Source: an uncultured Leptolyngbyaceae cyanobacterium | GTDB taxonomy: Bacteria; Cyanobacteriota; Cyanobacteriia; Leptolyngbyales; Leptolyngbyaceae | Reading direction: 5' to 3' | Length of the DNA: 63,687 bases | NCBI GenBank assembly: GCA_938023035.1 | Contig: CALIDI010000025.1 | Coordinates: forward strand, 1-63,687 | The notes under the pieces: generated by a model | Databases searched by the model: none | What the model was told of the DNA's origin: nothing | Seen by the model: the letters and a program-made list of their open reading frames with translations, nothing else | Shown: in pieces, positions 1 through 63,687 of the stretch | Position numbering within the stretch: the first letter of the stretch is position 1 | Layout: the number at the start of each line of letters is the position of its first letter | Made by a program: the position numbers and the translations under genes

Positions 1-504
<504 letters not shown>

Positions 505-540
505 TCCAGCAAGGTTAAAATTTCTGGACTAGCCTCAGCC

Positions 541-720
541 ACCCTCATCCTCCTTTCTTGCATACCCGTCAGGGCTATGCCTTTCCTGCGCACGCCCTTG
601 GCCCTTCAGACAGCAAGCAACGGTCTCCTCTCAAGTTTGGGAGTGGGGGAGTCAGGTTCAAAGTCCCTCTCCCAAGGAGGAAGAGGGATTTCGGGTGAGG
701 GCTATAGCCAACGGCATAGC
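541..720. repeat. Degenerate dispersed intergenic repeat
   Basis: A non-coding stretch with alternating CCCTCATCC, GTCAGGGCTA, CCCTCTCCC and GAGGAAGAGGG blocks. The CCCGTCAGGGCTA block recurs near 14868 in a similar context. It resembles, but does not match closely, the MITE-like family described elsewhere in this window. Boundaries are uncertain. Confidence 0.4.
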
Positions 721-770
721 AAGCCTCTCTCTTCTCTTCTCGGTTTAGAAGCCTCAAGGCTGTCGAAAGC

Positions 771-776
771 TATAAT
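771..776 (+). promoter_or_regulatory. Consensus -10 box very close to the start codon
   Basis: A perfect TATAAT lies 8 bases upstream of the ATG at 785, so transcription from it would begin at or next to the start codon and give a leaderless mRNA. No good -35 box is seen at 16-18 bases, and no Shine-Dalgarno precedes the ATG. This is an inference from position alone. Confidence 0.35.
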
Positions 777-784
777 AAGCAGCC

Positions 785-3700
785 ATGGCGAGACAAATCT
801 TTAAGCTCATCAGTGTTGGTGTTGCTGTAGCTCTAGCGTTAAGCTTGCTCAGCCATTTTGTGGCGGAAGTCTTTTGGTTCCAGGAGGTCAACTATCTCCC
901 GGTTTTAATTAAGCGTCTCTTAACGAAGGCTATCATTGCTGGAGTGGCAACCGGGCTAAGTGCTGCCTTTTTATTTGGAAATCTCGCGATCGCCCAGCGC
1001 CTAAAGTACCCGACACTGCCGGCTGCGACCCAGTCCCAAAATGCCCCACCCATTGCCTATCACTCCTTAGATCGGGATGCCAAAACCGATAGTTTCACTT
1101 CCCCCCTGCCCTTTGGCTGGTTGCTTCTAATCCTAGTCGGACTGAGCCTGGCAATTGGCTTATTGTTACTACGCTATGGGCAAACCCTGATCGATCTGTG
1201 GAATCTGAATCGAGCGCAGCCCGATATTTTGCCCCCGCTGCCGATTCCCTTTCGGCTGGAGACGCTTTGGCAACTCGGGCAAAGATATTTGACTTCTCCC
1301 CTATTAATTGTTGGCCTGCTGGCTCGAGTTGCGATCGCGGCGATCGCAACCATTTTCCTTCTAACCGCCCCCCAACTTTGGCTACCGGTGATTTCTGCCC
1401 TATCTAGCCTGGCCTTTGGCTACATTTTGTCCTGCCATTGGAGCCGCTTTCTGCTGGGGCTAAACCCTACCCCCTTTAATCAAACCGATCCTGTTTTCTC
1501 CCAGGATTTAAGCCTTTATGTCTTTACCCTACCCCTGGGACAGTTGATCGAGTTTTGGTTAACCGGCTTATTTCTCCTCGGTCTTTTTACCGTCAGTTTG
1601 ACCTATTTATTGGCAGGTAACAGTCTCAGCCAGGGTAAGTTTCCAGGGTTTAACCAGGGACAGCGTCAACATCTCCAGGCCCTCTGTGGCGGTTTAATGC
1701 TGGTAAGCTGGTTGCGTTACTGGCTCAGCCGCTATGAGCTACTCTATTCCCCTCGGGGGGTGGTGTATGGGGCCAGTTTTACCGATGTCAACGTACTCCT
1801 GCCAACCTACTGGGTGCTGATGCTGCTCTCAGGGGTACTTGCCCTACTGCTGTTCTGGCGGGCATTTTGGGGTGGGCGCTGGCATGATTTTGCTAACTAT
1901 CATCCCTGGCGATACCTCTTTGCTAGCCGTTGGCTACTGCTAGGGTTTGTTGTGCTGGCGTTAATCGGCACCCACGTTATCCCTGAACTAGTGCAGCAAA
2001 TTGTCGTGCAGCCGAATGAGTTAGCACGGGAAGACCCCTATCTGCGGCTTAATATTGCCTACACGCGACAAGCGTTTGGGCTAGATACGATTAAGGTAGA
2101 AACCTTTAACCCCCAGGGAAATTTGACTGCCGCCGATTTGGCAGCCAATGATGATACAGTGCGCAATATTCGTCTTTGGGATACCCGTCCTCTTCTGCAA
2201 ACCAACCGCCAACTCCAACAGATTCGTCCTTACTATCGATTTCTGGATGCGGATATTGATCGCTACACCCTGGCACCCGAAACACCGGGCGGCTCTGGCG
2301 AAAGCCAACAGGTTCTGATTGCGGCCCGTGAGTTAGACTATGCCAATGTGCCGCAGGAAGCGCAAACCTGGCTCAATGAGCATTTGATTTATACCCATGG
2401 TTATGGGTTTACTCTTAGTCCTGTCAATAAAGTGGCCGCCGGGGGTCTACCCGATTATTTTGTTAAGGATATTGGCTCTGGGGGGGATGATAGCAGCTTA
2501 ACAACTTCCAGCGATCGCATCCGGGCCAGCATTCCTATTAAACACCCCCGAATTTACTACGGTGAACTGACCAACACCTACGTAATGACGAACACTCAGG
2601 TGCAGGAGTTGGATTACCCTGCAGGTAACGAAAATGCTTACAACATTTATGATGGCAGCGGCGGTGTGAGTGTAGGAGCGCTTTGGCGGCGGTGGCTGCT
2701 GGCTTACTATCTACGCGATTGGCGCATGGTGTTTGCGCGTAGCTTTCGCCCAGAGACAAAGCTGCTCTTTCGCCGCAATATCAACCAGCGCGTCCGGGCG
2801 ATCGCACCTTTCTTACGGTATGACCGTGACCCCTACTTGGTCGCCGCAAATCTAGAAGGTCAAGAACCGCGTCTGGGATCACCTCCTGGTGCGTCTGAAA
2901 ACTATCTCTACTGGATTCTCGATGCTTACACTACCAGCGATCGCTACCCCTATTCAGAACCCGCAAAATCTCCCTACCTACCAGCAGAAAATAGCCGCCG
3001 TTTTAACTACATCCGTAATTCCATCAAGGTTGTGATCGATGCCTATAACGGCTCCATGGTGTTTTACGTCGCCGACCCGACCGACCCCATGATTCGCTCT
3101 TGGGAACGTATCTTTCCCGAATTGTTTAGCCCCCTGGAAGCAATGCCACCGATTCTCCGGCGACATATTCGCTACCCCATTGATTTATTTGAGTCCCAGG
3201 CAGAGCGCCTCCTGACTTATCACATGACCGACCCGCAGGTGTTTTATAACCGGGAGGATCTATGGCAAATCCCGACTGAAATTTATGGCGACAAAGCTCA
3301 ACTGGTCGAGCCTTACTATTTGATTACCCGCATCCCCGCCGCTCAATCAGAGGAGTTTATTTCCATCCTGCCTTTTACCCCTAATCGCCGTACAAACCTG
3401 ACTGGCTGGCTCGCCTCTCGCTCCGATGGGGCCAACTATGGCAAATCACTCCTCTACGTCTTTCCAAAGCAGCAGCTCGTCTATGGCACCGAGCAAATTG
3501 AAGCACGCATCAATCAAGATCCGGTTATTTCTCAACAAATTTCTCTCTGGAATCGCCAGGGGTCTCGAGCTGTTCAGGGAAACTTGCTGGTGATTCCGAT
3601 CAATAACTCGCTCCTCTACGTTGAGCCGTTATATCTTGAAGCGGAACAAAACAGCTTGCCTACTTTGGCCCGGGTGATTGTCGCCTATGAAAATCGCATT

Positions 3701-3790
3701 GTTATGGCCGAAACTTTGGAAAAAGCACTTCAGGCAATTTTTCAACCCGACCCTGAAGCTCCAGCAATTGTGCGCCCTGTAGAAGAATAG
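785..3790 (+). CDS. UPF0182 family large membrane protein
   Basis: A 1001-residue protein of the UPF0182 (COG1615) family, whose function is unknown. The N-terminal ~400 residues hold about seven to eight hydrophobic segments (for example around 8-28, 40-65, 107-130, 170-215, 250-275, 330-360 and 380-400). The rest is a large soluble, presumably extracytoplasmic region rich in aromatic and Tyr-Arg motifs. The segment around residues 580-700 ([32 protein letters not shown]) is characteristic of the family. Length is normal. It is a single gene, with por upstream on the same strand and a convergent helicase gene downstream. The ATG at 785 is the first in frame. Confidence 0.93.
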
Positions 3791-3828
3791 CGACCCTTGG
3801 CCCAAGCTGGCGCTGGCTAGCACAAAGG

Positions 3829-5319
3829 CTAAGGAAACGATGGAGCCGGCCAGTCGGCAGCGGTATCAGCCGCTCGTGCTGCTAGCACAACTGGGGTGTC
3901 GTAGAGCGAGGGTACCATCTCCAGTGGTTGCTGGGGCGATCGCCGTTTCCCCCCCTCACCCCGCCTTCGACGCGAGACGTTTTCCTCTGCGGTATCTTCT
4001 GCAATGATTTCGTAGAGCAACGCCCGTTTCTCGGGATCTTTGCCCTTTCGCAAAATACGTCCTAACCGCTGCACATATTCCCGGGTTGACCCTGTGCCTG
4101 AGAGCACGATCGCAACACTCGCATCAGGAACGTCCACCCCTTCGTTGAGCACGCGGGAAGCTGCAAGTGCCCGATAGTCTCCCTGCTTAAAGCGCTGAAG
4201 CACTGCATGGCGCTCTTTAACGCCGGTCTGGTGAGTAATTGCAGGAATCAGAAACGTTTCCGAGATGCGGTAAACCGTGGCATTATCATCCGTGAAGATC
4301 AATGTCCGGGCTGGGTAATGACTTGCCAGTAGATTTGCAAGCACCCGCAGTTTGCTCTCAGTGCCAAAGGCGATCACCCGTGCTTCGCGATGGGCGAGCA
4401 TCGCTCGTCGTCCTGCTTGGGAGCAAGCACTAGCCCGAACAAATCGTTGCCAACCCTCCAGACTGCCCAAAAAAATATTGGACTCTTGTAAAAACTGATT
4501 GCGCATCTGGATCAACTCATCATAGCGCTGTTGCTCTTGCAAAGAGAGGCGCACTCTAATCTGCACGGCCTGGTGTTTGGCTAGGGCTGTACCGGCTAAT
4601 TCCTCGGCGCTGCGGCGATAGACTTCTGCCCCAATCAAATGGCTGAGGTCAGCATGTTTACCATCGGCCCGTTCCGGGGTGGCTGTTAAGCCCAAACGAT
4701 AGGGAGCGATCGCATATTTCGCAATCACCCGATGAAAGTCACTTGGTAAATGATGGCACTCATCAAACACAAGCAGAGCATATTGATTTCCCAGAGTTTC
4801 GGCATGAATGGCAGCACTGTCATAGGTGGCAATTAGAATCGGACTGCGATCGCGGGAGCCACCCCCCAATAAACCAATCTCCATATCGGGAAAAGCCGCT
4901 AACAGATGGGCATACCACTGGTGCATCAAGTCTAGAGTTGGCACCATAATCAAAGTGCTACGCTGGGTAGCCTGCATAGCCAATTGCGCCAGATAGGTTT
5001 TGCCGGCGGCTGTCGGCAGCACTACAATGCCCTTATGCCCCGCTTGTTTCCAGGCAGTGAGTGCCTCCTGTTGGTGGACGTAAGGCTCCATTTCTAAGCT
5101 AGGCACTAAATTAAGCTCATGGTAAGCTTTGGCAGCATCTTCCAGTTCTACCCCGGCAGCCCTTAAGGCCAACACAACATCCCGGTAGTGCATTGCCGGA
5201 ATCCGAAAGCGCTCGATGCGGTCATCCCAAACCGCATAATCCAGCCAATCTTTACTGCGCGGCGGCGGATGCAGAATGAGCGTGCCCCGATCATAGGTGA
5301 GTTTCGGTATCCGAGTCAT
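3829..5319 (-). CDS. XPB/Rad25-like DEAD/DEAH-box helicase
   Basis: Superfamily 2 DNA helicase resembling archaeal and bacterial XPB (COG1061). Visible motifs in order: Walker A LPTAAGKT (residues ~100-107), motif II DECHH, motif III LTATPER, and motif VI QRLGRILRKGK near residue 418. The N-terminal ~75 residues (KDWLDYAVWDDR) resemble the damage-recognition region of XPB. A C-terminal basic stretch (RRRRGEGGKRR) could contact nucleic acid. ATP-driven duplex unwinding in repair is the family role; the specific job in cyanobacteria is not established. No Bax1-like nuclease gene is adjacent, although such a partner is common elsewhere. The gene is convergent with UPF0182, with only 38 bases between the stops. 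Confidence 0.85.
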   Translation of the reverse strand: MTRIPKLTYDRGTLILHPPPRSKDWLDYAVWDDRIERFRIPAMHYRDVVLALRAAGVELEDAAKAYHELNLVPSLEMEPYVHQQEALTAWKQAGHKGIVVLPTAAGKTYLAQLAMQATQRSTLIMVPTLDLMHQWYAHLLAAFPDMEIGLLGGGSRDRSPILIATYDSAAIHAETLGNQYALLVFDECHHLPSDFHRVIAKYAIAPYRLGLTATPERADGKHADLSHLIGAEVYRRSAEELAGTALAKHQAVQIRVRLSLQEQQRYDELIQMRNQFLQESNIFLGSLEGWQRFVRASACSQAGRRAMLAHREARVIAFGTESKLRVLANLLASHYPARTLIFTDDNATVYRISETFLIPAITHQTGVKERHAVLQRFKQGDYRALAASRVLNEGVDVPDASVAIVLSGTGSTREYVQRLGRILRKGKDPEKRALLYEIIAEDTAEENVSRRRRGEGGKRRSPQQPLEMVPSLYDTPVVLAARAADTAADWPAPSFP

Positions 5320-5388
5320 GGTAACCAGTTTGTCGTCTTAGGGATACCCTAACCCATCCCTTTGACTTTGGCACAATCTGAAGCAATA

Positions 5389-5545
5389 GAGCCTGTCACC
5401 TTTGCAGACCCTCATCCCCCAGCCCCTGCTCCCAATTTAGGAGAAGGGGGGCCGAGCTATCTCAAAGTTTCGCTCCCAACTTGGGAGCGGGATTAGGCAA
5501 TCCGGACATACCAGAAAAGGGTGAGGGCAAAAGTGACATGCACCC
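5389..5545 (+). repeat. MITE-like element, copy 1 (long form)
   Basis: A 157-base element with ends GAGCCTGTCACCTTTGC and, read inward on the other strand, GGGTGCATGTCACTTTTGC. The two ends are imperfect inverted repeats sharing TGTCACyTTTGC and CCTCA. It contains an internal hairpin GCTCCCAACTTGGGAGC and an extra ~22-base block also present in the copy near 43.8 kb. No ORF is inside. The flanks are similar but not identical (GAAGCAATA before, TAAGCAAAA from the last base onward), which fits an old target duplication. Confidence 0.75.
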
Positions 5546-5596
5546 TTAAGCAAAAATAAGGGTTCTAGCGATTGAACCGCTTTGCAGCTAATACCG

Positions 5597-5636
5597 ATTA
5601 GAAACATAAGATTCAAATTAGAAACATAAGATTCAA
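5597..5636. repeat. Perfect 20-bp tandem duplication
   Basis: Two adjacent identical 20-base units beginning ATTAGAAACATAAG. They lie in the intergenic region downstream of the first TPR gene. The rest of the 5320-5765 gap holds only the MITE copy at 5389. Confidence 0.9.
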
Positions 5637-5765
5637 AATAGGGTGAACATTTGCCTGCGCGCCAGATAAAGCCTCAGTTCTAGAGGACTTAGCCCTCCAA
5701 AATGGCAAAAGCCTCTGACAATCAGCCTGTCTATAGGCAAAAGACATGGGCCACATGGCAAACAG

Positions 5766-6635
5766 CTAACGCTTGACTTTTGTGGAATAGGGAGTCGCTG
5801 GTGCCAGAGGACTTCGGAGCAACACCATAAAGCGAGGATCCTGGCGAAGCTTGTCAAAGTCAGTGTTTTTGCGCGCGAGCTGGCGGTACTGGTCAGGATC
5901 AAGCTTAATGGCTTGCTGTAGGCTGATGATGGCCAGGTCAACGTTGCCCTGCAAGGCATGACAGCAGGCTCGATTGTAGAGGATGCTGGAGCTATTAGGG
6001 TTGAGTTGAAGGGCTTTATCATAGCTGGCGATCGCTAAGTCAAAGCGCCCTAAATGATAGAGAGCATTACCGCGATTGGCCCAGGCCGCCTCAAAGTCAG
6101 GCTTATAGCTAAGCGCCTTGTCATAACTGGCCACGACTTTTTCGAGCTGGTTGAGTTGACGTAAAGCTAGTGCTCGGTTGTACCACGCCCAGTAGTAATC
6201 AGGCTGAAATTCGAGAGCACGGTCATAGCTATTGACAGCCGCCTCGTATTGCCCAAGGTTGCGCAGAGAAATCCCCCGGTTATACCAGGCCCAAGCGTAA
6301 TCAGGAGAGTAACGGAGGGCCTGATCGTAGCTGGCGACCGCCCCGGCATAGTCATGGAGTTCATCTAGCGCGCTGCCCCGATTGTTCCAGGCTTCTGGAA
6401 AGCCTGGCTCTAGTTCCAGAGCTTGATCATAGCTAGCAATCGCCTCGTTGTAACGCCCCAAGTGGTAAAGAGCATTACCCCGGTTATACCAGGCATCGAC
6501 GAAATCAGGCTGGCGTTGAAGCAAGTACTCGTAACTGGCGATCGCTGCTTCAAACCTGCGATGCTGATTGAGATAGAGTCCTTTCTGAAAAAAGAAAATA
6601 ACTTCTAAATCCTGTAAATCCTGCTCTTGACTCAT
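5766..6635 (-). CDS. TPR repeat protein
   Basis: A 289-residue protein made almost wholly of tetratricopeptide repeats, seen as repeated W-x-NRG-x-AL-x-x-LG-x-x-x-x-A-x-x-SYD-x-AL units with a 34-residue period (about seven). The C-terminus, with FDKLRQDPRF, is the usual cap of this cyanobacterial type. TPRs form a helical scaffold for protein binding; the partner is unknown. An upstream in-frame extension exists to 6722, but the ATG at 6635 (MSQEQDLQD) begins just before the first repeat and is preferred. The following gene on the same strand is a paralogue, so the two probably arose by tandem duplication. Confidence 0.85.
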   Translation of the reverse strand: MSQEQDLQDLEVIFFFQKGLYLNQHRRFEAAIASYEYLLQRQPDFVDAWYNRGNALYHLGRYNEAIASYDQALELEPGFPEAWNNRGSALDELHDYAGAVASYDQALRYSPDYAWAWYNRGISLRNLGQYEAAVNSYDRALEFQPDYYWAWYNRALALRQLNQLEKVVASYDKALSYKPDFEAAWANRGNALYHLGRFDLAIASYDKALQLNPNSSSILYNRACCHALQGNVDLAIISLQQAIKLDPDQYRQLARKNTDFDKLRQDPRFMVLLRSPLAPATPYSTKVKR

Positions 6636-6774
6636 GGGTGTGTGTCTCGTTCTTGGGTTAAGGGTGGCAGACAGAGGAGACCCTTTGCTTTTATTAGATT
6701 GCCCTGGGTCGCAGTCTGCCAAAACAGCGGATATTACGGAAGTTTGCCTGTCTCAAGGCAAACTGCACACTTGC

Positions 6775-7593
6775 TTAACATTTCACCTCAACCGGTGACT
6801 GGTTGGTTAAGTTCCTCAAAAGCTGATCAAGGCGCATCTCCACTTTATGGATGGCTCGATGTAGGGAGGGGTTGAGTGCCATTGCTTGATTCAAGTAAGT
6901 CCGAGCTAAATCCGGTTGATTTTTCAGGGCATAACAGCGGGCTTTGCTATAGAGCGCGGCAGAGTCGTCTGGTTTAAGCTCTAGGGCACGGTCATGGCTG
7001 GCGATTGCGGCCTCATAGCGCTCTAGGCGGCTTAGCACAATGCCACGATGATTCCAGGCGTAGTGACAACTTGGTTTAATGGCAAGAGCCTGTTCGACAT
7101 AAATCAGGGCATCGTGGTAAAGGCTGAGATTGCATAGCGCGCGGCTGCTACTGTACCAAGCTTTATAGTCACTAGGGCGTAGTTGCAAAACACGCTTAAA
7201 ACAATCGAGGGCGCCTTCATATCGTTGTAAGTTTGCCAAGGCACTGCCCTTGTTATACCAGGCTTTATAGTCCGATGAATTGAGCCGTAACGTGCGCTCG
7301 AAGCAGAGGAGAGCTTCTTCATACTTCCCCAATCGAGCCAGAGCGACACCCTTGCCATGCCAGGCCAGCGCATATTCAGGATTGACTTTGATGGCCTGGT
7401 CAAAACTGGCGATCGCTTCCCAATAGCGACCCAACTGCTCTAGGGCATAACCTCGGTAACACCATACCTCAAACAAATCTGTCTGGGTGGCGAGGATCCG
7501 GTCGTAACGGGCGATCGCCGCTTCATAATGTCCTAGACCGTACAACACATTGCCATGGGTATACCAAGCTGTTGAATCGAGGTCGTGCTCCAT
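6775..7593 (-). CDS. TPR repeat protein, paralogue of the neighbour
   Basis: A 272-residue TPR protein with about seven 34-residue repeats starting directly at residue ~8 (AWYTHGNVLYGLGHYEAA). Repeats in the middle carry the variants KAWYNKGSALANLQRYEGAL and KAWYSSSRALCNL, so it is diverged from the neighbouring TPR gene. Neither has a signal peptide or membrane segment, so a cytoplasmic adaptor role is inferred. The start is ATG at 7593. The 139-base gap to the next TPR gene would allow co-transcription. Confidence 0.82.
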   Translation of the reverse strand: MEHDLDSTAWYTHGNVLYGLGHYEAAIARYDRILATQTDLFEVWCYRGYALEQLGRYWEAIASFDQAIKVNPEYALAWHGKGVALARLGKYEEALLCFERTLRLNSSDYKAWYNKGSALANLQRYEGALDCFKRVLQLRPSDYKAWYSSSRALCNLSLYHDALIYVEQALAIKPSCHYAWNHRGIVLSRLERYEAAIASHDRALELKPDDSAALYSKARCYALKNQPDLARTYLNQAMALNPSLHRAIHKVEMRLDQLLRNLTNQSPVEVKC

Positions 7594-7836
7594 AGGTCAC
7601 ACATACTTCAGCAAAAGAGTAATTGTCTACTTCTTTTAGGTTCGACAAAAATTTTCTTAATTATTCAAAAGATTAGCTGAAACTAGATGTAGATTTGATG
7701 AGGATTTGAGCAAGTTTTAGACGATTGAAAATTGACACAAGTAAATCTATGGAGATTCAAAAAACTTCTGAAAAGAAGATAGAAAATGAGTAGGAAGACA
7801 ATTGTCAAAAGACTAAAACGGAGCCAGTACTTTGGC

Positions 7837-8619
7837 TTAATTTGTTTGGTTGAGGGATTCACCCTCTGTTGTGATCTCCCAGGCAGGATGTTCCAACAAC
7901 GCTTCGATTACCCGCACGCCACGCAACTGATTCGATAGTGGCAAGTGCCCTATAGGAGCTTTTATACTCCACGTAAACCCCTTAGGGTAGCGGGTCCAGA
8001 GATTACCCTCTTTCCAGTCAATTTTTGCCCAAAGTTTCTCCCAATTTTTGCCTAGCCCCAACCAGAGTTCTCGTTGTACAGAAAACCCAAACTTTCCCTC
8101 AGAATAGGCGACCCAAAGTTGGTTAATGGTTTGGAGGTCAGTGATGGGGAACGATTTGACCTCTGTAAAGTAAACCCATTTACGTTGCATAGCCGCCGTC
8201 CCCGCCAGCTCGCAGAACTTTTGTAGCGTCAACCGATCCGCATTGAAAAAGTCCTGCTTTGCTAGTAATTCTTGTAGAGGGGCGTAGTCAATCCCTACTT
8301 CGGAAATGAGGGGTACCACACCCTGAGGGAAATGGGTACGCAGAAAGGTCTGGCATTCGGGCAGTGGGTGCGCTAACAGAAGCTGATAGGCTTTACCGCA
8401 TACGGCTAAGTGTTGTAAGGAGGGCGCTATGGAACGAGCCGTTGTTTGAGCGAGTAAAAAATCCTGGATGACAACCACTCCCTCATTACCCATTTGAGCT
8501 AACTCAGCTAAAATCTCGATCTGTTTTTTCGCCGTTGCGCTGCTTAATTGGGTGCGCAATTGCTCGATCGGGCTAACAGGGGTGTTGCTTGTGGCCGGAT
8601 TGGTTGCTGAACTTCCCAT
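7837..8619 (-). CDS. gun4: GUN4 tetrapyrrole-binding regulator of Mg-chelatase
   Basis: GUN4 binds protoporphyrin IX and Mg-protoporphyrin and stimulates magnesium chelatase (ChlH), the first committed step of chlorophyll synthesis. The C-terminal GUN4 core spans about residues 100-240, with YAPLQELLAKQDFFNADRLT, the W-V-x-F-TEVKSFP strand, LWVAYSEGKFGFSVQ and a G-x-x-W-x-x-LW-x-x-I-W motif. The N-terminal ~90 residues form the helical bundle typical of cyanobacterial GUN4. The ATG at 8619 (MGSSATNP) is chosen over the TTG three codons upstream. It lies alone, in the same broad region as por and chlP but not in an operon with them. Confidence 0.95.
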   Translation of the reverse strand: MGSSATNPATSNTPVSPIEQLRTQLSSATAKKQIEILAELAQMGNEGVVVIQDFLLAQTTARSIAPSLQHLAVCGKAYQLLLAHPLPECQTFLRTHFPQGVVPLISEVGIDYAPLQELLAKQDFFNADRLTLQKFCELAGTAAMQRKWVYFTEVKSFPITDLQTINQLWVAYSEGKFGFSVQRELWLGLGKNWEKLWAKIDWKEGNLWTRYPKGFTWSIKAPIGHLPLSNQLRGVRVIEALLEHPAWEITTEGESLNQTN

Positions 8620-8757
8620 TGATGGCAAACGGTTGATTCCACTAAGGTTGTAAAGGCTTCAAAACACACAGGGTGAAAATGACTGGCCGACCGATCGCGA
8701 TCGCTTTATCCTAGAGCACCTTGTTGTGAACTGGAAGCCTCAGAAGAAAATGACGGA

Positions 8758-9279
8758 TTAGCTCGAAGTTGGCTCAGGAGAGGCCGCAAGAGCGGCACCT
8801 GTGTGTAAAATCTGCTTAATTATCTTAGAGGTTGAAGTCGCCACTTCGATCGGAACGAACTGAATTTGGCCACCATAGGCCTGAATATATGGCGTTTCGG
8901 GTAATGTCTCTAGACAGTAGTCTCCCCCCTTGACATAAACTTCTGGCTGTAGCAACTCGATTAAGCGTTGAGCGGTTAACTCATCGAAAATCACAACCGC
9001 ATCCACCGATCGCAGGGCAGCTAACACTTCAGCGCGCTCAGTAGAGGGCTGGAGCGGGCGAGGTAAGAATGTTGTCGGTTTTAGCTGCTGTACAGAGCGA
9101 TCGCTATTCAACCCGACGACCAAGCTCTTACCGTAGCCTTTTGCTGCCTCTAAATAGCGTACATGTCCCGCATGGAGTAGGTCAAAACACCCATTCGTTA
9201 AAACCAGGGGTCGCCATTGGTCTGGAGCAGTAGCCACAGCCTGATGGATTTGCTCAAGCGTATAGAGGCGTGAAGTCAT
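8758..9279 (-). CDS. Heptose/glycerol-phosphate type nucleotidyltransferase (HldE/RfaE C-domain-like)
   Basis: A 173-residue cytidylyltransferase-fold protein. The HxGH motif is present as DLLHAGHVRYLEAAK, preceded by LTNGCFD, and VGLNSDRSV, VVIFDELTAQRL and EVYVKGGDYCLETLPE follow, as in D-glycero-beta-D-manno-heptose 1-phosphate adenylyltransferase. It would make ADP-heptose-like nucleotide sugars for surface polysaccharide. The kinase half of bifunctional HldE is absent, as in stand-alone RfaE2 proteins. The ATG at 9279 follows the stop of the upstream response-regulator gene by 4 bases, so the two are co-transcribed. A longer reading to 9336 would overlap the regulator and is not preferred. 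Substrate is inferred. Confidence 0.82.
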   Translation of the reverse strand: MTSRLYTLEQIHQAVATAPDQWRPLVLTNGCFDLLHAGHVRYLEAAKGYGKSLVVGLNSDRSVQQLKPTTFLPRPLQPSTERAEVLAALRSVDAVVIFDELTAQRLIELLQPEVYVKGGDYCLETLPETPYIQAYGGQIQFVPIEVATSTSKIIKQILHTGAALAASPEPTSS

Positions 9280-9283
9280 ACCG

Positions 9284-9952
9284 CTAGGTCGCATCGACGG
9301 GGGGTTTATGCCCCTGCTCAAAGGCAAAGCGCACAAGTTGAGAACGGTTTTCTAACTGGAGTTTATTCAAAATATTGCTGAGATGAGTTTGCACTGTGCG
9401 GGGGCTAATAAACAAGCGATCGCCAATTTGCTTATTGGTATAACCTTGAATCACCTCCCAAAAAACCTTTTCTTCGGCTGGGGTCAATGGCAAGGGCGAC
9501 GGCTTGCTGGCAACATCGTTGGTTGCCGACAGCCCCGCTCCCCCCGTTTGCTGCAACAGGCGCACAATTTCTTGATGAATCCGCCGCGATCGCTCCAACT
9601 GAGCCTCAATTTTTGCCAGCAACTCCTTTGGTTCAAACGGCTTAATCAGATAATCATCCGCCCCAATCGAGTGTCCCTGAATCCGGTCTTCTAAATCACC
9701 TCTGCTAGAGAGAAAAATAAATGGCACCAGTTGACCAATCCGAGTGGCCCGCAGTTGTCGGCAAAACTCAAAACCATCGAGATCGGGCATCATCACATCT
9801 GAAACAACCAGATCAGGGGGCGATTGCTCGAAAGCCACTAGCCCCTCTACTCCTGAGCTAACGGTCTGAACCGCATAGCCACGCTTCTCCAGGTAGCGCA
9901 CGAGCGCCATCTGTAAAATTGTGTCATCGTCAACTACTAGAATCTTCTTCAT
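9284..9952 (-). CDS. NarL/LuxR-family response regulator (Rre1/Ycf29-like)
   Basis: A 222-residue two-component regulator. The receiver domain (residues 1-120) has the acidic pocket VVDDD, the phosphoacceptor Asp52 in VVSDVMMPDLDG, and the conserved Lys in LIKPFEPKEL. The C-terminal LuxR-type helix-turn-helix (about 155-218) shows LTPAEEKVFWEVIQGYTNKQI and RTVQTHLSNILNKL. The layout and sequence resemble cyanobacterial Rre1/Ycf29; that narrower assignment is moderate. No histidine kinase is adjacent. The ATG at 9952 (MKKILVVDDD) is preferred to the TTG at 9964. It is followed by the nucleotidyltransferase gene after 4 bases. Confidence 0.88.
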   Translation of the reverse strand: MKKILVVDDDTILQMALVRYLEKRGYAVQTVSSGVEGLVAFEQSPPDLVVSDVMMPDLDGFEFCRQLRATRIGQLVPFIFLSSRGDLEDRIQGHSIGADDYLIKPFEPKELLAKIEAQLERSRRIHQEIVRLLQQTGGAGLSATNDVASKPSPLPLTPAEEKVFWEVIQGYTNKQIGDRLFISPRTVQTHLSNILNKLQLENRSQLVRFAFEQGHKPPVDAT

Positions 9953-10565
9953 GCTCTTAGTCAATTGACTGGACTTGTCCAGCTCCCCGTTAAACCGCCT
10001 ATCTTAAACTGAGGTCACTCTAACTTAAGTTGCCCGCTGTGTGACATGATCCTAACGAGTCAACTTAAATCACCCATAAGGGCTATTTACTTAACATTAC
10101 TTTCCAGAGTGGCACATGGAGCGAAAGTTGACTGAATTCCATAAGAAATCTTTTGACATTGGCCTAACCCAACACGACAAGGGGCGAGGCTATCAAAGAT
10201 GCCCTGCTGTCTGTCTTAAGGCTAGAATAACGAGCCTCGTCTGGTAAACAGGATGCCATCCCTCTCTACGCACGCTCTTTTCCCGACTTGCCTGACAAGA
10301 GGGCTGACACCCAGCAGTTTTCTACAGCGATGCTCCTAAGAAGACTCAATCGTTTTCTGTCAACAGCTCAGCCATCTGAGTCAATCGGTAACTCTAATTC
10401 ACTGGAAGCAGAGAAAAGCGGGAGCTGCAGCTCCAAGCCAGGGGGCACCCGCTCCACCCCCGAAATCGGCTTCAATTGAATTACGCCCAGTTACTTACCA
10501 CCAACTCTGATTTTCCCGTTTCCGATGAAAAAATAACAGAGTCTATCGCTTTGGTAAATCTCCTT
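9953..10565. other. Intergenic region with two inverted repeats
   Basis: No convincing gene. It holds an inverted repeat CGAGGCT/AGCCTCG (10185-10191 and 10233-10239) and a perfect 14-base palindrome GGAGCTGCAGCTCC at 10421-10434. Read on the minus strand, the palindrome is followed by CGCTTTTC and could terminate the channel gene upstream. Confidence 0.45.
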
Positions 10566-11399
10566 TCAAAGCTTCATTCCATCAACAGGGCACGATTCGT
10601 ATTCTAATCGGGTACCACAATTTTTACAGAATTGGGCATCTGTATCATGGAAAAGCAGACGACAGGTAGGGCACGGCTTTTCAACCTGGTGACTGGTTTT
10701 AATCAGGCGCTTCACTAACTCGCCGACCTGCACAGGAATCAGGGCGACCCCCGTCAAGATCATCGAGACTGTCAGCAGCCGCCCTAGTTCCGTAATCGGA
10801 GCCAAGTCACCAAAGCCAACAGTTGTCATTGTTGCAATGCAAAAGTAAATGGCATCTAAAAAGGTACGGAATACTCGCGGGTTGGTTGCGTGCTCGACCT
10901 GATAGATTAACCCTGAGAAAATAAAAATAATAATGAACAGGGTCAGCAAAATCCGAGCAAAGATGGCGCTATCTTCTCGACTCACATAACCAATGATGGT
11001 TCGCCCTTCAATGAAACGCACCAGTCGCAAAATCCGAAACCAACGAAAAACTCGAATAAATCGAATATCAAAGACCCCGATAAAGAAGGGCAAAATCGCG
11101 AGTAAATCAATGATGGAGTAAAGCTGAAAAATGTGACGGAGGGGGCTTTCTGCACACCAAAGCCGCAGGCAGTACTCAACCACAAAAAGTAGAAGAATAC
11201 CCTGATCGACCCGATCAAGCAGCGATCGCACCTCTCCAGGCAAATTGTAAGTCTGTGCGACAAAGATAGCCGATGACAACAACACTAGCCCCGTAATGCT
11301 CAGGTCAATAGCCTTGCCCAGCGGCGATGTGATGTCTTCCAAATAGAATCGAACCGTTTGGCGCAGAGATACATTCTTTGGGAAACACCATCGCTTCAT
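10566..11399 (-). CDS. Voltage-gated-type potassium channel with C-terminal zinc ribbon
   Basis: A 277-residue ion channel of the six-helix Kv type. The S4-like segment is arginine-rich (DIRFIRVFRWFRILRLVRF, residues ~111-129). The pore selectivity filter TTVGFGD lies at 192-198, between two hydrophobic helices. The cytoplasmic tail ends in two CxxC pairs (CPTC at 243 and CKNC at 258), a rubredoxin-like zinc ribbon. Selective K+ conduction across the plasma membrane is the expected role; gating is not proven. The start is ATG at 11399. The neighbours are unrelated and no operon is seen. Confidence 0.88.
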   Translation of the reverse strand: MKRWCFPKNVSLRQTVRFYLEDITSPLGKAIDLSITGLVLLSSAIFVAQTYNLPGEVRSLLDRVDQGILLLFVVEYCLRLWCAESPLRHIFQLYSIIDLLAILPFFIGVFDIRFIRVFRWFRILRLVRFIEGRTIIGYVSREDSAIFARILLTLFIIIFIFSGLIYQVEHATNPRVFRTFLDAIYFCIATMTTVGFGDLAPITELGRLLTVSMILTGVALIPVQVGELVKRLIKTSHQVEKPCPTCRLLFHDTDAQFCKNCGTRLEYESCPVDGMKL

Positions 11400-11724
11400 C
11401 GATTTACCCTATCGTTGCAGATACTCTGACTCAGGCAGTAGAGTCATCTCCACAGCCCTTAACGTGGCAAAATAATGACTTGGCTGTTCAAGAAAGTCAA
11501 ATGATCACGACGCTCAAAGGGTGGCCAAAAAGTTCTGACCCACCCTGCTCAAAACTTGACGCACCCATCGACCGGCAGTGCCTCTATGTAACGAATAGAG
11601 AACCAAAACCTCAGCTGGGCGAACTGTGCTGAAAAGCTTCTGGAAATGCCTGATGATTTTCTATCCGTTGAAAAATAAGGCTACTCTCAACGGTCTACCG
11701 CAATCCTCTCACTCCTACTGCTCT

Positions 11725-12555
11725 ATGCTGGATTGGCACTTAGTTAAACCTTACGAAGACATCCTCTACCATAAGGCTGACGGTATTGCAAAAATTACCA
11801 TCAATCGTCCCCATAAGCGCAATGCCTTTCGACCCAAGACGATCGTAGAACTCTACGATGCCTTTTCTAATGCCCGGGAAGATACGCGCATTGGAGTGAT
11901 TCTACTAACCGGGGCAGGGCCTCACACAGATGGTAAATATGCTTTCTGTGCGGGGGGCGATCAAAGTGTCCGAGGACAGGGCGGTTACGTTGACGAAGTG
12001 GGGATTCCTCGCTTGAATGTGCTGGATTTACAGCGACTGATTCGGACTCTACCTAAGGTGGTGATTGCATTAGTCGCTGGCTACGCGATCGGCGGGGGAC
12101 ACGTTCTACATCTCCTCTGTGATCTAACCATTGCCGCCGAAAACGCTGTTTTTGGGCAGACCGGCCCAAAGGTAGGCAGTTTTGATGGTGGATTTGGGGC
12201 GAGCTATATGGCTCGTATTGTGGGGCAAAAAAAAGCTCGTGAGATTTGGTACCTCTGCCGTCAATACAATGCTCAGCAAGCTCTCGACATGGGGTTAGTC
12301 AACTGTATCGTACCGATTGAGCAGCTAGAGGCAGAAGGAATCCAATGGGCAACCGAGATTTTGAACAAAAGCCCTATTGCCATTCGTTGCTTAAAGGCGG
12401 CTTTCAATGCCGATTGTGATGGTCAAGCAGGGCTACAAGAGCTAGCTGGTAATGCAACGCTACTGTACTACATGACAGAAGAAGGAGCTGAAGGAAAGCA
12501 GGCATTCCTAGAAAAACGAGATCCCAACTTTCGCCAATATCCCTGGCTCCCCTAG
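11725..12555 (+). CDS. menB: 1,4-dihydroxy-2-naphthoyl-CoA synthase
   Basis: MenB closes the second ring of the naphthoquinone head group, converting o-succinylbenzoyl-CoA to 1,4-dihydroxy-2-naphthoyl-CoA; in cyanobacteria the product is phylloquinone of photosystem I. The crotonase fold is shown by [14 protein letters not shown], the oxyanion segment [11 protein letters not shown], and [18 protein letters not shown]. The C-terminal [16 protein letters not shown] is typical of MenB. An in-frame ORF extends upstream to 11626, but the ATG at 11725 ([13 protein letters not shown]) matches the family start and gives 276 residues, the usual length. It stands alone. Confidence 0.96.
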
Positions 12556-12982
12556 GGTGGTGTCGCTTTTGAACGAGTGATCTAAGGCCGAAACCGCGAT
12601 CAATTAATCGATTAGAGGATTGTAACGTTCGCCTAGGGGTAGCACCCAGTTGAGCGAGGAGAGTCAGGAATTTTTGCCTCCTTGCGGGAGGGCAGAGGGT
12701 GGCCCCTATGGATTACATCAGTAGATTGCATCAGGATGCCTTTCTCTGAGCCAGTGCATTGATCGCGCTGGCTATCCTGAGTGCCGTTATGCGGAATGCA
12801 AAATGACCCAATTCAACGTGAAAGATGCTCAGTGTATCCGCAGTGCAAGATTTCTGAATCAGTGAGTTACCTCTGCCGTGGTGTAATCGTCAGGATACCT
12901 GACCCGTTGTATCTTCTAAGAGGCTTTGCAGATATTTCATCCACCCGGGGTGCGATCGGGCACCCCTTACAGCCCTCCTCAC
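12556..12982. other. Intergenic region rich in small hairpins
   Basis: No gene is supported. Several short inverted repeats are seen: GCCAG/CTGGC around 12750-12775, CCTCT/AGAGG around 12870-12925, and a strong stem GGGGTGC-GATCGG-GCACCCC at 12949-12968 that could end transcripts of the convergent small gene. The stretch could hold a small RNA, but no known family was recognised. Confidence 0.4.
12949..12968. terminator. Strong hairpin, possible terminator
   Basis: A seven-base-pair GC-rich stem (GGGGTGC/GCACCCC) with a six-base loop, 15 bases beyond the stop of the small cysteine protein gene on the minus strand. There is no long T-run, so termination is uncertain. Confidence 0.4.
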
Positions 12983-13294
12983 TTAGAGAGCCGTGACCTT
13001 CGATGACGACTTCAAAGTAGGTGAAACGGCTTCAACTAAACCATACTCCTCAGTTAATGGCTCCTTGGGCTGCTCAATATGCTGATGGTGAGCATGCATG
13101 GCCTGCTGCTGCCAAAGCATAATCTCTTCCAAGCTCTCCCAATGCAGCACAAACGGAGGAACCGCTACCGAGCAGGCTCTCCAACTACTTTGCACCATCA
13201 CATTGAGACGCTGACAATGCCCGCCCCTTCTGCCTTCAGGGGTGTAGTATCGACAATGACGACAGCTCAGAGAGGGAGAATCAGAGATTTTCAT
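12983..13294 (-). CDS. Small conserved cysteine-rich protein
   Basis: A 103-residue protein with four cysteines (C11, C14, C27, C41) in CRHCRYYTPEGRRGGHC and SWRACSVAVPPF, which looks like a small metal-binding site. The middle and C-terminus are polar and histidine-rich (MHAHHQHIEQ). Proteins of this pattern appear conserved in cyanobacteria, but I know no function. The ATG at 13294 is chosen over the earlier in-frame start at 13339 because similarity-like sequence begins there. It is a single gene and convergent with menB. Confidence 0.7.
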   Translation of the reverse strand: MKISDSPSLSCRHCRYYTPEGRRGGHCQRLNVMVQSSWRACSVAVPPFVLHWESLEEIMLWQQQAMHAHHQHIEQPKEPLTEEYGLVEAVSPTLKSSSKVTAL

Positions 13295-13952
13295 AAAAGC
13301 AAAGCGTGATCGGGATAGATCTATTGTGAGGGTTAGCAAATTCCCGATTTTTGCCCCATCTCAACGCACAACCTTTTTCACGCTTGAGTTTTGCGGGATC
13401 GCTAAAGCAAAAAGGAGTTTAGATTGTTTTCAGTTTTGTCAAATCAGAAGTGGCACCACTTAGAAGTCATTTGAGAATCACCCAAAAACATGCTGCCTTT
13501 TTCCTAAAAAAGGATGGGGATCAAGCAAAATACCTTTGACAAACCAGAGATAAACGTAAAAGATAGGTTCGGCTTTCAGCAGGTTTACTGATAGAACCAG
13601 ATCGTGAAGTTTATTTTGCGATTTGTCTTGTTAAGCAGAGACTTGTGCACGATTCGTAAAGTTAAAGGGATTGCCGATTGAGAGGGCGTTGCAAAGTATC
13701 CGGCGGTCAAAACCACAACGATAGAAGTCCAGTCCTTCTCAGCAGACTTCATCCCACAAAAGCCTCCCGTAACTTACGGAGGCAGGCCTTTGCCCGTATC
13801 GCCGCAACTCTAGTCATCAGGGCTACCAGGAGATTGGCTTTCTAACCAAAGCAATAACCGTAGCCGAACGTTGTGGGCTGCAAGCGGCCAGATAGCGTGG
13901 CTAAAGCCTAAAAACTAGGAAGGGGCTTGTCTTTGCCAGAAACCTGTAAGAG
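13295..13952. other. Intergenic region with one hairpin
   Basis: No gene is visible. An inverted repeat GCCTCCCGTAA/TTACGGAGGC at 13762-13783 could form a stem followed by AGGCCTTTG. Nothing else stands out. Confidence 0.4.
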
Positions 13953-14510
13953 CTACCATTGTTGGGCCGCACAATGGGCACAAATGCTCCAGCGGGTTAA
14001 CTCCTCAGGGGGAGTCGGAGCTTGACAAGTGGGGCAGAGGGGGAGATGCTGCCGGCTCAACTGCACCTTTGTGGCCCAACGTTGATAGTTTTGCAGCACA
14101 CTACTCTGGCAGGGTTGACCAGGCAATGGGGGGAGCGATCGCTCTGTTGATAATCGACTCGGATGATTTTGCCAAACTTGCTCGAGATCAGCCCCGTAAG
14201 TGCTGAGATTTTGTAATGGAGGGGTATGCCATTGGCTCGTGGAGAAACGAATATCGACCAATTGCAACAACAATTGCTGATTGAGCTTTTCCAGAATACG
14301 CCGGCGCTCAAAAACTAAATTCTGTGCCCAAGCAGAACTGGAAGTGGCAACCTGTAACACCCCCTGCCGAATAGCCACTGGACGTGTTTGGGTGGCGACC
14401 ATTTCTCCAACAATTTCTGGCCAAAGTAGAGAAAGTTTTTGAAACTGCTTACGCTCTTGCAGCGTGTAACGGTCTTCGAGTTGACCTAAAACCTGGCGAA
14501 GGGATTTCAT
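13953..14510 (-). CDS. DciA-like (DUF721) protein with zinc ribbon
   Basis: A 185-residue protein with an N-terminal DUF721/DciA domain (residues ~1-95; WPEIVGEMVATQTRPVAIRQ, LQVATSSSAWAQNL, LVDIRF). DciA proteins help load the replicative helicase DnaB in bacteria lacking DnaC/DnaI. The C-terminus carries two CxxC pairs (CPTC, CAHC), a zinc ribbon that I understand is common in cyanobacterial members. Role in helicase loading is inferred from the family. It is a single gene with ATG at 14510. Confidence 0.82.
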   Translation of the reverse strand: MKSLRQVLGQLEDRYTLQERKQFQKLSLLWPEIVGEMVATQTRPVAIRQGVLQVATSSSAWAQNLVFERRRILEKLNQQLLLQLVDIRFSTSQWHTPPLQNLSTYGADLEQVWQNHPSRLSTERSLPPLPGQPCQSSVLQNYQRWATKVQLSRQHLPLCPTCQAPTPPEELTRWSICAHCAAQQW

Positions 14511-15343
14511 CGGAAGAATCGCTAGTGTAATGAAAAATCAAGCTTGCAACTTTTTCGTGTAGCACCTTGCCTCAGTGAGCAAACCATTTGGGCAGAACAT
14601 ACGCTGCGCAAATCCACTGGAGAAATCAGAAAAGTTCTCGTTTATTTTACTGATGCTTTGTTGGTATTTGACAAAAGGCCCCACAGCCGTTGAAGGTGCT
14701 TAAAGGTGATGTTCAGTTAACATTTCGTCAATCCTCTGATTGCGAGTAGTCAGCCGCAAGAATGAAAAGTTAAAAATGACTTTCAGCAGGGGGGCTTATT
14801 TCTAATTTTTGCGCGTTGCTTAACGAAGATATAAATCTCCCTTATCCCCTTTCTTGAATGCCCGTCAGGGCTACACCTCGCTCCCAATCAGAAAAAGGAG
14901 CTAGCAATCCTGTTCTCTATCTTTGGGAGAGGGTGAATTTGTTAACCCATATCCCCAAATTCGGCAATGTCTAATTTTGCATTTTGCATCCTGAATGAGT
15001 GATTACCCAAAGCCGCTAAGCGTCACTAGAGCATAGCTGCAAGCGCAGAACTAGAGAGTGTGAAGCCCTTTGCGTGGGGAAGCAGATCCCAAACCCCTCC
15101 TTGCTGTTGAGTCGGCTGACTAACCCAATTGGCTAAACAATCGAAAAAAGATGTGCTCCTTTTTCCTAATCAGTGTATAACGATAACTTCAACGGGTATT
15201 CAAAATTTTTCCGTTGGTACCAGTATTAGGGGGACGTCCGGGCGATGCTCGGTTGATTGGCACTACCCGTAGTTAAACTCTTGATCATTTTGGCTTTTTC
15301 TGAAGTATGATTCAGCCAGCGCGTTTGCCTTAGGAGTTTTGTC
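14511..15343. other. Long intergenic region upstream of the SPOR gene
   Basis: No gene is supported. It contains a degenerate copy of the CCCGTCAGGGCTA-type repeat (about 14838-14945) and, near its end, a possible promoter for the SPOR gene: TTGATC at 15281-15286 and TATGAT at 15306-15311, with a long 19-base spacer. Confidence 0.4.
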
Positions 15344-16717
15344 ATGCGTTTGTCTGCACCTGCGGTAACTAGCCCAACGACTCCGAGCCACTCAAGCTCT
15401 GCCAAGGAGATGCTTCATCCTTTAGTCAAAGCGGCATTGGCAAATTTAGATATACAGCTTGAAAGTGAGTTAGGCCGCTACCGACGACAACGAATGGCTC
15501 ATAAGGCTCTCAAGATGGCGGCGCAACAGCAAGCTTCAAAACCGATCGCGCCACAAGTCGGCCAAAGAGCAACCTCATCAATAGCAGAGCCGAAGCCCCT
15601 ATCCGCATCTCATCAGGCATCTGTGCCGGTTCTATCGGTAGATGTTTCTGGTGCCAGCAGCCAGCTTTCTGGTTTTGTCCAGCCCTCTGGTAATGCCCCA
15701 ACGGTTTCTGGGGTCGACGACCTGCCTGCAACCCAGCCGGAGAAGGATTCTGAGGAAGGTTCTAGAGTGAATGCTCCTGCTACAGCCAAGGGAGGACTAT
15801 CCACTCCTGCCTCAGAGGAGTATCTAGAGTCTTCTGAAGAGTTGTTGCGCAGCTTGGTTTCGGAAGAAGCAAAAGTGCGCGCCGAGCGGGGTGGAATTGA
15901 TCAACTTTTAACCCCAGTGGGGCTAGGCTCTTTGCTGATGTTATTGCTATCGAGCGCTCTATTTGGTTATGTGGTGATGAACCCGAATAGTTTAAGAGGG
16001 GCGATCGCGCAGCTGACGCAATCTCTTCCCAAGACCCCGACTGCTGCTGTGGTGCCTCAGCCGAGTGGGGCTGTGCCTCAGCCGAGTGGGGGCGTGCCTC
16101 AGCCAAATCTAGCAGAGCAGGAATTTCGACGACTCGACTTAGGCAGTTTAGCTACGTTGAAGGAAGACGGAGGAGAAATACCTCTGCCAACGAGTCCGCC
16201 AGCCACATCGGGGAAGCCAATGACCACTCCAACTTCTGAACCATCTGGAACCGCAGGATCCACTATTCTCGCGACAGCATCAGAGCCTCCTTCGTCCATT
16301 GTGCCTACGGCTCCAACTGCTTCCACAACAACAAGGGTACATCCCAATGTCGGCCCAGCCAAATCTGAAGCTCCCCATCCAGCTCCACGACCGGCCCAAT
16401 CTGCCCCGTCAAAACGGCAAGCAACTGTTCGTCAAACCACTGAGAATATTCCTCAGTCTCAACCCCAGACGATCAACTCGCCACAGCCAAGACAGGCATC
16501 AGAGAAACCTAAGGCCTTTTATCGAGTTGTTACGGATTATCAAAACGATGCGTCACTAGACAAAGTTAAACAACAGGTTCCGGATGCCTTTGTTAGGAAC
16601 TTTTCCGAGGGGGCAAAGATTCAGGTAGGAGCCTATGACAATGAAGTCGAGGCTAGAGCCAAAGTAGAGGCTCTACGCCAACAGGGAATTAGTGCAGAAA
16701 TCAAGCAACCGCAGTAA
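15344..16717 (+). CDS. Membrane protein with C-terminal SPOR domain
   Basis: A 457-residue protein: a conserved N-terminal helix (residues ~22-60, LHPLVKAALANLDIQLESELGRYRR), a low-complexity linker, one membrane segment at about 190-212, a Pro/Ser/Thr-rich linker and a C-terminal SPOR-like domain (388-457; FYRVVTDYQND, KIQVGAYDNEVEARAKVEALRQQG). SPOR domains bind denuded peptidoglycan at division sites, so a cell-wall role with the C-terminus in the periplasm is likely. The linker contains a short tandem repeat of VPQPSGx (about residues 237-256). The start ATG has AGGAG seven bases upstream. Confidence 0.78.
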   Translation: MRLSAPAVTSPTTPSHSSSAKEMLHPLVKAALANLDIQLESELGRYRRQRMAHKALKMAAQQQASKPIAPQVGQRATSSIAEPKPLSASHQASVPVLSVDVSGASSQLSGFVQPSGNAPTVSGVDDLPATQPEKDSEEGSRVNAPATAKGGLSTPASEEYLESSEELLRSLVSEEAKVRAERGGIDQLLTPVGLGSLLMLLLSSALFGYVVMNPNSLRGAIAQLTQSLPKTPTAAVVPQPSGAVPQPSGGVPQPNLAEQEFRRLDLGSLATLKEDGGEIPLPTSPPATSGKPMTTPTSEPSGTAGSTILATASEPPSSIVPTAPTASTTTRVHPNVGPAKSEAPHPAPRPAQSAPSKRQATVRQTTENIPQSQPQTINSPQPRQASEKPKAFYRVVTDYQNDASLDKVKQQVPDAFVRNFSEGAKIQVGAYDNEVEARAKVEALRQQGISAEIKQPQ

Positions 16718-17268
16718 GCTTTTAAGATTGTCGAAATGGTTAAAGAGGCTCACGCCATTGGAATAGCTGCGTGGTTGGTCAAAACTAGATTTGACGGGTA
16801 GCTGCACCTGAACGTGGGTTAGGGATAAAGACGAATTAAGAGGTTGTTCTGGAATAGAGCTACAAAACACCAAGAGCGCCAAGAACTTGTTTTGTGTCTG
16901 TGTGGCGAGTTTTACCAGTGTTACATCCTCAATTCTGATTTTTACTCGATCAGTCGCTAGGCACAATTAAACTGAAGCTGATTTCGGGGGGTAGAAGGTT
17001 TTGCCCTTTGCCTGAAGAAGCAGCTCTCCCTCCTCCCTGCTTCCAGTTAGTTAAGACTCCCTACTTAGCGTGGGATTGCCTGGTTTTCTCGTCGAAAAGT
17101 ATTTTTACATCTGGCCTTCTGCTCTTCCCTGCGGCAACCCTTGGAAATTCTGATAAGGATCATAGGAAATGGTTGATGCTAGGGAAAGGCGTAATCTTAG
17201 GGAGGGATAACGAATAACGATAAGATCAGTTAATGAACCTTCATTAAGAGCGATCGCCCGGTTAAGCC
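16718..17268. other. Intergenic region without recognised content
   Basis: No gene, repeat or clear terminator was recognised. The final ~60 bases before mrp contain an inverted pair around TGAACCTTCATTAA and a HIP1 site; no Shine-Dalgarno precedes the mrp ATG. Confidence 0.4.
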
Positions 17269-18339
17269 ATGATCGAAACATTGACTGCCGACTCCGTTTT
17301 ACAAGTGTTGCAGCCCGTCCAAGATCCAGAGCTGCGCAAAAGCCTGGTGGATTTGAACATGATCCGCAATGTCACGATTGAGGGCGGCACAGTTCGCTTT
17401 ACGCTGGTGCTGACAACCCCAGCTTGCCCCCTACGGCAATTTATTGTTGAAGATTGTGAACGAGCTGTGCAAACCCTTCCTGGTGTACAGCAGGTGATGG
17501 TGGATGTCACCGCTGAAACGCCTCAGCAAAAGAGTCTTCCCGATCGTGCTGGTATTGCCGGAGTCAAAAACATCCTGGCGGTTTCGAGTGGCAAGGGCGG
17601 GGTGGGCAAAAGTACCGTTGCTGTGAATGTGGCAGTAGCCCTGGCTCAGACAGGCGCCAAAGTTGGGTTAATTGATGCTGATATTTACGGCCCCAACGCT
17701 CCGATTTTGCTGGGGTTAACCGGGGCCGGAGTTACCGTTCGTCAGGGAGAAAAGGGGGAAGAGTTAGAACCCGCCTTTAACTATGGGGTGAAGCTAGTTT
17801 CCATGGGCTTTTTGATTGATGCTGACCAACCCGTGATCTGGCGAGGGCCGATGTTAAATGGCGTGATTCGGCAGTTTCTCTACCAAGTGCAGTGGGGCGA
17901 TCTAGATTACCTGATTGTCGATATGCCACCCGGTACAGGGGATGCCCAACTTACCTTGGTGCAAGCCGTACCAATGGCCGGCGCTGTGATTGTTACTACG
18001 CCCCAGACGGTGGCTTTGGCCGATTCCCGGCGGGGGCTAAAAATGTTTCAGCAGTTAGGGGTGAATGTGTTAGGCATTGTTGAGAATATGAGTTACTTTA
18101 TTCCCCCCGATTTGCCCGATCGCCAGTATGACATTTTCGGTTCTCAGGGTGGTACCAAGGCAGCAGCAGAGTTAGGGGTGCCGTTGCTGGGTTGTGTGCC
18201 CTTAGAAATTCAATTGCGGGATGGGGGCGATCGCGGCCTACCGATTGTTGTAGCAGAGCCAGAGTCAGCTTCGGCACAGGCATTAGTGGCGATCGCCAAA
18301 CAGATTGCCGCCAAAGTTTCCGTGGCTGCTTTAGGATAA
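17269..18339 (+). CDS. mrp: Mrp/ApbC family Fe-S cluster carrier ATPase
   Basis: A 356-residue P-loop ATPase of the Mrp/NBP35 family that binds and transfers Fe-S clusters. The N-terminal MIP18/DUF59 domain (residues ~5-80; LQPVQDPELRKSLVDLNMI) precedes the ATPase domain with the deviant Walker A KGGVGKST near residue 111, DADIYGPNAP, and DMPPGTGDAQLTL. The family C-terminal CxxC motif is not evident; only isolated cysteines are seen (one in ENMSYFIPP context is absent), which is a known variation in some cyanobacterial members. rodA follows after 42 bases and is probably co-transcribed. Confidence 0.92.
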   Translation: MIETLTADSVLQVLQPVQDPELRKSLVDLNMIRNVTIEGGTVRFTLVLTTPACPLRQFIVEDCERAVQTLPGVQQVMVDVTAETPQQKSLPDRAGIAGVKNILAVSSGKGGVGKSTVAVNVAVALAQTGAKVGLIDADIYGPNAPILLGLTGAGVTVRQGEKGEELEPAFNYGVKLVSMGFLIDADQPVIWRGPMLNGVIRQFLYQVQWGDLDYLIVDMPPGTGDAQLTLVQAVPMAGAVIVTTPQTVALADSRRGLKMFQQLGVNVLGIVENMSYFIPPDLPDRQYDIFGSQGGTKAAAELGVPLLGCVPLEIQLRDGGDRGLPIVVAEPESASAQALVAIAKQIAAKVSVAALG

Positions 18340-18380
18340 AGCGAAGAGAGTAAAGCTTACCCTTTCGTCAATCAACACTT

Positions 18381-19658
18381 ATGCTGCAACGTCCGTTTTG
18401 GAGTCGAATCCGCTGGAAAGATCTGGTTCAAACCTGGCAGAACATTGACTGGGTTTTGCTAGCTCTCGTTGTCGGCACGACACTTTTTGGAGGCATTCTA
18501 ATTCGCAGCACTGAGTTAAACCAAGGCTGGACAGATTGGCTGCAGCACTGGTTAGTCGGGGGAGTGGGACTGGTCATCGCATTGCTCCTAGCTCGCACCC
18601 GCTATGAATATCTGCTGCAATTTAAGTGGGTAATCTATGGGGTGACTAACCTTTCCCTACTGGCCGTAATTTTTATTGGAACTTCAGCCCTGGGAGCCCA
18701 ACGCTGGATCACGATTGGTGGGTTTAATCTACAACCCTCAGAGTTTGCCAAAATTGGGGTGATTATCACCCTGGCTGCCATTCTCCAAGAGCGCACCGCT
18801 TCTACTGTGATGGAAATGGCCCGTGCTCTGGGGATTGTTGCCGTTCCCTGGGCATTAGTGTTCATCCAGCCCGATTTAGGGACGTCTTTAGTATTCGGGG
18901 CTGTGAGTCTAGGAATGTTGTACTGGGCAAATGCTCATCCAGGCTGGTTACTGCTATTGATCGCACCGCTGATTTCAACGATTTTGTTCAACCTGATTGC
19001 GATTTCGCCCTGGTTGATTGGGTTGGTTGTTGTCTGGATTAGCATCACTGTAGTAGTTGCCTGGCGCACGTTACCCTGGCATCGGGTGGGGGCGCTGGTC
19101 GTTTTAGTCGGGAATTTAATTAGCGGAGGCTTGGGGCAACTCGTCTGGGAAAAGGGTCTGAAAGATTACCAGAAAGACCGTCTAGTTTTATTTCTCGACC
19201 CCGATAAAGATCCCCTGGGAGGCGGGTATCACCTGATTCAGTCGCGCATCGCCATTGCCTCCGGGCAGTTGTGGGGGCGGGGTCTCAACCAAGGCACCCA
19301 GACCCAGCTTAACTTTATCCCTGAGCAACATACCGATTTCATCTTCTCAGCCATTGGTGAGGAATTGGGCTTTGTTGGCTGCATTGCGCTATTAGTTGTG
19401 TTTTGGCTGGTTTGTCTGCGGATTGTGATTATTGCCCAAAATGCCCGCGATAATTTCGGCTCCCTGTTAGCGATCGGGGTATTGTCTATGCTGGTGTTTC
19501 AGATTGTAGTGAATATCAGTATGACCATCGGACTGGCGCCTGTGACGGGCATTCCTTTGCCATTTTTGAGCTACGGGCGCTCTGCATTGCTGACCAACTT
19601 CATCGCTATTGGTTTAGTGGAGTCGGTGGCGAACTTTCGTCAGCGGGCTAGGTACTAA
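18381..19658 (+). CDS. rodA: Rod shape-determining protein RodA (SEDS glycosyltransferase)
   Basis: RodA polymerises lipid II into glycan strands for side-wall growth. The 425-residue protein has about ten hydrophobic segments and the SEDS hallmarks ALGAQRWI, LQPSEFAKIG, FIQPDLGTSLVF, DRLVLFLDP, QLNFIPEQHTDFIFSAIGEELGF and the C-terminal GIPLPFLSYGRSALLTNFIAIGL, here with Arg where many members have Gly. RodA rather than FtsW is favoured by LNFIPEQHTDFIFS. It follows mrp closely. ATG at 18381. Confidence 0.93.
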   Translation: MLQRPFWSRIRWKDLVQTWQNIDWVLLALVVGTTLFGGILIRSTELNQGWTDWLQHWLVGGVGLVIALLLARTRYEYLLQFKWVIYGVTNLSLLAVIFIGTSALGAQRWITIGGFNLQPSEFAKIGVIITLAAILQERTASTVMEMARALGIVAVPWALVFIQPDLGTSLVFGAVSLGMLYWANAHPGWLLLLIAPLISTILFNLIAISPWLIGLVVVWISITVVVAWRTLPWHRVGALVVLVGNLISGGLGQLVWEKGLKDYQKDRLVLFLDPDKDPLGGGYHLIQSRIAIASGQLWGRGLNQGTQTQLNFIPEQHTDFIFSAIGEELGFVGCIALLVVFWLVCLRIVIIAQNARDNFGSLLAIGVLSMLVFQIVVNISMTIGLAPVTGIPLPFLSYGRSALLTNFIAIGLVESVANFRQRARY

Positions 19659-19877
19659 GGGAATCGCCAGAAAAGCACCTACCCTCTGATTTGTAATGGC
19701 TGACTCTATGGGGAGTTCAGGGCCTGTGGGGCGCTTCTTCTCAAATTTTTTATGTCTTAATTAATGACCAACCCTCTTTTACGGCGAGGTTGACTCAGTC
19801 GCAGCTTTTACTTGAAAACAGCGATCCGTGACAGAATGCCTTAAGCTATAAAGGAAAATCTTGACGGGAAGCGGCCC

Positions 19878-20072
19878 ATGATTTTGCCCGGATCGACTGT
19901 TAAAGTCATAAACGCAAATGATACCTATTATCAGTTTCAGGGATTGGTGCAGCGAGTAACAGATGGTAAAGCAGCTGTGCTGTTTGAGGGAGGGAATTGG
20001 GATAAGCTTGTTACCTTTCGGCTCTCAGAACTGGAGGAAGTCGATTTAACTGCAGGCAAAAAGAAAAAATAA
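19878..20072 (+). CDS. ndhS: NDH-1 complex subunit S
   Basis: A 64-residue SH3-like protein matching NdhS (DUF3252), the ferredoxin-docking subunit of the cyanobacterial/chloroplast NDH-1 complex that drives cyclic electron flow. The core [20 protein letters not shown] is characteristic, and the short Lys-rich tail is typical. It acts on the thylakoid membrane surface. The HAS-barrel gene begins 13 bases after its stop, so they form a probable operon. ATG at 19878 has only a weak ribosome-binding site (GACGGGAAG). Confidence 0.93.
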
Positions 20073-20084
20073 ACTCTGAAGTCG

Positions 20085-20738
20085 ATGCGTTTGCCCATTC
20101 CCCAACTGATTGCCCGCGATCGCCACCCGGATCATATTGCTGAGGTCATAGAGACTGCAACTACTGAGTTTTTGGCCCAGTGCCTGGAATCGGCGGATTT
20201 GACCTTTCCGGTCATGCCGCCTTTTGGCAGTTGGGTCAAGGCGAAGGAGGAAGAGTCTGGCAACCTGATTTTTGCGGTGGTCTATCATGTGACGGCTAGC
20301 CCCATCGACTCAGTGCATCGGGCACAGGCGCTGGGTTTATCCTTACAAGAGTTGCGGGAGCAACAGCCCCAAATTTTTGCCATGCTCAAAACTGAGTTTC
20401 GAGCCGCAATCGTAGGGTTTCAAACACCACGATTGGCAGACAAATCCACTCAGATTTATCATCACTTACCTCCCCGCCCGCCCCAAATTCATCAAGCTGT
20501 GCTGCACTGTTCGCCCAGTGAGATGATTGAATTTACCGAAAAGCTGGACTTTCTTCACACCTTGCTGCAACTAACGGCAGCTCCGGTAGAAGCGCTGGTG
20601 GCAACAACTTTGCGGGAAGTTTATCAGCTCCGCAAGGGCGATCGCGCCTGGCTTGTGCAAGCTGGCCGAATGCTCAGCGTACTGTTAAAAGATGATTACG
20701 ACCGGCTACAACTGATCCTCCGCCAGATTTATCTCTAA
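20085..20738 (+). CDS. HAS-barrel domain protein
   Basis: A 217-residue soluble protein. The N-terminal ~100 residues (LTFPVMPPFGSWVKAKEEES, LIFAVVYHVTASPID) fit the HAS-barrel domain, a small beta barrel first described in HerA and ATP-synthase-like ATPases. The C-terminal half is helical (LDFLHTLLQLTAAPVEALVATTLREV). It is conserved in cyanobacteria, but no function is known to me. It lies 13 bases after ndhS, so it is likely co-expressed with that NDH-1 subunit. ATG at 20085. Confidence 0.8.
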   Translation: MRLPIPQLIARDRHPDHIAEVIETATTEFLAQCLESADLTFPVMPPFGSWVKAKEEESGNLIFAVVYHVTASPIDSVHRAQALGLSLQELREQQPQIFAMLKTEFRAAIVGFQTPRLADKSTQIYHHLPPRPPQIHQAVLHCSPSEMIEFTEKLDFLHTLLQLTAAPVEALVATTLREVYQLRKGDRAWLVQAGRMLSVLLKDDYDRLQLILRQIYL

Positions 20739-21181
20739 TTCTGTGTTCATTCAGCATTGACGGGTAACTGACTATCCTGAAAACTAGTTGGGGTTAAATT
20801 GTGAAGAGTTTTGCCCTGTCAAACGACTTCTGCCCAAGCACTCGCCAGCCGCTAGCAAAACCTTTAGGATTTGAGTGATAGCCTATGATTTCTGGGGCAA
20901 GGCGAGATCAGGGTTAATGCATAGAGCAGTCGTTATTCAAACAGTGTACTCATCCCTTGTTGAGTTGGAAACACTGTTAGCACAACGATGCCGCATTTAA
21001 AACTCGAAAAGAAAAATCCTTGGTGCTTCCGAGTTGCAAACTTTCTGAACAGTAGGCTGGTTGTCGCTCTGGTGTACTCAATCAAACAATGGCCACCATA
21101 ACCAAAGAGGAGAGTAACAGGAAACAGCGCTGAAATTGATCTTTGCTAATTGCTTATGCTTGATGGATGGCAGTTCTACTC
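20739..21181. other. Intergenic region before a MITE-like copy
   Basis: Nothing gene-like was recognised between the HAS-barrel gene and the MITE-like element. The last nine bases, GTTCTACTC (21173-21181), are repeated at 21317-21325 on the far side of the element. Confidence 0.5.
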
Positions 21182-21316
21182 GAGAGTATGTCAGTTTTGC
21201 AGGCCCTCATCCCCAGCTCTTTTCCTAGGTTGGAAGAAGAAGAGCCGAGCCATCCCAAGATCTCTCTCCTAAATTGGGAGAGAGATCTTGGGTGAGGACA
21301 AAAGTGGCATGCACCC
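21182..21316 (+). repeat. MITE-like element, copy 2 (short form) with 9-bp flanking direct repeat
   Basis: A 135-base element of the same family as the one near 5.4 kb, with inner end sequences TTTTGCAGGCCCTCATC and (other strand) GGGTGCATGCCACTTTTG, and an internal CTCTCCTAAATTGGGAGAG hairpin. It is bounded by a perfect 9-base direct repeat GTTCTACTC at 21173-21181 and 21317-21325, the signature of a target-site duplication. It ends 18 bases before the antiporter start codon, so any promoter there is inside or upstream of the element. Confidence 0.85.
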
Positions 21317-21334
21317 GTTCTACTCTCTTACCCC

Positions 21335-23494
21335 ATGGTGCAACTTATGGCTTTGTTGGCTACAGTCAATCCTTTAATACAAGGCGAACCCATTGTGGCG
21401 TTTGTTGTCTTGTTAGCCGTAATCTTGATTATACCGCCAATATTTGAACGCATTCAGTTACCAGGTCTTGTTGGCTTATTGGCAGCAGGTGTTATTTTAG
21501 GCCCCTACGGTTTAAAGCTACTCAACTCTGATACAGATACAGTCAACTTGCTCTCAGACATTGGGCTAGTTTATCTAATGTTTGTTGCTGGTTTAGAAAT
21601 TGAGTTGGAGCAGTTTAATAAGACTCGCAATCGCTCAATAGGTTTTGGTTTTTTTACTTTTATCGTCCCTCTCATAACCGGCACTTTAATTGGTCGTCTG
21701 TTTGGCTATGGATGGAATTCGGCGATTTTAATTGGCTCTCTTCTAGCTTCTCATACGCTTTTGGCCTACCCGATAGTGAGCCGCCTTGGCGTGGTTAATA
21801 GTGAATCGGTTACAGTGACGATTGGGGCCACCATTTTTACAGATATTGGAGCGCTCCTTATTTTAGCCATCTGTGTCGGAGTGAAATCAGGCGAGTTTAC
21901 CCTCGCCCAATTAGCCTTTTTATTTGGCTCTCTGGTGATTTATACCATTGTTGTATTGGTAGGGTTAGATCGTTTAGGACGGCTGTTCTTTCGTCATTCT
22001 GGAGATGAAGAAGGGAATCAGTTTCTCTTTATTTTATTAGCGGTGTTTCTGGCTGCTGTTGGGGCTCAACTAATTGGGATTGAAAAAATTGTTGGAGCCT
22101 TTCTAGCAGGTTTAGCCGTGAATGGAGTTGTGGGAGATAGCCCTGTTAAAGAAAAGGTTATGTTTGTTGGGAGCGTATTGTTCATTCCCATTTTCTTTGT
22201 AGATATGGGGCTGATTATCAATGTTCCTAAGTTTTTTGAAGGTTTTACTCGACTGGAATCTCTGGGATTAACTCTGGCCATTGTCAGTGGATTGATTGGC
22301 AGTAAATTTATTGCGGCTTGGCTATCTAAACTGGCCTATCGCTACAACTTTAAGCAACTCATGGTGATGTGGTCTCTATCTCTTCCTCAGGTGGCTGCAA
22401 CGCTGGCAGCAACACTGGTGGGTTTCCGTGAAGGCTTACTAAAAGAAGATATGGTAAACAGCGTGATTGTGTTGATGCTGGTGACCTCGACTCTGGGGCC
22501 GGTGTTAACGTCGCGCTTTGCTCCGAAGTTAGCCAGTTCTAGCATTAGCAGCAAACTCGATGAAGAATCGGTAGTTTGGGAGGATAAAGCCGATGCACCG
22601 ATGGTAGCTGTCGTCCCGGTGCATAACCCTGAAACTGAGCAAAATTTAATCGAGCTGGCTGCCTTGCTAACGCGCAGTCATGTAGGAGGGCGGATTGTAC
22701 CATTAGCGATCGCCGTGGGCCATGTTCACATGAATGATCCACAGATTAATGCAACGTTGGCCCAAAGCCAGGTATTGCTTGAGCGCGCTGTCGCAATCAG
22801 CCGTGAAGTTGGTGTTAAGGCCCAGCCCCTGATCCGCATTGATGACAATATTTCTCAAGGCATTAACCGGGCCAGTCGTGAACAAAATGCCAACCTGATT
22901 GTGGTGGGCTGGGGCAAACGCACGGGGTTTCAGGCGCGCTTGTTTGGTAATGTGATCGACTCGGTGTTGTGGTCATCCCATTGCCCGGTCGCTATTTCGC
23001 GCTTACTTGATAGTCCTAAGCACTTGCAGCGCATTCTGGTACCAGTGGAAACACTGACAGAAAAAGGGGCCTGGGTAGTACGCTTCGCCCACAATCTGGC
23101 AACTGAGAATGGAGGAACCGTAACGTTGCTCCACATCTGTGAGCGAGCGTCTTCTCCGGCGCGAATGGCCTGGATGGAAGCCCAGGTAAAGTTGCTGGCA
23201 GAGAAGGTTATTGGCTGCCAGGCGACCATTTTGATTGAACCGGGTGATGATGTAGTCAAGGCTGTGGCAGAGTTATCTTCTGATTATGATCTGGTGATTT
23301 TGCGATCGCAGCCGCGTCGTACCAGTAGCGGTGGTTTGGTTGTGAGTGACGTGATGACCCAAATTGCCCAGCAGGTGCAATGCTCAGTGATTATGCTAGG
23401 CGAGCCTCCTTCTCCCCATGCCTTGGGAATTACCAATCTTAATCCAGAGCGAGATTTATCCCTCACTAACTTGAACCCAACAGCCTCAGAATAA
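21335..23494 (+). CDS. Cation/proton antiporter (CPA2 type) with two Usp domains
   Basis: A 719-residue protein. Residues ~1-395 form 11-12 membrane helices of a KefB/NapA-like Na+(K+)/H+ antiporter (LPGLVGLLAAGVILGPYGL, VGAFLAGLAVNG, FFVDMGL). Residues ~410-690 carry two universal-stress-protein-like domains (ANLIVVGWGKRTGF; LVILRSQP), a fusion usual in cyanobacteria, where the Usp part may sense nucleotides. Ion choice is not readable from sequence. There is no Shine-Dalgarno before the ATG at 21335; an ATG at 21347 is an alternative. The upstream 18 bases directly abut a MITE-like element. Confidence 0.9.
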   Translation: MVQLMALLATVNPLIQGEPIVAFVVLLAVILIIPPIFERIQLPGLVGLLAAGVILGPYGLKLLNSDTDTVNLLSDIGLVYLMFVAGLEIELEQFNKTRNRSIGFGFFTFIVPLITGTLIGRLFGYGWNSAILIGSLLASHTLLAYPIVSRLGVVNSESVTVTIGATIFTDIGALLILAICVGVKSGEFTLAQLAFLFGSLVIYTIVVLVGLDRLGRLFFRHSGDEEGNQFLFILLAVFLAAVGAQLIGIEKIVGAFLAGLAVNGVVGDSPVKEKVMFVGSVLFIPIFFVDMGLIINVPKFFEGFTRLESLGLTLAIVSGLIGSKFIAAWLSKLAYRYNFKQLMVMWSLSLPQVAATLAATLVGFREGLLKEDMVNSVIVLMLVTSTLGPVLTSRFAPKLASSSISSKLDEESVVWEDKADAPMVAVVPVHNPETEQNLIELAALLTRSHVGGRIVPLAIAVGHVHMNDPQINATLAQSQVLLERAVAISREVGVKAQPLIRIDDNISQGINRASREQNANLIVVGWGKRTGFQARLFGNVIDSVLWSSHCPVAISRLLDSPKHLQRILVPVETLTEKGAWVVRFAHNLATENGGTVTLLHICERASSPARMAWMEAQVKLLAEKVIGCQATILIEPGDDVVKAVAELSSDYDLVILRSQPRRTSSGGLVVSDVMTQIAQQVQCSVIMLGEPPSPHALGITNLNPERDLSLTNLNPTASE

Positions 23495-24239
23495 ACTTGC
23501 AACGACTCTAATTACCAAACACAGATGTTTTTTAGCTTCGCAATCGCTTAATTTTGGCCCGGTGCCTTAGGGCAATGAAACAGCCTACATTTACATGCAC
23601 CAGTTGACAGGGAATCGGGGATAAGAAACAGGGTCAGAAGAACAGCATGACCTACTTGGCTGCTCGTTGACCGACAAAACTTAAACCATCCGCCCCTATC
23701 CTTTTGCCCAGAGTGAGTGAGGGTCTTCGACCCAAGTTCTCGGTTTGAAGTCCTTCTCCCCACCTGGAAGAAAAGATTTAAGAATGAGGAAAAAGGATTT
23801 GTTCGTCAATCAAGACGTTCTGTTGGTACCCCGTTAAACTTTATAAGGGTGAGTGGTATGGCCCAGTCCATGTCACCTTTGGTTATACAACATCACTGGC
23901 GAGTTTTGGGCCATCGCCAGCAATAAACCTACCCCGTCTGCACACCTTTGAGAAATACGGCTTGCGCTTCGCTATCAAGGAGACGTTTCTCGACGACCGA
24001 CCCAACAGTTAGAATCTCTAGAAATTCCAGATTCGCTCTGTCTGTGCGTTCTCCTGCCTCTAGCTTATCTGGGTCGTTGCTGCTGGCCAACGTCGCTGGG
24101 TTTTCCCCCATTGGTTTTGCGGCAACTACGTTCGCACTGGCTGCGATTGGGTGAAAGCAGCCTGAGAGCAAGGGTGACAGCTAATTCATCACCGATTAGT
24201 TTTGTTAGTCAAGCAGAATCTCCCTGTCCTCAATCACGG
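23495..24239. other. Intergenic region with a doubtful small ORF
   Basis: No gene is firmly supported. An 80-codon frame on the minus strand (23929-24171) reads like protein in places (DRANLEFLEILTVGSVVEKRLLDSEAQAVFLKG), but it has an overlapping open frame on the other strand and no clear ribosome-binding site. It could be a remnant. Degenerate CCCTCTCCC-type repeat sequence lies around 23700-23790. Confidence 0.35.
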
Positions 24240-24249
24240 TCAACAGAAT

Positions 24250-24384
24250 GGGTACATGTCACTTTTGCCCTCACCTTAAATTCTGCTCCCAAATTGGGAG
24301 CGGCACTTTGAGATAGCTCGGCTCCCCTGCTTCCGGGTTGGGAGAAAGGGCTGGGGAATGAGAGCCTGCAAAGGTGACACGCTC
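24250..24384 (-). repeat. MITE-like element, copy 3 (short form) with 10-bp flanking direct repeat
   Basis: A 135-base copy in the opposite orientation, starting GGGTACATGTCACTTTTGCC and ending GCAAAGGTGACACGCTC. It has the internal hairpin GCTCCCAAATTGGGAGC. A perfect 10-base direct repeat TCAACAGAAT flanks it (24240-24249 and 24385-24394). It lies 62 bases upstream of glmS. Confidence 0.88.
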
Positions 24385-24410
24385 TCAACAGAATCGATTT
24401 TAATTCGGAG

Positions 24411-24416
24411 TATAGT
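24411..24416 (+). promoter_or_regulatory. Possible -10 box for glmS
   Basis: TATAGT lies 30 bases upstream of the glmS start and just outside the MITE-like copy. No good -35 sequence is seen at the right distance; a -35 would fall in or next to the duplicated flank. Confidence 0.35.
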
Positions 24417-24446
24417 ACGGTAGCGCAGCAAAAGAGGTGAGATCCC

Positions 24447-26342
24447 ATGTGTGGCATCGTCGGTTATATTGGCACTCAAGCAGCCAGCAACATTCTGTTA
24501 GAGGGGTTACGCAAGCTAGAATATCGTGGCTATGACTCCGCTGGAATAGCGACTGTTTTGGAAGGAAAGGTTCACTGTGTTCGAGCGAAGGGAAAGCTGG
24601 TGAATCTGCAAGAAAAGCTAGAAGGGGAAGAAAACCCCTCTCAAGTTGGGATTGGGCATACTCGCTGGGCAACCCACGGCAAACCGGAAGAGTACAATGC
24701 TCATCCCCATATGGATACAACTCGGCGGACAGCCGTTGTTCAAAATGGCATTATTGAGAACTACCAAAAATTAAGGGAAGACCTAAAGGCAAAGGGGCAC
24801 GAGTTTCGCTCGGATACGGATACAGAGGTGATTCCCCACCTGATTTGTGAAAAGATGCAGGGGTTGCAAACAAATGAAGCCCCTTTGCTAGAAGCGGTAC
24901 GGCAAGCTGTAAACGAACTAGAGGGGGCTTTTGCGATCGCCGTTATCAATGCAGACTACCCCGATGAAATTGTCGTCGCCCGGCAGCAAGCGCCGCTGGT
25001 ATTGGGCTTTGGCCAAGGGGAATTTTACTGCGCTTCTGATACTCCGGCCCTCGTGCCCTATACCCGGGCTGTGTTGCCCCTAGAAAATGGCGAGATTGCT
25101 CGACTGACACCCCTAGGAGTGGAGGTTTATACCTTTGAAGGTCAACGCCTGAAAAAAGCCCCACGCACCCTGAATTGGAACCCTGTAATGGTTGAGAAGC
25201 AGGGCTTCAAGCACTTTATGCTGAAAGAAATATACGAGCAACCCGGGGTCGTGCGGGCCTGCCTGGAAGCCTACCTTAACCCAGAGTGGCAACCTGCCGA
25301 TCCCTTAACATCTGGGTCTTCTCCTATTTCGCTTGCGATCGCCCCCGATCTTTATACCAATTTGCAACGGATTCAAATCGTGGCCTGTGGTACCAGTTGG
25401 CATGCGGGCCTGGTGGGCAAATACCTTATTGAACAGTTAGCTGGTATTCCCACGCAGGTGCAATATGCGTCTGAGTTTCGCTACTCTCCGGCACCGCTGA
25501 CGCCCAACACCCTCACCATTGGAGTCACGCAGTCGGGTGAAACCGCCGATACCCTAGCCGCCTTAGAAATGGAAAAACAGCGCCGATTAGGGCGATCGCC
25601 AGAGTTTCAACCGCGCCTGCTGGGGATTACCAACCGGCCTGAAAGTAGCCTAGGTCATCTTGTGCCCAACATCATTGATACCCATGCCGGGATAGAAATT
25701 GGAGTCGCCGCCACCAAAACCTTTGTCGCCCAACTGATGGCTTTTTATGCCCTGGCAATCCACTTGGCTACTCAAACGCAAACACTTTCCCCTGAACGGA
25801 TTTTTGAACTAATTGAGGGATTACGCCAGCTCCCCTCCCAAATTGAAAGCGTTTTAGAAAGTCAGGAACGTTACATCGAACAGCTTGCCCATGACTTCGC
25901 CGAAACTCAAGACTTTATCTTTCTCGGTCGCGGCATCAATTTTCCCATTGCTCTAGAAGGCGCACTCAAACTCAAAGAAATTAGCTACATTCATGCCGAA
26001 GGCTATCCTGCGGGCGAGATGAAGCACGGCCCCATCGCCCTGTTAGACGCCAAAGTGCCTGTGGTCACTATTGCGATGCCTGGCACCGTATTTGAGAAGG
26101 TGCTTTCCAACGCCCAAGAAGCCCGTGCCCGTGATGCTCGACTAATTGGAGTCACACCCATGAATGAGGAGGAAGCGGCCCATACCTTTGATACGGTGAT
26201 TCCAGTGCCAGCAATTGAAGAACTGTTATCCCCAATTGTAACGGTAATTCCCCTGCAACTGCTGGCTTATCACATCGCTGCCCGGCGGGGGTTAGATGTG
26301 GATCAGCCCCGTAATTTGGCTAAGTCAGTGACCGTGGAGTAG
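24447..26342 (+). CDS. glmS: Glutamine-fructose-6-phosphate aminotransferase (isomerizing)
   Basis: GlmS makes glucosamine-6-phosphate from fructose-6-phosphate and glutamine, the entry step to peptidoglycan and lipid A amino sugars. The 631-residue protein begins MCGIVGYIG, so Cys2 is the N-terminal nucleophile once Met is removed. The class II glutaminase domain has GHTRWATHGKP and the SIS domains follow, with CGTSWHAGLVGKYLIEQLA, VTQSGETADTLAAL and the C-terminal QPRNLAKSVTVE. Start choice is fixed by the nucleophile and supported by GAGGTGAG seven bases upstream. No ribozyme is expected or seen. The upstream region carries a MITE-like insertion. Confidence 0.97.
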   Translation: MCGIVGYIGTQAASNILLEGLRKLEYRGYDSAGIATVLEGKVHCVRAKGKLVNLQEKLEGEENPSQVGIGHTRWATHGKPEEYNAHPHMDTTRRTAVVQNGIIENYQKLREDLKAKGHEFRSDTDTEVIPHLICEKMQGLQTNEAPLLEAVRQAVNELEGAFAIAVINADYPDEIVVARQQAPLVLGFGQGEFYCASDTPALVPYTRAVLPLENGEIARLTPLGVEVYTFEGQRLKKAPRTLNWNPVMVEKQGFKHFMLKEIYEQPGVVRACLEAYLNPEWQPADPLTSGSSPISLAIAPDLYTNLQRIQIVACGTSWHAGLVGKYLIEQLAGIPTQVQYASEFRYSPAPLTPNTLTIGVTQSGETADTLAALEMEKQRRLGRSPEFQPRLLGITNRPESSLGHLVPNIIDTHAGIEIGVAATKTFVAQLMAFYALAIHLATQTQTLSPERIFELIEGLRQLPSQIESVLESQERYIEQLAHDFAETQDFIFLGRGINFPIALEGALKLKEISYIHAEGYPAGEMKHGPIALLDAKVPVVTIAMPGTVFEKVLSNAQEARARDARLIGVTPMNEEEAAHTFDTVIPVPAIEELLSPIVTVIPLQLLAYHIAARRGLDVDQPRNLAKSVTVE

Positions 26343-26978
26343 CCTTTGAACCGCTGGAACCCATCTGAATCAACGGGAATACCCTAAGAAGAGGCATAAC
26401 CTGTGAAGGTTTCAATCAATTCGTAAGGTGATTTTAGATGTTGTCCTTGAGTGTCAGCCTTACTTGGAGCTGAGTAAATAAGTTCTTGTGTATGTCGAAC
26501 AGGGCAGATGAGAAGGCCACATTTCAGCCACTGCCCTTACGGATTTGTGTTAATTGATCCGTAAGGCAAAAGGACGAGCGTGGGCACTTAATTTTTTGGC
26601 TTGACTACTGACGTTATGTCAAATTGCTACCGCGGATCAAAATGTAATCTTACGGGCACTTGCGGCAAACTTTAGAGATTTTGAAGATATAGTGCAGCAT
26701 GCAACCGCCAAGGCGATACCCTTATCCCATTGGATCCCATTGGCATGATCTAGAGATCCGGTAGAGACCCGGTTTCCTCATCCTTTTGGGAGAGCGCTAG
26801 GGTGAGAGCGGATGGGATGACTTATATCCAGATTCAGCAACGTTGCACAATCCTCTTCCACTCCAGCAATTGTTAAGCTCTATTTCAAATTGCCAGCTTC
26901 TCCTATCAAATCAAGCAAATCCACAAAATCTGCATGATAGGATGCATTTCGTAGCATGTAGCAGATAGGAGAACACCT
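26343..26978. other. Intergenic region between glmS and chlP
   Basis: No gene. It contains a hairpin with a ten-base stem CCTTACGGAT/ATCCGTAAGG (26535-26544 and 26557-26566), a 10-base tandem duplication of ATCCCATTGG (26724-26743) and a short degenerate TCATCCTTTTGGGAGAG repeat piece near 26780. Confidence 0.55.
26535..26566. terminator. Hairpin downstream of glmS
   Basis: A ten-base-pair stem CCTTACGGAT/ATCCGTAAGG with a 12-base loop, about 190 bases after the glmS stop. No T-run follows in either direction, so it may be an operator or an RNA structure rather than a terminator. Confidence 0.35.
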
Positions 26979-28202
26979 TTGGCTCTACGGGTTGCTGTAG
27001 TGGGTGGCGGTCCTGCTGGTTCTTCCGCCGCCGAGGTTTTAGCAAAAGCAGGGATTGAAACCTATTTAATCGAACGCAAGTTAGATAATGTCAAGCCTTG
27101 TGGTGGTGCAATTCCTCTCTGCATGGTGAGTGAGTTTGACCTGCCATCCAACATCATTGATCGGCGCGTTCGCAAAATGAAGATGATCTCGCCATCGAAT
27201 ATTGAGGTCAACATCGGCCAGACGCTCAAGCCAGATGAGTACATTGGGATGTGTCGGCGGGAAGTGCTGGATGGCTTTTTGCGGAGTCGGGCAGAATCCT
27301 GTGGGGCCAAGCTGATTAATGGCACAGTGCATAAGCTAGAAATTCCCACCAATCATCAAGAGGCTTACACCCTCCACTACGCAGATCACTCTAATGGGAC
27401 GCTGGAAGGGGTCGCGAAGACCCTCAAGGTAGATCTGGTGATTGGAGCGGATGGAGCCAACTCTCGGGTGGCAAAGGCCATTGATGCAGGTGATTACAAC
27501 TATGCGATCGCCTTCCAGGAGCGCATCCGCCTGCCCGAAGACAAAATGGCCTACTACGATGACCTGGCCGAGATGTATGTTGGTGACGATGTTTCTCCCG
27601 ACTTTTATGCCTGGGTATTTCCCAAATATGACCATGTGGCAGTCGGTACAGGCACAATGAAGCCCAACCAAGCTCGAATTAAGGAACTGCAAGCTGGAAT
27701 TCGTGCCCGTGCCGTTGAGAAGCTGCGCGGCGGCAAAATTATTCGAGTGGAGGCCCATCCTATTCCAGAACATCCCCGTCCGCGACGGGTTGTAGGGCGA
27801 GTTGCTCTAGTGGGCGATGCGGCTGGTACGGTTACTAAATCATCTGGCGAGGGCATTTACTTTGCGGCCAAGTCAGGCCGGATGTGTGCCGAAACAATTG
27901 TGGAGTTTTCCAACAAGGGTGAACGTATTCCCACTGAGCAAGACTTGAAGGTCTATATCAAGCGTTGGGACCGTAAGTATGGCGCGACCTACCTCGTGCT
28001 CGATTGGTTGCAACGGGTCTTTTATCGCTCCGATGCCACACGGGAAGCATTTGTGGAAATGTGTTCTGACATCGATGTACAAAAGCTCACCTTTGATAGC
28101 TACCTCTATAAAACTGTAGTGCCGGCCAATCCTTTCACTCAGCTCAAAATCACCGCCAAAACCCTAGGCAGCTTGCTGCGAGGCAACGCTTTGGCTCCCT
28201 AA
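26979..28202 (+). CDS. chlP: Geranylgeranyl reductase
   Basis: ChlP reduces the geranylgeranyl chain to phytyl for chlorophyll, tocopherol and phylloquinone. The 407-residue flavoprotein starts ALRVAVVGGGPAGSSAAE (FAD-binding Rossmann motif), followed by the family signature NVKPCGGAIPLCMVSEFDLP, GADGANSRVAKAI and GDAAGTVTKSSGEGIYFA. The start is a TTG at 26979: it fits the family N-terminus and has AGGAG seven bases upstream. A rho-independent terminator follows the gene. It is a single gene. Confidence 0.96.
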   Translation: MALRVAVVGGGPAGSSAAEVLAKAGIETYLIERKLDNVKPCGGAIPLCMVSEFDLPSNIIDRRVRKMKMISPSNIEVNIGQTLKPDEYIGMCRREVLDGFLRSRAESCGAKLINGTVHKLEIPTNHQEAYTLHYADHSNGTLEGVAKTLKVDLVIGADGANSRVAKAIDAGDYNYAIAFQERIRLPEDKMAYYDDLAEMYVGDDVSPDFYAWVFPKYDHVAVGTGTMKPNQARIKELQAGIRARAVEKLRGGKIIRVEAHPIPEHPRPRRVVGRVALVGDAAGTVTKSSGEGIYFAAKSGRMCAETIVEFSNKGERIPTEQDLKVYIKRWDRKYGATYLVLDWLQRVFYRSDATREAFVEMCSDIDVQKLTFDSYLYKTVVPANPFTQLKITAKTLGSLLRGNALAP

Positions 28203-28241
28203 CCGCACCGCTGACTGATTAACCTACTGCTTAAATTGAGA

Positions 28242-28271
28242 GGGGCGTTGCGTAACAATGCCCCGTTTTTT
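28242..28271 (+). terminator. Rho-independent terminator of chlP
   Basis: GGGGCGTTG and CAATGCCCC form a nine-pair stem (one G-T pair) with a CGTAA loop, followed by GTTTTTT. It begins 40 bases after the chlP stop. Confidence 0.88.
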
Positions 28272-28594
28272 GGCTTGATGCCATTTTGGATCTTGGGCGT
28301 GTAGCAGGCTTCTCGAACAACTTGCGATTTTGGCTTGCAGGAGCCTTGCAGCGCTCAGCGTTCCATCAGGTATCTGCCGCATTCCTGATGGACTGACAAA
28401 ATCTAGGTACTAGGCGGTTGAAACCGCTGCTACCTCAACAAAGTCGGCATCCGCTGACTCTCGACTCTTACCGAAAACCCGTCTACACAGGTTTTGCCTC
28501 TATAAGCGCGACCTCTAGCCGCCAGCAAAAAAAGTTTGGTCAGTCAACGAGGCTGCCCAGAAATGCGACAAACCCGCCCCATCAACGATTCAAG

Positions 28595-28984
28595 CTAAGC
28601 AGCGCTAGCAGGTTCAACCGCAGGGGCTTCTGCTTCAGTTTCGTTGCTTTTAATAATATCTAAATCTACATCTAGCACGGTCATTTCTAGGCCTGCTCTG
28701 GGAGTGTTGCCATTACTAGAAATGTAGGGATTGGCCTCAAGGCTTCCTGTACAAATAATTAATGAGTCTTTTTTGAGATACGGCAACTTCCGCCAAGCCA
28801 GAGATTGCTCCCAAATTTGTAGCGAGACAGTAAATGCTTCTTTGCGATTACGGGGTTTTTGAACGTATAGCGTCGCCTCTGCTACCTGTGCAGATTTGCC
28901 ATTGCGTAATTCAACGCTCTTAACCTGCGCATCTGCAGCTAGATTGCCACTTACAATCCATTTATTTAAGCCTGCACTAGACAT
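28595..28984 (-). CDS. Single-stranded DNA-binding protein-like (OB fold)
   Basis: A 129-residue OB-fold protein of the SSB family: LNKWIVSGNLAADAQVKSVELRNGKS, ATLYVQKPRN, WRKLPYLKKDSLIICTGSLEANPYISSNG. It lacks the acidic C-terminal tip with Asp-x-x-Phe-Pro-Phe found in the essential replicative SSB and ends instead in an Ala/Glu-rich tail. It is therefore probably an accessory SSB paralogue, a type common in cyanobacteria. The ATG at 28984 has a weak upstream AAGGATG. It faces chlP convergently. Confidence 0.8.
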   Translation of the reverse strand: MSSAGLNKWIVSGNLAADAQVKSVELRNGKSAQVAEATLYVQKPRNRKEAFTVSLQIWEQSLAWRKLPYLKKDSLIICTGSLEANPYISSNGNTPRAGLEMTVLDVDLDIIKSNETEAEAPAVEPASAA

Positions 28985-29392
28985 GGGACAAAAGCATCCT
29001 TGTTATTCAGCGAATTGACATAGCTAGAGTGCCCCGATGCCATGCAAAATACCAGACCTCAAGGACGTTTGCGTTTTTAATACATGAATGATTCAAATTT
29101 TTTAATTTTTTCTTAGATGAGGTCTTAAAAGCCCGTCTCTTAGTAGTCGTGATGACTCAAGTTGCAGTGAAACGGACAAAACGCTGCCTTAGCAGGTTAC
29201 GAACGATTCCGCTGGGGAAGTTTGCTTAGGTGGCCTTGAGGCATATCGTCACAGTTTTGACCACCGGATACCATTCAAACGCCTTCTTAAAGGTTGAAGT
29301 GCGATTTACAAGAAGCGCTCTCCTCTGTCTAGAATGAAATAGCCCTGGGCACCTGCCTACAAACTCTAGCACAGCAGCTTTTCAAATGCTCT
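28985..29392. other. Intergenic region
   Basis: An A/T-rich stretch between the SSB-like gene and the end of the nucleotidyl cyclase gene. I see no gene or recognised motif in it. Confidence 0.5.
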
Positions 29393-29432
29393 CTAAGTAA
29401 TACTCTTATATTCTAAGCAATACTCTTATATT
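29393..29432. repeat. 20-bp tandem duplication at the end of the cyclase gene
   Basis: Two adjacent 20-base units CTAAGyAATACTCTTATATT that differ at one base. The second copy touches the cyclase stop codon. Confidence 0.9.
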
Positions 29433-30691
29433 CAGTTTTTCATGTTTTCATTAATATCTGAAAGTACCCAAGCTTTCACTAATTCTATTTTTCCTTTTAG
29501 TTCAAAATTCACTTGAGCTTTTACTTCTACCTGATAACGCACTCTCTTATAAACAGCATCTGAAATTGTAATATCTCCTGCCGCTGTTAAACCTTCTAAA
29601 CGCTTTGCTGTATTTACCACATCACCAATGACGGTGTAAGTACGCACATCATCTCCACCAAATAAGCCTTCAATCACTTGTCCATAGTGAACAGCGCATC
29701 CTGCACCAAGCCCATAGGGTGAAAGCACGGCTTTAGCGGCCTTTTGCATAGCTTGAGCAGCACTCACAGCTTGCTCTGGTGTTGTGTAAATTGCCATTAC
29801 TTCATCAGCAGTAAAACTAACCCGCAGGGCATTAAAAGAGACTGCAACGGGTTCAACTTGTTGATAGTATTGGTTTAGAGCATCAGCGATAATCCGTGGT
29901 TGATTTTGCTTGCACCAGCTTGTGAATCCACGAATATCCATGAATAACACAGCGCGATCGCACTCTTGAAAGTTTAATCCATTTTGATCCGTCATAAACG
30001 TATCAACTGCATGGCTTCCCATTCCCCAGCGTGCCAACCTATTTAGCAGAGCATTTTTTTGCTTAATACGTCTTTGTTGTACTACAACTTGTAACCGTTG
30101 AACCCCCAACAGCAAACCAACCAGAATAAGACCGCTTGCTAAAAATAGGTGAGTGCTTTTTTCTACCAAGTTTTGAAAAAGTAGCCATCCATTCAGATGG
30201 ATCGGGTTTTGACCTAGACTGACGACCAAGTAGAATGCTAGAAGCATTAGCATTCTTAAAACACTTTCTAATGGAATCATCCATCGCTCTAGGCTAGTTT
30301 TATTTCGGTGATAATAAGTATTTTCAATCAAGCCGATCCCTATAGAAAAAATCCAAAACACGATGTGTGATGGTTCTTGAAAAAACCTTGATCTATCGAT
30401 TGGAAGATCAATTAGGGTATAAATACTGACTCCGATTAAATTACCAAATAATCGAGAAGCGTAGGGGCGAGATAAATAGGCTGTCTGTATAAGCATTGCA
30501 GCAATCAGAAGATATTCTGTTGGATTGCTAAAATAAGCTCGCCAACCATAAAATGTAATATCTGATAGGCTTTTAAGAATTAAGAAATGTCCACTATTAC
30601 CAAAGAACTCTGATAAAAAATCTGCCCAGAATGGTTTAGCTGTTTTTTTGATCAAACTACATTTCAACCAAGAACCTGGTAATATAGACAT
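29432..30691 (-). CDS. Membrane-bound class III adenylate/guanylate cyclase
   Basis: A 419-residue protein with an N-terminal region of about five hydrophobic segments (residues ~55-200) and a C-terminal class III cyclase domain from ~245. Metal-binding Asp252 is in LFMDIRGFTSW and Asp296 in FTADEVMAIY, where the usual GDG is changed to ADE. TYTVIGDVVNTAKRLE supplies the Asn and Arg of the transition-state site. The sensory part is not recognised. Start ATG has AAGGAG eight bases upstream. The gene is A/T-richer than its neighbours, consistent with an accessory block. Whether it makes cAMP or cGMP cannot be read. Confidence 0.85.
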   Translation of the reverse strand: MSILPGSWLKCSLIKKTAKPFWADFLSEFFGNSGHFLILKSLSDITFYGWRAYFSNPTEYLLIAAMLIQTAYLSRPYASRLFGNLIGVSIYTLIDLPIDRSRFFQEPSHIVFWIFSIGIGLIENTYYHRNKTSLERWMIPLESVLRMLMLLAFYLVVSLGQNPIHLNGWLLFQNLVEKSTHLFLASGLILVGLLLGVQRLQVVVQQRRIKQKNALLNRLARWGMGSHAVDTFMTDQNGLNFQECDRAVLFMDIRGFTSWCKQNQPRIIADALNQYYQQVEPVAVSFNALRVSFTADEVMAIYTTPEQAVSAAQAMQKAAKAVLSPYGLGAGCAVHYGQVIEGLFGGDDVRTYTVIGDVVNTAKRLEGLTAAGDITISDAVYKRVRYQVEVKAQVNFELKGKIELVKAWVLSDINENMKN

Positions 30692-30732
30692 AAAATTTCT
30701 CCTTTTCAGAGAGTATTAATGGGGATAGCTTA

Positions 30733-30845
30733 ATAGACAGGGCGCATCCCAGTTATGCAAGTTTGCCCTCATCCCCCTATCCCTTCTCCCAAAAAGGGAG
30801 AAGGGGGGCCAGATTGGAAGTCCCTCTCTAGTGACGTGCATCCTG
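30733..30845. repeat. Degenerate intergenic repeat related to the MITE-like family
   Basis: This contains GTTTGCCCTCATCCCC, an internal CTTCTCCC/GGGAGAAG hairpin and GTGACGTGCATCC near the other end, so parts match the family, but the overall alignment is loose. It lies between the cyclase and the PepSY-type gene. Confidence 0.45.
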
Positions 30846-30848
30846 CGT

Positions 30849-31417
30849 TCAGGAATTCTCTAAAGTTGGTGAACGACGCTTACGGATGATCCCTGACATC
30901 TGAATCCCTGTTATTAGCATTGCGATTAAGCTGGCTCCAACCAAAAGGACGTAGACCGGTCTGAGGGTTGGGCCAAGATAGGATCCCTGATGAATTTTTA
31001 GAAGGAAACCAACTTGATCGCTTGATAAACCAAACCAAGCTTTACCAAGACGATAGAATACACCTGTAACAGCACTGACAACAAGGGGCAAAGATGCGAT
31101 CGGAGCCATAACTTGATGTAACTTTCGTTCATTCAGTTTGAGGGTTTTAGATGTTGCCGCTTTTTTACGCTGCTTGATTAAAGTAATGCCGCTGATGACC
31201 ATACCCAGTAGCCCCAATCCAACCAGCAGAACATAAATTGGAACCAGCGGTTTACCCAAAAGCGCCCTTCATGCAACAGCATCATGAAATTGCCAAATTC
31301 CTTAGGCAAGCCAAACCAGCTTCTACCAATTCGATAGGCAACCCCGGTCAATGCTGTGAGCAGTAGAGGAATAAACAAAATTGGTGCAGTTTGTCGGTGC
31401 AGTTTTCGTAGATTCAT
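30849..31417 (-). pseudogene. PepSY-associated membrane protein, interrupted by a frameshift
   Basis: Two adjacent frames together encode a four-helix membrane protein built of two similar halves. Half one (from ATG 31417) reads LRKLHRQTAPILFIPLLLTA, TGVAYRIGRSWFGL and MMLLHEGRF; half two reads ERKLHQVMAPIASLPLVVSA, TGVFYRLGKAWFGL and LKIHQGSYLG. Just after HEGRF, in the run TTTTGGG at 31255-31261, the frame slips: one extra base restores LGKPLVPIYVLLVG, matching LGPTLRPVYVLLVG in half two. AGGAGA lies ten bases before the ATG. It may be a real mutation, a sequencing error or a slip site. Related proteins often accompany iron-siderophore uptake genes. Confidence 0.8.
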
Positions 31418-31473
31418 AACCAAATGTCTCCTGGTTGTGTAGTTCTGTCAGTACTGCTGGGGCTTAACCAGTT

Positions 31474-32145
31474 CTAAACTTCTGCCCATTTTCGGAGCAA
31501 GTTGGCATGAAGCTTACAGAGCAGGTCGAATTCCACAGTTTTGCCGTGTTTTTCAAAAATTGCATGTCGGACAGTATCCAGTTCAAATAGCATTTCGCGT
31601 TCATGGGCATCTCGAACGATGCTTTGTACCCAAGTCACTGCTGCTAGGCGAACTCCCTCAGTCACTTCGGCTACGCGGTGCAGAAATGTAGACGGATAGA
31701 CAATCATTGAGCCTGCTGCAAGTTTGAAGAACTGTTCTCCTAGGCTGGTGTCAATCACTAGCTCGCCACCGCTGTAGGTGTTGGGGTCACTGAGAAAGAG
31801 TGTGAGAGAGACATCAGAACGAGTCAAAATGTCATCTCCCATTAGGGCATTGTCGGTGTGGGTTCCATAAAACATACCGGCTTCATAGCGACTGAATAAA
31901 GGAGGCCGAACTGTTTTGGGGCGAATGGCTGTTTGAAAGAGAGAATTGTGCTTGAGTGCCTGATTGACGATCGCCCTAACTTCTTTAGCTGCGTCACTAT
32001 CCCCTTGCAACTGACAGTTTTCTTTCACTGTCTTGGCGTAGGTTCCGGCGGTCAACTTGCCGTCTACAAATTCTGCATCTTTCAAATTGACATGAATCCG
32101 TTCGAGTTCTTCAGATGTGAGGACGTTATCAATACAGAGAATCAT
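31474..32145 (-). CDS. PiuC/YbiX-type Fe(II)/2-oxoglutarate dioxygenase (PKHD-type hydroxylase)
   Basis: A 223-residue prolyl-hydroxylase-fold dioxygenase, close in layout to E. coli YbiX and Pseudomonas PiuC. Iron ligands are His96 and Asp98 (GTHTDN) and His156 (FLHRVAEVT); Arg166 in GVRLAAVTWVQS would bind 2-oxoglutarate. LTLFLSDPNTYSGGELVI and the C-terminal ANLLRKWAEV are family hallmarks. Such genes usually sit beside TonB-dependent siderophore receptors, but none is present here. ATG at 32145 is preferred over a TTG three codons earlier. Neighbours on the same strand are the PepSY-type gene and the GER-repeat lipoprotein. Its substrate is unknown. Confidence 0.92.
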   Translation of the reverse strand: MILCIDNVLTSEELERIHVNLKDAEFVDGKLTAGTYAKTVKENCQLQGDSDAAKEVRAIVNQALKHNSLFQTAIRPKTVRPPLFSRYEAGMFYGTHTDNALMGDDILTRSDVSLTLFLSDPNTYSGGELVIDTSLGEQFFKLAAGSMIVYPSTFLHRVAEVTEGVRLAAVTWVQSIVRDAHEREMLFELDTVRHAIFEKHGKTVEFDLLCKLHANLLRKWAEV

Positions 32146-32264
32146 GGCACTCAAGCACAGTTGTATTAGAGATTGCGTTAGCAGTTGATTAGCAGGTTGA
32201 CTGTTTGTGCACTCAGCCTGGGCAAAGTCAACCTTCGTTCAATTGGAGTGGCTTAGGCTGATGT

Positions 32265-32621
32265 CTACCAAACTCCATATTCACCGCGCTCACCCCGTTC
32301 ACCGCGCTCACCCCGTTCACCCCGTTCACCCCGTTCGCCGCGCTCACCAGATTCACCGCGTTCACCACCGCCTCGTTTAGAGGCAAAAATTAGTGCAGGG
32401 GAAGAATCTGAAGAACGTGTAGATACAAGCTGGGCAACTTCTGATGCCGGTGATTGCTTTGGTAATGCACTCGATTCCCCACCTTCACCATTTTGCAAAC
32501 TGGGAGAAGGACTCGGAGAGGGTGCACCGCCTTCTTCACCGCCAGCGTCGGCAGGTCCACAGGCGGTCAGGGTTGCAGCGAAACCAAGGCTGAGAAATAG
32601 AGCGATCGCTTTAGAGTTCAT
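32265..32621 (-). CDS. Small lipoprotein with C-terminal Gly-Glu-Arg repeat
   Basis: A 118-residue protein. The N-terminus is a lipoprotein signal (KAIALFLSLGFAATLTACG) with the lipobox Cys at 21. A Pro/Ser-rich linker follows, and the last ~30 residues are tandem GER triplets closing with GEYGVW. The repeat gives a collagen-like Gly-X-Y pattern and, in DNA, a 9-base minisatellite. No function is known. ATG at 32621 has AAAGGAA upstream; a longer frame to 32768 lacks lipoprotein logic. It lies between the dioxygenase and the two-component genes, which suggests a shared regulon. Confidence 0.75.
   Translation of the reverse strand: MNSKAIALFLSLGFAATLTACGPADAGGEEGGAPSPSPSPSLQNGEGGESSALPKQSPASEVAQLVSTRSSDSSPALIFASKRGGGERGESGERGERGERGERGERGERGERGEYGVW
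32274..32378. repeat. 9-bp coding minisatellite (GER repeat)
   Basis: About nine tandem 9-base or half units alternating TCACCGCGC and TCACCCCGT (plus strand), encoding GER on the minus strand. It is likely to vary in copy number between strains. Confidence 0.85.
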
Positions 32622-32855
32622 GACAGGTTCCTTTGGTAAAAATTGAGAGTTAAGGTAAGAACAGACAACGAAAAGTAAAGATACAGGAGAGATACCCCTG
32701 CGAATTGAGGTCAAAGATAGAGACAGTGCCTTAGATAGTGACATGCTCTCGTTCTCCTCTTTGTCCATAGCTGGAGCTACTAATTAGTAAAGTCTGGAAA
32801 AGTAAAGAAGTCGGAAACTTGGACTGAGTTTCTCAATTTCTCAGAAGGGAATGGT

Positions 32856-34253
32856 TTATCCTGCTAGGGGGAGCTTCACGTAGAAGCGGCTGCCTTCTCC
32901 TAACTCGCTTTGTACGGTGATATCGCCTTGATGGCGTTGGGCAATGGTTTTGGCGATCGCCAGCCCTAGCCCAGAACCCGCCTCATATCGACTACGAGCT
33001 TGGTCGGCGCGCCAAAAGCGATCAAAAATATGCAGCAGGTGTTCAGGAGCAATGCCGATACCTGTATCCTGAACGGTTACAAGGGCGTGAGTTCCCATTC
33101 GCTGTAGTGACACCATCACCGTTCCACCTGATGGCGTATATTGCAACGCATTCGTTAAGAGATTCATGAATAACTGCTGAAGCTGGGAGGCATCTCCACT
33201 GACCTCCATGCCAGGAACCAATTGGAATTTTAGGGAAATCTGGGACTGCTCAGCGCGATCGCGACAGAGATCCATCAAGTCTTCCAACAGTTCATCTAAG
33301 GCGATGCGTCGCCATCCGCTTTGATCGGGGGCTTGCCGATCCAAGCGAGCCAACAGCAACAAGTCATCTACTAATCGGCTCATTTGGGCTGAAGCGGATG
33401 CCATGGAGATGAGCTTTTCCATATCAGCCGGATGAATGCGCTCTGGATGACTTTGCATCACTGCAATTGATGCGCGAATAACGGTGAGTGGGTTGCGCAA
33501 CTCATGGGAGGCATCTGAGGTAAACTGTTTCAACTGATCAAAGCTTTGCACAACCGGCTTTAGCGACTCACGAGTCAGCCAGATTCCACCCAGTGCCGCT
33601 AATCCTGAAACGGTCACCACTCCAACAATTAAGCTCCACTGTAAACGGTGCAGTTCTGCTTCCAATGTAACGGTTGACTCAGTGACACGGACGTACCCCA
33701 AGATTTGAGCAGGATTCATTGTGGAAACTGCGTAGACAGGCTTGGTGAAGCTACGGATGTTACCCGCTTGCATCAATATCCCCTGCTGAGGGATATTGGA
33801 TGGGAGCGAAGTCTGCAAGAAAAGCCCCCCTTCCCGCACCATTAATCGCCGCTGTGCATCGTACCATTCCACACCTTGATGAGAGGCCGCTAGGGGACTC
33901 ACAGCAATCTGCGACGCAGATTTTGCCTGATACTTACCCATTAGTTGAGATAGCGTGATTGGAACTGGCATTCCATTATTCCCAACTGGCACATAGCCTT
34001 GGTATTTATCCTCTGTTGTCAGTTCTTCATATTCATGCTGAATAATCTCCAGTATCCCTGTAGAGGAAGCGGTCACCTGTCGGAGGTGAGTGTCTAATTG
34101 TTGGTTGCGATCGCGTGCAACCAACAGATAAACCGCCGCAGAAAATGTTCCTAAAATTGCGGCAATGATTAGAAAATAAAAGAACAGCAGTCGATTTCGT
34201 AAACGACGAAACCGATAGTTAGAGATTGGGGTTGAGTCGGTATCCCAAACCAT
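32856..34253 (-). CDS. Sensor histidine kinase (RppB-like)
   Basis: A 465-residue membrane kinase. One membrane segment lies at ~22-45 and another at ~207-228, bracketing a periplasmic sensor region. The phosphoacceptor His250 is in SDASHELRNPLTVI, followed by N box NLLTNALQYTPSGG, DTGIGIAPEHLLHIFDRFWRAD and GSGLGLAIAKTIA. It pairs with the regulator gene just upstream on the same strand, overlapping it by 35 bases from ATG 34253 (a GTG at 34283 is also possible). The pair resembles cyanobacterial RppA/RppB (NrsR/NrsS) redox or metal sensors; the signal is not readable. Confidence 0.9.
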   Translation of the reverse strand: MVWDTDSTPISNYRFRRLRNRLLFFYFLIIAAILGTFSAAVYLLVARDRNQQLDTHLRQVTASSTGILEIIQHEYEELTTEDKYQGYVPVGNNGMPVPITLSQLMGKYQAKSASQIAVSPLAASHQGVEWYDAQRRLMVREGGLFLQTSLPSNIPQQGILMQAGNIRSFTKPVYAVSTMNPAQILGYVRVTESTVTLEAELHRLQWSLIVGVVTVSGLAALGGIWLTRESLKPVVQSFDQLKQFTSDASHELRNPLTVIRASIAVMQSHPERIHPADMEKLISMASASAQMSRLVDDLLLLARLDRQAPDQSGWRRIALDELLEDLMDLCRDRAEQSQISLKFQLVPGMEVSGDASQLQQLFMNLLTNALQYTPSGGTVMVSLQRMGTHALVTVQDTGIGIAPEHLLHIFDRFWRADQARSRYEAGSGLGLAIAKTIAQRHQGDITVQSELGEGSRFYVKLPLAG

Positions 34254-34896
34254 AAACAGTCTCAATGAGATTGGGCGGCGCACCTGCGGCTTTGAGCTTC
34301 TGACGCAAGCTGCGCAAATGAACTTTCACAGTTTCTTCTCCAGGCATGTCTTCAAATGCCCATACGCGCTCTAAAATTGCGCTACGACTGAGAACACGAC
34401 TGCCATTGCGCAAGAATAATTCTAGTAAAGCATATTCCTTAGGGGTCAAAAGCAAGGGAGAATCACGATACATCACCAGACATTCATTCGTGTTCAATGT
34501 CAAGTTTTCCCACTCTAAGATGGGTGAAAATGTAACATTGCCACGCCGCAGCAGTGCGCGAATCCTTGCCAACAACTCTGGCAGGTCAAACGGTTTAATT
34601 ACATAGTCGTCAGCCCCAACATCTAGCCCTAAGACCTTATCGGCACTGGCATCACGTGCAGTCAGCATCAGAACTGGAGTTTGATTGCCACTTTGGCGCA
34701 GTTGTTTACAGAGGCTAATCCCATCCAGTTTTGGCAACATTAAGTCTAGAACAATCAAATCAAACGTACCTGTTTCGGCAAATGTCAGACCAAGCTCACC
34801 ATCATGAGCGACTTCTACTACATAATGCTGATCGCGCAAGGCTTCTGCGATCGCTGTTGCAATGCGAGAATCATCCTCCACTAGCAGGATTTTCAT
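34219..34896 (-). CDS. OmpR/PhoB-family response regulator (RppA-like)
   Basis: A 225-residue regulator. Receiver domain residues 1-120 with Asp51 in LIVLDLMLPKLDG and Lys in YVIKPFDLPELLARI; winged-helix DNA-binding domain ~128-223 (LTPKEYALLELFLRNG, SAILERVWAF, TVKVHLRSLRQKL, TVYGLGYRL). It is close in pattern to RppA/NrsR. The C-terminus overlaps the kinase gene. The ATG is followed upstream by a perfect 17-base tandem duplication, so the leader has changed recently. Likely targets are the adjacent lipoprotein-dioxygenase-PepSY genes; this is inference. Confidence 0.92.
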   Translation of the reverse strand: MKILLVEDDSRIATAIAEALRDQHYVVEVAHDGELGLTFAETGTFDLIVLDLMLPKLDGISLCKQLRQSGNQTPVLMLTARDASADKVLGLDVGADDYVIKPFDLPELLARIRALLRRGNVTFSPILEWENLTLNTNECLVMYRDSPLLLTPKEYALLELFLRNGSRVLSRSAILERVWAFEDMPGEETVKVHLRSLRQKLKAAGAPPNLIETVYGLGYRLNPNL

Positions 34897-34897
34897 T

Positions 34898-34931
34898 ACT
34901 ATTGCTCATACAAAACTATTGCTCATACAAA
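34898..34931. repeat. Perfect 17-bp tandem duplication
   Basis: ACTATTGCTCATACAAA occurs twice in direct succession immediately upstream of the response-regulator start codon. Confidence 0.92.
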
Positions 34932-35314
34932 CAGGTTGACGCTCTACCTCAAGTAGCGCTACCGATACTGCCATGATCTTAAGATAACGTTGAGATGGCA
35001 GGCTGAACGAAAGCAGGTTAGACGCTAACACTTATGGTCTACTGTAGCTAAAAACTGTCCTAGTCATAGCAGAGCAGTTGTGGGATCGCTTAACTTGAAC
35101 GATGCATCGTCATTATCCAAGTCATCATTGAGATCAACAGTCTTCAAGGTCAAATGATGTTGACCTGCTAGCGCGCTGTTCTAAACTTCATTACATCCTT
35201 GTGCAAACTCTTGAAATCCCTGTAAGCCCAAATCTACAGCATTGAAGATTTCAGCGCTGTGGTCAGGATGATGAAAGCTCTTGCAATAGTGCTAGGGTTC
35301 GATTTTGAATGCTG
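34932..35314. other. Intergenic region with a 20-bp palindrome
   Basis: No gene. An inverted repeat AGGTCAA-ATGATG-TTGACCT (35147-35166) could be a regulator site or a hairpin; GATGCATC at 35101-35108 is a smaller palindrome. The region lies beyond the end of uraD and upstream of the two-component genes. Confidence 0.5.
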
Positions 35315-35812
35315 TTACACGATCTGGTCACAAAGGCGAAAGTAGGCGATCTGGGCGATTTCCTGTAAGGCCTGCTGCAATTCTGCTGCTGGTGTGTGGT
35401 GCAGGCGATCGCGAAAGGCCTCTAGAATGCTCGTTTTCGTGTGGTTCTTTACCGCAAGAATAAACGGAAAGCCAAACCGCTCACGATAGGCGGCATTCAG
35501 TTGGTGAAATTGCTCATACTCTGCGGCTGACAGTCGATCTAGCCCGGCACCCGCTTGTTCTTTGACCGAAGCATCTGCCATTTTCGCCTGGCTGCCCAAA
35601 TCTGGGTGTGCCTGCACCAGGGTCAGTTGTGACTCCTGATTCCAGCTTTGGACGATGGCCACCATTCGTTGATGAAGATCTGTCACATTCTTAAAGGGGC
35701 GCTGTTCCCAAACCTGTTGGGCGATCGCAGGGGTATCTTCAAACACAGTTCCGAGAATAGTTACAAATTCTGCCTGGGTCATTTGATTGATTTGATGAAT
35801 TGAATAGGGCAT
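35315..35812 (-). CDS. uraD: 2-oxo-4-hydroxy-4-carboxy-5-ureidoimidazoline decarboxylase
   Basis: UraD converts OHCU to (S)-allantoin, the last step of urate oxidation. The 165-residue protein has the family features NQMTQAEFVTILGTVFEDTP, LVQAHPDLGSQAKMADAS (with the catalytic His in AHPDLG) and NAAYRERFGFPFILAVK. The ATG at 35812 is used; the in-frame extension to 35914 overlaps the deaminase gene. The upstream deaminase stop is only five bases away, so they are in one operon with uraH. Confidence 0.94.
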   Translation of the reverse strand: MPYSIHQINQMTQAEFVTILGTVFEDTPAIAQQVWEQRPFKNVTDLHQRMVAIVQSWNQESQLTLVQAHPDLGSQAKMADASVKEQAGAGLDRLSAAEYEQFHQLNAAYRERFGFPFILAVKNHTKTSILEAFRDRLHHTPAAELQQALQEIAQIAYFRLCDQIV

Positions 35813-35817
35813 AGCAA

Positions 35818-37182
35818 TCAGATGGGTTCGATTAATTGTTGGGCGAGATGATTGGCCGTTTCTAGCAAAGGCATCAGTTCTACGGTGGTCAGTTGTCCTT
35901 GATCCACCACGCAACGTCCATTGATAAAGCTGTAGTCTACCTGGTCTACCAGGCAGAATAAGAGGGCCGCGACTGGATCATGCAGTGCTCCTGCAAAGGT
36001 AGGCCGATCTAGGTTAATGGCGACGACATCTGCTGCCATACCAGGGGCCAGACAGCCAATATCGTTGCGCCCCAGCACCTTGGCTCCCCCAATTGTGGCG
36101 ACCTCTAGCATCTGGCGGGCAGTCATTTCGCTCACCTCGCAGTGCCTTACTCGCGCCAGTAGCAGGGCCATCCGTGCTTCTTGCAATAAGTTACCAGCAT
36201 CATTCGAGGCTGAGCCATCTACCCCTAAACCCACTGGCACTCGTTGATTTAACAGTTTTCGGATCGGCGCAATGCCGCTAGCCAGACGCATATTGCTACA
36301 GGGGCAGTGGGCTACGCCGGTACCCGTATGGGCAAATTTGGCGATCGCCCGATCATCCAGTTGCACGCAGTGGGCATGCCAGACATCACTCCCCAGCCAA
36401 CCTACTGACTCAGCATAGTCCCCTGGAGCCATACCAAAGTTCTCTAGGCTATAGGAAACATCCGACTGATTTTCAGCTAAATGCGTATGTAACCTTACCC
36501 CCGCATAGGCTCTGGCCAGAGCCGCTGATTCACGCATCAAATCTTGAGAGACAGAAAATGGCGAGCAGGGGGCCAGGGTAATGCGCAGCATTGAATAGGG
36601 ATGGTTGTCATGGTACTGCTCAATCAAACGCTGGGAATCTTTGAGAATGGCGGTTTCTGGTTCTACCAAACTATCGGGTGGTAGCCCCCCCTGACTTTCA
36701 CCAACGCTCATACTGCCCCGACTGGCATGAAACCGTAGCCCAATCTCTTGAATGGCCTGAATTTCGTCATCTAGGGTGCAATCGTTGGGAAAAATATAAA
36801 GATGGTCGCTGGCGGTTGTGCAGCCAGAGAGCATCAGCTCTGCCGCAGCCACTTGAGCACTGACATAAACCCCTCTGGCTGTTAGATTTGACCAGATTGG
36901 GTACAGGGTTTGCAGCCAGTTAAATAAACCACAATTCTGGGCAGCGGGTACGACTCGCGTCAGGCTTTGGTAGAAGTGGTGGTGGGTGTTAACCAGGCCA
37001 GGAAGCACCAAGTGCTTGCCTTCGAGGTCTAGCACTTGATCGGCGGTGGTGGGCAATTCAGCCGTCAAACCCACTTGTTCGATTACGTTGTCTCGAATGA
37101 AAAGACCACCGTTGGCTAATTCCCGGCGATCGCAATCCATCGTCACCAGGGTATGGCTATTTTTAATCAATAGCGTGGGCAT
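35818..37182 (-). CDS. 8-oxoguanine deaminase (amidohydrolase)
   Basis: A 454-residue amidohydrolase of the ATZ/TRZ group. Metal ligands His67 and His69 are in LVNTHHHFYQSLTR; a later ligand His is in VRLHTHLAEN and the Asp in LGVDGSASND. The LFNWLQTLYPIW and STASDHLYIFP-like (CTTASDHLYIFP) segments fit 8-oxoguanine deaminase, which makes urate directly from 8-oxoguanine. Position between uraH and uraD strengthens this over cytosine or guanine deaminase. ATG at 37182; 23 bases downstream of uraH's stop. Confidence 0.9.
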   Translation of the reverse strand: MPTLLIKNSHTLVTMDCDRRELANGGLFIRDNVIEQVGLTAELPTTADQVLDLEGKHLVLPGLVNTHHHFYQSLTRVVPAAQNCGLFNWLQTLYPIWSNLTARGVYVSAQVAAAELMLSGCTTASDHLYIFPNDCTLDDEIQAIQEIGLRFHASRGSMSVGESQGGLPPDSLVEPETAILKDSQRLIEQYHDNHPYSMLRITLAPCSPFSVSQDLMRESAALARAYAGVRLHTHLAENQSDVSYSLENFGMAPGDYAESVGWLGSDVWHAHCVQLDDRAIAKFAHTGTGVAHCPCSNMRLASGIAPIRKLLNQRVPVGLGVDGSASNDAGNLLQEARMALLLARVRHCEVSEMTARQMLEVATIGGAKVLGRNDIGCLAPGMAADVVAINLDRPTFAGALHDPVAALLFCLVDQVDYSFINGRCVVDQGQLTTVELMPLLETANHLAQQLIEPI

Positions 37183-37205
37183 AGGGCAAACTATCCAATC
37201 AGAGC

Positions 37206-37562
37206 TTAACTACCGCGATAGGTACTGTAAGCCCAGGGAGAGGCGAGAAGCGGTACATGGTAGTGTCCCTGGGGGTCAGCGATGCCGAATTGAAGTGGCA
37301 CTTGATTCAGAAAGGGTGGGTCAGGCAAAGTAGCATCCAGTTTGGCAAAATACTCACCTACCGCAAAAACCAATTCATACACACCGACGATTAGTGCTTC
37401 ATCGGCAAGTAAGGGGGTATCAGTACGGCCATCACTATTGGTCGTAGTGGTTTTAAGGTGGTGTTTGCTGCCTGCTGCATCGACTGACCAGAGGTCAATT
37501 CGCAGTCCTGCCGCAGGGCAGCCATGGGCTGTGTCTAAAACATGGGTCGTTAACTTTCCCAT
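37206..37562 (-). CDS. uraH: 5-hydroxyisourate hydrolase (transthyretin-like)
   Basis: UraH hydrolyses 5-hydroxyisourate to OHCU. The 118-residue transthyretin-like protein begins MGKLTTHVLDTAHGCPAAG, contains YHVPLLASPWAYSTYRGS, and ends in the diagnostic YRGS tetrapeptide. His7 and Arg-containing motifs of the active site are present. It is the first gene of the uraH-deaminase-uraD operon. Confidence 0.96.
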   Translation of the reverse strand: MGKLTTHVLDTAHGCPAAGLRIDLWSVDAAGSKHHLKTTTTNSDGRTDTPLLADEALIVGVYELVFAVGEYFAKLDATLPDPPFLNQVPLQFGIADPQGHYHVPLLASPWAYSTYRGS

Positions 37563-37888
37563 AAGAATTCCTTTTAAGTTTAAGTCGGGAGTATGAGCGT
37601 GAAGGGGTACGAGGGATACTACCGTTGCCGTTTGGCCTGAAAAAGTCTGGGTTTATACCAGATAGATATGGTTTATCCCCATTGACCAGGGTGCAACGAT
37701 GGGTGAATCGAGCAGATTAGTAGACGAAGGCATCCGTCTGGCTACCCTTACTCCAACTGCTCTAACACCCTGGGAGAGGGGCTTTGAGCTGGCTCCCCTG
37801 CTCTTTTGATGGAAGCAGAGGCGAGGGGATGAGAGTGGCTGGGGCTAGGCCAGAAATTTCTGCCGGGCTGTACTGGCGCAAATTGCGC
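37563..37888. other. Intergenic region between the urate hydroxylase and uraH
   Basis: No gene. It contains degenerate repeat sequence (TGGGAGAGGGGCTTTGAG and a CATCCCC-like block, 37735-37835) of the general type seen elsewhere. It separates the urate hydroxylase gene from uraH, so the cluster may have two transcripts. Confidence 0.45.
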
Positions 37889-39073
37889 TTACCCCAAAGG
37901 GCCTGCCAAGATAGTTCGGCGAATAGCGGCGATGATACTACTGCCGTCTTCTTGAGCTAAGTCCGCATACCAGGCTTGGGTTGCGGCGGGGTCTTTGCCA
38001 TGGGTGATGTCAGAGCGTTTGCGGGCACGGGTCACCACCTCAGCAACCCGGTCTAGACGCGCCGCTTCATAACGCTTTAGCGCATCCCCTACGCTGATAT
38101 TGGTTGTCTTCAAGTAGTTGGCCAGTACGACGGCATCCTCCATTGCCTGACAGCCGCCCTGCCCTAGGTCAGGAGCCGTAGCATGTCCTGCATCTCCCAG
38201 GAGGGCGATGCGTCCTCTAACCAGGGTGGGAAGGGGTTCCACATCGTGAATTTCAACCCGGGCCGTTTTTTCGGGGTCGAGACGTTGAATGAGCGTTTGC
38301 ACGGGTTCGGCCCAGCCCTGAAAGAAATGACTCAGTTCTTCTCGATAGCCGTTGGGCTGGCCCACACTGCCCTTGGGCAAAGGCACATCAAAGAAGTAAT
38401 AAAAACGGTTGGGGTCTGTTCCTGTTAGGTTGGTGCCCACGGGCATTAGTGAGGCTCGTTTGCCCTCGCCTACGTAGGTGACCCAACTATCCCAGGGGGC
38501 GAGATCGGGCGTGGCAGGCACTAAGCCATTCCAGTTAACATAGCCGACATATTGACGCTCGATCTCCCGCCCCACCACTATGTTCCGAATGATTGAGTGG
38601 GTGCCATCCGCGGCTACCAGCAAATCTCCACTGGCTCGACTGCCATCTTCAAAAATGGCGGTGGCCTGATGATCATCCTGCTCAACAGCAATGCATCGTG
38701 CCCCCAGATGTACCTTCTCTTCACCAAAGGCATCCAGCAGCATCCGTTGCAAGTCGGCTCGAGCCACGGGGTAGGGGCGTTCGCCAACCTGTTCAATCAA
38801 GGGTTGGAGGCTAAAGTCGGTGAGCTTTTCTCCTGTGTGTCGGTGGTAGGCCATACGGTTCATTTGCCCGCCTACCTTCGAGATTTGGGCATGTAATCCT
38901 AGGTAATTCAGAACCTTGACTCCATTTGACCAGATAGAAATGGCAGCCCCAGCCGGACGCAATTCTCGCACTCGGTCGTAAACTTCAATGTCGTACCCGG
39001 CTTGCCTCAGGGCGATCGCTGCGGATAAGCCACCCATTCCCGCACCAATCACAACAACTTTTAAATTTTCCAT
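37889..39073 (-). CDS. hpxO: FAD-dependent urate hydroxylase
   Basis: A 394-residue group A flavin monooxygenase of the HpxO type, which hydroxylates urate to 5-hydroxyisourate using NADH and oxygen. FAD motifs are GAGMGGLSAAIALRQAG at the N-terminus, the DG motif LLVAADGTHSIIRN, and GDAGHATAPDLGQGGCQAMEDA. AAISIWSNGVKVLNYLGL is typical of urate hydroxylases. It replaces cofactor-free uricase in this pathway. ATG at 39073. The paired operator-like sites lie 68-90 bases upstream. Confidence 0.92.
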   Translation of the reverse strand: MENLKVVVIGAGMGGLSAAIALRQAGYDIEVYDRVRELRPAGAAISIWSNGVKVLNYLGLHAQISKVGGQMNRMAYHRHTGEKLTDFSLQPLIEQVGERPYPVARADLQRMLLDAFGEEKVHLGARCIAVEQDDHQATAIFEDGSRASGDLLVAADGTHSIIRNIVVGREIERQYVGYVNWNGLVPATPDLAPWDSWVTYVGEGKRASLMPVGTNLTGTDPNRFYYFFDVPLPKGSVGQPNGYREELSHFFQGWAEPVQTLIQRLDPEKTARVEIHDVEPLPTLVRGRIALLGDAGHATAPDLGQGGCQAMEDAVVLANYLKTTNISVGDALKRYEAARLDRVAEVVTRARKRSDITHGKDPAATQAWYADLAQEDGSSIIAAIRRTILAGPLG

Positions 39074-39140
39074 GCTTTACCCTTACCCTTTTAATCGCTC
39101 CATCCCAGCCTGGCAATCGCTCACCTGCCAACACCTTCAC

Positions 39141-39163
39141 TTGTATACATCATTTGTATACAT
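39141..39163. promoter_or_regulatory. Duplicated palindromic operator upstream of the urate genes
   Basis: TTGTATACAT occurs twice (39141-39150 and 39154-39163), 13 bases apart. Each contains the perfect palindrome TGTATACA. Such sites fit GntR-family (FadR/FCD or HutC type) repressors. No GntR gene is in this window. Confidence 0.65.
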
Positions 39164-39361
39164 TAGTCAGTCGCAACCTTCACCGCGGAGAAGCAAGTCC
39201 TGGCTGGTGGGCGATCGCCATGGTTCTTTCCTCTTTGTCAGGGAAACCACTCCAGTTTGCCATGGTGAGCAAAAAATTCTGTAGCCATTGGCAATGGTTA
39301 TAAAACCCTGGCATTGGCTGGAAGAAGTAACTAGGTCTTCTCTAATTGGGCTTGGGCGTTT

Positions 39362-40738
39362 TTAGCCTGGCTGACTTGTAACAGTCAAAACCTGGGGCGG
39401 TGTTGCATCTGGTGGGTAGAGAAAATCAAACTGCACTAAGCGGCGATCGCCCGGTGGCATATTCAACTCAATTAGTGGAGATCCCCTTTGACCGCGCCGT
39501 TGCACCAGATGCACATAGCGAGTTCGAGGTAAACCCTGATCATCCTTATAACGGAGTCGTACAGTTCCCCGAAAGAAGACCTGCCGCGGCAGTGGGTCAA
39601 AGAAACGAAGATGTCCTGGCAGTTTGGGTTGCTCTTCTTTAATGGGGGTCTCTAGCAAAATCGCCACCCGCTGGCGATCGCCCGTGGCATTGTAAAGCGG
39701 CAACGTTAGCCGATACTCAACGGCATAGTTACCGTGGGCTTCATAGGCCGTATCTGGATAACGAGCAATCATGGGTGCTGTTTGAATTTGCCCAGTACCA
39801 TGGGTGCCTCCCCGCAGTGTACTAAGACCGTAGGAAAACGCCTGCCCCGCCGCAGGAATTTGCAGTGTCCATTCATTTTTGTCTACAACTTGGGCCTGCC
39901 AGCGGGCACCCTGGGAAACTCCCGCCACCCGACCATAAATCATCTGTCCGGTGGTTTGATCGGGTGGAGTAGGGGCGCGATCGCGCGGCCCCGCCAGACC
40001 ACCTTGCTGCAATTGCTTTTCCCACTCTGCCAGCGTCGGAGCACGTTCCGTCCCTTCCGCATCTACTGGCGCAAACTGGGCCAGACTGGCAGCATAAACC
40101 CGCCCACTAGCAACTAACCGCATGGCTGTCGATCTTCCATTAATGGGTGGTTTCAACGTCTTTACTGGAATTGGCAAATTTAAGAGCATGCGGCTCGCCC
40201 CAGGGGGGATCACAATCTGCGGCGGAAACTCGGCCTGTCGTTGCCCCCTGAGGAGGTCACTCATTGCTCGACTACCTGGCCCTGCATAAACCCCTCCCCG
40301 ATCATTCTTCACATAGGCAGGTAAATCAATAAACGGGGCATCAGGCTGACTTAGATAACTGGCCGCCTGCAAAATATCCACTGTCACCACTTCAGGCCCT
40401 GGATTATGCAGCAAAATCCCCAAATACAAAGTGCGTAAATCTTCAGGAGTTGCCGCCTTGGCAATGTGATGGGCAAACACATCAAAGCGACCGTCAAAGG
40501 CTACATTCAGGTGTGCTGCCGGAGCGGCCATGCCCTCAGGAGGAAAAGTTGACAAAAGAATACCCTCCTGCTGCACTAGCTCTGGACTATTACTGTTGAA
40601 CACCAGAACCGAATCAAGCTGCCCAGGAAGCGGGCGAATCGTCTGAGGAACGACGATTTCTTGAGGGGTAGGCATAGGGGGCACCTGGGCCAGAGTCGTC
40701 AGCAAAGGAAACATCAGCAGCATAAAACGCAGCGTCAC
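39362..40738 (-). CDS. DUF3370 family protein
   Basis: A 458-residue protein with an N-terminal hydrophobic stretch that looks like a signal peptide (MLLMFPLLTTLAQVPPM), then the DUF3370 body: QEIVVPQTIRPLPGQLDSV, LYLGILLHNPG, GPGSRAMSDLLRG, YAVEYRLTLPLYN and LRFFDPLPRQVFFRGTVRL. It is cyanobacterial and probably periplasmic or outer surface; function is unknown. The first in-frame start is GTG at 40738, with an ATG five codons later as the alternative. It is a single gene. Confidence 0.82.
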   Translation of the reverse strand: MTLRFMLLMFPLLTTLAQVPPMPTPQEIVVPQTIRPLPGQLDSVLVFNSNSPELVQQEGILLSTFPPEGMAAPAAHLNVAFDGRFDVFAHHIAKAATPEDLRTLYLGILLHNPGPEVVTVDILQAASYLSQPDAPFIDLPAYVKNDRGGVYAGPGSRAMSDLLRGQRQAEFPPQIVIPPGASRMLLNLPIPVKTLKPPINGRSTAMRLVASGRVYAASLAQFAPVDAEGTERAPTLAEWEKQLQQGGLAGPRDRAPTPPDQTTGQMIYGRVAGVSQGARWQAQVVDKNEWTLQIPAAGQAFSYGLSTLRGGTHGTGQIQTAPMIARYPDTAYEAHGNYAVEYRLTLPLYNATGDRQRVAILLETPIKEEQPKLPGHLRFFDPLPRQVFFRGTVRLRYKDDQGLPRTRYVHLVQRRGQRGSPLIELNMPPGDRRLVQFDFLYPPDATPPQVLTVTSQPG

Positions 40739-41343
40739 CCATCATAGCTTGCGCCTCAGCTCTACAAGAAAATAACTGGTTTCGAGCGACACCTAGTTTA
40801 GCAGCGGTTTAATCAAAGCTTTAAGTACTTGTGGTTTTGATGTGGATTCACCAAGTCCCTATGAAATGGAGATTGTAGGGCGCTATTAATACTTGGGAAA
40901 GCTGTTTTCTGTGGATATAGATAAATCTTTCTCCTCAGGGAACTTCTAAACTTTCACTAGAGTAGTTTCTAAAGGTTGCACTCTAGCCAATGATCAGTAG
41001 AGAGTGCAAGCTATTGGCTATTAGAGGCAGGGGCTATAGACTATAGATAAGCAGATAAACTGAGACGAAAAGTAAGGGATGTTGTCATCTGCTTGTTCAC
41101 GCTGTCGATAGGTTCGCAGAATCTTAAACTATTGCGATCAGCTATCTCAGACGTTGTTATTTCAATGATTCGTTCCAAATACTCATTTCAAATTTCAAAA
41201 GATTCTGAAGTTGAAGAAAGGAGTAAGTTAGTCCAAGGTTATGGTGAAAATTTAAATTAGTCTAGACTTTATAGATTTGAGTGCAATATTTTTATAGATT
41301 TGAGTGCAATATTTTTGAGAAATAGAAGGGGAGCTAAAAATAG
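40739..41343. other. Intergenic region with a tandem duplication
   Basis: A/T-rich region between divergent genes DUF3370 and the ABC exporter. It carries a perfect 23-base tandem duplication at 41270-41315 shortly before the exporter start. No ORF or recognised RNA. Confidence 0.55.
41270..41315. repeat. Perfect 23-bp tandem duplication
   Basis: Two adjacent identical 23-base units starting TATAGATTTGAGTGC, ending 28 bases before the ABC-exporter start codon. It may alter its leader. Confidence 0.92.
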
Positions 41344-43179
41344 ATGAATTACTTGAGGCAATTTTTGTATGTGATTTCTGCGAAAAAGATTCAGCTTTTG
41401 CTCCTTGTATTTCTTTTTCTCATGATTTCTTTACTTGACGCCTTCGGCATTGGGCTGATCGGTCCCTTCATTAGCTTGGCTGTTGACCCAATTATGATTC
41501 AGCGCAATCCGCTGTTGAAAATAATCTATGAAAACGTAGGGACGAAGAACACCAGCCAGTTTATTGCCCTATTGGGGCTGGTAATCATGGTTGTGTTTTA
41601 TTTTAAATCTTTTCTATATTATCGAATTCAACGGTATGTTTACCGATTTTGTTATGCTCAACAAGTTAAATTGCGGCTTAGATTATTACACACTTACCTT
41701 TCATTACCTTATACATTCCACTTAAAAACAAATTCTGCTCAGCTTCTGCAAACGATTGGGGCAGAAGCTGATAAGTTTATTTACTCAATTGCTATTCCCC
41801 TCCTAAATTCATTAGCTAATCTGTTTGTCCTCTGTGTCCTTCTGTTACTACTAGCAAATACAGATTTTATTGCGACGACTGCGATCCTGGGCCTACTACT
41901 TATTTGCTATGTTCCTTTTCACTACTTTAGGCATCGCGTTACGCTCTGGGGAAAAGAGGGTCTGGAGGCAAATACGGAAACATTAAGGGTTGTCAATCAT
42001 GCGATTGGAGGGCTGAAGGAAACAAAAGTCATTGGTTGTGAGGATTTCTTTGAGGCTCATCTAAAGGCTCAAACGGATCGGTATGCTGAGGCGGCTAGTC
42101 GCTTCCACTCTTTTCAAATACTTCCTCGTATTGTCATTGAGGCCCTCTTAATTACTTTTGTTGTGGGTTTTGTATCCCTATCTCTGCTCTACTTGAGTCG
42201 TGCTGAAAGCCTTGTCTCTGTTTTGGGCATTTTCGCGATCGCCTCAATTCGAATTGTGCCATCAGCAAGCCAGCTCATCTTTTCAGTGGGGCTACTCCGA
42301 AACAATAAGCCAACCCTCGAAAGATTGTATCTTGACCTTAAGGAGCTGGAAGTCTCAGAGTATCCCATGCTTTCTAGAAAAGAGGGGGAAAGAAGAAAAA
42401 AGAGCGGAGGCAAAGGGGATATAACTGAAAGCTTCCAGCGCCTTGATTCAGGAACGCTTACTTTTCAGGATAAGGTTGTGATCGACGATATTAGCTATAC
42501 CTATCCTGGAGCTTCTTTTAATGCGCTTGCTAATATTTCATTAACGATTAATAGAGGAGAGTCTATTGCCTTAGTAGGCAAGTCAGGTGCAGGCAAAACC
42601 ACTCTGGTAGATGTTATATTAGGTCTCCTAATTCCTCAGTCAGGAGATATTCGGGTTGACGGTTTTTCAATCTATCAGAATGTACGCTCCTGGCAAAATT
42701 TAGTTGGCTATATTCCTCAATCGATCTTCCTGACTGACGATACGATCGCGAGAAATATTGCATTTGGAGTTCCGGATTCTCAGATCGACCCGCAGAGGCT
42801 AGACCGGGCAATTCGTTCGGCTCAACTGACGGAACTCATCGAGCAATTGCCTGATGGTGTCCAAACGATGGTGGGTGAGCGCGGTGTCCTTTTATCTGGG
42901 GGGCAACGTCAAAGGATTGGTATTGCTCGTGCTCTCTACCATGAACGCGAAATTTTGGTTCTAGATGAAGCCACCTCTGCGTTAGACAACGAGACCGAGA
43001 GCCTAATTAGCGAGGCTTTGCGAGAACTGGGTGGGACAAAAACAATGATTATCATCGCCCATCGTTTAACAACTGTTGAACATTGCGATCGCATCTATGT
43101 CATGGAAAAGGGCAGGATTGTTAATTCTGGTCGTTATCAGGAAGTCATTTTAGGAGAGCAGATCGTCAAGTCTTCATGA
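41344..43179 (+). CDS. ABC exporter, PglK/flippase-like half-transporter
   Basis: A 611-residue fused permease-ATPase that should work as a homodimer. Residues ~1-330 hold six membrane helices (for example LLLVFLFLMISLLDAFGIGL). The ATPase has Walker A GKSGAGKTT (~415-423), signature LSGGQRQR, Walker B LVLDEATSALD and switch AHRLTTVEHCD. LVDVILGLLIPQSGDIRVDG resembles PglK-type lipid-linked oligosaccharide flippases. The linker around 345-360 is highly charged. No glycosyltransferase genes are adjacent, so the substrate is unknown. Confidence 0.88.
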   Translation: MNYLRQFLYVISAKKIQLLLLVFLFLMISLLDAFGIGLIGPFISLAVDPIMIQRNPLLKIIYENVGTKNTSQFIALLGLVIMVVFYFKSFLYYRIQRYVYRFCYAQQVKLRLRLLHTYLSLPYTFHLKTNSAQLLQTIGAEADKFIYSIAIPLLNSLANLFVLCVLLLLLANTDFIATTAILGLLLICYVPFHYFRHRVTLWGKEGLEANTETLRVVNHAIGGLKETKVIGCEDFFEAHLKAQTDRYAEAASRFHSFQILPRIVIEALLITFVVGFVSLSLLYLSRAESLVSVLGIFAIASIRIVPSASQLIFSVGLLRNNKPTLERLYLDLKELEVSEYPMLSRKEGERRKKSGGKGDITESFQRLDSGTLTFQDKVVIDDISYTYPGASFNALANISLTINRGESIALVGKSGAGKTTLVDVILGLLIPQSGDIRVDGFSIYQNVRSWQNLVGYIPQSIFLTDDTIARNIAFGVPDSQIDPQRLDRAIRSAQLTELIEQLPDGVQTMVGERGVLLSGGQRQRIGIARALYHEREILVLDEATSALDNETESLISEALRELGGTKTMIIIAHRLTTVEHCDRIYVMEKGRIVNSGRYQEVILGEQIVKSS

Positions 43180-43602
43180 TTATGGTTTCGTAATCGTTCA
43201 AGGCTTGATGAAAAAGTTAGGGTTTCTAGCGTAGCTTTTCAAGGCAGATGATTCCTTACATCCTGACGGTTTGTCTGAGATTAGGTCTGAGATTATGGCG
43301 GTAGCATCTAGCTCTCGATTGAGCTAAAAGGCGACGCCTGCATGCTAGCAGGCATTAGTGACGACGCTGTTAACGCCGGTATCGTTACTGAGCGGCAGCG
43401 ATCGCCAAAGCCATCGGCAGGTAAAAACCTGATTAGCGGCCCTGAATAAAATCGAGATTTCTACCCGCAGTATCAACCATTTACGGCAAGTGAGTTTGTG
43501 ACCCACCTGCTAACGGTGCTCACCTCGTTGTCGATCCAATAGCGAGATATATGGGACTAAATGCCCCATGCTAATCAAGCGGCATGCTCTGGCCAAGAGC
43601 GA

Positions 43603-43711
43603 CCTGACCTACTGCCTCAACCCCCAGGAGGATGCAACCTAGAAAATTCCCTTCTTCACAGGAATCGGTTGAACCCTGACCTACTGCCTTAACCCCCAGG
43701 AAGATGCAACC
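43603..43711. repeat. 37-nt direct-repeat pair separated by 35 nt
   Basis: Units at 43603-43639 and 43675-43711 begin CCTGACCTACTGCC and end GATGCAACC, differing at two of 37 positions. The 35-base gap between them is unique. Repeat and gap sizes resemble one CRISPR repeat-spacer-repeat, but the repeat lacks the usual GAAAC-type end and no cas gene is near. Confidence 0.6.
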
Positions 43712-43755
43712 CCTTGGGTAGCATATACTTCCTGAATCTTTACGAAACAGTAGGC

Positions 43756-43914
43756 GGATACATGTCACTTTTGCCCTCACCCTTTTCTGGTACGCCCAGA
43801 TTGCTCTAATCCCTCTCCCAATGAGGAAGAGGGACTTTGAGATGGCTCGGCTCCCCTTCTTCTAAGGTTGGGAGAAAGGGCTGGGGGATGAGGGCCTGCA
43901 AAGGTGACAGGCTC
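43756..43914 (-). repeat. MITE-like element, copy 4 (long form)
   Basis: About 159 bases, beginning GGATACATGTCACTTTTGCC and ending GCAAAGGTGACAGGCTC, the same ends as copy 1 in opposite orientation. It shares with copy 1 an extra block absent from the short copies (TTCTGGTACGCCCAG here). Flanks show no perfect duplication. Confidence 0.8.
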
Positions 43915-44379
43915 TCACAGCTAGCTCCCCAGAAGAGCCAATTTAGTCTAGAATCGGCTCGACCAATGAAACTTAAAGCTCCATTAAGACCTCTAAGACA
44001 CGAGTTATAGACCAGCGATTCGTGGGCTAAACTAAATGAGCAACCATCTCCGTATCTAGGTTTAACTTTTGTCAACATTAGATACATTAAATAAGGAGAT
44101 GGCAAGTGTGAGGAGTTGTGTGTGTAACGTTAGGATGGATGTCGGTGTTGAACCTATCTACATCTGCACTTAAGTTCAGCCAGGAGGTAACCGCTTATCA
44201 CCCAGGCCTTTAGCGGTCATCTAGCGATTGGGACACTAATAATCTGAGGCTTTCGTTAAAGGCTTTGGGCACTAGCTGTTATTCCTCAAATCTAGGGTTT
44301 GGTTTGTGGTTCGTGTTTCATCGTTTGCCACTTCAAAATCTCAGTGATTGAATCAAGCTACTTTGAATCTTTGACTCTA

Positions 44380-44757
44380 ATGAGAGCTTACACCTTTAAC
44401 ACTCCATCTCCCGCTTGTCCGGTTTGCCACCCAGTGAGAAGTCATCGCTCTCATAAGGCCATCACAGGTTTATTGACCTGTCAGCATTGCCGTGAGCGCT
44501 TGGTGGTTTCCTGGAGTGGGCATTATGTCCGGGATCCCTTCATCAGTCGCCACCGTCAAGCAGAGTCTCTTTTGCGTCGTAAGAGTCATCCCGTTGCGCG
44601 AATCTGGCGCAATTTAAATCAGCCTTGTTCGTTACTGCTTTTTGCCGTCTTGGGGAGTGCCATTTGTATTGGAGTCGCTTCGCTGCTACTGCCCAATGCT
44701 CCTGATCTGGCTCCCGAATCAAAACCAGTGCTCAAAGAAGACGTACAAAGCCCCTAG
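44380..44757 (+). CDS. Small membrane protein with N-terminal zinc ribbon
   Basis: A 125-residue protein with two CxxC pairs (CPVC and CQHC) forming a probable zinc ribbon in the first 45 residues, then ERLVVSWSGHYVRDPF, a basic stretch, and one membrane segment (SLLLFAVLGSAICIGVASLLL, residues ~88-108). It appears conserved in cyanobacteria. Function unknown. The ATG at 44380 precedes the zinc ribbon directly and is preferred over the longer frame from 44299. Confidence 0.7.
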   Translation: MRAYTFNTPSPACPVCHPVRSHRSHKAITGLLTCQHCRERLVVSWSGHYVRDPFISRHRQAESLLRRKSHPVARIWRNLNQPCSLLLFAVLGSAICIGVASLLLPNAPDLAPESKPVLKEDVQSP

Positions 44758-45220
44758 CCACGCGGAATTTGAAATGCCAAGCGCCGCTCAAAGTTCTCTT
44801 AGTGCTACTAAGGTTCAAGCGACCTGAGCCATCGGCTGATTTCTACGATGGTAAGAGCATGTAGTGATATATCGCTATGGCTAGGTTGCTGAGTCCATGG
44901 GGGTTAAGGAGGGGTTAGGTAAAGGGGGGAGAGGGCGTTGCCCTAACCAGGGTTTCTCCTTGGTTGTTCTTGATCAGGTGGCTATGGTGATATGGCTTTG
45001 GGTGGAGAGCTTACACCGTTTGGGATTTTGGGATGTAGTGGGCTTGTCGAACACTTTGCAATGTTGGCTAGCAAGATGTTGGCTAGCAAAGAGTGCATCT
45101 CAGTTTTACTGGGATGCAGAAAAGAGGTGCAAACCCCTGGGATTCGCCACCAAAATTGACTCGTGAGTATGCGTAAGCTGCACTGCTAAGCTAGAAGAAT
45201 GGGGAACTTGAGATGTCTAA
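44758..45220. other. Intergenic region
   Basis: No convincing gene; the open frames here have atypical composition. A perfect-but-one 15-base tandem duplication of ATGTTGGCTAGCAAr lies at 45061-45090. Confidence 0.5.
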
Positions 45221-45634
45221 TTACCCCCGTGATAGAAGCTGGGTTGCTTTAATATGCATGAATGCCACGTCCGGATCTCGTTGAATGGCCTGGTAGTAGT
45301 TCGTCTCTTCTAGCGGAATATCTCCTGTCAGATAGACTAACTGGCGTGCTTTATCGAGGAGGTCTTTGGCTTCAGCAAGGGCGATGGGTTCTTCTTTGGA
45401 AGCGAGGCGCTCGTCAATATGAGCAATGAATTGGGACATGGGACGAAGCCAGTCAAACCACTCATGCCCGATGACAAGCTGAAAGAATTCTCCCCGTGAT
45501 TGAATGCGCCCATGGGTATATTCGTAAGATTGTTTTTCGGCTTCTAGCAAGGCTTTGTGAAGCTGTAAGAAAGACCCCCGCACTTGTTTGAGTTGTTGCA
45601 GCGTAAACTCTAAAGAACCATCTGAGAAGGACAT
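45221..45634 (-). CDS. Conserved hypothetical protein, helical
   Basis: A 137-residue soluble, mostly helical protein (LEFTLQQLKQVRGSFLQLHKALLEAEKQSYE, GEFFQLVIGHEWFDWLRPMSQFIAHIDE). No known domain was recognised; I would expect homologues in other bacteria from its clean, motif-like WFDWLRPMS core. The ATG at 45634 has GAGGG six bases upstream and is chosen over the longer frame. It is divergent from dnaX. Confidence 0.72.
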   Translation of the reverse strand: MSFSDGSLEFTLQQLKQVRGSFLQLHKALLEAEKQSYEYTHGRIQSRGEFFQLVIGHEWFDWLRPMSQFIAHIDERLASKEEPIALAEAKDLLDKARQLVYLTGDIPLEETNYYQAIQRDPDVAFMHIKATQLLSRG

Positions 45635-45968
45635 GAGACCCTCATTGCAAAAATCACTGCTCCTATCTTGGCATATTGGCTGAAGGGATGGTCTGTTTGC
45701 AGCGAACCATCTCAACTAAGTTCATTTTGAGAGTGAGTGTTTCTCTATGGAAAATGCTTCAGGTCTGAACTTCAACAAGGTTTAAGGTGCCTAGGTTATA
45801 AAAAGATAGCTCTGGTTAGAGCGCTTAGGTAGGACGAGGCATGGAGCTATCAAGGCTGGGTGGGCTTTCTAACGTGCTGTCGCAATGAGCAACATGGCAA
45901 CAGCTATGCCAGCTTTGATGTTGAACCTGGGTTCGGTGTTTCCTTTGTCTGTTGAACAGATGTTTGCT

Positions 45969-47891
45969 ATGACCTATATCCCCTTGCATCACAAGTATCG
46001 TCCTCAAACTTTTGCGGAGTTGGTTGGTCAGGAGGCGATCGCCCAGACTTTGAGCCATGCTTTGGAGCAGCAGCGCATTGCCCCAGCCTATTTATTTACA
46101 GGGGCCAGGGGAACCGGCAAAACCTCCAGTGCCCGAATTTTGGCAAAATCCCTCAATTGTCTGGCATCGGAGCGGCCAACGACGCAGCCCTGTGGCCGGT
46201 GTGAAGTTTGTCGGGCGATCGCCCTTGGCTCAGCTCTGGATGTGATTGAAATTGATGCGGCCAGTAACACAGGGGTTGACAACATTCGAGAGTTAATTGA
46301 GCGGGCCCAGTTTGCCCCAGTGCAATGCCGTTATAAGGTTTATGCCATTGATGAATGTCATATGCTGAGCACGGCGGCCTTTAATGCCTTACTTAAAACT
46401 CTGGAAGAGCCACCAGATCGTGTTGTGTTTGTGCTGGCGACCACCGATCCACAACGAGTTTTGCCAACCATTATTTCGCGCTGTCAGCGGTTTGACTTTC
46501 GCCGCATTCCCCTCGATGCAATGGTACAGCACTTGCGCCAGATTGCCGACCAGGAGGGCATTACGATTACCCATGAAGCCCTCACCTTGGTGGGACAACT
46601 ATCCCAAGGGGGGCTGCGCGATGCTGAGAGCACCCTTGATCAACTCAGCTTACTCGCCGGAGAAATTACCGTTGAGCGCGTCTGGGAGTTGGTGGGGGCC
46701 GTGCCAGAGCGCGACTTGTTGAACCTGTTAGCCGCGATCGCTCAAGACAACCCTGAAATCTTACTTGATAGCCTCCGGCGGTTGATGGATCGGGGCCGCG
46801 AGCCTGTCATTGTGCTCCAAAATTTAGCCAGTTTTTACCGTGATTTGCTGATTGCCAAAACTGCGCCCCAGCGAGGTGATCTGGTCGCATTGACAGCACC
46901 AACCTGGCAAGCCCTCTGCGACCTTGCCCAACAATGGGATGTCACAACGATTTTGGCTGGGCAGCAACACCTGCGTAGCAGCGAAGTGCAGCTCAAAAAT
47001 ACAACGCAGCCGCGCCTGTGGCTAGAAGTAGCATTGATGGGTCTACTCCCATCGGCCTTGACTAACCGCCGAGAACTGGCTTCTGTTCAAGCACCAACGT
47101 CAGTAGCGACACCTTTGCCCCACCGCTCATCCCAGTTGCTAGAACCAACTAAGCCCGCACCGGCTCCCGTTGCGGTAGAGCCAATTGCTCCGCCGGTTGT
47201 TGAGCGATCGCCTACAGTAGCAGCACCCATAGTCCCGGCACCAGTGGCAAAAGCAGCCCCCCTGACCACTCAGGATGACACTGACTTACCCTCCTTGGAA
47301 ACCCTTTGGCAAGAAATTGTCAGCCAGATCCAACCCTTCTCGACCCAGGTGATGGTGCGGCAGCAGTGCCATCTGCTCAGCTTTGATCGGCAGGTTGCTA
47401 AAATTGGGGTCAACTCTCAACCACTGTACCGAATGGCCCAGAGCAAATTACCCAACATTGAAGCAGCCTTTCAACAGTTGTTTGGTGAGGTGCGGGTGAG
47501 TCTAGAAGTCATTGCTAACCCATCCACGCCAGCGCCGGTACCTGCCACAGCCCCAAGCCCAGGGCTACCCGCGCCACCGGTTCAGCGGCATTCAGCCACT
47601 GTTGTCTCCCCCCCTGCAACGTCTGCCCCTTCCTCCCCAAGGGCGTCGTCAATTCCGCCAGAGTTGCTGCCTCCGCCCAACTTGGAAGCTCCTCCCCAGC
47701 CCGGCCCAACCTGGCAAGAAGATGAGGTGACCCAGGCCGCGAAGCAGGTTGCAGAGTTTTTTGGAGGCAAAGTGGTCGATCTAGAGGATGATGAATTCCA
47801 TTCTCCTGTATTAAAATCCCCAGAGTTTGAGCCATCCGATCCTGCGGTGTTTTCAACCGATGAGGATAATGATGAAGACATTCCCTTTTAA
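45969..47891 (+). CDS. dnaX: DNA polymerase III subunits gamma and tau
   Basis: Clamp-loader ATPase of the replisome. About 640 residues from ATG 45969 (MTYIPLHHKYRPQTFAELVGQ). Walker A is GARGTGKTSSARI, the zinc-binding loop is CGRCEVCRAI, Walker B YAIDECHMLS and the SRC motif IISRCQRFDFR. The middle (~360-440 and 535-610) is Pro/Ala-rich linker, and the acidic C-terminus (DEDNDEDIPF) is that of cyanobacterial tau. No intein interrupts it, unlike some cyanobacterial dnaX genes. Longer in-frame starts to 45885 exist but precede the conserved N-terminus. Confidence 0.95.
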   Translation: MTYIPLHHKYRPQTFAELVGQEAIAQTLSHALEQQRIAPAYLFTGARGTGKTSSARILAKSLNCLASERPTTQPCGRCEVCRAIALGSALDVIEIDAASNTGVDNIRELIERAQFAPVQCRYKVYAIDECHMLSTAAFNALLKTLEEPPDRVVFVLATTDPQRVLPTIISRCQRFDFRRIPLDAMVQHLRQIADQEGITITHEALTLVGQLSQGGLRDAESTLDQLSLLAGEITVERVWELVGAVPERDLLNLLAAIAQDNPEILLDSLRRLMDRGREPVIVLQNLASFYRDLLIAKTAPQRGDLVALTAPTWQALCDLAQQWDVTTILAGQQHLRSSEVQLKNTTQPRLWLEVALMGLLPSALTNRRELASVQAPTSVATPLPHRSSQLLEPTKPAPAPVAVEPIAPPVVERSPTVAAPIVPAPVAKAAPLTTQDDTDLPSLETLWQEIVSQIQPFSTQVMVRQQCHLLSFDRQVAKIGVNSQPLYRMAQSKLPNIEAAFQQLFGEVRVSLEVIANPSTPAPVPATAPSPGLPAPPVQRHSATVVSPPATSAPSSPRASSIPPELLPPPNLEAPPQPGPTWQEDEVTQAAKQVAEFFGGKVVDLEDDEFHSPVLKSPEFEPSDPAVFSTDEDNDEDIPF

Positions 47892-48087
47892 CGGTCGGCA
47901 AGATGCTTGCCCGTAGAGAAGGGCAAAAAATTTCAACTGAATCGACCGATTTATCCAGAAATGAAACCCTGGCCGGGAATAGATTCTTTAATGGCGAAAA
48001 CTTTAGAATAGAGACGCAAGCCTAGACAGAGCCAAACAGGATCTTTGCTAGACTTGATGGCATTTTTGTTCTTTTGGTGGGTTACGC

Positions 48088-49275
48088 ATGCAGTGGAACT
48101 ATCCCGTTCTCAGGCAACTCATGCGATCGCTAGGAAAGCTGCATCCGGCGCAATTTTGCTTGGCTGTTGTGCTGGCTTTAACCCTGCCGATTGCGATTGG
48201 CACCGCTGCTTTTGTTTACCTGATGCAAATCGTTGAGTTCCCCGATTGTCGCACCGCCGCTGGGACGGCAGAATCCTCCTCCGCCCGTCTGCACTGTGCC
48301 GAACAGATAGCCCTACGCCAGACACCGGAGGCCCTCAAGCATGCCATTGATCTGGCCAATACCATTCCAGGGGATGACCCCTATCGACCCACCAGCGATC
48401 GCTTTATTGATCAGTGGTCTCGCGATCTATTACGTTTGGCCGAGACCGTTTACCAGGAAGGCGCGATCGAAAAAGCAGAGGAAATTATCAGCACGATCCC
48501 GATTCGCAGTGACGTGCAGGAACAGGCCAAAGCCCAGCTCGTTCACTGGAAAGCCCTTTGGCGACAGGCAGAATCAACCTATGCCGAAGCCCAAGAAAAA
48601 ATTCTCGACCAGCGCTGGTCAGAGGCTATGGCGATCGCCCGCCGGTTACTGTATCTGGGTCATTCCTATTGGGAAACCACCAAGTATCAAGAATTGATGG
48701 AAGCACTGCGGCTAGCCCAGGAAGCCGAGGAGTCAAAGAAAAAGGCCATAGCTCAAGGGGAAGCTCGGAAACCAACCCCGGATATTTTTGCCCGCTGGAA
48801 GCAACAGCAACAGCAAGAAATGGCCGACTATCTCAGAAAGGCTTATGCACTAGCTCAGGCCGATAGCCCAGCCAACCTACGGGAGGCAATCGCCCAGGCC
48901 CAGATGGTATTGAGCGATGCCCCTGAATATGGTGAGGCCCAGCAAGCGATCGCTCGCTGGCGTAGCCAAATAGAGGTTGCAGAAGACCGCCCCTATTTGA
49001 CACGGGCAATCGCCCTAGCTAGCCGGGGCGATCAGGCCTCACTACAAGCCGCGATTGATGAAGCCAGCTTAATTCCACCGGGAAGAGCACTGTACGGTGA
49101 AGCCCGCAGCCGCATCGAGCAATGGCTAGTTCAGGTCAACCAAATTCAAGTTCCAGCTGAGAAACTCCCTCAAACCGCATCCCCCGGTTCTCCAGAGTTT
49201 CTTTCGCCCCTCGACTCTAGGCCGGTTTCCCCTGCGCCTGCCCCAACCCCTATCGACCCCAGTGGCCCAACCTAG
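48088..49275 (+). CDS. Membrane-anchored protein with helical repeats
   Basis: A 395-residue protein with one N-terminal membrane segment (~22-46; FCLAVVLALTLPIAIGTAAFVYL) and a large helical body with repeated A-x-x-A-x-x-I motifs (RLAETVYQEGAIEKAEEIISTIP, AYALAQADSPANLREAIAQAQ, AIALASRGDQASLQAAIDEA), which look like three or more TPR-like helix pairs. The C-terminus is Pro/Ser-rich. Similar proteins are found in cyanobacteria with no known role. ATG at 48088. Confidence 0.72.
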   Translation: MQWNYPVLRQLMRSLGKLHPAQFCLAVVLALTLPIAIGTAAFVYLMQIVEFPDCRTAAGTAESSSARLHCAEQIALRQTPEALKHAIDLANTIPGDDPYRPTSDRFIDQWSRDLLRLAETVYQEGAIEKAEEIISTIPIRSDVQEQAKAQLVHWKALWRQAESTYAEAQEKILDQRWSEAMAIARRLLYLGHSYWETTKYQELMEALRLAQEAEESKKKAIAQGEARKPTPDIFARWKQQQQQEMADYLRKAYALAQADSPANLREAIAQAQMVLSDAPEYGEAQQAIARWRSQIEVAEDRPYLTRAIALASRGDQASLQAAIDEASLIPPGRALYGEARSRIEQWLVQVNQIQVPAEKLPQTASPGSPEFLSPLDSRPVSPAPAPTPIDPSGPT

Positions 49276-49316
49276 TTGACACGGTCTTTAATCGCCCAGT
49301 CCTGTTCAACAGTTTT

Positions 49317-50210
49317 CTAAGGCCCAACATATTGTCCATTCCGGAATAGCCCCACCTGGGTCGTGCCATTTCTTAAAGTTGCCCGGCCTTTCCCATCAGG
49401 TCTACCGTTACGCAACTCGCCGCTATAGGTGCGATAAATGCCTGTTGGGAATGTGCAATTACCACGCCCTTCTAGCAATCCTGTAAAGAATTGGCCGGTA
49501 CAACGGCTACCATCTTCGTTGACGATCGTTCCCTGCCCATTAATCTGGCCCTGGTGAAACTCACCGGAATAGGTGCGATTGCCAAATTTCAGGGTTCCCT
49601 GCCCATGGGGAAAACCGTTGCGGAAAGAGCCAACAAAGCGATCTCCGTTACCGTAATCCAGCGTGCCCCTGCCACCAAACAAGCCATTAATAAACTCACC
49701 GTTATAGACACTGCGGCCATAGCGCAGTACCCCTTTGCCATGGAATAGCCCATTGCGGAAACCACCCTGGTAGCGATCGTTATTCGAAAATAGGTAGAGT
49801 CCTTGCCCATTCGGTCGGCCATTGCGAACATTACCCTCAAATCGATCAAAGCGATCGCGATTTGCCTGGGTATCCCGGCAATACCAGACAAACACCCCTC
49901 GGCCCTGGGGTACCAGCCGTACAATTGGGCCACGGTAGTAGGTATAGGGGCTACCAATCACACTGGAAAACGCATCTTCGTCACCCCGATCTCTGGCAGA
50001 ACATTCAGGTTCGCGCTCGGCAACGGGAGGTAAGTTGCAAACGGCGTCAGGGCTGTTTCCTGCTGCATCAAACCGACCTTCGCAGAGAGCACCATTGCTG
50101 AGTGCCCGCGTCTGGGCGATCGCAGGCCCGACAGTCGCAACGCCAATTAGCCCACCAACGACGGATAGGGTTGCAAAACTAACTCCCACATACTGACAAA
50201 CAGAAGGCAT
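49317..50210 (-). CDS. Secreted MORN-repeat protein
   Basis: A 297-residue protein with a signal peptide (GVATVGPAIAQ ending near residue 33) and about nine MORN repeats from ~125 on (FEGNVRNGRPNGQGLYLF, YQGGFRNGLFHGKGVLRY, FVGSFRNGFPHGQGTLKF). MORN units usually bind membranes or proteins. The region 40-110 contains cysteines (ALCEGRF, DAVCNLPP, ECSARD) that may form disulphides outside the cytoplasm. ATG at 50210 is fixed by GGAG eight bases upstream. Single gene; role unknown. Confidence 0.82.
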   Translation of the reverse strand: MPSVCQYVGVSFATLSVVGGLIGVATVGPAIAQTRALSNGALCEGRFDAAGNSPDAVCNLPPVAEREPECSARDRGDEDAFSSVIGSPYTYYRGPIVRLVPQGRGVFVWYCRDTQANRDRFDRFEGNVRNGRPNGQGLYLFSNNDRYQGGFRNGLFHGKGVLRYGRSVYNGEFINGLFGGRGTLDYGNGDRFVGSFRNGFPHGQGTLKFGNRTYSGEFHQGQINGQGTIVNEDGSRCTGQFFTGLLEGRGNCTFPTGIYRTYSGELRNGRPDGKGRATLRNGTTQVGLFRNGQYVGP

Positions 50211-51648
<1,438 letters not shown>

Positions 51649-51666
51649 AAGCGGCACAACCTAGTC

Positions 51667-51701
51667 AAGATCCCTAGACGCTTTCAGTTTTTGGGGATCT
51701 T
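51667..51701 (+). terminator. Hairpin after ilvC
   Basis: AAGATCCC (51667-51674) and GGGATCTT (51694-51701) form an eight-pair stem with a 19-base loop, 18 bases after the ilvC stop. There is a T-run only inside the loop, so it is an imperfect terminator. Confidence 0.5.
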
Positions 51702-51765
51702 GAGTAACATTGCTCACACCTCTACGCCAACATCGAATCTGCTCGCCTTAGTAGCGCCCCAGCCT

Positions 51766-52872
51766 ATGACTACAATTTCAGTCAATTTACCCCAGACCAC
51801 CTATGACATTGTGATTCAACCCGGTGGTCTAGATACCTTGGGGCAATGGATGCAGCAGCGCCAATTAGGGGGCAAGGTGTTGCTAGTATCCAACCCGCAA
51901 ATTTTTAAGCACTACGGCGATCGCGCCATCGCCTCCCTGGAGGCCGCTGGGTTTCACGTAGCGGCTTGCCTGCTACCAGCGGGAGAACGGTATAAAACGC
52001 TGCACACCCTACAAAAGATTTATGCTGCGGCCCTAGAGCATCGTTGCGAGCGGTCTTCTACCTTTGTAGCCCTGGGTGGGGGGGTGATTGGGGATATGAC
52101 CGGGTTCGCCGCCGCCACTTGGTTACGCGGGTTAAATCTGGTGCAGGTGCCCACCTCTCTACTGGCCATGGTCGATGCAGCCATTGGGGGTAAAACCGGG
52201 GTAAATCATCCCCAGGGAAAAAACCTGATCGGGGCCTTCCACCAGCCACGGTTGGTGGTGATCGATCCCCAACTGCTGAAAACACTGCCAGCACGAGAAT
52301 TTCGAGCAGGAATGGCAGAAGTAATTAAGTACGGCGTGATTTGGGATGCGCCGCTGTTTGAGGCGCTGGAGGCCGCTTCCCGGCTCAACACCTACGGGGG
52401 AGTCGAGGACAGCCTATGTCACACGATCTTAACCGCTTCCTGTAGAGCCAAGGCCGAAGTCGTCAGCAAAGATGAGAAGGAAGCCGGTCTGCGGGCAATA
52501 TTGAATTACGGCCATACGATTGGCCATGCCGTTGAAAGCCTTACGGGCTACAAACGCGTTAACCATGGAGAGGCCGTCGGTATTGGTATGGTTGCCGCTG
52601 GCCAACTTGCGGTTGAGCTGAGTCTGTGGGATCCCGAAAGTTGCGATCGCCAATTGGCCTTAATTCAAAAAGCGGGGCTACCAACTCGACTCCCGATAGG
52701 AATTGGGATCACGGCAATACTGGAGGCACTGCAGACCGATAAAAAAGTAAAAGCAGGCAAAGTCAGATTTGTCTTACCAACTCACATTGGGGCTGTCACC
52801 ATTACAGACACCGTCCCCGCAGAAACAATTCGTCAGGTGCTTCAACAAATGCAGGCGAACGAGTACCGCTAA
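51766..52872 (+). CDS. aroB: 3-dehydroquinate synthase
   Basis: AroB cyclises DAHP to 3-dehydroquinate in the shikimate pathway, using NAD+ and a metal ion. The 368-residue protein shows [63 protein letters not shown] and [10 protein letters not shown], with the metal-binding Glu and His residues. ATG at 51766 is used; the TTG at 51691 lies in the ilvC hairpin. It lies 117 bases after ilvC on the same strand. Confidence 0.96.
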
Positions 52873-52880
52873 GAAGACTC

Positions 52881-53141
52881 TTACCGATGAGCGACAGAAA
52901 AAGTAGCCTCCGCTAATTTTCTCATTCTCCAAATAACCCAGAAAATTTGGCTTTCTTGAGGATGAGCTTGACTGATTTCCCACAACCCAGAAGCCCCTGC
53001 AAAGATAGCCAGACGGATGCCAGGATCAGCCAAGGTCGCTGCAAATAGCCAACTGAGAGCAGATAAGAGCCCCAAAGTGGTAGGGGGTGCAATCCTCTTT
53101 TGCAAGTCGCCCCACCCTGCAGCAAGGGTACAGCGCTCCAT
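52881..53141 (-). CDS. Possible small hydrophobic protein
   Basis: An 86-codon frame, convergent with aroB and 8 bases from its stop. The product has a hydrophobic core (TLGLLSALSWLFAATLA, LRLAIFAGASGLWEISQ) and ends MRKLAEATFSVAHR, which reads like a real protein. The start ATG at 53141 has no clear ribosome-binding site. I do not recognise the family, and a competing frame overlaps it; moderate to low support. Confidence 0.5.
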   Translation of the reverse strand: MERCTLAAGWGDLQKRIAPPTTLGLLSALSWLFAATLADPGIRLAIFAGASGLWEISQAHPQESQIFWVIWRMRKLAEATFSVAHR

Positions 53142-53763
53142 CCCCCAGAGCCTTCATTCATTTTGCGAGAAGCCTAGATTTAAAGTCCCTCTTCCTCCTT
53201 GGGAAGGGGATTTAGGGTGTAGCTTGCTTCCCGCAGAGTGGGTTACGAAACTGGGATGCACTCGGATAGGACGCTTCTTGCAGTGACAGTCACCCCTCAT
53301 TCCTTTTTTGGCAATTAGAGTAAACATGAAAAGAGGGTTTGTTCACCTCTTTCCCCCAAATCTCAGCGGCATTGTTCCGACTCGCGAACCTTAACCAAAT
53401 CTTTGACTCTAGCTCAGCAATGCCACCTAAATGTGCCATCTAAAAAAGTGGGCTTCGCAGCATCCAGTTGAGCCAAAATCTCTCAGGGATTAGGGAAAGC
53501 AGCGCTGTAGAAAGGGATGTCACTCCCTAAAAAGCTCTTTTAAGGAACGCAGTGATTTGCAGGAAATCGTTCAAAACGGAAAAGCCTAGGGCAACCTATG
53601 GGTTAGGGTGACTTAAGTGAAGTCGATAGAGTGTTGTACCCTTAACAGGGAAATCCCACTAGTGAGATCATGAAAGAAAGCATTACCCTTGACCGACTCA
53701 GGCTAGGTTTGTTGCTTTCGTTTGGCTACTGCTGCCATAAACTGCGTCTTCTCAGCTAAACGT
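53142..53763. other. Intergenic region upstream of the cyclase gene
   Basis: No gene was recognised. Degenerate CCCTCTTCCTCCTTGGG repeat sequence lies near 53180-53225. The in-frame TTG at 53722 is judged not to be the cyclase start. Confidence 0.5.
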
Positions 53764-56010
53764 ATGGAATCGAACCCCCAAACCTCTGAGCTAAGAGGAC
53801 ACCGCACCCTCGCCACGGTCGTGTTCACTGATTGTGTTGGCTTCAGCGCCAAGATGTCGCGTGATGAAGACCACACCCTAGATTTAATTCGGCGTGATTT
53901 GAAGTTGATGCAGCGCGTCTGTGAACAATATGAGGGGCGGGTTCTAAAGTCAACGGGCGATGGCTTGTTAATGTATTTCATCAGTGCCATTCGTGCGGTG
54001 AAGTGCGCTGTAGAAATTCAAGATGCGCTAACCAAGGCTGCAATGCAGCTTTCTGAGCGCGATGTGCTTAAGCATCGGATTGGGGTGCATCTTGCCGATA
54101 TGTTCATCACTGACACTGATGTGATGGGAAACGGCGTGAATATTGCGGCCCGTCTGCAGGCCGAGGCAGACCCCGGCGGGATTTGTATTTCTCAAACCGT
54201 CTATGATGTTGTGAAAACGGGGCTACAACTTCACATCAAGTATCTAGGTCCCCGGAAATTAAAAAATATTGATGAGGTTGTTCCAGCCTACAAGATTTTA
54301 CTCCAGCCAGAATTAGAAGCAAGCGACCCTTGTGAGGTAATTGTCCAGAATTTACAAGTAAACAAAAACCATCTGCGAGTGCGCAAGTTAATTTACTATG
54401 CTTGTAAAAATGTTTGGGAAAGTGATACCCAACTGCTTAACCTTCTGGATCTCAAAGAATTAATTCAGGAACTTGTCAAGCTTGCACCCACGTTACCGCG
54501 ATTGCAAAACTTTTTGGGGGCCGCGGTGAAGACATTAAGTAAACCCGCTGAGTATCAGGCGATCGCCCAGATTGTGGTAGGTGAGCTAGAGCCACTTTAC
54601 CCCAGTGAAGCCGGTGGCTTGCCTGACTCCGCCCCAACCCAGGTGACGGCCCATCGGGCCTATCCTCAGGTTTCTGACCCCGACCTTCAGCAACACTATG
54701 ACCAAATTGCTGCATCGCTCGAATCCCTGAGTGGCTTACCGCGAATTAAAAAGCTTTGCTACTATGTTTGTCGCAAAAAATGGGAAAGTGACCCAGCGCG
54801 ACTACAGGGAGTGCCCATGGCCACCCTAATTGCTGAAATTCATCAGGCTTCACCCGATTTAGAGCAGTTTCGACTCACCCTGGACAGTTTTGTCAAAACG
54901 CTGAGTAAATCCGCAGAGTATGCCTTAGTCGCCAATACCTTGATTCAGCACTTGCAGCCCCTCTACCAACCACCTGCCGCTGCAATTCATAAGAGTGCGA
55001 CGGCCAGTTCTGAGAATCCCCGTTCCCCGAAATTGCCAGCCTCTGACCGAGAAGTTGCCAGTGCAGTGTCTCCACCCTACGCAGAAACTGGGTTAGCCCT
55101 AGAGCAAGAACAGAATCTGCTGCGGATTAAGAAGCTCATGTTTTACCTCTGCGAACGTCGCTGGGAAAATAATGCCGCAGCGCTGAATAACTTGAATACC
55201 GAAAGTCTCGTGCGCCAACTACACCAGATGGCCCCTGCTGCGGCTCAGCTTGAAGCCGCCCTTGAGGCCGTCGTCAAAAGCTTAAGTAAACCAGCGGAGT
55301 ATCAGGCGATCGCCCACACAATTTTGCGCCAAATGGCTCCCCTTTATCCTGGTTATCAGCCCCCTCAAGTTGATCTAGACAGCACAAACAGGGCCACATC
55401 AGAAATGGTAGATCAGCCTCTACTAAGCTCCCATGAGGCTACCCGATTTAGTTTGTTTGACGCGCGACTTGACATTATGCGCAACACGAACCCCCTGAGC
55501 GCCAAAATCCTGCTGTTTACCGCCCTTAAAAATGCGTTTCACTTCACGGAGCAAGACTGGTTGGCCCTCAAGCGAACCGATTTAGACGGGCTGCTGCGAG
55601 AAGCCTTGAACCGCTGCCAATCCTACACAGATATGGAGGAATTGCTCTACCACGCAGCTCGTACCCTACCCACACCCGATGAGTATGTCCACACGGCAAC
55701 CCGCCTAATAAAGTCCTTGCGATTTTTTTACCTTCATGGCAAGGTTTCTGTTACCCTACCGCCGCTCGTTGAAGATACTGACATTCCTCTAGCAGAAAAA
55801 GCAGGAACCTCTGATGAAGCGCCCATGACGGTGCTGGAGCCTGCCGAGATGACCTGTCAGCTTGTTGAGCACACGATTCTTCCCCCGGTTAAAGTGCTCC
55901 CTGAAGCTGATGTACCCGCAGAAATCACTGAGTCGTGGGCAGTTGTGCCACCTCCGCCCCATCCCCAGCCATCCTCCGAGTCGGATCCAACCAGTGATGG
56001 AACTGAATGA
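53764..56010 (+). CDS. Class III cyclase with four copies of an unnamed helical repeat
   Basis: A 748-residue soluble protein. Residues ~14-183 form a class III adenylate/guanylate cyclase domain with metal-binding Asp in VVFTDCVGFSAKM and VLKSTGDGLLMYF and the GNGVNIAARLQ motif. Behind it come four copies of an ~80-residue helical unit (about 203-280, 326-402, 453-528, and a diverged one at ~569-657) with the pattern R-(I/V)-x-KL-x-(Y/F)-Y-x-C, WE, then KTLSK-x-AEY and PLY. I do not recognise this unit. ATG at 53764 is preferred to a TTG upstream. The pentapeptide gene overlaps its end. Confidence 0.85.
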   Translation: MESNPQTSELRGHRTLATVVFTDCVGFSAKMSRDEDHTLDLIRRDLKLMQRVCEQYEGRVLKSTGDGLLMYFISAIRAVKCAVEIQDALTKAAMQLSERDVLKHRIGVHLADMFITDTDVMGNGVNIAARLQAEADPGGICISQTVYDVVKTGLQLHIKYLGPRKLKNIDEVVPAYKILLQPELEASDPCEVIVQNLQVNKNHLRVRKLIYYACKNVWESDTQLLNLLDLKELIQELVKLAPTLPRLQNFLGAAVKTLSKPAEYQAIAQIVVGELEPLYPSEAGGLPDSAPTQVTAHRAYPQVSDPDLQQHYDQIAASLESLSGLPRIKKLCYYVCRKKWESDPARLQGVPMATLIAEIHQASPDLEQFRLTLDSFVKTLSKSAEYALVANTLIQHLQPLYQPPAAAIHKSATASSENPRSPKLPASDREVASAVSPPYAETGLALEQEQNLLRIKKLMFYLCERRWENNAAALNNLNTESLVRQLHQMAPAAAQLEAALEAVVKSLSKPAEYQAIAHTILRQMAPLYPGYQPPQVDLDSTNRATSEMVDQPLLSSHEATRFSLFDARLDIMRNTNPLSAKILLFTALKNAFHFTEQDWLALKRTDLDGLLREALNRCQSYTDMEELLYHAARTLPTPDEYVHTATRLIKSLRFFYLHGKVSVTLPPLVEDTDIPLAEKAGTSDEAPMTVLEPAEMTCQLVEHTILPPVKVLPEADVPAEITESWAVVPPPPHPQPSSESDPTSDGTE

Positions 56011-56995
56011 ACTACTACTACGCTATGAAGCAGGAGAAACCAACTTTCGAGGCGAAAGTCTCCCAGGCGTGGATCTTTCAAGAACAGACCTGATCGGCAT
56101 TGACCTCCAGACCTGTGATTTGTCTGGGGCTTGCTTTATCCTCACTTACCTTAACCGGGCTAACCTCAGCCACGCAAATTTACAGGGGGCACGGCTCTGT
56201 GGTGCCAATCTCAGTCAGGCCGATTTGCTCCATGCCAACTTGCAAGATGCTGACCTGCATGGTGCAGTTCTTTACGGGGCCGATTTGCGTTACGCCAACC
56301 TGGGGCTGGCTAGCTTGTTGGATGTGAATCTGATCAGTGCCGACTTACGTCAGGTGAAATTGGCAGGGGCCAATCTACAGGGTGCCTGCTTGCGCGGAGC
56401 AAATCTGCGTTACGAGCGGCGGGTTTATGAAAGTGCCGACCTGCGCGGGGCGAATCTGCAAAATGCGGATTTGCGGGGAGCCAACCTGTCAGGAGCGAAC
56501 CTGAGCAAGGCCAATTTGAGAGGGGCGAACCTGCAGGAAGCGAATCTGCATGAAGCGACCCTCGCTGGAGCCGTTTTAATCGGAGCCTGGTTAAAGGGTG
56601 TCTTTTTCACCGATGCAGATTTAGAAGGAGCTGACTTAACCGGTGCCGAGCTAACGGATGGCAAATTGCAACGGGCAAATTTGAGCGAAGTGAACTTGAC
56701 CCAAGCCAATCTGACCAGCGCCAACCTGACTGATGCCAAGTTAGAGCGGGGCATTTTAGTGCGGACAACCTTGAAGCTAGCCCGGCTCAATCGCGCTGAC
56801 CTGAGCCGGGCCGATTTGCGCTGGGCCGATTTAGAAGAAGCTTCCTTAATTGCGACCTACTTGGGCCGCGCCGATCTGCGGCAAGCAAACCTTACCCAGG
56901 CCAATCTGGCCCAGGCAGAAATGAGCAGCGCCAACCTGCATGAGGCCAAGTTGAGCGGGGCAACTATGCCCGACGGTTCAACTCATGATGGCTAA
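55997..56995 (+). CDS. Pentapeptide-repeat protein
   Basis: A 332-residue protein made of about 50 consecutive A(D/N)LXX pentapeptides, which fold as a right-handed beta helix. A short N-terminal cap (MELNELLLRYEAGETNFRGE) is typical of cyanobacterial members. One break, NLRYERRVYESADLRG, near residues 135-150, interrupts the repeat. Its role is unknown; no gyrase target evidence. It starts at ATG 55997, overlapping the cyclase stop by 14 bases, which implies translational coupling. The longer frame from 55862 is rejected. Confidence 0.9.
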   Translation: MELNELLLRYEAGETNFRGESLPGVDLSRTDLIGIDLQTCDLSGACFILTYLNRANLSHANLQGARLCGANLSQADLLHANLQDADLHGAVLYGADLRYANLGLASLLDVNLISADLRQVKLAGANLQGACLRGANLRYERRVYESADLRGANLQNADLRGANLSGANLSKANLRGANLQEANLHEATLAGAVLIGAWLKGVFFTDADLEGADLTGAELTDGKLQRANLSEVNLTQANLTSANLTDAKLERGILVRTTLKLARLNRADLSRADLRWADLEEASLIATYLGRADLRQANLTQANLAQAEMSSANLHEAKLSGATMPDGSTHDG

Positions 56996-57161
56996 TGCGG
57001 CAGGAGTTTGCCATTTCAACGTAAAGTATTAAGCAGGTTGATTTTGTCGTAGCGCAGCGGTGCTCGGCGTTCTTTGTAGGGAGTGGGCGATCGCCACCAC
57101 TTTGGGATTCGGCAACCGGTTGCCTGGGTAACAGAGTCAGGGGGCGGATTGCAAGATACAC

Positions 57162-57187
57162 TCCCAAGCAGCGATCCCAAGCAGCGA
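57162..57187. repeat. 13-bp tandem duplication
   Basis: TCCCAAGCAGCGA occurs twice in succession in the 264-base gap between the pentapeptide gene and the transketolase-like gene. Confidence 0.85.
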
Positions 57188-57259
57188 TCGCACCTTGCCC
57201 AATGCCCTTTAGAGCGATACTTTGCACGTTTGCTCTCCACTAAGCAGGATCTTTGAACT

Positions 57260-59167
57260 ATGACGACAGAGAAATTTCCAATTGACTTAAGTGCCTACAA
57301 ACCTCTGACCCTGGACCCGGCTCAACCCACTCTGAGCAATGAGCAGCGGGCAGCGCTTCAGGCAAATATTCAGCTTTGTCGAGATGCGATTGTGTTCTTT
57401 ACAGTCACCGGCGCCGCCCGTGGGGTCGGCGGTCACACAGGCGGCCCTTACGACACCGTGCCGGAAGTGATGATCCTGGATGCCTTGTTTCGCGGTAAGC
57501 CCGATCAGTTTGTGCCGACCTTTTTTGATGAAGCCGGACACCGGGTCGCTACGCAATACCTGATGTCCGTATTGCGGGGGCAAATGCCGGCAGAGCAGTT
57601 GATGCACTATCGCACAGCCCACTCTAAGTTGCCGGGTCATCCAGAATTGGGGTTAACTCCCGGTGTCGAGTTTAGCTCTGGACGGTTGGGCCATATGTGG
57701 CCCTATGTGAATGGGGTCGCCCTGGCTAACCCCGGAAAAACAGTGTTTTGTCTGGGTTCTGATGGTTCGCAACAAGAAGGAAATGATGCCGAAGCTGCCC
57801 GCCTAGCCGTGGCCCAACATCTCAATGTGAAGCTGATCATTGATGATAATGACGTGACGATTGCCGGTCATCCTTCTAAATACTTGCCCGGTTACAGCGT
57901 CAAACAAACCCTGGAAGGACATGGACTAAAAGTTCTGCAGGTGGATGGAGAAGATATCGATGCTCTCTACGCCGCGATTTGTGAAGCCGTCAATACCCCA
58001 GGGCCTGTTGCTGTTATCTGTCAGCGTCCCATGTGTCCTGGCATTGAGGGACTAGAAGGCTCGAATCATGGGCATGATGTGATTTCGGTGAAACTGGCAC
58101 TGCCCTATCTGGAACAGCGGGGCCATCAAGCCGCGATCGACTACATCAACAGCATTCAAAAGCCCAAGAATGACTACCAGTTTCTCGGCATTGGCGAAAA
58201 GTGGGATTCGAACCGCAACGTCTTTGGCGATGCCGTAGTGAGTATTCTTGGCAAAATGAGCGAGGCCGAACGCAAAGCCAATGTGCTTGTGATTGATAGT
58301 GATTTAGAAGGTTCCTGCGGCCTGAAAAAAATCCACGATGCCTATCCGGAGGTCTTTATCCCCTCTGGAATTATGGAGCGGGGTAATCTCTCAGCAGCAG
58401 CAGGCTTCGGCATGGAAAAGGGCAAACAGGGCATTTTTGCCACCTTCGCAGCCTTCCTGGAAATGTGTATCTCTGAAATCACCATGGCTCGGTTGAATTA
58501 TTCCAACCTGCTCTGTCACTTCTCCCACTCTGGCATTGATGACATGGCTGATAACACCTGCCACTTTGGGTTAAACAACTTCTTTGCCGACAATGGGCTA
58601 GATGACGGCTACGACACCAAGCTCTATTTCCCGGCGGACGCTAACCAAATGCGGGCGGTAGTCAATGCTGTTTTCTTTGAGCCTGGTCTTCGCTTTATTT
58701 TCTCAACCCGTTCTAAAACTCCAATTTTGCTAGATGCTAGCGGCAATGAACTCTATGGCGGTGATTACACCTTTACCCCCGGTAAAGATGAAGTAGTGCG
58801 CGACGGTACAGCAGGCTATATTGTCGCTGTAGGCGATGCGGTTTACCGTGCTCTAGATGCTGTAGAACGGCTCAAGCAAGAAGGTATCGATGTAGGTCTG
58901 ATTAACAAGACTACGCTGAATGTGGTCGATGAGGAAATGATGGCCAAGCTAGGGAAATCCTCCTTTGTGGTAGTGGTAGAAGCCTTTAACCGTAAGACAG
59001 GTCTGGGTAGCCGCTTCGGCACTTGGCTCTTGGAGCGGGGCTATGCACCCAAGTATGCCTATCTCGGCACCCATGAAGAGGGCTGCGGTGGCCTGTGGGA
59101 ACAGTTTCCCTATCAGGGGATTGACCCAGTTGGGATCATGAACAAGGTCAAGGCACTGGTGCAATAG
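57260..59167 (+). CDS. Divergent transketolase-like TPP-dependent enzyme
   Basis: A 635-residue enzyme. The TPP domain has GHTGGPYDTVPEV and the thiamine-binding GSDGSQQEGNDAEAARLA ... IDDND; the pyrimidine domain has IMERGNLSAAAGFGMEKG and FAAFLEMCISEI; and the C-terminal domain follows. It differs from the usual Calvin-cycle transketolase (GHPGG-type start, GDGC-type motif) and is a second, conserved cyanobacterial paralogue as I read it. Substrates unknown; two-carbon ketol transfer is only the family expectation. ATG at 57260. A hairpin terminator follows. Confidence 0.85.
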   Translation: MTTEKFPIDLSAYKPLTLDPAQPTLSNEQRAALQANIQLCRDAIVFFTVTGAARGVGGHTGGPYDTVPEVMILDALFRGKPDQFVPTFFDEAGHRVATQYLMSVLRGQMPAEQLMHYRTAHSKLPGHPELGLTPGVEFSSGRLGHMWPYVNGVALANPGKTVFCLGSDGSQQEGNDAEAARLAVAQHLNVKLIIDDNDVTIAGHPSKYLPGYSVKQTLEGHGLKVLQVDGEDIDALYAAICEAVNTPGPVAVICQRPMCPGIEGLEGSNHGHDVISVKLALPYLEQRGHQAAIDYINSIQKPKNDYQFLGIGEKWDSNRNVFGDAVVSILGKMSEAERKANVLVIDSDLEGSCGLKKIHDAYPEVFIPSGIMERGNLSAAAGFGMEKGKQGIFATFAAFLEMCISEITMARLNYSNLLCHFSHSGIDDMADNTCHFGLNNFFADNGLDDGYDTKLYFPADANQMRAVVNAVFFEPGLRFIFSTRSKTPILLDASGNELYGGDYTFTPGKDEVVRDGTAGYIVAVGDAVYRALDAVERLKQEGIDVGLINKTTLNVVDEEMMAKLGKSSFVVVVEAFNRKTGLGSRFGTWLLERGYAPKYAYLGTHEEGCGGLWEQFPYQGIDPVGIMNKVKALVQ

Positions 59168-59179
59168 CAATCTTCTGGG

Positions 59180-59207
59180 TGATTGATATTTCCTGATTGA
59201 TATTTCC
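59180..59207. repeat. 14-bp tandem duplication
   Basis: GATTGATATTTCCT occurs twice in succession just after the transketolase-like gene, before its terminator. Confidence 0.9.
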
Positions 59208-59226
59208 TGCTTCTGCATCTAAAGAA

Positions 59227-59258
59227 ATCCCCGAAATCTTCAAGATTCTGGGGGTTTT
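59227..59258 (+). terminator. Rho-independent terminator
   Basis: Stem of ATCCCC...AATCTT paired with AAGATT...GGGGGT, followed by TTTTG. It is placed about 60 bases after the transketolase-like stop. The remaining bases up to 59564 hold degenerate CCCTCTCC repeat sequence and no gene. Confidence 0.75.
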
Positions 59259-59564
59259 GCATTTGCAAAGGAGACATGACTGCATCTGGATAGGAATCAC
59301 CCAATTTGTCCTCACCGTAGCCCTCTCCTAAAGGGAAAGGGAGTAGAAGCTTTAGCTCCCTTCTCCCAATGAGAGAACAGTATCGCGTTGACAAGCCTTT
59401 AAGAAAGGGGATGAGGATAATTCATTCTTTCGGTAAGCGACATCGCCAAGGGTGCTGCAGTGTCAATACAAAAAGAATAAGGGTGCTTTAGAGCGAATGC
59501 CTTTTCCTCAGGCTCTGTCTGACCAAACCCCGAGTCTGGCCAAACCCCTAGATTGACGATAACC

Positions 59565-60548
59565 CTAGCTAGCCAGGTATTCTTGCACGCGCGCCTTACG
59601 CCGACGCAGGTGCTCTAGAGCCTGCCGTTCGAGCTGACGTACTCGCTCCCGGCTGATATCCATCCGCTCACCTACCTTGGCCAGCGAGAGAGAATGTCCA
59701 TCTTCTAAGCCATACCGGAGGGAAATCACTTGGCGTTGCTGGGGCGTCAAATCCGCTAAAAGGGTTTCCAGATCACGCCGGAGCGCGTCTTGAATCATGT
59801 AGTTCTCTGGGGAAATGCCGTCATCTTCCAGAAGCTCTTGTAACTCTGTATCTTGGTTGTCGCCAACGCGCATGTCTAGAGAGACAGGCTGCCGCGCCAT
59901 AGTCAGGTACTCCCGAATTTCAGCGGGTTGCAAATCTAGTGCTGCGGCAATTTCGGCAGCATTGGGGCTACGACCCAGGCTCTGAGCTAGCTCCCGCTGG
60001 ACTCGCTTAATCTTATTCAGCTTTTCAGTAATGTGAATCGGTAAGCGGATAGTGCGGGCCTGCTGGGCGATCGCCCGAGTAATTGCCTGACGAATCCACC
60101 AGTAGGCATAAGTAGAAAACTTATAGCCTCGCATTGGGTCAAATTTCTCTACGCCACGTTCTAGACCCATTGTGCCTTCCTGGATTAGGTCTAAAAACTC
60201 AAGATTACGCTTTTGATATTTTTTGGCGATCGACACCACAAGCCGCAAGTTGGCTTCAATCATTTTCTTCTTAGCCCGTTGGCCCCGCCTTAAAATACCT
60301 TCCAGATCCGCTTCACTCAGCTTGACATGAGCGGCCCATTCTTGGTTGGTTGGCTCCTTGGCTAATTGCTTGGTCAGGCATTCCTTTTGATCAAGCAGTT
60401 CCATCATCTGCTGCACTTGCTTACCGTAAATAATTTCCTGCTCATGGGTCAGCATAGGCACACGACCAATTTCGTGTAAGTAGGTGCGCACCATATCGGC
60501 TGTAAAGGTCGATTTAGGCGCTTTAGTTTGGGTGGTTGCAGTGGTCAT
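59565..60548 (-). CDS. Group 2 RNA polymerase sigma factor (SigB/SigD-type)
   Basis: A 327-residue sigma-70 factor without the long N-terminal region of group 1. Regions: 1.2 [23 protein letters not shown], 2 [14 protein letters not shown] ... [17 protein letters not shown], 3 [15 protein letters not shown], and 4 [29 protein letters not shown]. Cyanobacteria use several such alternative primary-like sigma factors under stress; whether this is SigB, SigC or SigD cannot be set by eye. ATG at 60548. Single gene. Confidence 0.93.
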
Positions 60549-61580
60549 GGGGCGAAGTGACTCCGTAACGAAGAAAGGAAATAAAACTTGGAACGCAAGC
60601 TGAGCGCCAAGGTAAGATCAAGAGATGTCTAGGTTTTGTGATGCCAACAAGCGCGTTTTCAACCCTGACTTATTTAACTTGAAAGTCGCAAAGCGGCGCG
60701 TCCTGCCATTGGGTGACCAAGGTAAGAGAAACAAGCAAGAGGTTAGAGTGAAGTCGTTATGAGTTTACTCTGAAATCTTGTAACCAGATTATATGCAAGG
60801 GTTGAGACTTTGTGTTTCCTCCGATAGGGTGAGTTAATGGGGTGATTGGGTGGAATCTTCAGGGGCTAGATTGTATTCACGAGGAGGTTGATTAGAGAGG
60901 CTAGTTGGATTGGAAAAGAGCAGTTGCTATCAAAGCAATGAAGCGAGTCACTGCGCTCTGATAACTTGCTGGTGAGCACTGAAGTGGTGTAACAATGAAC
61001 CATTGGAAGAAAACAGCGATTGAACAGGCACTTGGAACTTTGACGAATGGTTAATACCGTTTGAAGTTGGTGCCCTGGAAGCTGCGATCGCTCCACTCTT
61101 ATAGTGCCCCTTTACCCCTTAGAGTTACTAGTCAATAAACAGCAAGAAAACCGAACTTTTTCGACAGGATTTCGGTGAGATATCCTCCATCGGGGTAAGA
61201 GGCACAAGAGTTTTAACGAATGCACCAGAGCCAAAACCCAATCTAGGTCGAAAGTGACTCTTTCCTTCCTTGAGAATCGCCCCATTGGGAATGGAACAGG
61301 ATCGGTTTCCGACAGAAGCAATGATCAACAGAAGTAGTGAGCAATCGTTGCAGGATTTTTAGGCCGACCCACTTTCCCAAGCTTGATTCCTTCCTTTCAG
61401 CGAATTATTAGTAAACAACATGCACCCTCTCTTTTGAAATACGAAATTTATCTATTTGTGGATTCCATCTATTGGTGGATAAGGTCTTTAGCGTTCTTGG
61501 CGACAAGGCAATCTCAAGTTCAAACAATCGAGCCTTCTGGGTTACAAGGGGGCATCAGCAAATTAGCGCGTGCTCTTTTT
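60549..61580. other. Long intergenic region
   Basis: No gene recognised in about 1 kb upstream of the sigma factor gene and downstream of the small frame near 61.6 kb. Overlapping open frames around 61112-61328 (minus strand) look like chance. Confidence 0.4.
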
Positions 61581-61781
61581 TCACCGCCAACCCAGCGCGC
61601 CGATAGGTTGGTCTAGTTCCTTAGGTGGGAAGTTGACCCGCGTCGTTTGGGCAAGATAACGAATGCGGCCTATCGAGCGGTCTACTAAATCTAAATCGCG
61701 CATCAATATCAGCGGCTCACCTCCATTCACAACCCTGAAAAACGTTTCCAGCAAATGACCTAGTTTCAGTCTGGATTCAAA
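61581..61781 (-). CDS. Small ORF or gene remnant
   Basis: An open stretch of 66 codons ending in TGA at 61581-61583. It reads like protein: LLETFFRVVNGGEPLILMRDLDLVD (written in part), IGRIRYLAQTTRVNFPPKEL, ending PIGALGWR. The only ATG gives 40 residues; a TTG or GTG start would give about 50-60. No family recognised. It follows the HerA gene on the same strand, after an inverted repeat, so it may be a decayed gene. Confidence 0.4.
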   Translation of the reverse strand, partial: FESRLKLGHLLETFFRVVNGGEPLILMRDLDLVDRSIGRIRYLAQTTRVNFPPKELDQPIGALGWR

Positions 61782-61785
61782 TTAG

Positions 61786-61818
61786 ACGAACAAGATCAAG
61801 AATAGGTTTCTTGTTCGT
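61786..61818. terminator. Inverted repeat after the HerA-like gene
   Basis: ACGAACAAG (61786-61794) and CTTGTTCGT (61810-61818) form a nine-pair stem with a 15-base loop, 40 bases beyond the HerA-like stop. No T-run; it may terminate or be an operator for the small ORF. Confidence 0.45.
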
Positions 61819-61857
61819 ACTACATCGTAGTATATGTATTGTTAAAAAACAAGTGGC

Positions 61858-63558
61858 TTAAATTCCTAGATCGTGGCGGGCTGCCTGGGCTGCGGCCAAA
61901 ACAACTGGGGTCGGCTGAGTTTCCCAGTCGGTATCAGCAATCGCCGCATAAAACGCTTCATCGTAGGGACGAGTGCGCACGACTACAGGCATGGGGGTCG
62001 CATGTCCTAAAATCAAAGCTTGCTGCTTAGAGTCGAGTTTGGCTAAAACCGAACGCAGACTTTGCCCCCCTGAAACCCCTGTAAAAATCGCATCGATATC
62101 CTTTTCATCATTCAGGAGAGCCGTAATTCGGGTGCCAATTTGGGACATCACCTCGTTGTCGATGCCAGAGGGGCGCTGATCGACCACCAGTAGGGTGACA
62201 AAGTACTTGCGCATTTCTCGGGCAATCACTCCAAAGATGGTTTGGCCCACTGTTGCTGGGTCAAGGAAGCGGTGGGCTTCTTCAATCGTGATCACAAGTG
62301 GCCGGGGGCGATCGCTCACATTTTTAGTTTGTAAAAACCGTTCGGCCTTCAGCACATAGGCGTGGTGGATGCGACGGGCAATGATATTAGTCGCCAGCAT
62401 ATAGGAGAGGAGATTCGATTGGGAGCCGAACTCCACCACAACATGCTGCCCTGCCTCTAGGGTTTCCAGAACCTGGCCAACAGGGTTGCGGGTACTGGTC
62501 TGGCGAATGTATTTCAGATCACTGAGGCGATTGAGTTTACGTTGCAGAGCCATAATGGAAGACTTGCTCCCCATGCGGGTTTCGCAAAACTCTTGAATCT
62601 CCTCATTGGTCATCGCCAGGAGGCGCGTGATCCAGGCCTTGCCAAATTCATTTCGTAGAATAATGGCATTTTCCAAACTCGCTTCTGACAGGTTTAGTTC
62701 CCCCCGTACCAGCAGCAAGTCCTCCACTTCGATCTGGTCAAAGCTAATCGACAGTTCCTGAGCGTCGCGGACTCCTCGTCTGCGGGTCGATTCGGGATCG
62801 AGGGTAAACACCTGTACCTGTCCTGGAAACAGTTGCCGTAACCCCTTGACCGTGCTGAACTGCTTCCCTTCACAGGCTGCTTCCCAGCCATATTCAGAAT
62901 GCATGTCAAAAATCAGGTTGACGGCAGCCCCCTTGCGAATAATGCCAGAAAGTAACAGTCGAGTTAGAAAAGACTTGCCGGTACCCGATTTGCCAAATAT
63001 GCCGTTGCTCCGCTCAACAAACCGATCCAGATCCAGGCAAATAGGCACATCCATATCGATGGGTTGGCCGATCGCAAAATTGCGTCGATGGGGGTCATCC
63101 TCCCAACCAAAAACAGCTCGAAAATCGCGATCACTGGCATCGTAGACCTGACTAAAGTGACTAGGAATGGTTTTGACCGGCAGCAGCTCAATCTCCGCCG
63201 CAGAGTTGGGACGAGTCGATGGAGCAACTTGTGGGAAATCACGCTCAGCCCGCTGAGGCTTCTCCTGATTAATCATCAACATAGGAGTCAGCTCAATGGT
63301 GCCATAAATGCCCGATCCAGACAGCACTTCCTGTAAAAAGGTATTAGCCGGATCAGGAGGATTCGCCAAAATTCGGCTACTGGCGGTACCCAGGGTGACA
63401 TCAGTGAGCATGCAGAAGAAGCGCGATCGCACCCCCTGCACCACTAAAAACTTACCCACCCGCATCTCTTCTACCGAGACATCTGCATGGAGCCGTACCT
63501 CAATTCCCTGACTAAGGGAACCCTGAATCACAGAACCGAGGGGTCGCTCTGGCGGCAT
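61858..63558 (-). CDS. HerA/VirB4-like ATP-binding protein
   Basis: A 566-residue ATPase. An N-terminal HAS-barrel-like region (~1-90; LGSVIQGSLSQGIEVRLHAD, VGKFLVVQG) precedes the motor domain with Walker A GKSGTGKSFLTRLL (~195-205), FDMHSEYGW, Walker B LVITIEEAHRFLDP and the arginine region TRITALLNDEKDI. HerA-type pumps move DNA with nuclease NurA in archaea; no nurA is nearby. ATG at 63558 is used, because the earlier TTG at 63624 adds an odd hydrophobic N-terminus. This family is conserved in cyanobacteria; role unknown. Confidence 0.85.
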   Translation of the reverse strand: MPPERPLGSVIQGSLSQGIEVRLHADVSVEEMRVGKFLVVQGVRSRFFCMLTDVTLGTASSRILANPPDPANTFLQEVLSGSGIYGTIELTPMLMINQEKPQRAERDFPQVAPSTRPNSAAEIELLPVKTIPSHFSQVYDASDRDFRAVFGWEDDPHRRNFAIGQPIDMDVPICLDLDRFVERSNGIFGKSGTGKSFLTRLLLSGIIRKGAAVNLIFDMHSEYGWEAACEGKQFSTVKGLRQLFPGQVQVFTLDPESTRRRGVRDAQELSISFDQIEVEDLLLVRGELNLSEASLENAIILRNEFGKAWITRLLAMTNEEIQEFCETRMGSKSSIMALQRKLNRLSDLKYIRQTSTRNPVGQVLETLEAGQHVVVEFGSQSNLLSYMLATNIIARRIHHAYVLKAERFLQTKNVSDRPRPLVITIEEAHRFLDPATVGQTIFGVIAREMRKYFVTLLVVDQRPSGIDNEVMSQIGTRITALLNDEKDIDAIFTGVSGGQSLRSVLAKLDSKQQALILGHATPMPVVVRTRPYDEAFYAAIADTDWETQPTPVVLAAAQAARHDLGI

Positions 63559-63687
63559 AGGGCAAAGCAGCAAGCCAAGCAAGAGAAGAAAAAGAACAAA
63601 CGAACTACCTCTACAGTAGGGCAATCGTACTGATTTTGCAAGCCCTTTAGGCCAGTCTATGACGCCCTATTGGTTCAGGGTCTAACG

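Follow-up and report, generated by a model that had tools for sequence, protein, structure and literature searches.

A high-copy MITE family in a Leptolyngbyaceae cyanobacterium, its likely ISKra4-type transposase partner, and a core also found between other ends

Introduction

Small repeated elements of cyanobacteria, palindromes present in many copies, were reportedly described by Elhai in 2008. The REP, or tagged palindromic repeats, of prokaryotes are likewise palindromes in many copies, as is the element studied here; according to the available part of PMC3733652 they measure 20–40 bp and carry other tags, whereas our element has defined ends and 8–9-bp target duplications. Cyanobacterial MITEs such as Nezha and a 187-nt element of Microcystis (PMC11448079, available in part) are, like ours, short, gene-less and multi-copy, with inverted ends, a stem-loop and target duplications of the length made by their partner. 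The Microcystis element differs in its ends and in its partner family, ISL3, and the available text makes no mention, for cyanobacterial MITEs, of a core placed between different ends, which is a feature of the element described below.

Among insertion sequences (IS), the closest system is the ISKra4 family (p-MULT 4, ISMich2 group; profile NF033572). In the part of Guerillot et al. 2014 available to us (PMC3942029), p-MULT elements have ends of 18–39 bp and make target duplications of 8 or 9 bp, and ISMich2 has two transposase ORFs in a -1 relation. Terminal inverted repeats of the form GGGNGCAT[GC]TCAC.. and duplications of 8–9 bp are common to this group and to our element, and the full-length relatives have a two-frame transposase. 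Our element itself, in contrast, has no transposase and resembles the IS in its ends alone, and we class it as a passenger outside the IS family.

The window, i.e. the whole stretch of DNA analysed (63,687 nucleotides), is one entire contig (C25) of a 4.75-Mb assembly with 62 contigs and 95.9% completeness, called G000 hereafter. A preliminary description, made from the window sequence, had interpreted the copies as a family of non-autonomous transposable elements with two subtypes, one long and one short. What is added here is a likely ISKra4 partner, further size variants and the presence of the core between other ends. The last point is the most novel; in other respects the family, an ISKra4-type MITE, adds a further case to a kind already known. 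A search of titles and abstract openings, mostly outside the subscription literature, found neither an ISKra4 MITE of cyanobacteria nor this core.

Results

Four copies in the window

The four copies listed in the preliminary description were all recovered with a covariance model, which set their limits as follows.

5387..5545, + strand: MITE copy 1, long form, 159 bp; 184.5 bits, model positions 1–160
Flanks of copy 1: target duplication TGAAGCAA/TTAAGCAA, 8 bp, 1 mismatch
5495..5517, + strand: extra block of the long form in copy 1, ~23 bp; limits approximate, from alignment
21173..21181: left target duplication of copy 2, GTTCTACTC, 9 bp, exact
21182..21316, + strand: MITE copy 2, short form, 135 bp; 112 bits
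21317..21325: right target duplication of copy 2, GTTCTACTC, 9 bp, exact
24242..24249: left target duplication of copy 3, AACAGAAT, 8 bp, exact
24250..24386, - strand: MITE copy 3, short form, 137 bp; 131.9 bits
24387..24394: right target duplication of copy 3, AACAGAAT, 8 bp, exact
43756..43916, - strand: MITE copy 4, long form, 161 bp; 185.8 bits
43785..43807, - strand: extra block of the long form in copy 4, ~23 bp; limits approximate

Copies 1 and 2 are thus oriented opposite to copies 3 and 4. If copy 3 is taken as one base shorter, its duplication becomes 9 bp long (CAACAGAAT); that of copy 4 has decayed (3 mismatches in 9). Copy 3 lies upstream of glmS (TIGR01135 match, 826.4 bits), the start codon of which (24447) is 60 bp beyond the end of the element.

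Alignment of the copies and the genome consensus agreed with the earlier reading of the ends as imperfect inverted repeats (GAGAGCATGTCACCTTTGC and GGGTGCATGTCACTTTTGC, 19 bp). The TCCCAA-TTGGGA hairpin reported inside the element was found, together with a second one, and the block common to copies 1 and 4 was slightly longer than the ~22 bases first estimated. A length of exactly 135 bases had been given for copies 2 and 3; it holds for copy 2, but not for copy 3, which has the 137 bp of the short-form consensus. The copies had been said to contain no ORF, and their longest stop-free stretches, of 44–52 aa with open ends, leave no space for a transposase. At up to 3 mismatches, RCATGTCACTTTTGC had 12 matches in the window against 3.68 expected (none of 100 shuffles reached 12), eight of them being the ends of the four copies. 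For GCCCTCATCCCCCAGCCC, 4 matches were found against 0.06 expected, three in copies 1, 3 and 4 and the fourth, at 30765, in a decayed relative.

A genome-wide family with fixed ends

The covariance model was built from 32 copies, and the best 150 of 2533 candidates in G000 were scored. At least 150 copies are present, so that the term "four-copy family" is right for the window and wrong for the genome. The ends coincide: 149 of the 150 copies extend over all 160 model positions. Independently of the model, the end pattern occurs at 152 places (87+65) in the whole genome, versus 0 for a reversed control.

Exactly matching flanks among the 150 copies were found for 6 bp once, 7 bp never, 8 bp 21 times, 9 bp 20 times and 10 bp never, i.e. 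41 copies have exact duplications of 8 or 9 bp, while shuffled flank pairs gave a mean of 0.0 at both lengths. This excess proves insertion and fixes the ends of the element. Many copies with the same ends, terminal inverted repeats, target duplications of fixed length and no transposase gene: the element is a genuine MITE family of high copy number.

The 150 scored copies span 103–208 bp. Most fall into a long class (73 copies, 156–162 bp) and a short class (47 copies, 134–139 bp), which, with the exact duplications, bears out the two subtypes first proposed; 10 are extra-long (177–191 bp) and 20 belong to none of these. A longer second hairpin is common to about half of the extra-long copies, the remainder being mixed. 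Divergence from the respective consensus is 0.117 for long, 0.112 for short and about 20% for extra-long copies. In a crude test limited to ORFs of at least 150 aa, three of 149 copies interrupted an ORF (one copy with a short flank was omitted), as against 270 of 400 random positions, all taken from the window.

Full-length ISKra4-type elements with the same kind of ends

A full-length IS with the same ends had been suggested as one of the things to look for. Such elements do exist in other cyanobacteria, where they belong to the ISKra4 family and have ends nearly identical to those of the MITE; in G000 itself a transposase relic was found. Scans of viral contigs for the MITE ends returned seven loci, of which six were judged chance matches and one, L056, a real IS of 1197 bp with ends GGGAGCATCTCA and an NF033572 match at 2.7e-73. 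This ISKra4-type IS, on an IMG/VR contig (9965–11161), has two overlapping frames and is flanked by ATGGCTCA(G); the contig is a possible viral vehicle for these ends.

A search for such ends across the class gave a match in 22 of 388 genomes. It yielded one element present in two loci (L247/L257), 1217 bp long, with GGGAGCATGTCACCTTTGC at both ends and an 8-bp duplication, GTATACCC. Its ends agree at 18 of 19 positions with one end of the MITE and at 17 of 19 with the other, and its transposase scores 274.9 bits with NF033572 (cut-off 205). In L231 the ends are again of this kind and the second frame looks intact (273.7 bits), but no duplication flanks the element; in its near twin, L233, a duplication of 9 bp is present and the transposase frame is split. 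The ORF pairs of L056, L257 and L231 are all three in a -1 relation, as described for ISMich2; a -1 frameshift would join the two frames.

NF033572 matched 27 of 39 genomes, G000 included, 16 of them above the cut-off. Ten of 30 such loci had inverted ends of the MITE kind with exact flanking matches of 8–10 bp, the borders being uncertain by 1; examples are GGGAGCATCTCACCTTTGC (L072), GGGTGCATGTCACCTTC (L066) and GGGAGCATGTCAGCTTTGC (L071). The place of L072, also recovered as L241/L255, holds an element of 1221 bp with a 9-bp duplication. The other 20 loci, many of them fragments, showed no convincing ends of the MITE kind with a duplication.

Agreement between partner and MITE, judged by eye, covers about the first 19 bases of the 30-base ends compared. 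Since the likeness stops there, an origin of the MITE by internal deletion of such an IS is unsupported. The closest end match was found elsewhere in the class, in other families. Within G015, a genome from another genus of the same family, six of eight ISKra4 loci gave ends, in which the likeness to the MITE covers no more than roughly the first 13–16 bases.

Search for a partner in G000

No intact partner was seen in G000. Two NF033572 matches were counted there, and the one transposase relic (C5:28293–28661) has 51% identity to the L257 protein and three TAG codons. For two end patterns, the first 100 matches listed of each contained no facing pair with a spacing of 292–2077 bp; those spaced by 2.1, 2.3 and 2.9 kb were interpreted as adjacent copies. 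At 95.9% completeness, and with contigs that tend to break at repeats, the assembly may have missed a partner. A diverged element start, GGGTGCATCCCACTTTTGC, with an alternative tail, GTATAGCTTGCTTCCTGCAGGGTGGGTGACGAAAC, lies some 600 bp upstream of the relic (positions 518–700 of locus L227, contig C5); tails resembling the latter also occur in L214 and L216.

Two other genomes, G026 and G028, hold MITEs of this kind and have no NF033572 match. In G026, among the first 100 matches listed and by eye, no end pair was found at 0.8–2 kb. The MITE population of that genome is large and homogeneous, with 83 + 84 places at up to 2 mismatches and ends GGGAGCATCTCACTTTTG; many places are near contig starts.

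Distribution among genera

At E values up to 1e-6, the covariance model matches 26 of the 42 genomes of the family, G000 included; several of the weaker matches inspected were different MITEs with a similar core. G001, the other genome of the genus of G000, had no match. G015, a single-contig genome, has many short-form copies. The 25 copies examined there diverge from their consensus by 2.9% and 20 have exact duplications; 9 copies of G197 diverge by 3.4% and 7 have exact duplications. Both sets were taken from the best-scoring matches and are therefore biased towards similarity. A third assembly, M55_K2018_004, has four short-form elements, 4–10% from consensus.

The short-form consensus of G000 is identical to that of G015 at 137 of 137 positions, and that of G197 differs at 3 positions. 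The DNA identity of glmS to G000 is 71–78% in G015 and G197 and 76% in G001. As the consensus is identical although glmS is so diverged, horizontal transfer is the simplest reading: the short form, or its source, has probably spread horizontally.

A core found between other ends

The centre of the MITE is a palindrome of ~99 bp, delimited by GCCCTCATCCCC..TAGGGTGAGGGC, with an outer stem GCCCTCA/TGAGGGC around the two hairpins. ISKra4-type ends around it come in two flavours, GGGAGCAT[GC]TCAC and GAGTGCATCCCA. In loci from other genomes and from plasmids the core was found between other ends, in ten loci of about nine kinds, with 78–96% identity to the core consensus (gaps not counted):

Ends TATTAACCTGGCA: L270 and L332/L346 of a Kovacikia plasmid, identical in sequence and hence one insertion; core identity (L332) 91.6%
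Ends TTGCAAAAGTCC: L268; 95.8%
Ends GGCGTTGCTGAAT: L274, exact 8-bp duplication; 87.2%
Ends TAGGACTTACGCA: L343; 79.4%
Ends TGTTACGCGAGAGTTTCTAAG: L339; 78.4%
Ends GCTACAGAT: L269; 86.0%
Ends GAATTAAATAA: L272; 82.8%
Ends TGAGAATTTTG: L342; 85.1%
Ends of the TGTCAACTTAA type: L338, 84.6%, and L273, 84.9%

Most of these end kinds are represented by a single locus. Their inverted repeats were reached by none of 200 letter shuffles, except in L272 (one shuffle). L343 has TAAAT on both flanks (5 bp), and a 7-bp match at another offset. The shuffle test was applied to 59 core elements in all, six of them from the window, and in 16 cases the inverted repeats were matched or exceeded by more than 20 of 200 shuffles. 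ISKra4-type ends overlooked by the test are present in at least four of the 16, namely two window copies, L034 and L264; the rest, e.g. L276, L277, L334, L335, L337, L340 and L341, give no support for core-sharing.

Insertion of the core as a unit with its own duplication was considered and rejected: direct duplications within 3 bp of the borders reached 5 bp once and 4 bp five times among 60 core matches, and never 6 bp or more. Two scans of viral contigs for the other end kinds gave no convincing full-length IS among the matches listed. Those matches did include elements of 93–104 bp on at least four viral contigs (L350, L366, L370 and L385), each with a 5-bp duplication and ends of the TAGGACTTACGCA kind.

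Sixteen records of the plasmid collection matched the core, and all bear cyanobacterial names. A longer query with the L339 core also matched Azospirillum and Cupriavidus, in pieces of 19–22% of the query, so that part of the hairpin motif extends beyond cyanobacteria. On three Pseudanabaena galeata CCNP1313 plasmids (L337, L340, L341), the core is contained in annotated protein genes or overlaps them, as if translated; these encode a DNA methyltransferase, a DUF559 protein and a 3'-5' exonuclease, and two of the three plasmids have several core places each.

The window itself contains the decayed relative mentioned above (30740–30843), the fifth of the set. Its left end, GGGCGCATCCCAGTTATGCAA, is of the other ISKra4 flavour, its core starts as in the MITE, and its right end resembles the first flavour. 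Weaker core matches with other flanks occur at 625–702, 37746–37834 and 53138–53220 (E 1.7e-8 to 1.1e-7), the last with flanks like GGGTGCAATCCTCTTTTGCAAG and GGGATGCACTC.

Discussion

The repeat of the window is very probably a high-copy, gene-less MITE served by a transposase of the ISKra4 family. Such an enzyme (prokaryotic Mutator-like p-MULT 4, ISMich2-like, two-frame) would recognise the MITE ends in trans and move the element, mostly to sites between genes, with target duplications of 8 or 9 bp. We infer this mobilisation from the resemblance of the ends and the equal duplication lengths of the full-length elements. The age of the copies agrees with it: those of G000 have about 11% divergence and exact duplications in 41 of 150 cases, those of G015 2.9% and 20 of 25.

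That a transposase of a different family moves the MITE, the similar ends and 8–9-bp duplications being coincidental, is very improbable. It would fit the lack of a visible intact ISKra4 partner in G000 and the MITEs of G026 and G028, genomes that NF033572 does not match, and there is a precedent in the 187-nt Microcystis MITE, attributed to ISL3-family elements with 8-nt duplications in the available part of PMC11448079. However, the ISL3 ends of that partner, GGCTCTTCG, as given there, differ from the MITE ends, and every full-length element found with the latter (L056, L257, L231 and the loci of the family search) has an ISKra4 transposase; a mixture of 8 and 9 bp is also what the available text of PMC3942029 reports for the ISKra4/p-MULT group. 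We give slightly less credit still to the view that the repeat is kept for a hairpin function (terminator, RNA or chromosome signal) and not as a transposon. The DNA of some copies folds well (z of -7.0 for the L259 core and -5.4 for copy 2, but -1.8 for copy 3), genes are avoided, and standard core pairs fill 96.6% of cells in 26 sequences, versus 49–70% when slid. Yet with the 3' letters redealt they still fill 95.6%, eight of 11 double changes fall on a single U-A/C-G pair, and RNAalifold finds no net covariation in the G000 copies (term 0.27 kcal/mol). Selection against insertions in genes explains gene avoidance equally well, and exact target duplications prove that the MITE has moved. 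No Rfam family reached its gathering score in the window, and with the weak covariation this led us to discard the terminator or RNA reading. ISKra4-driven movement of a MITE is thus the reading that we retain.

How the two main forms are related is less clear. The long form may have arisen in G000 from the short one, or the reverse, by simple local insertion or deletion, a scenario towards which we lean slightly less than away. In its favour, a search of 388 genomes for the exact block, with up to 3 mismatches allowed, gave 72 places in G000 and a single one in just one other genome, and the copies examined in G015 (25), G197 (9) and M55_K2018_004 (4) are all short, those of G015 and G197 having been picked from matches of about 137 bp, which favours the short form. 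On the other hand, divergence from the respective consensus is equal in the long and the short copies, and diverged versions of the block, recognised by eye, occupy the corresponding position in L267, L269, L322 and L039 of other genomes. Because of the latter, block-bearing cores may be older than a local novelty and form an old lineage.

The ~99-bp core could be a cargo module of cyanobacteria that moves from one transposon to another, flanked by the ends of several transposase families without relation to one another; MITEs would then evolve by exchanging ends around a conserved centre. On present evidence from sequence comparison we are evenly divided on this proposal, having at first slightly favoured it; the change followed a recheck of the L343 duplication and of the shuffle-test counts.

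An abundant repeat, found in this cyanobacterium and in its relatives, can now be assigned a likely transposase partner. In G000 the family seems to be stranded or inactive, judging from the age of its copies and the lack of a visible partner. Multiplication of one and the same 137-bp element took place separately in different genera: its copies are old and apparently stranded in G000 and young in G015. If core-sharing is true, it would become testable whether MITEs are just decayed insertion sequences, or whether a passenger may outlive its transposase by acquiring new ends.
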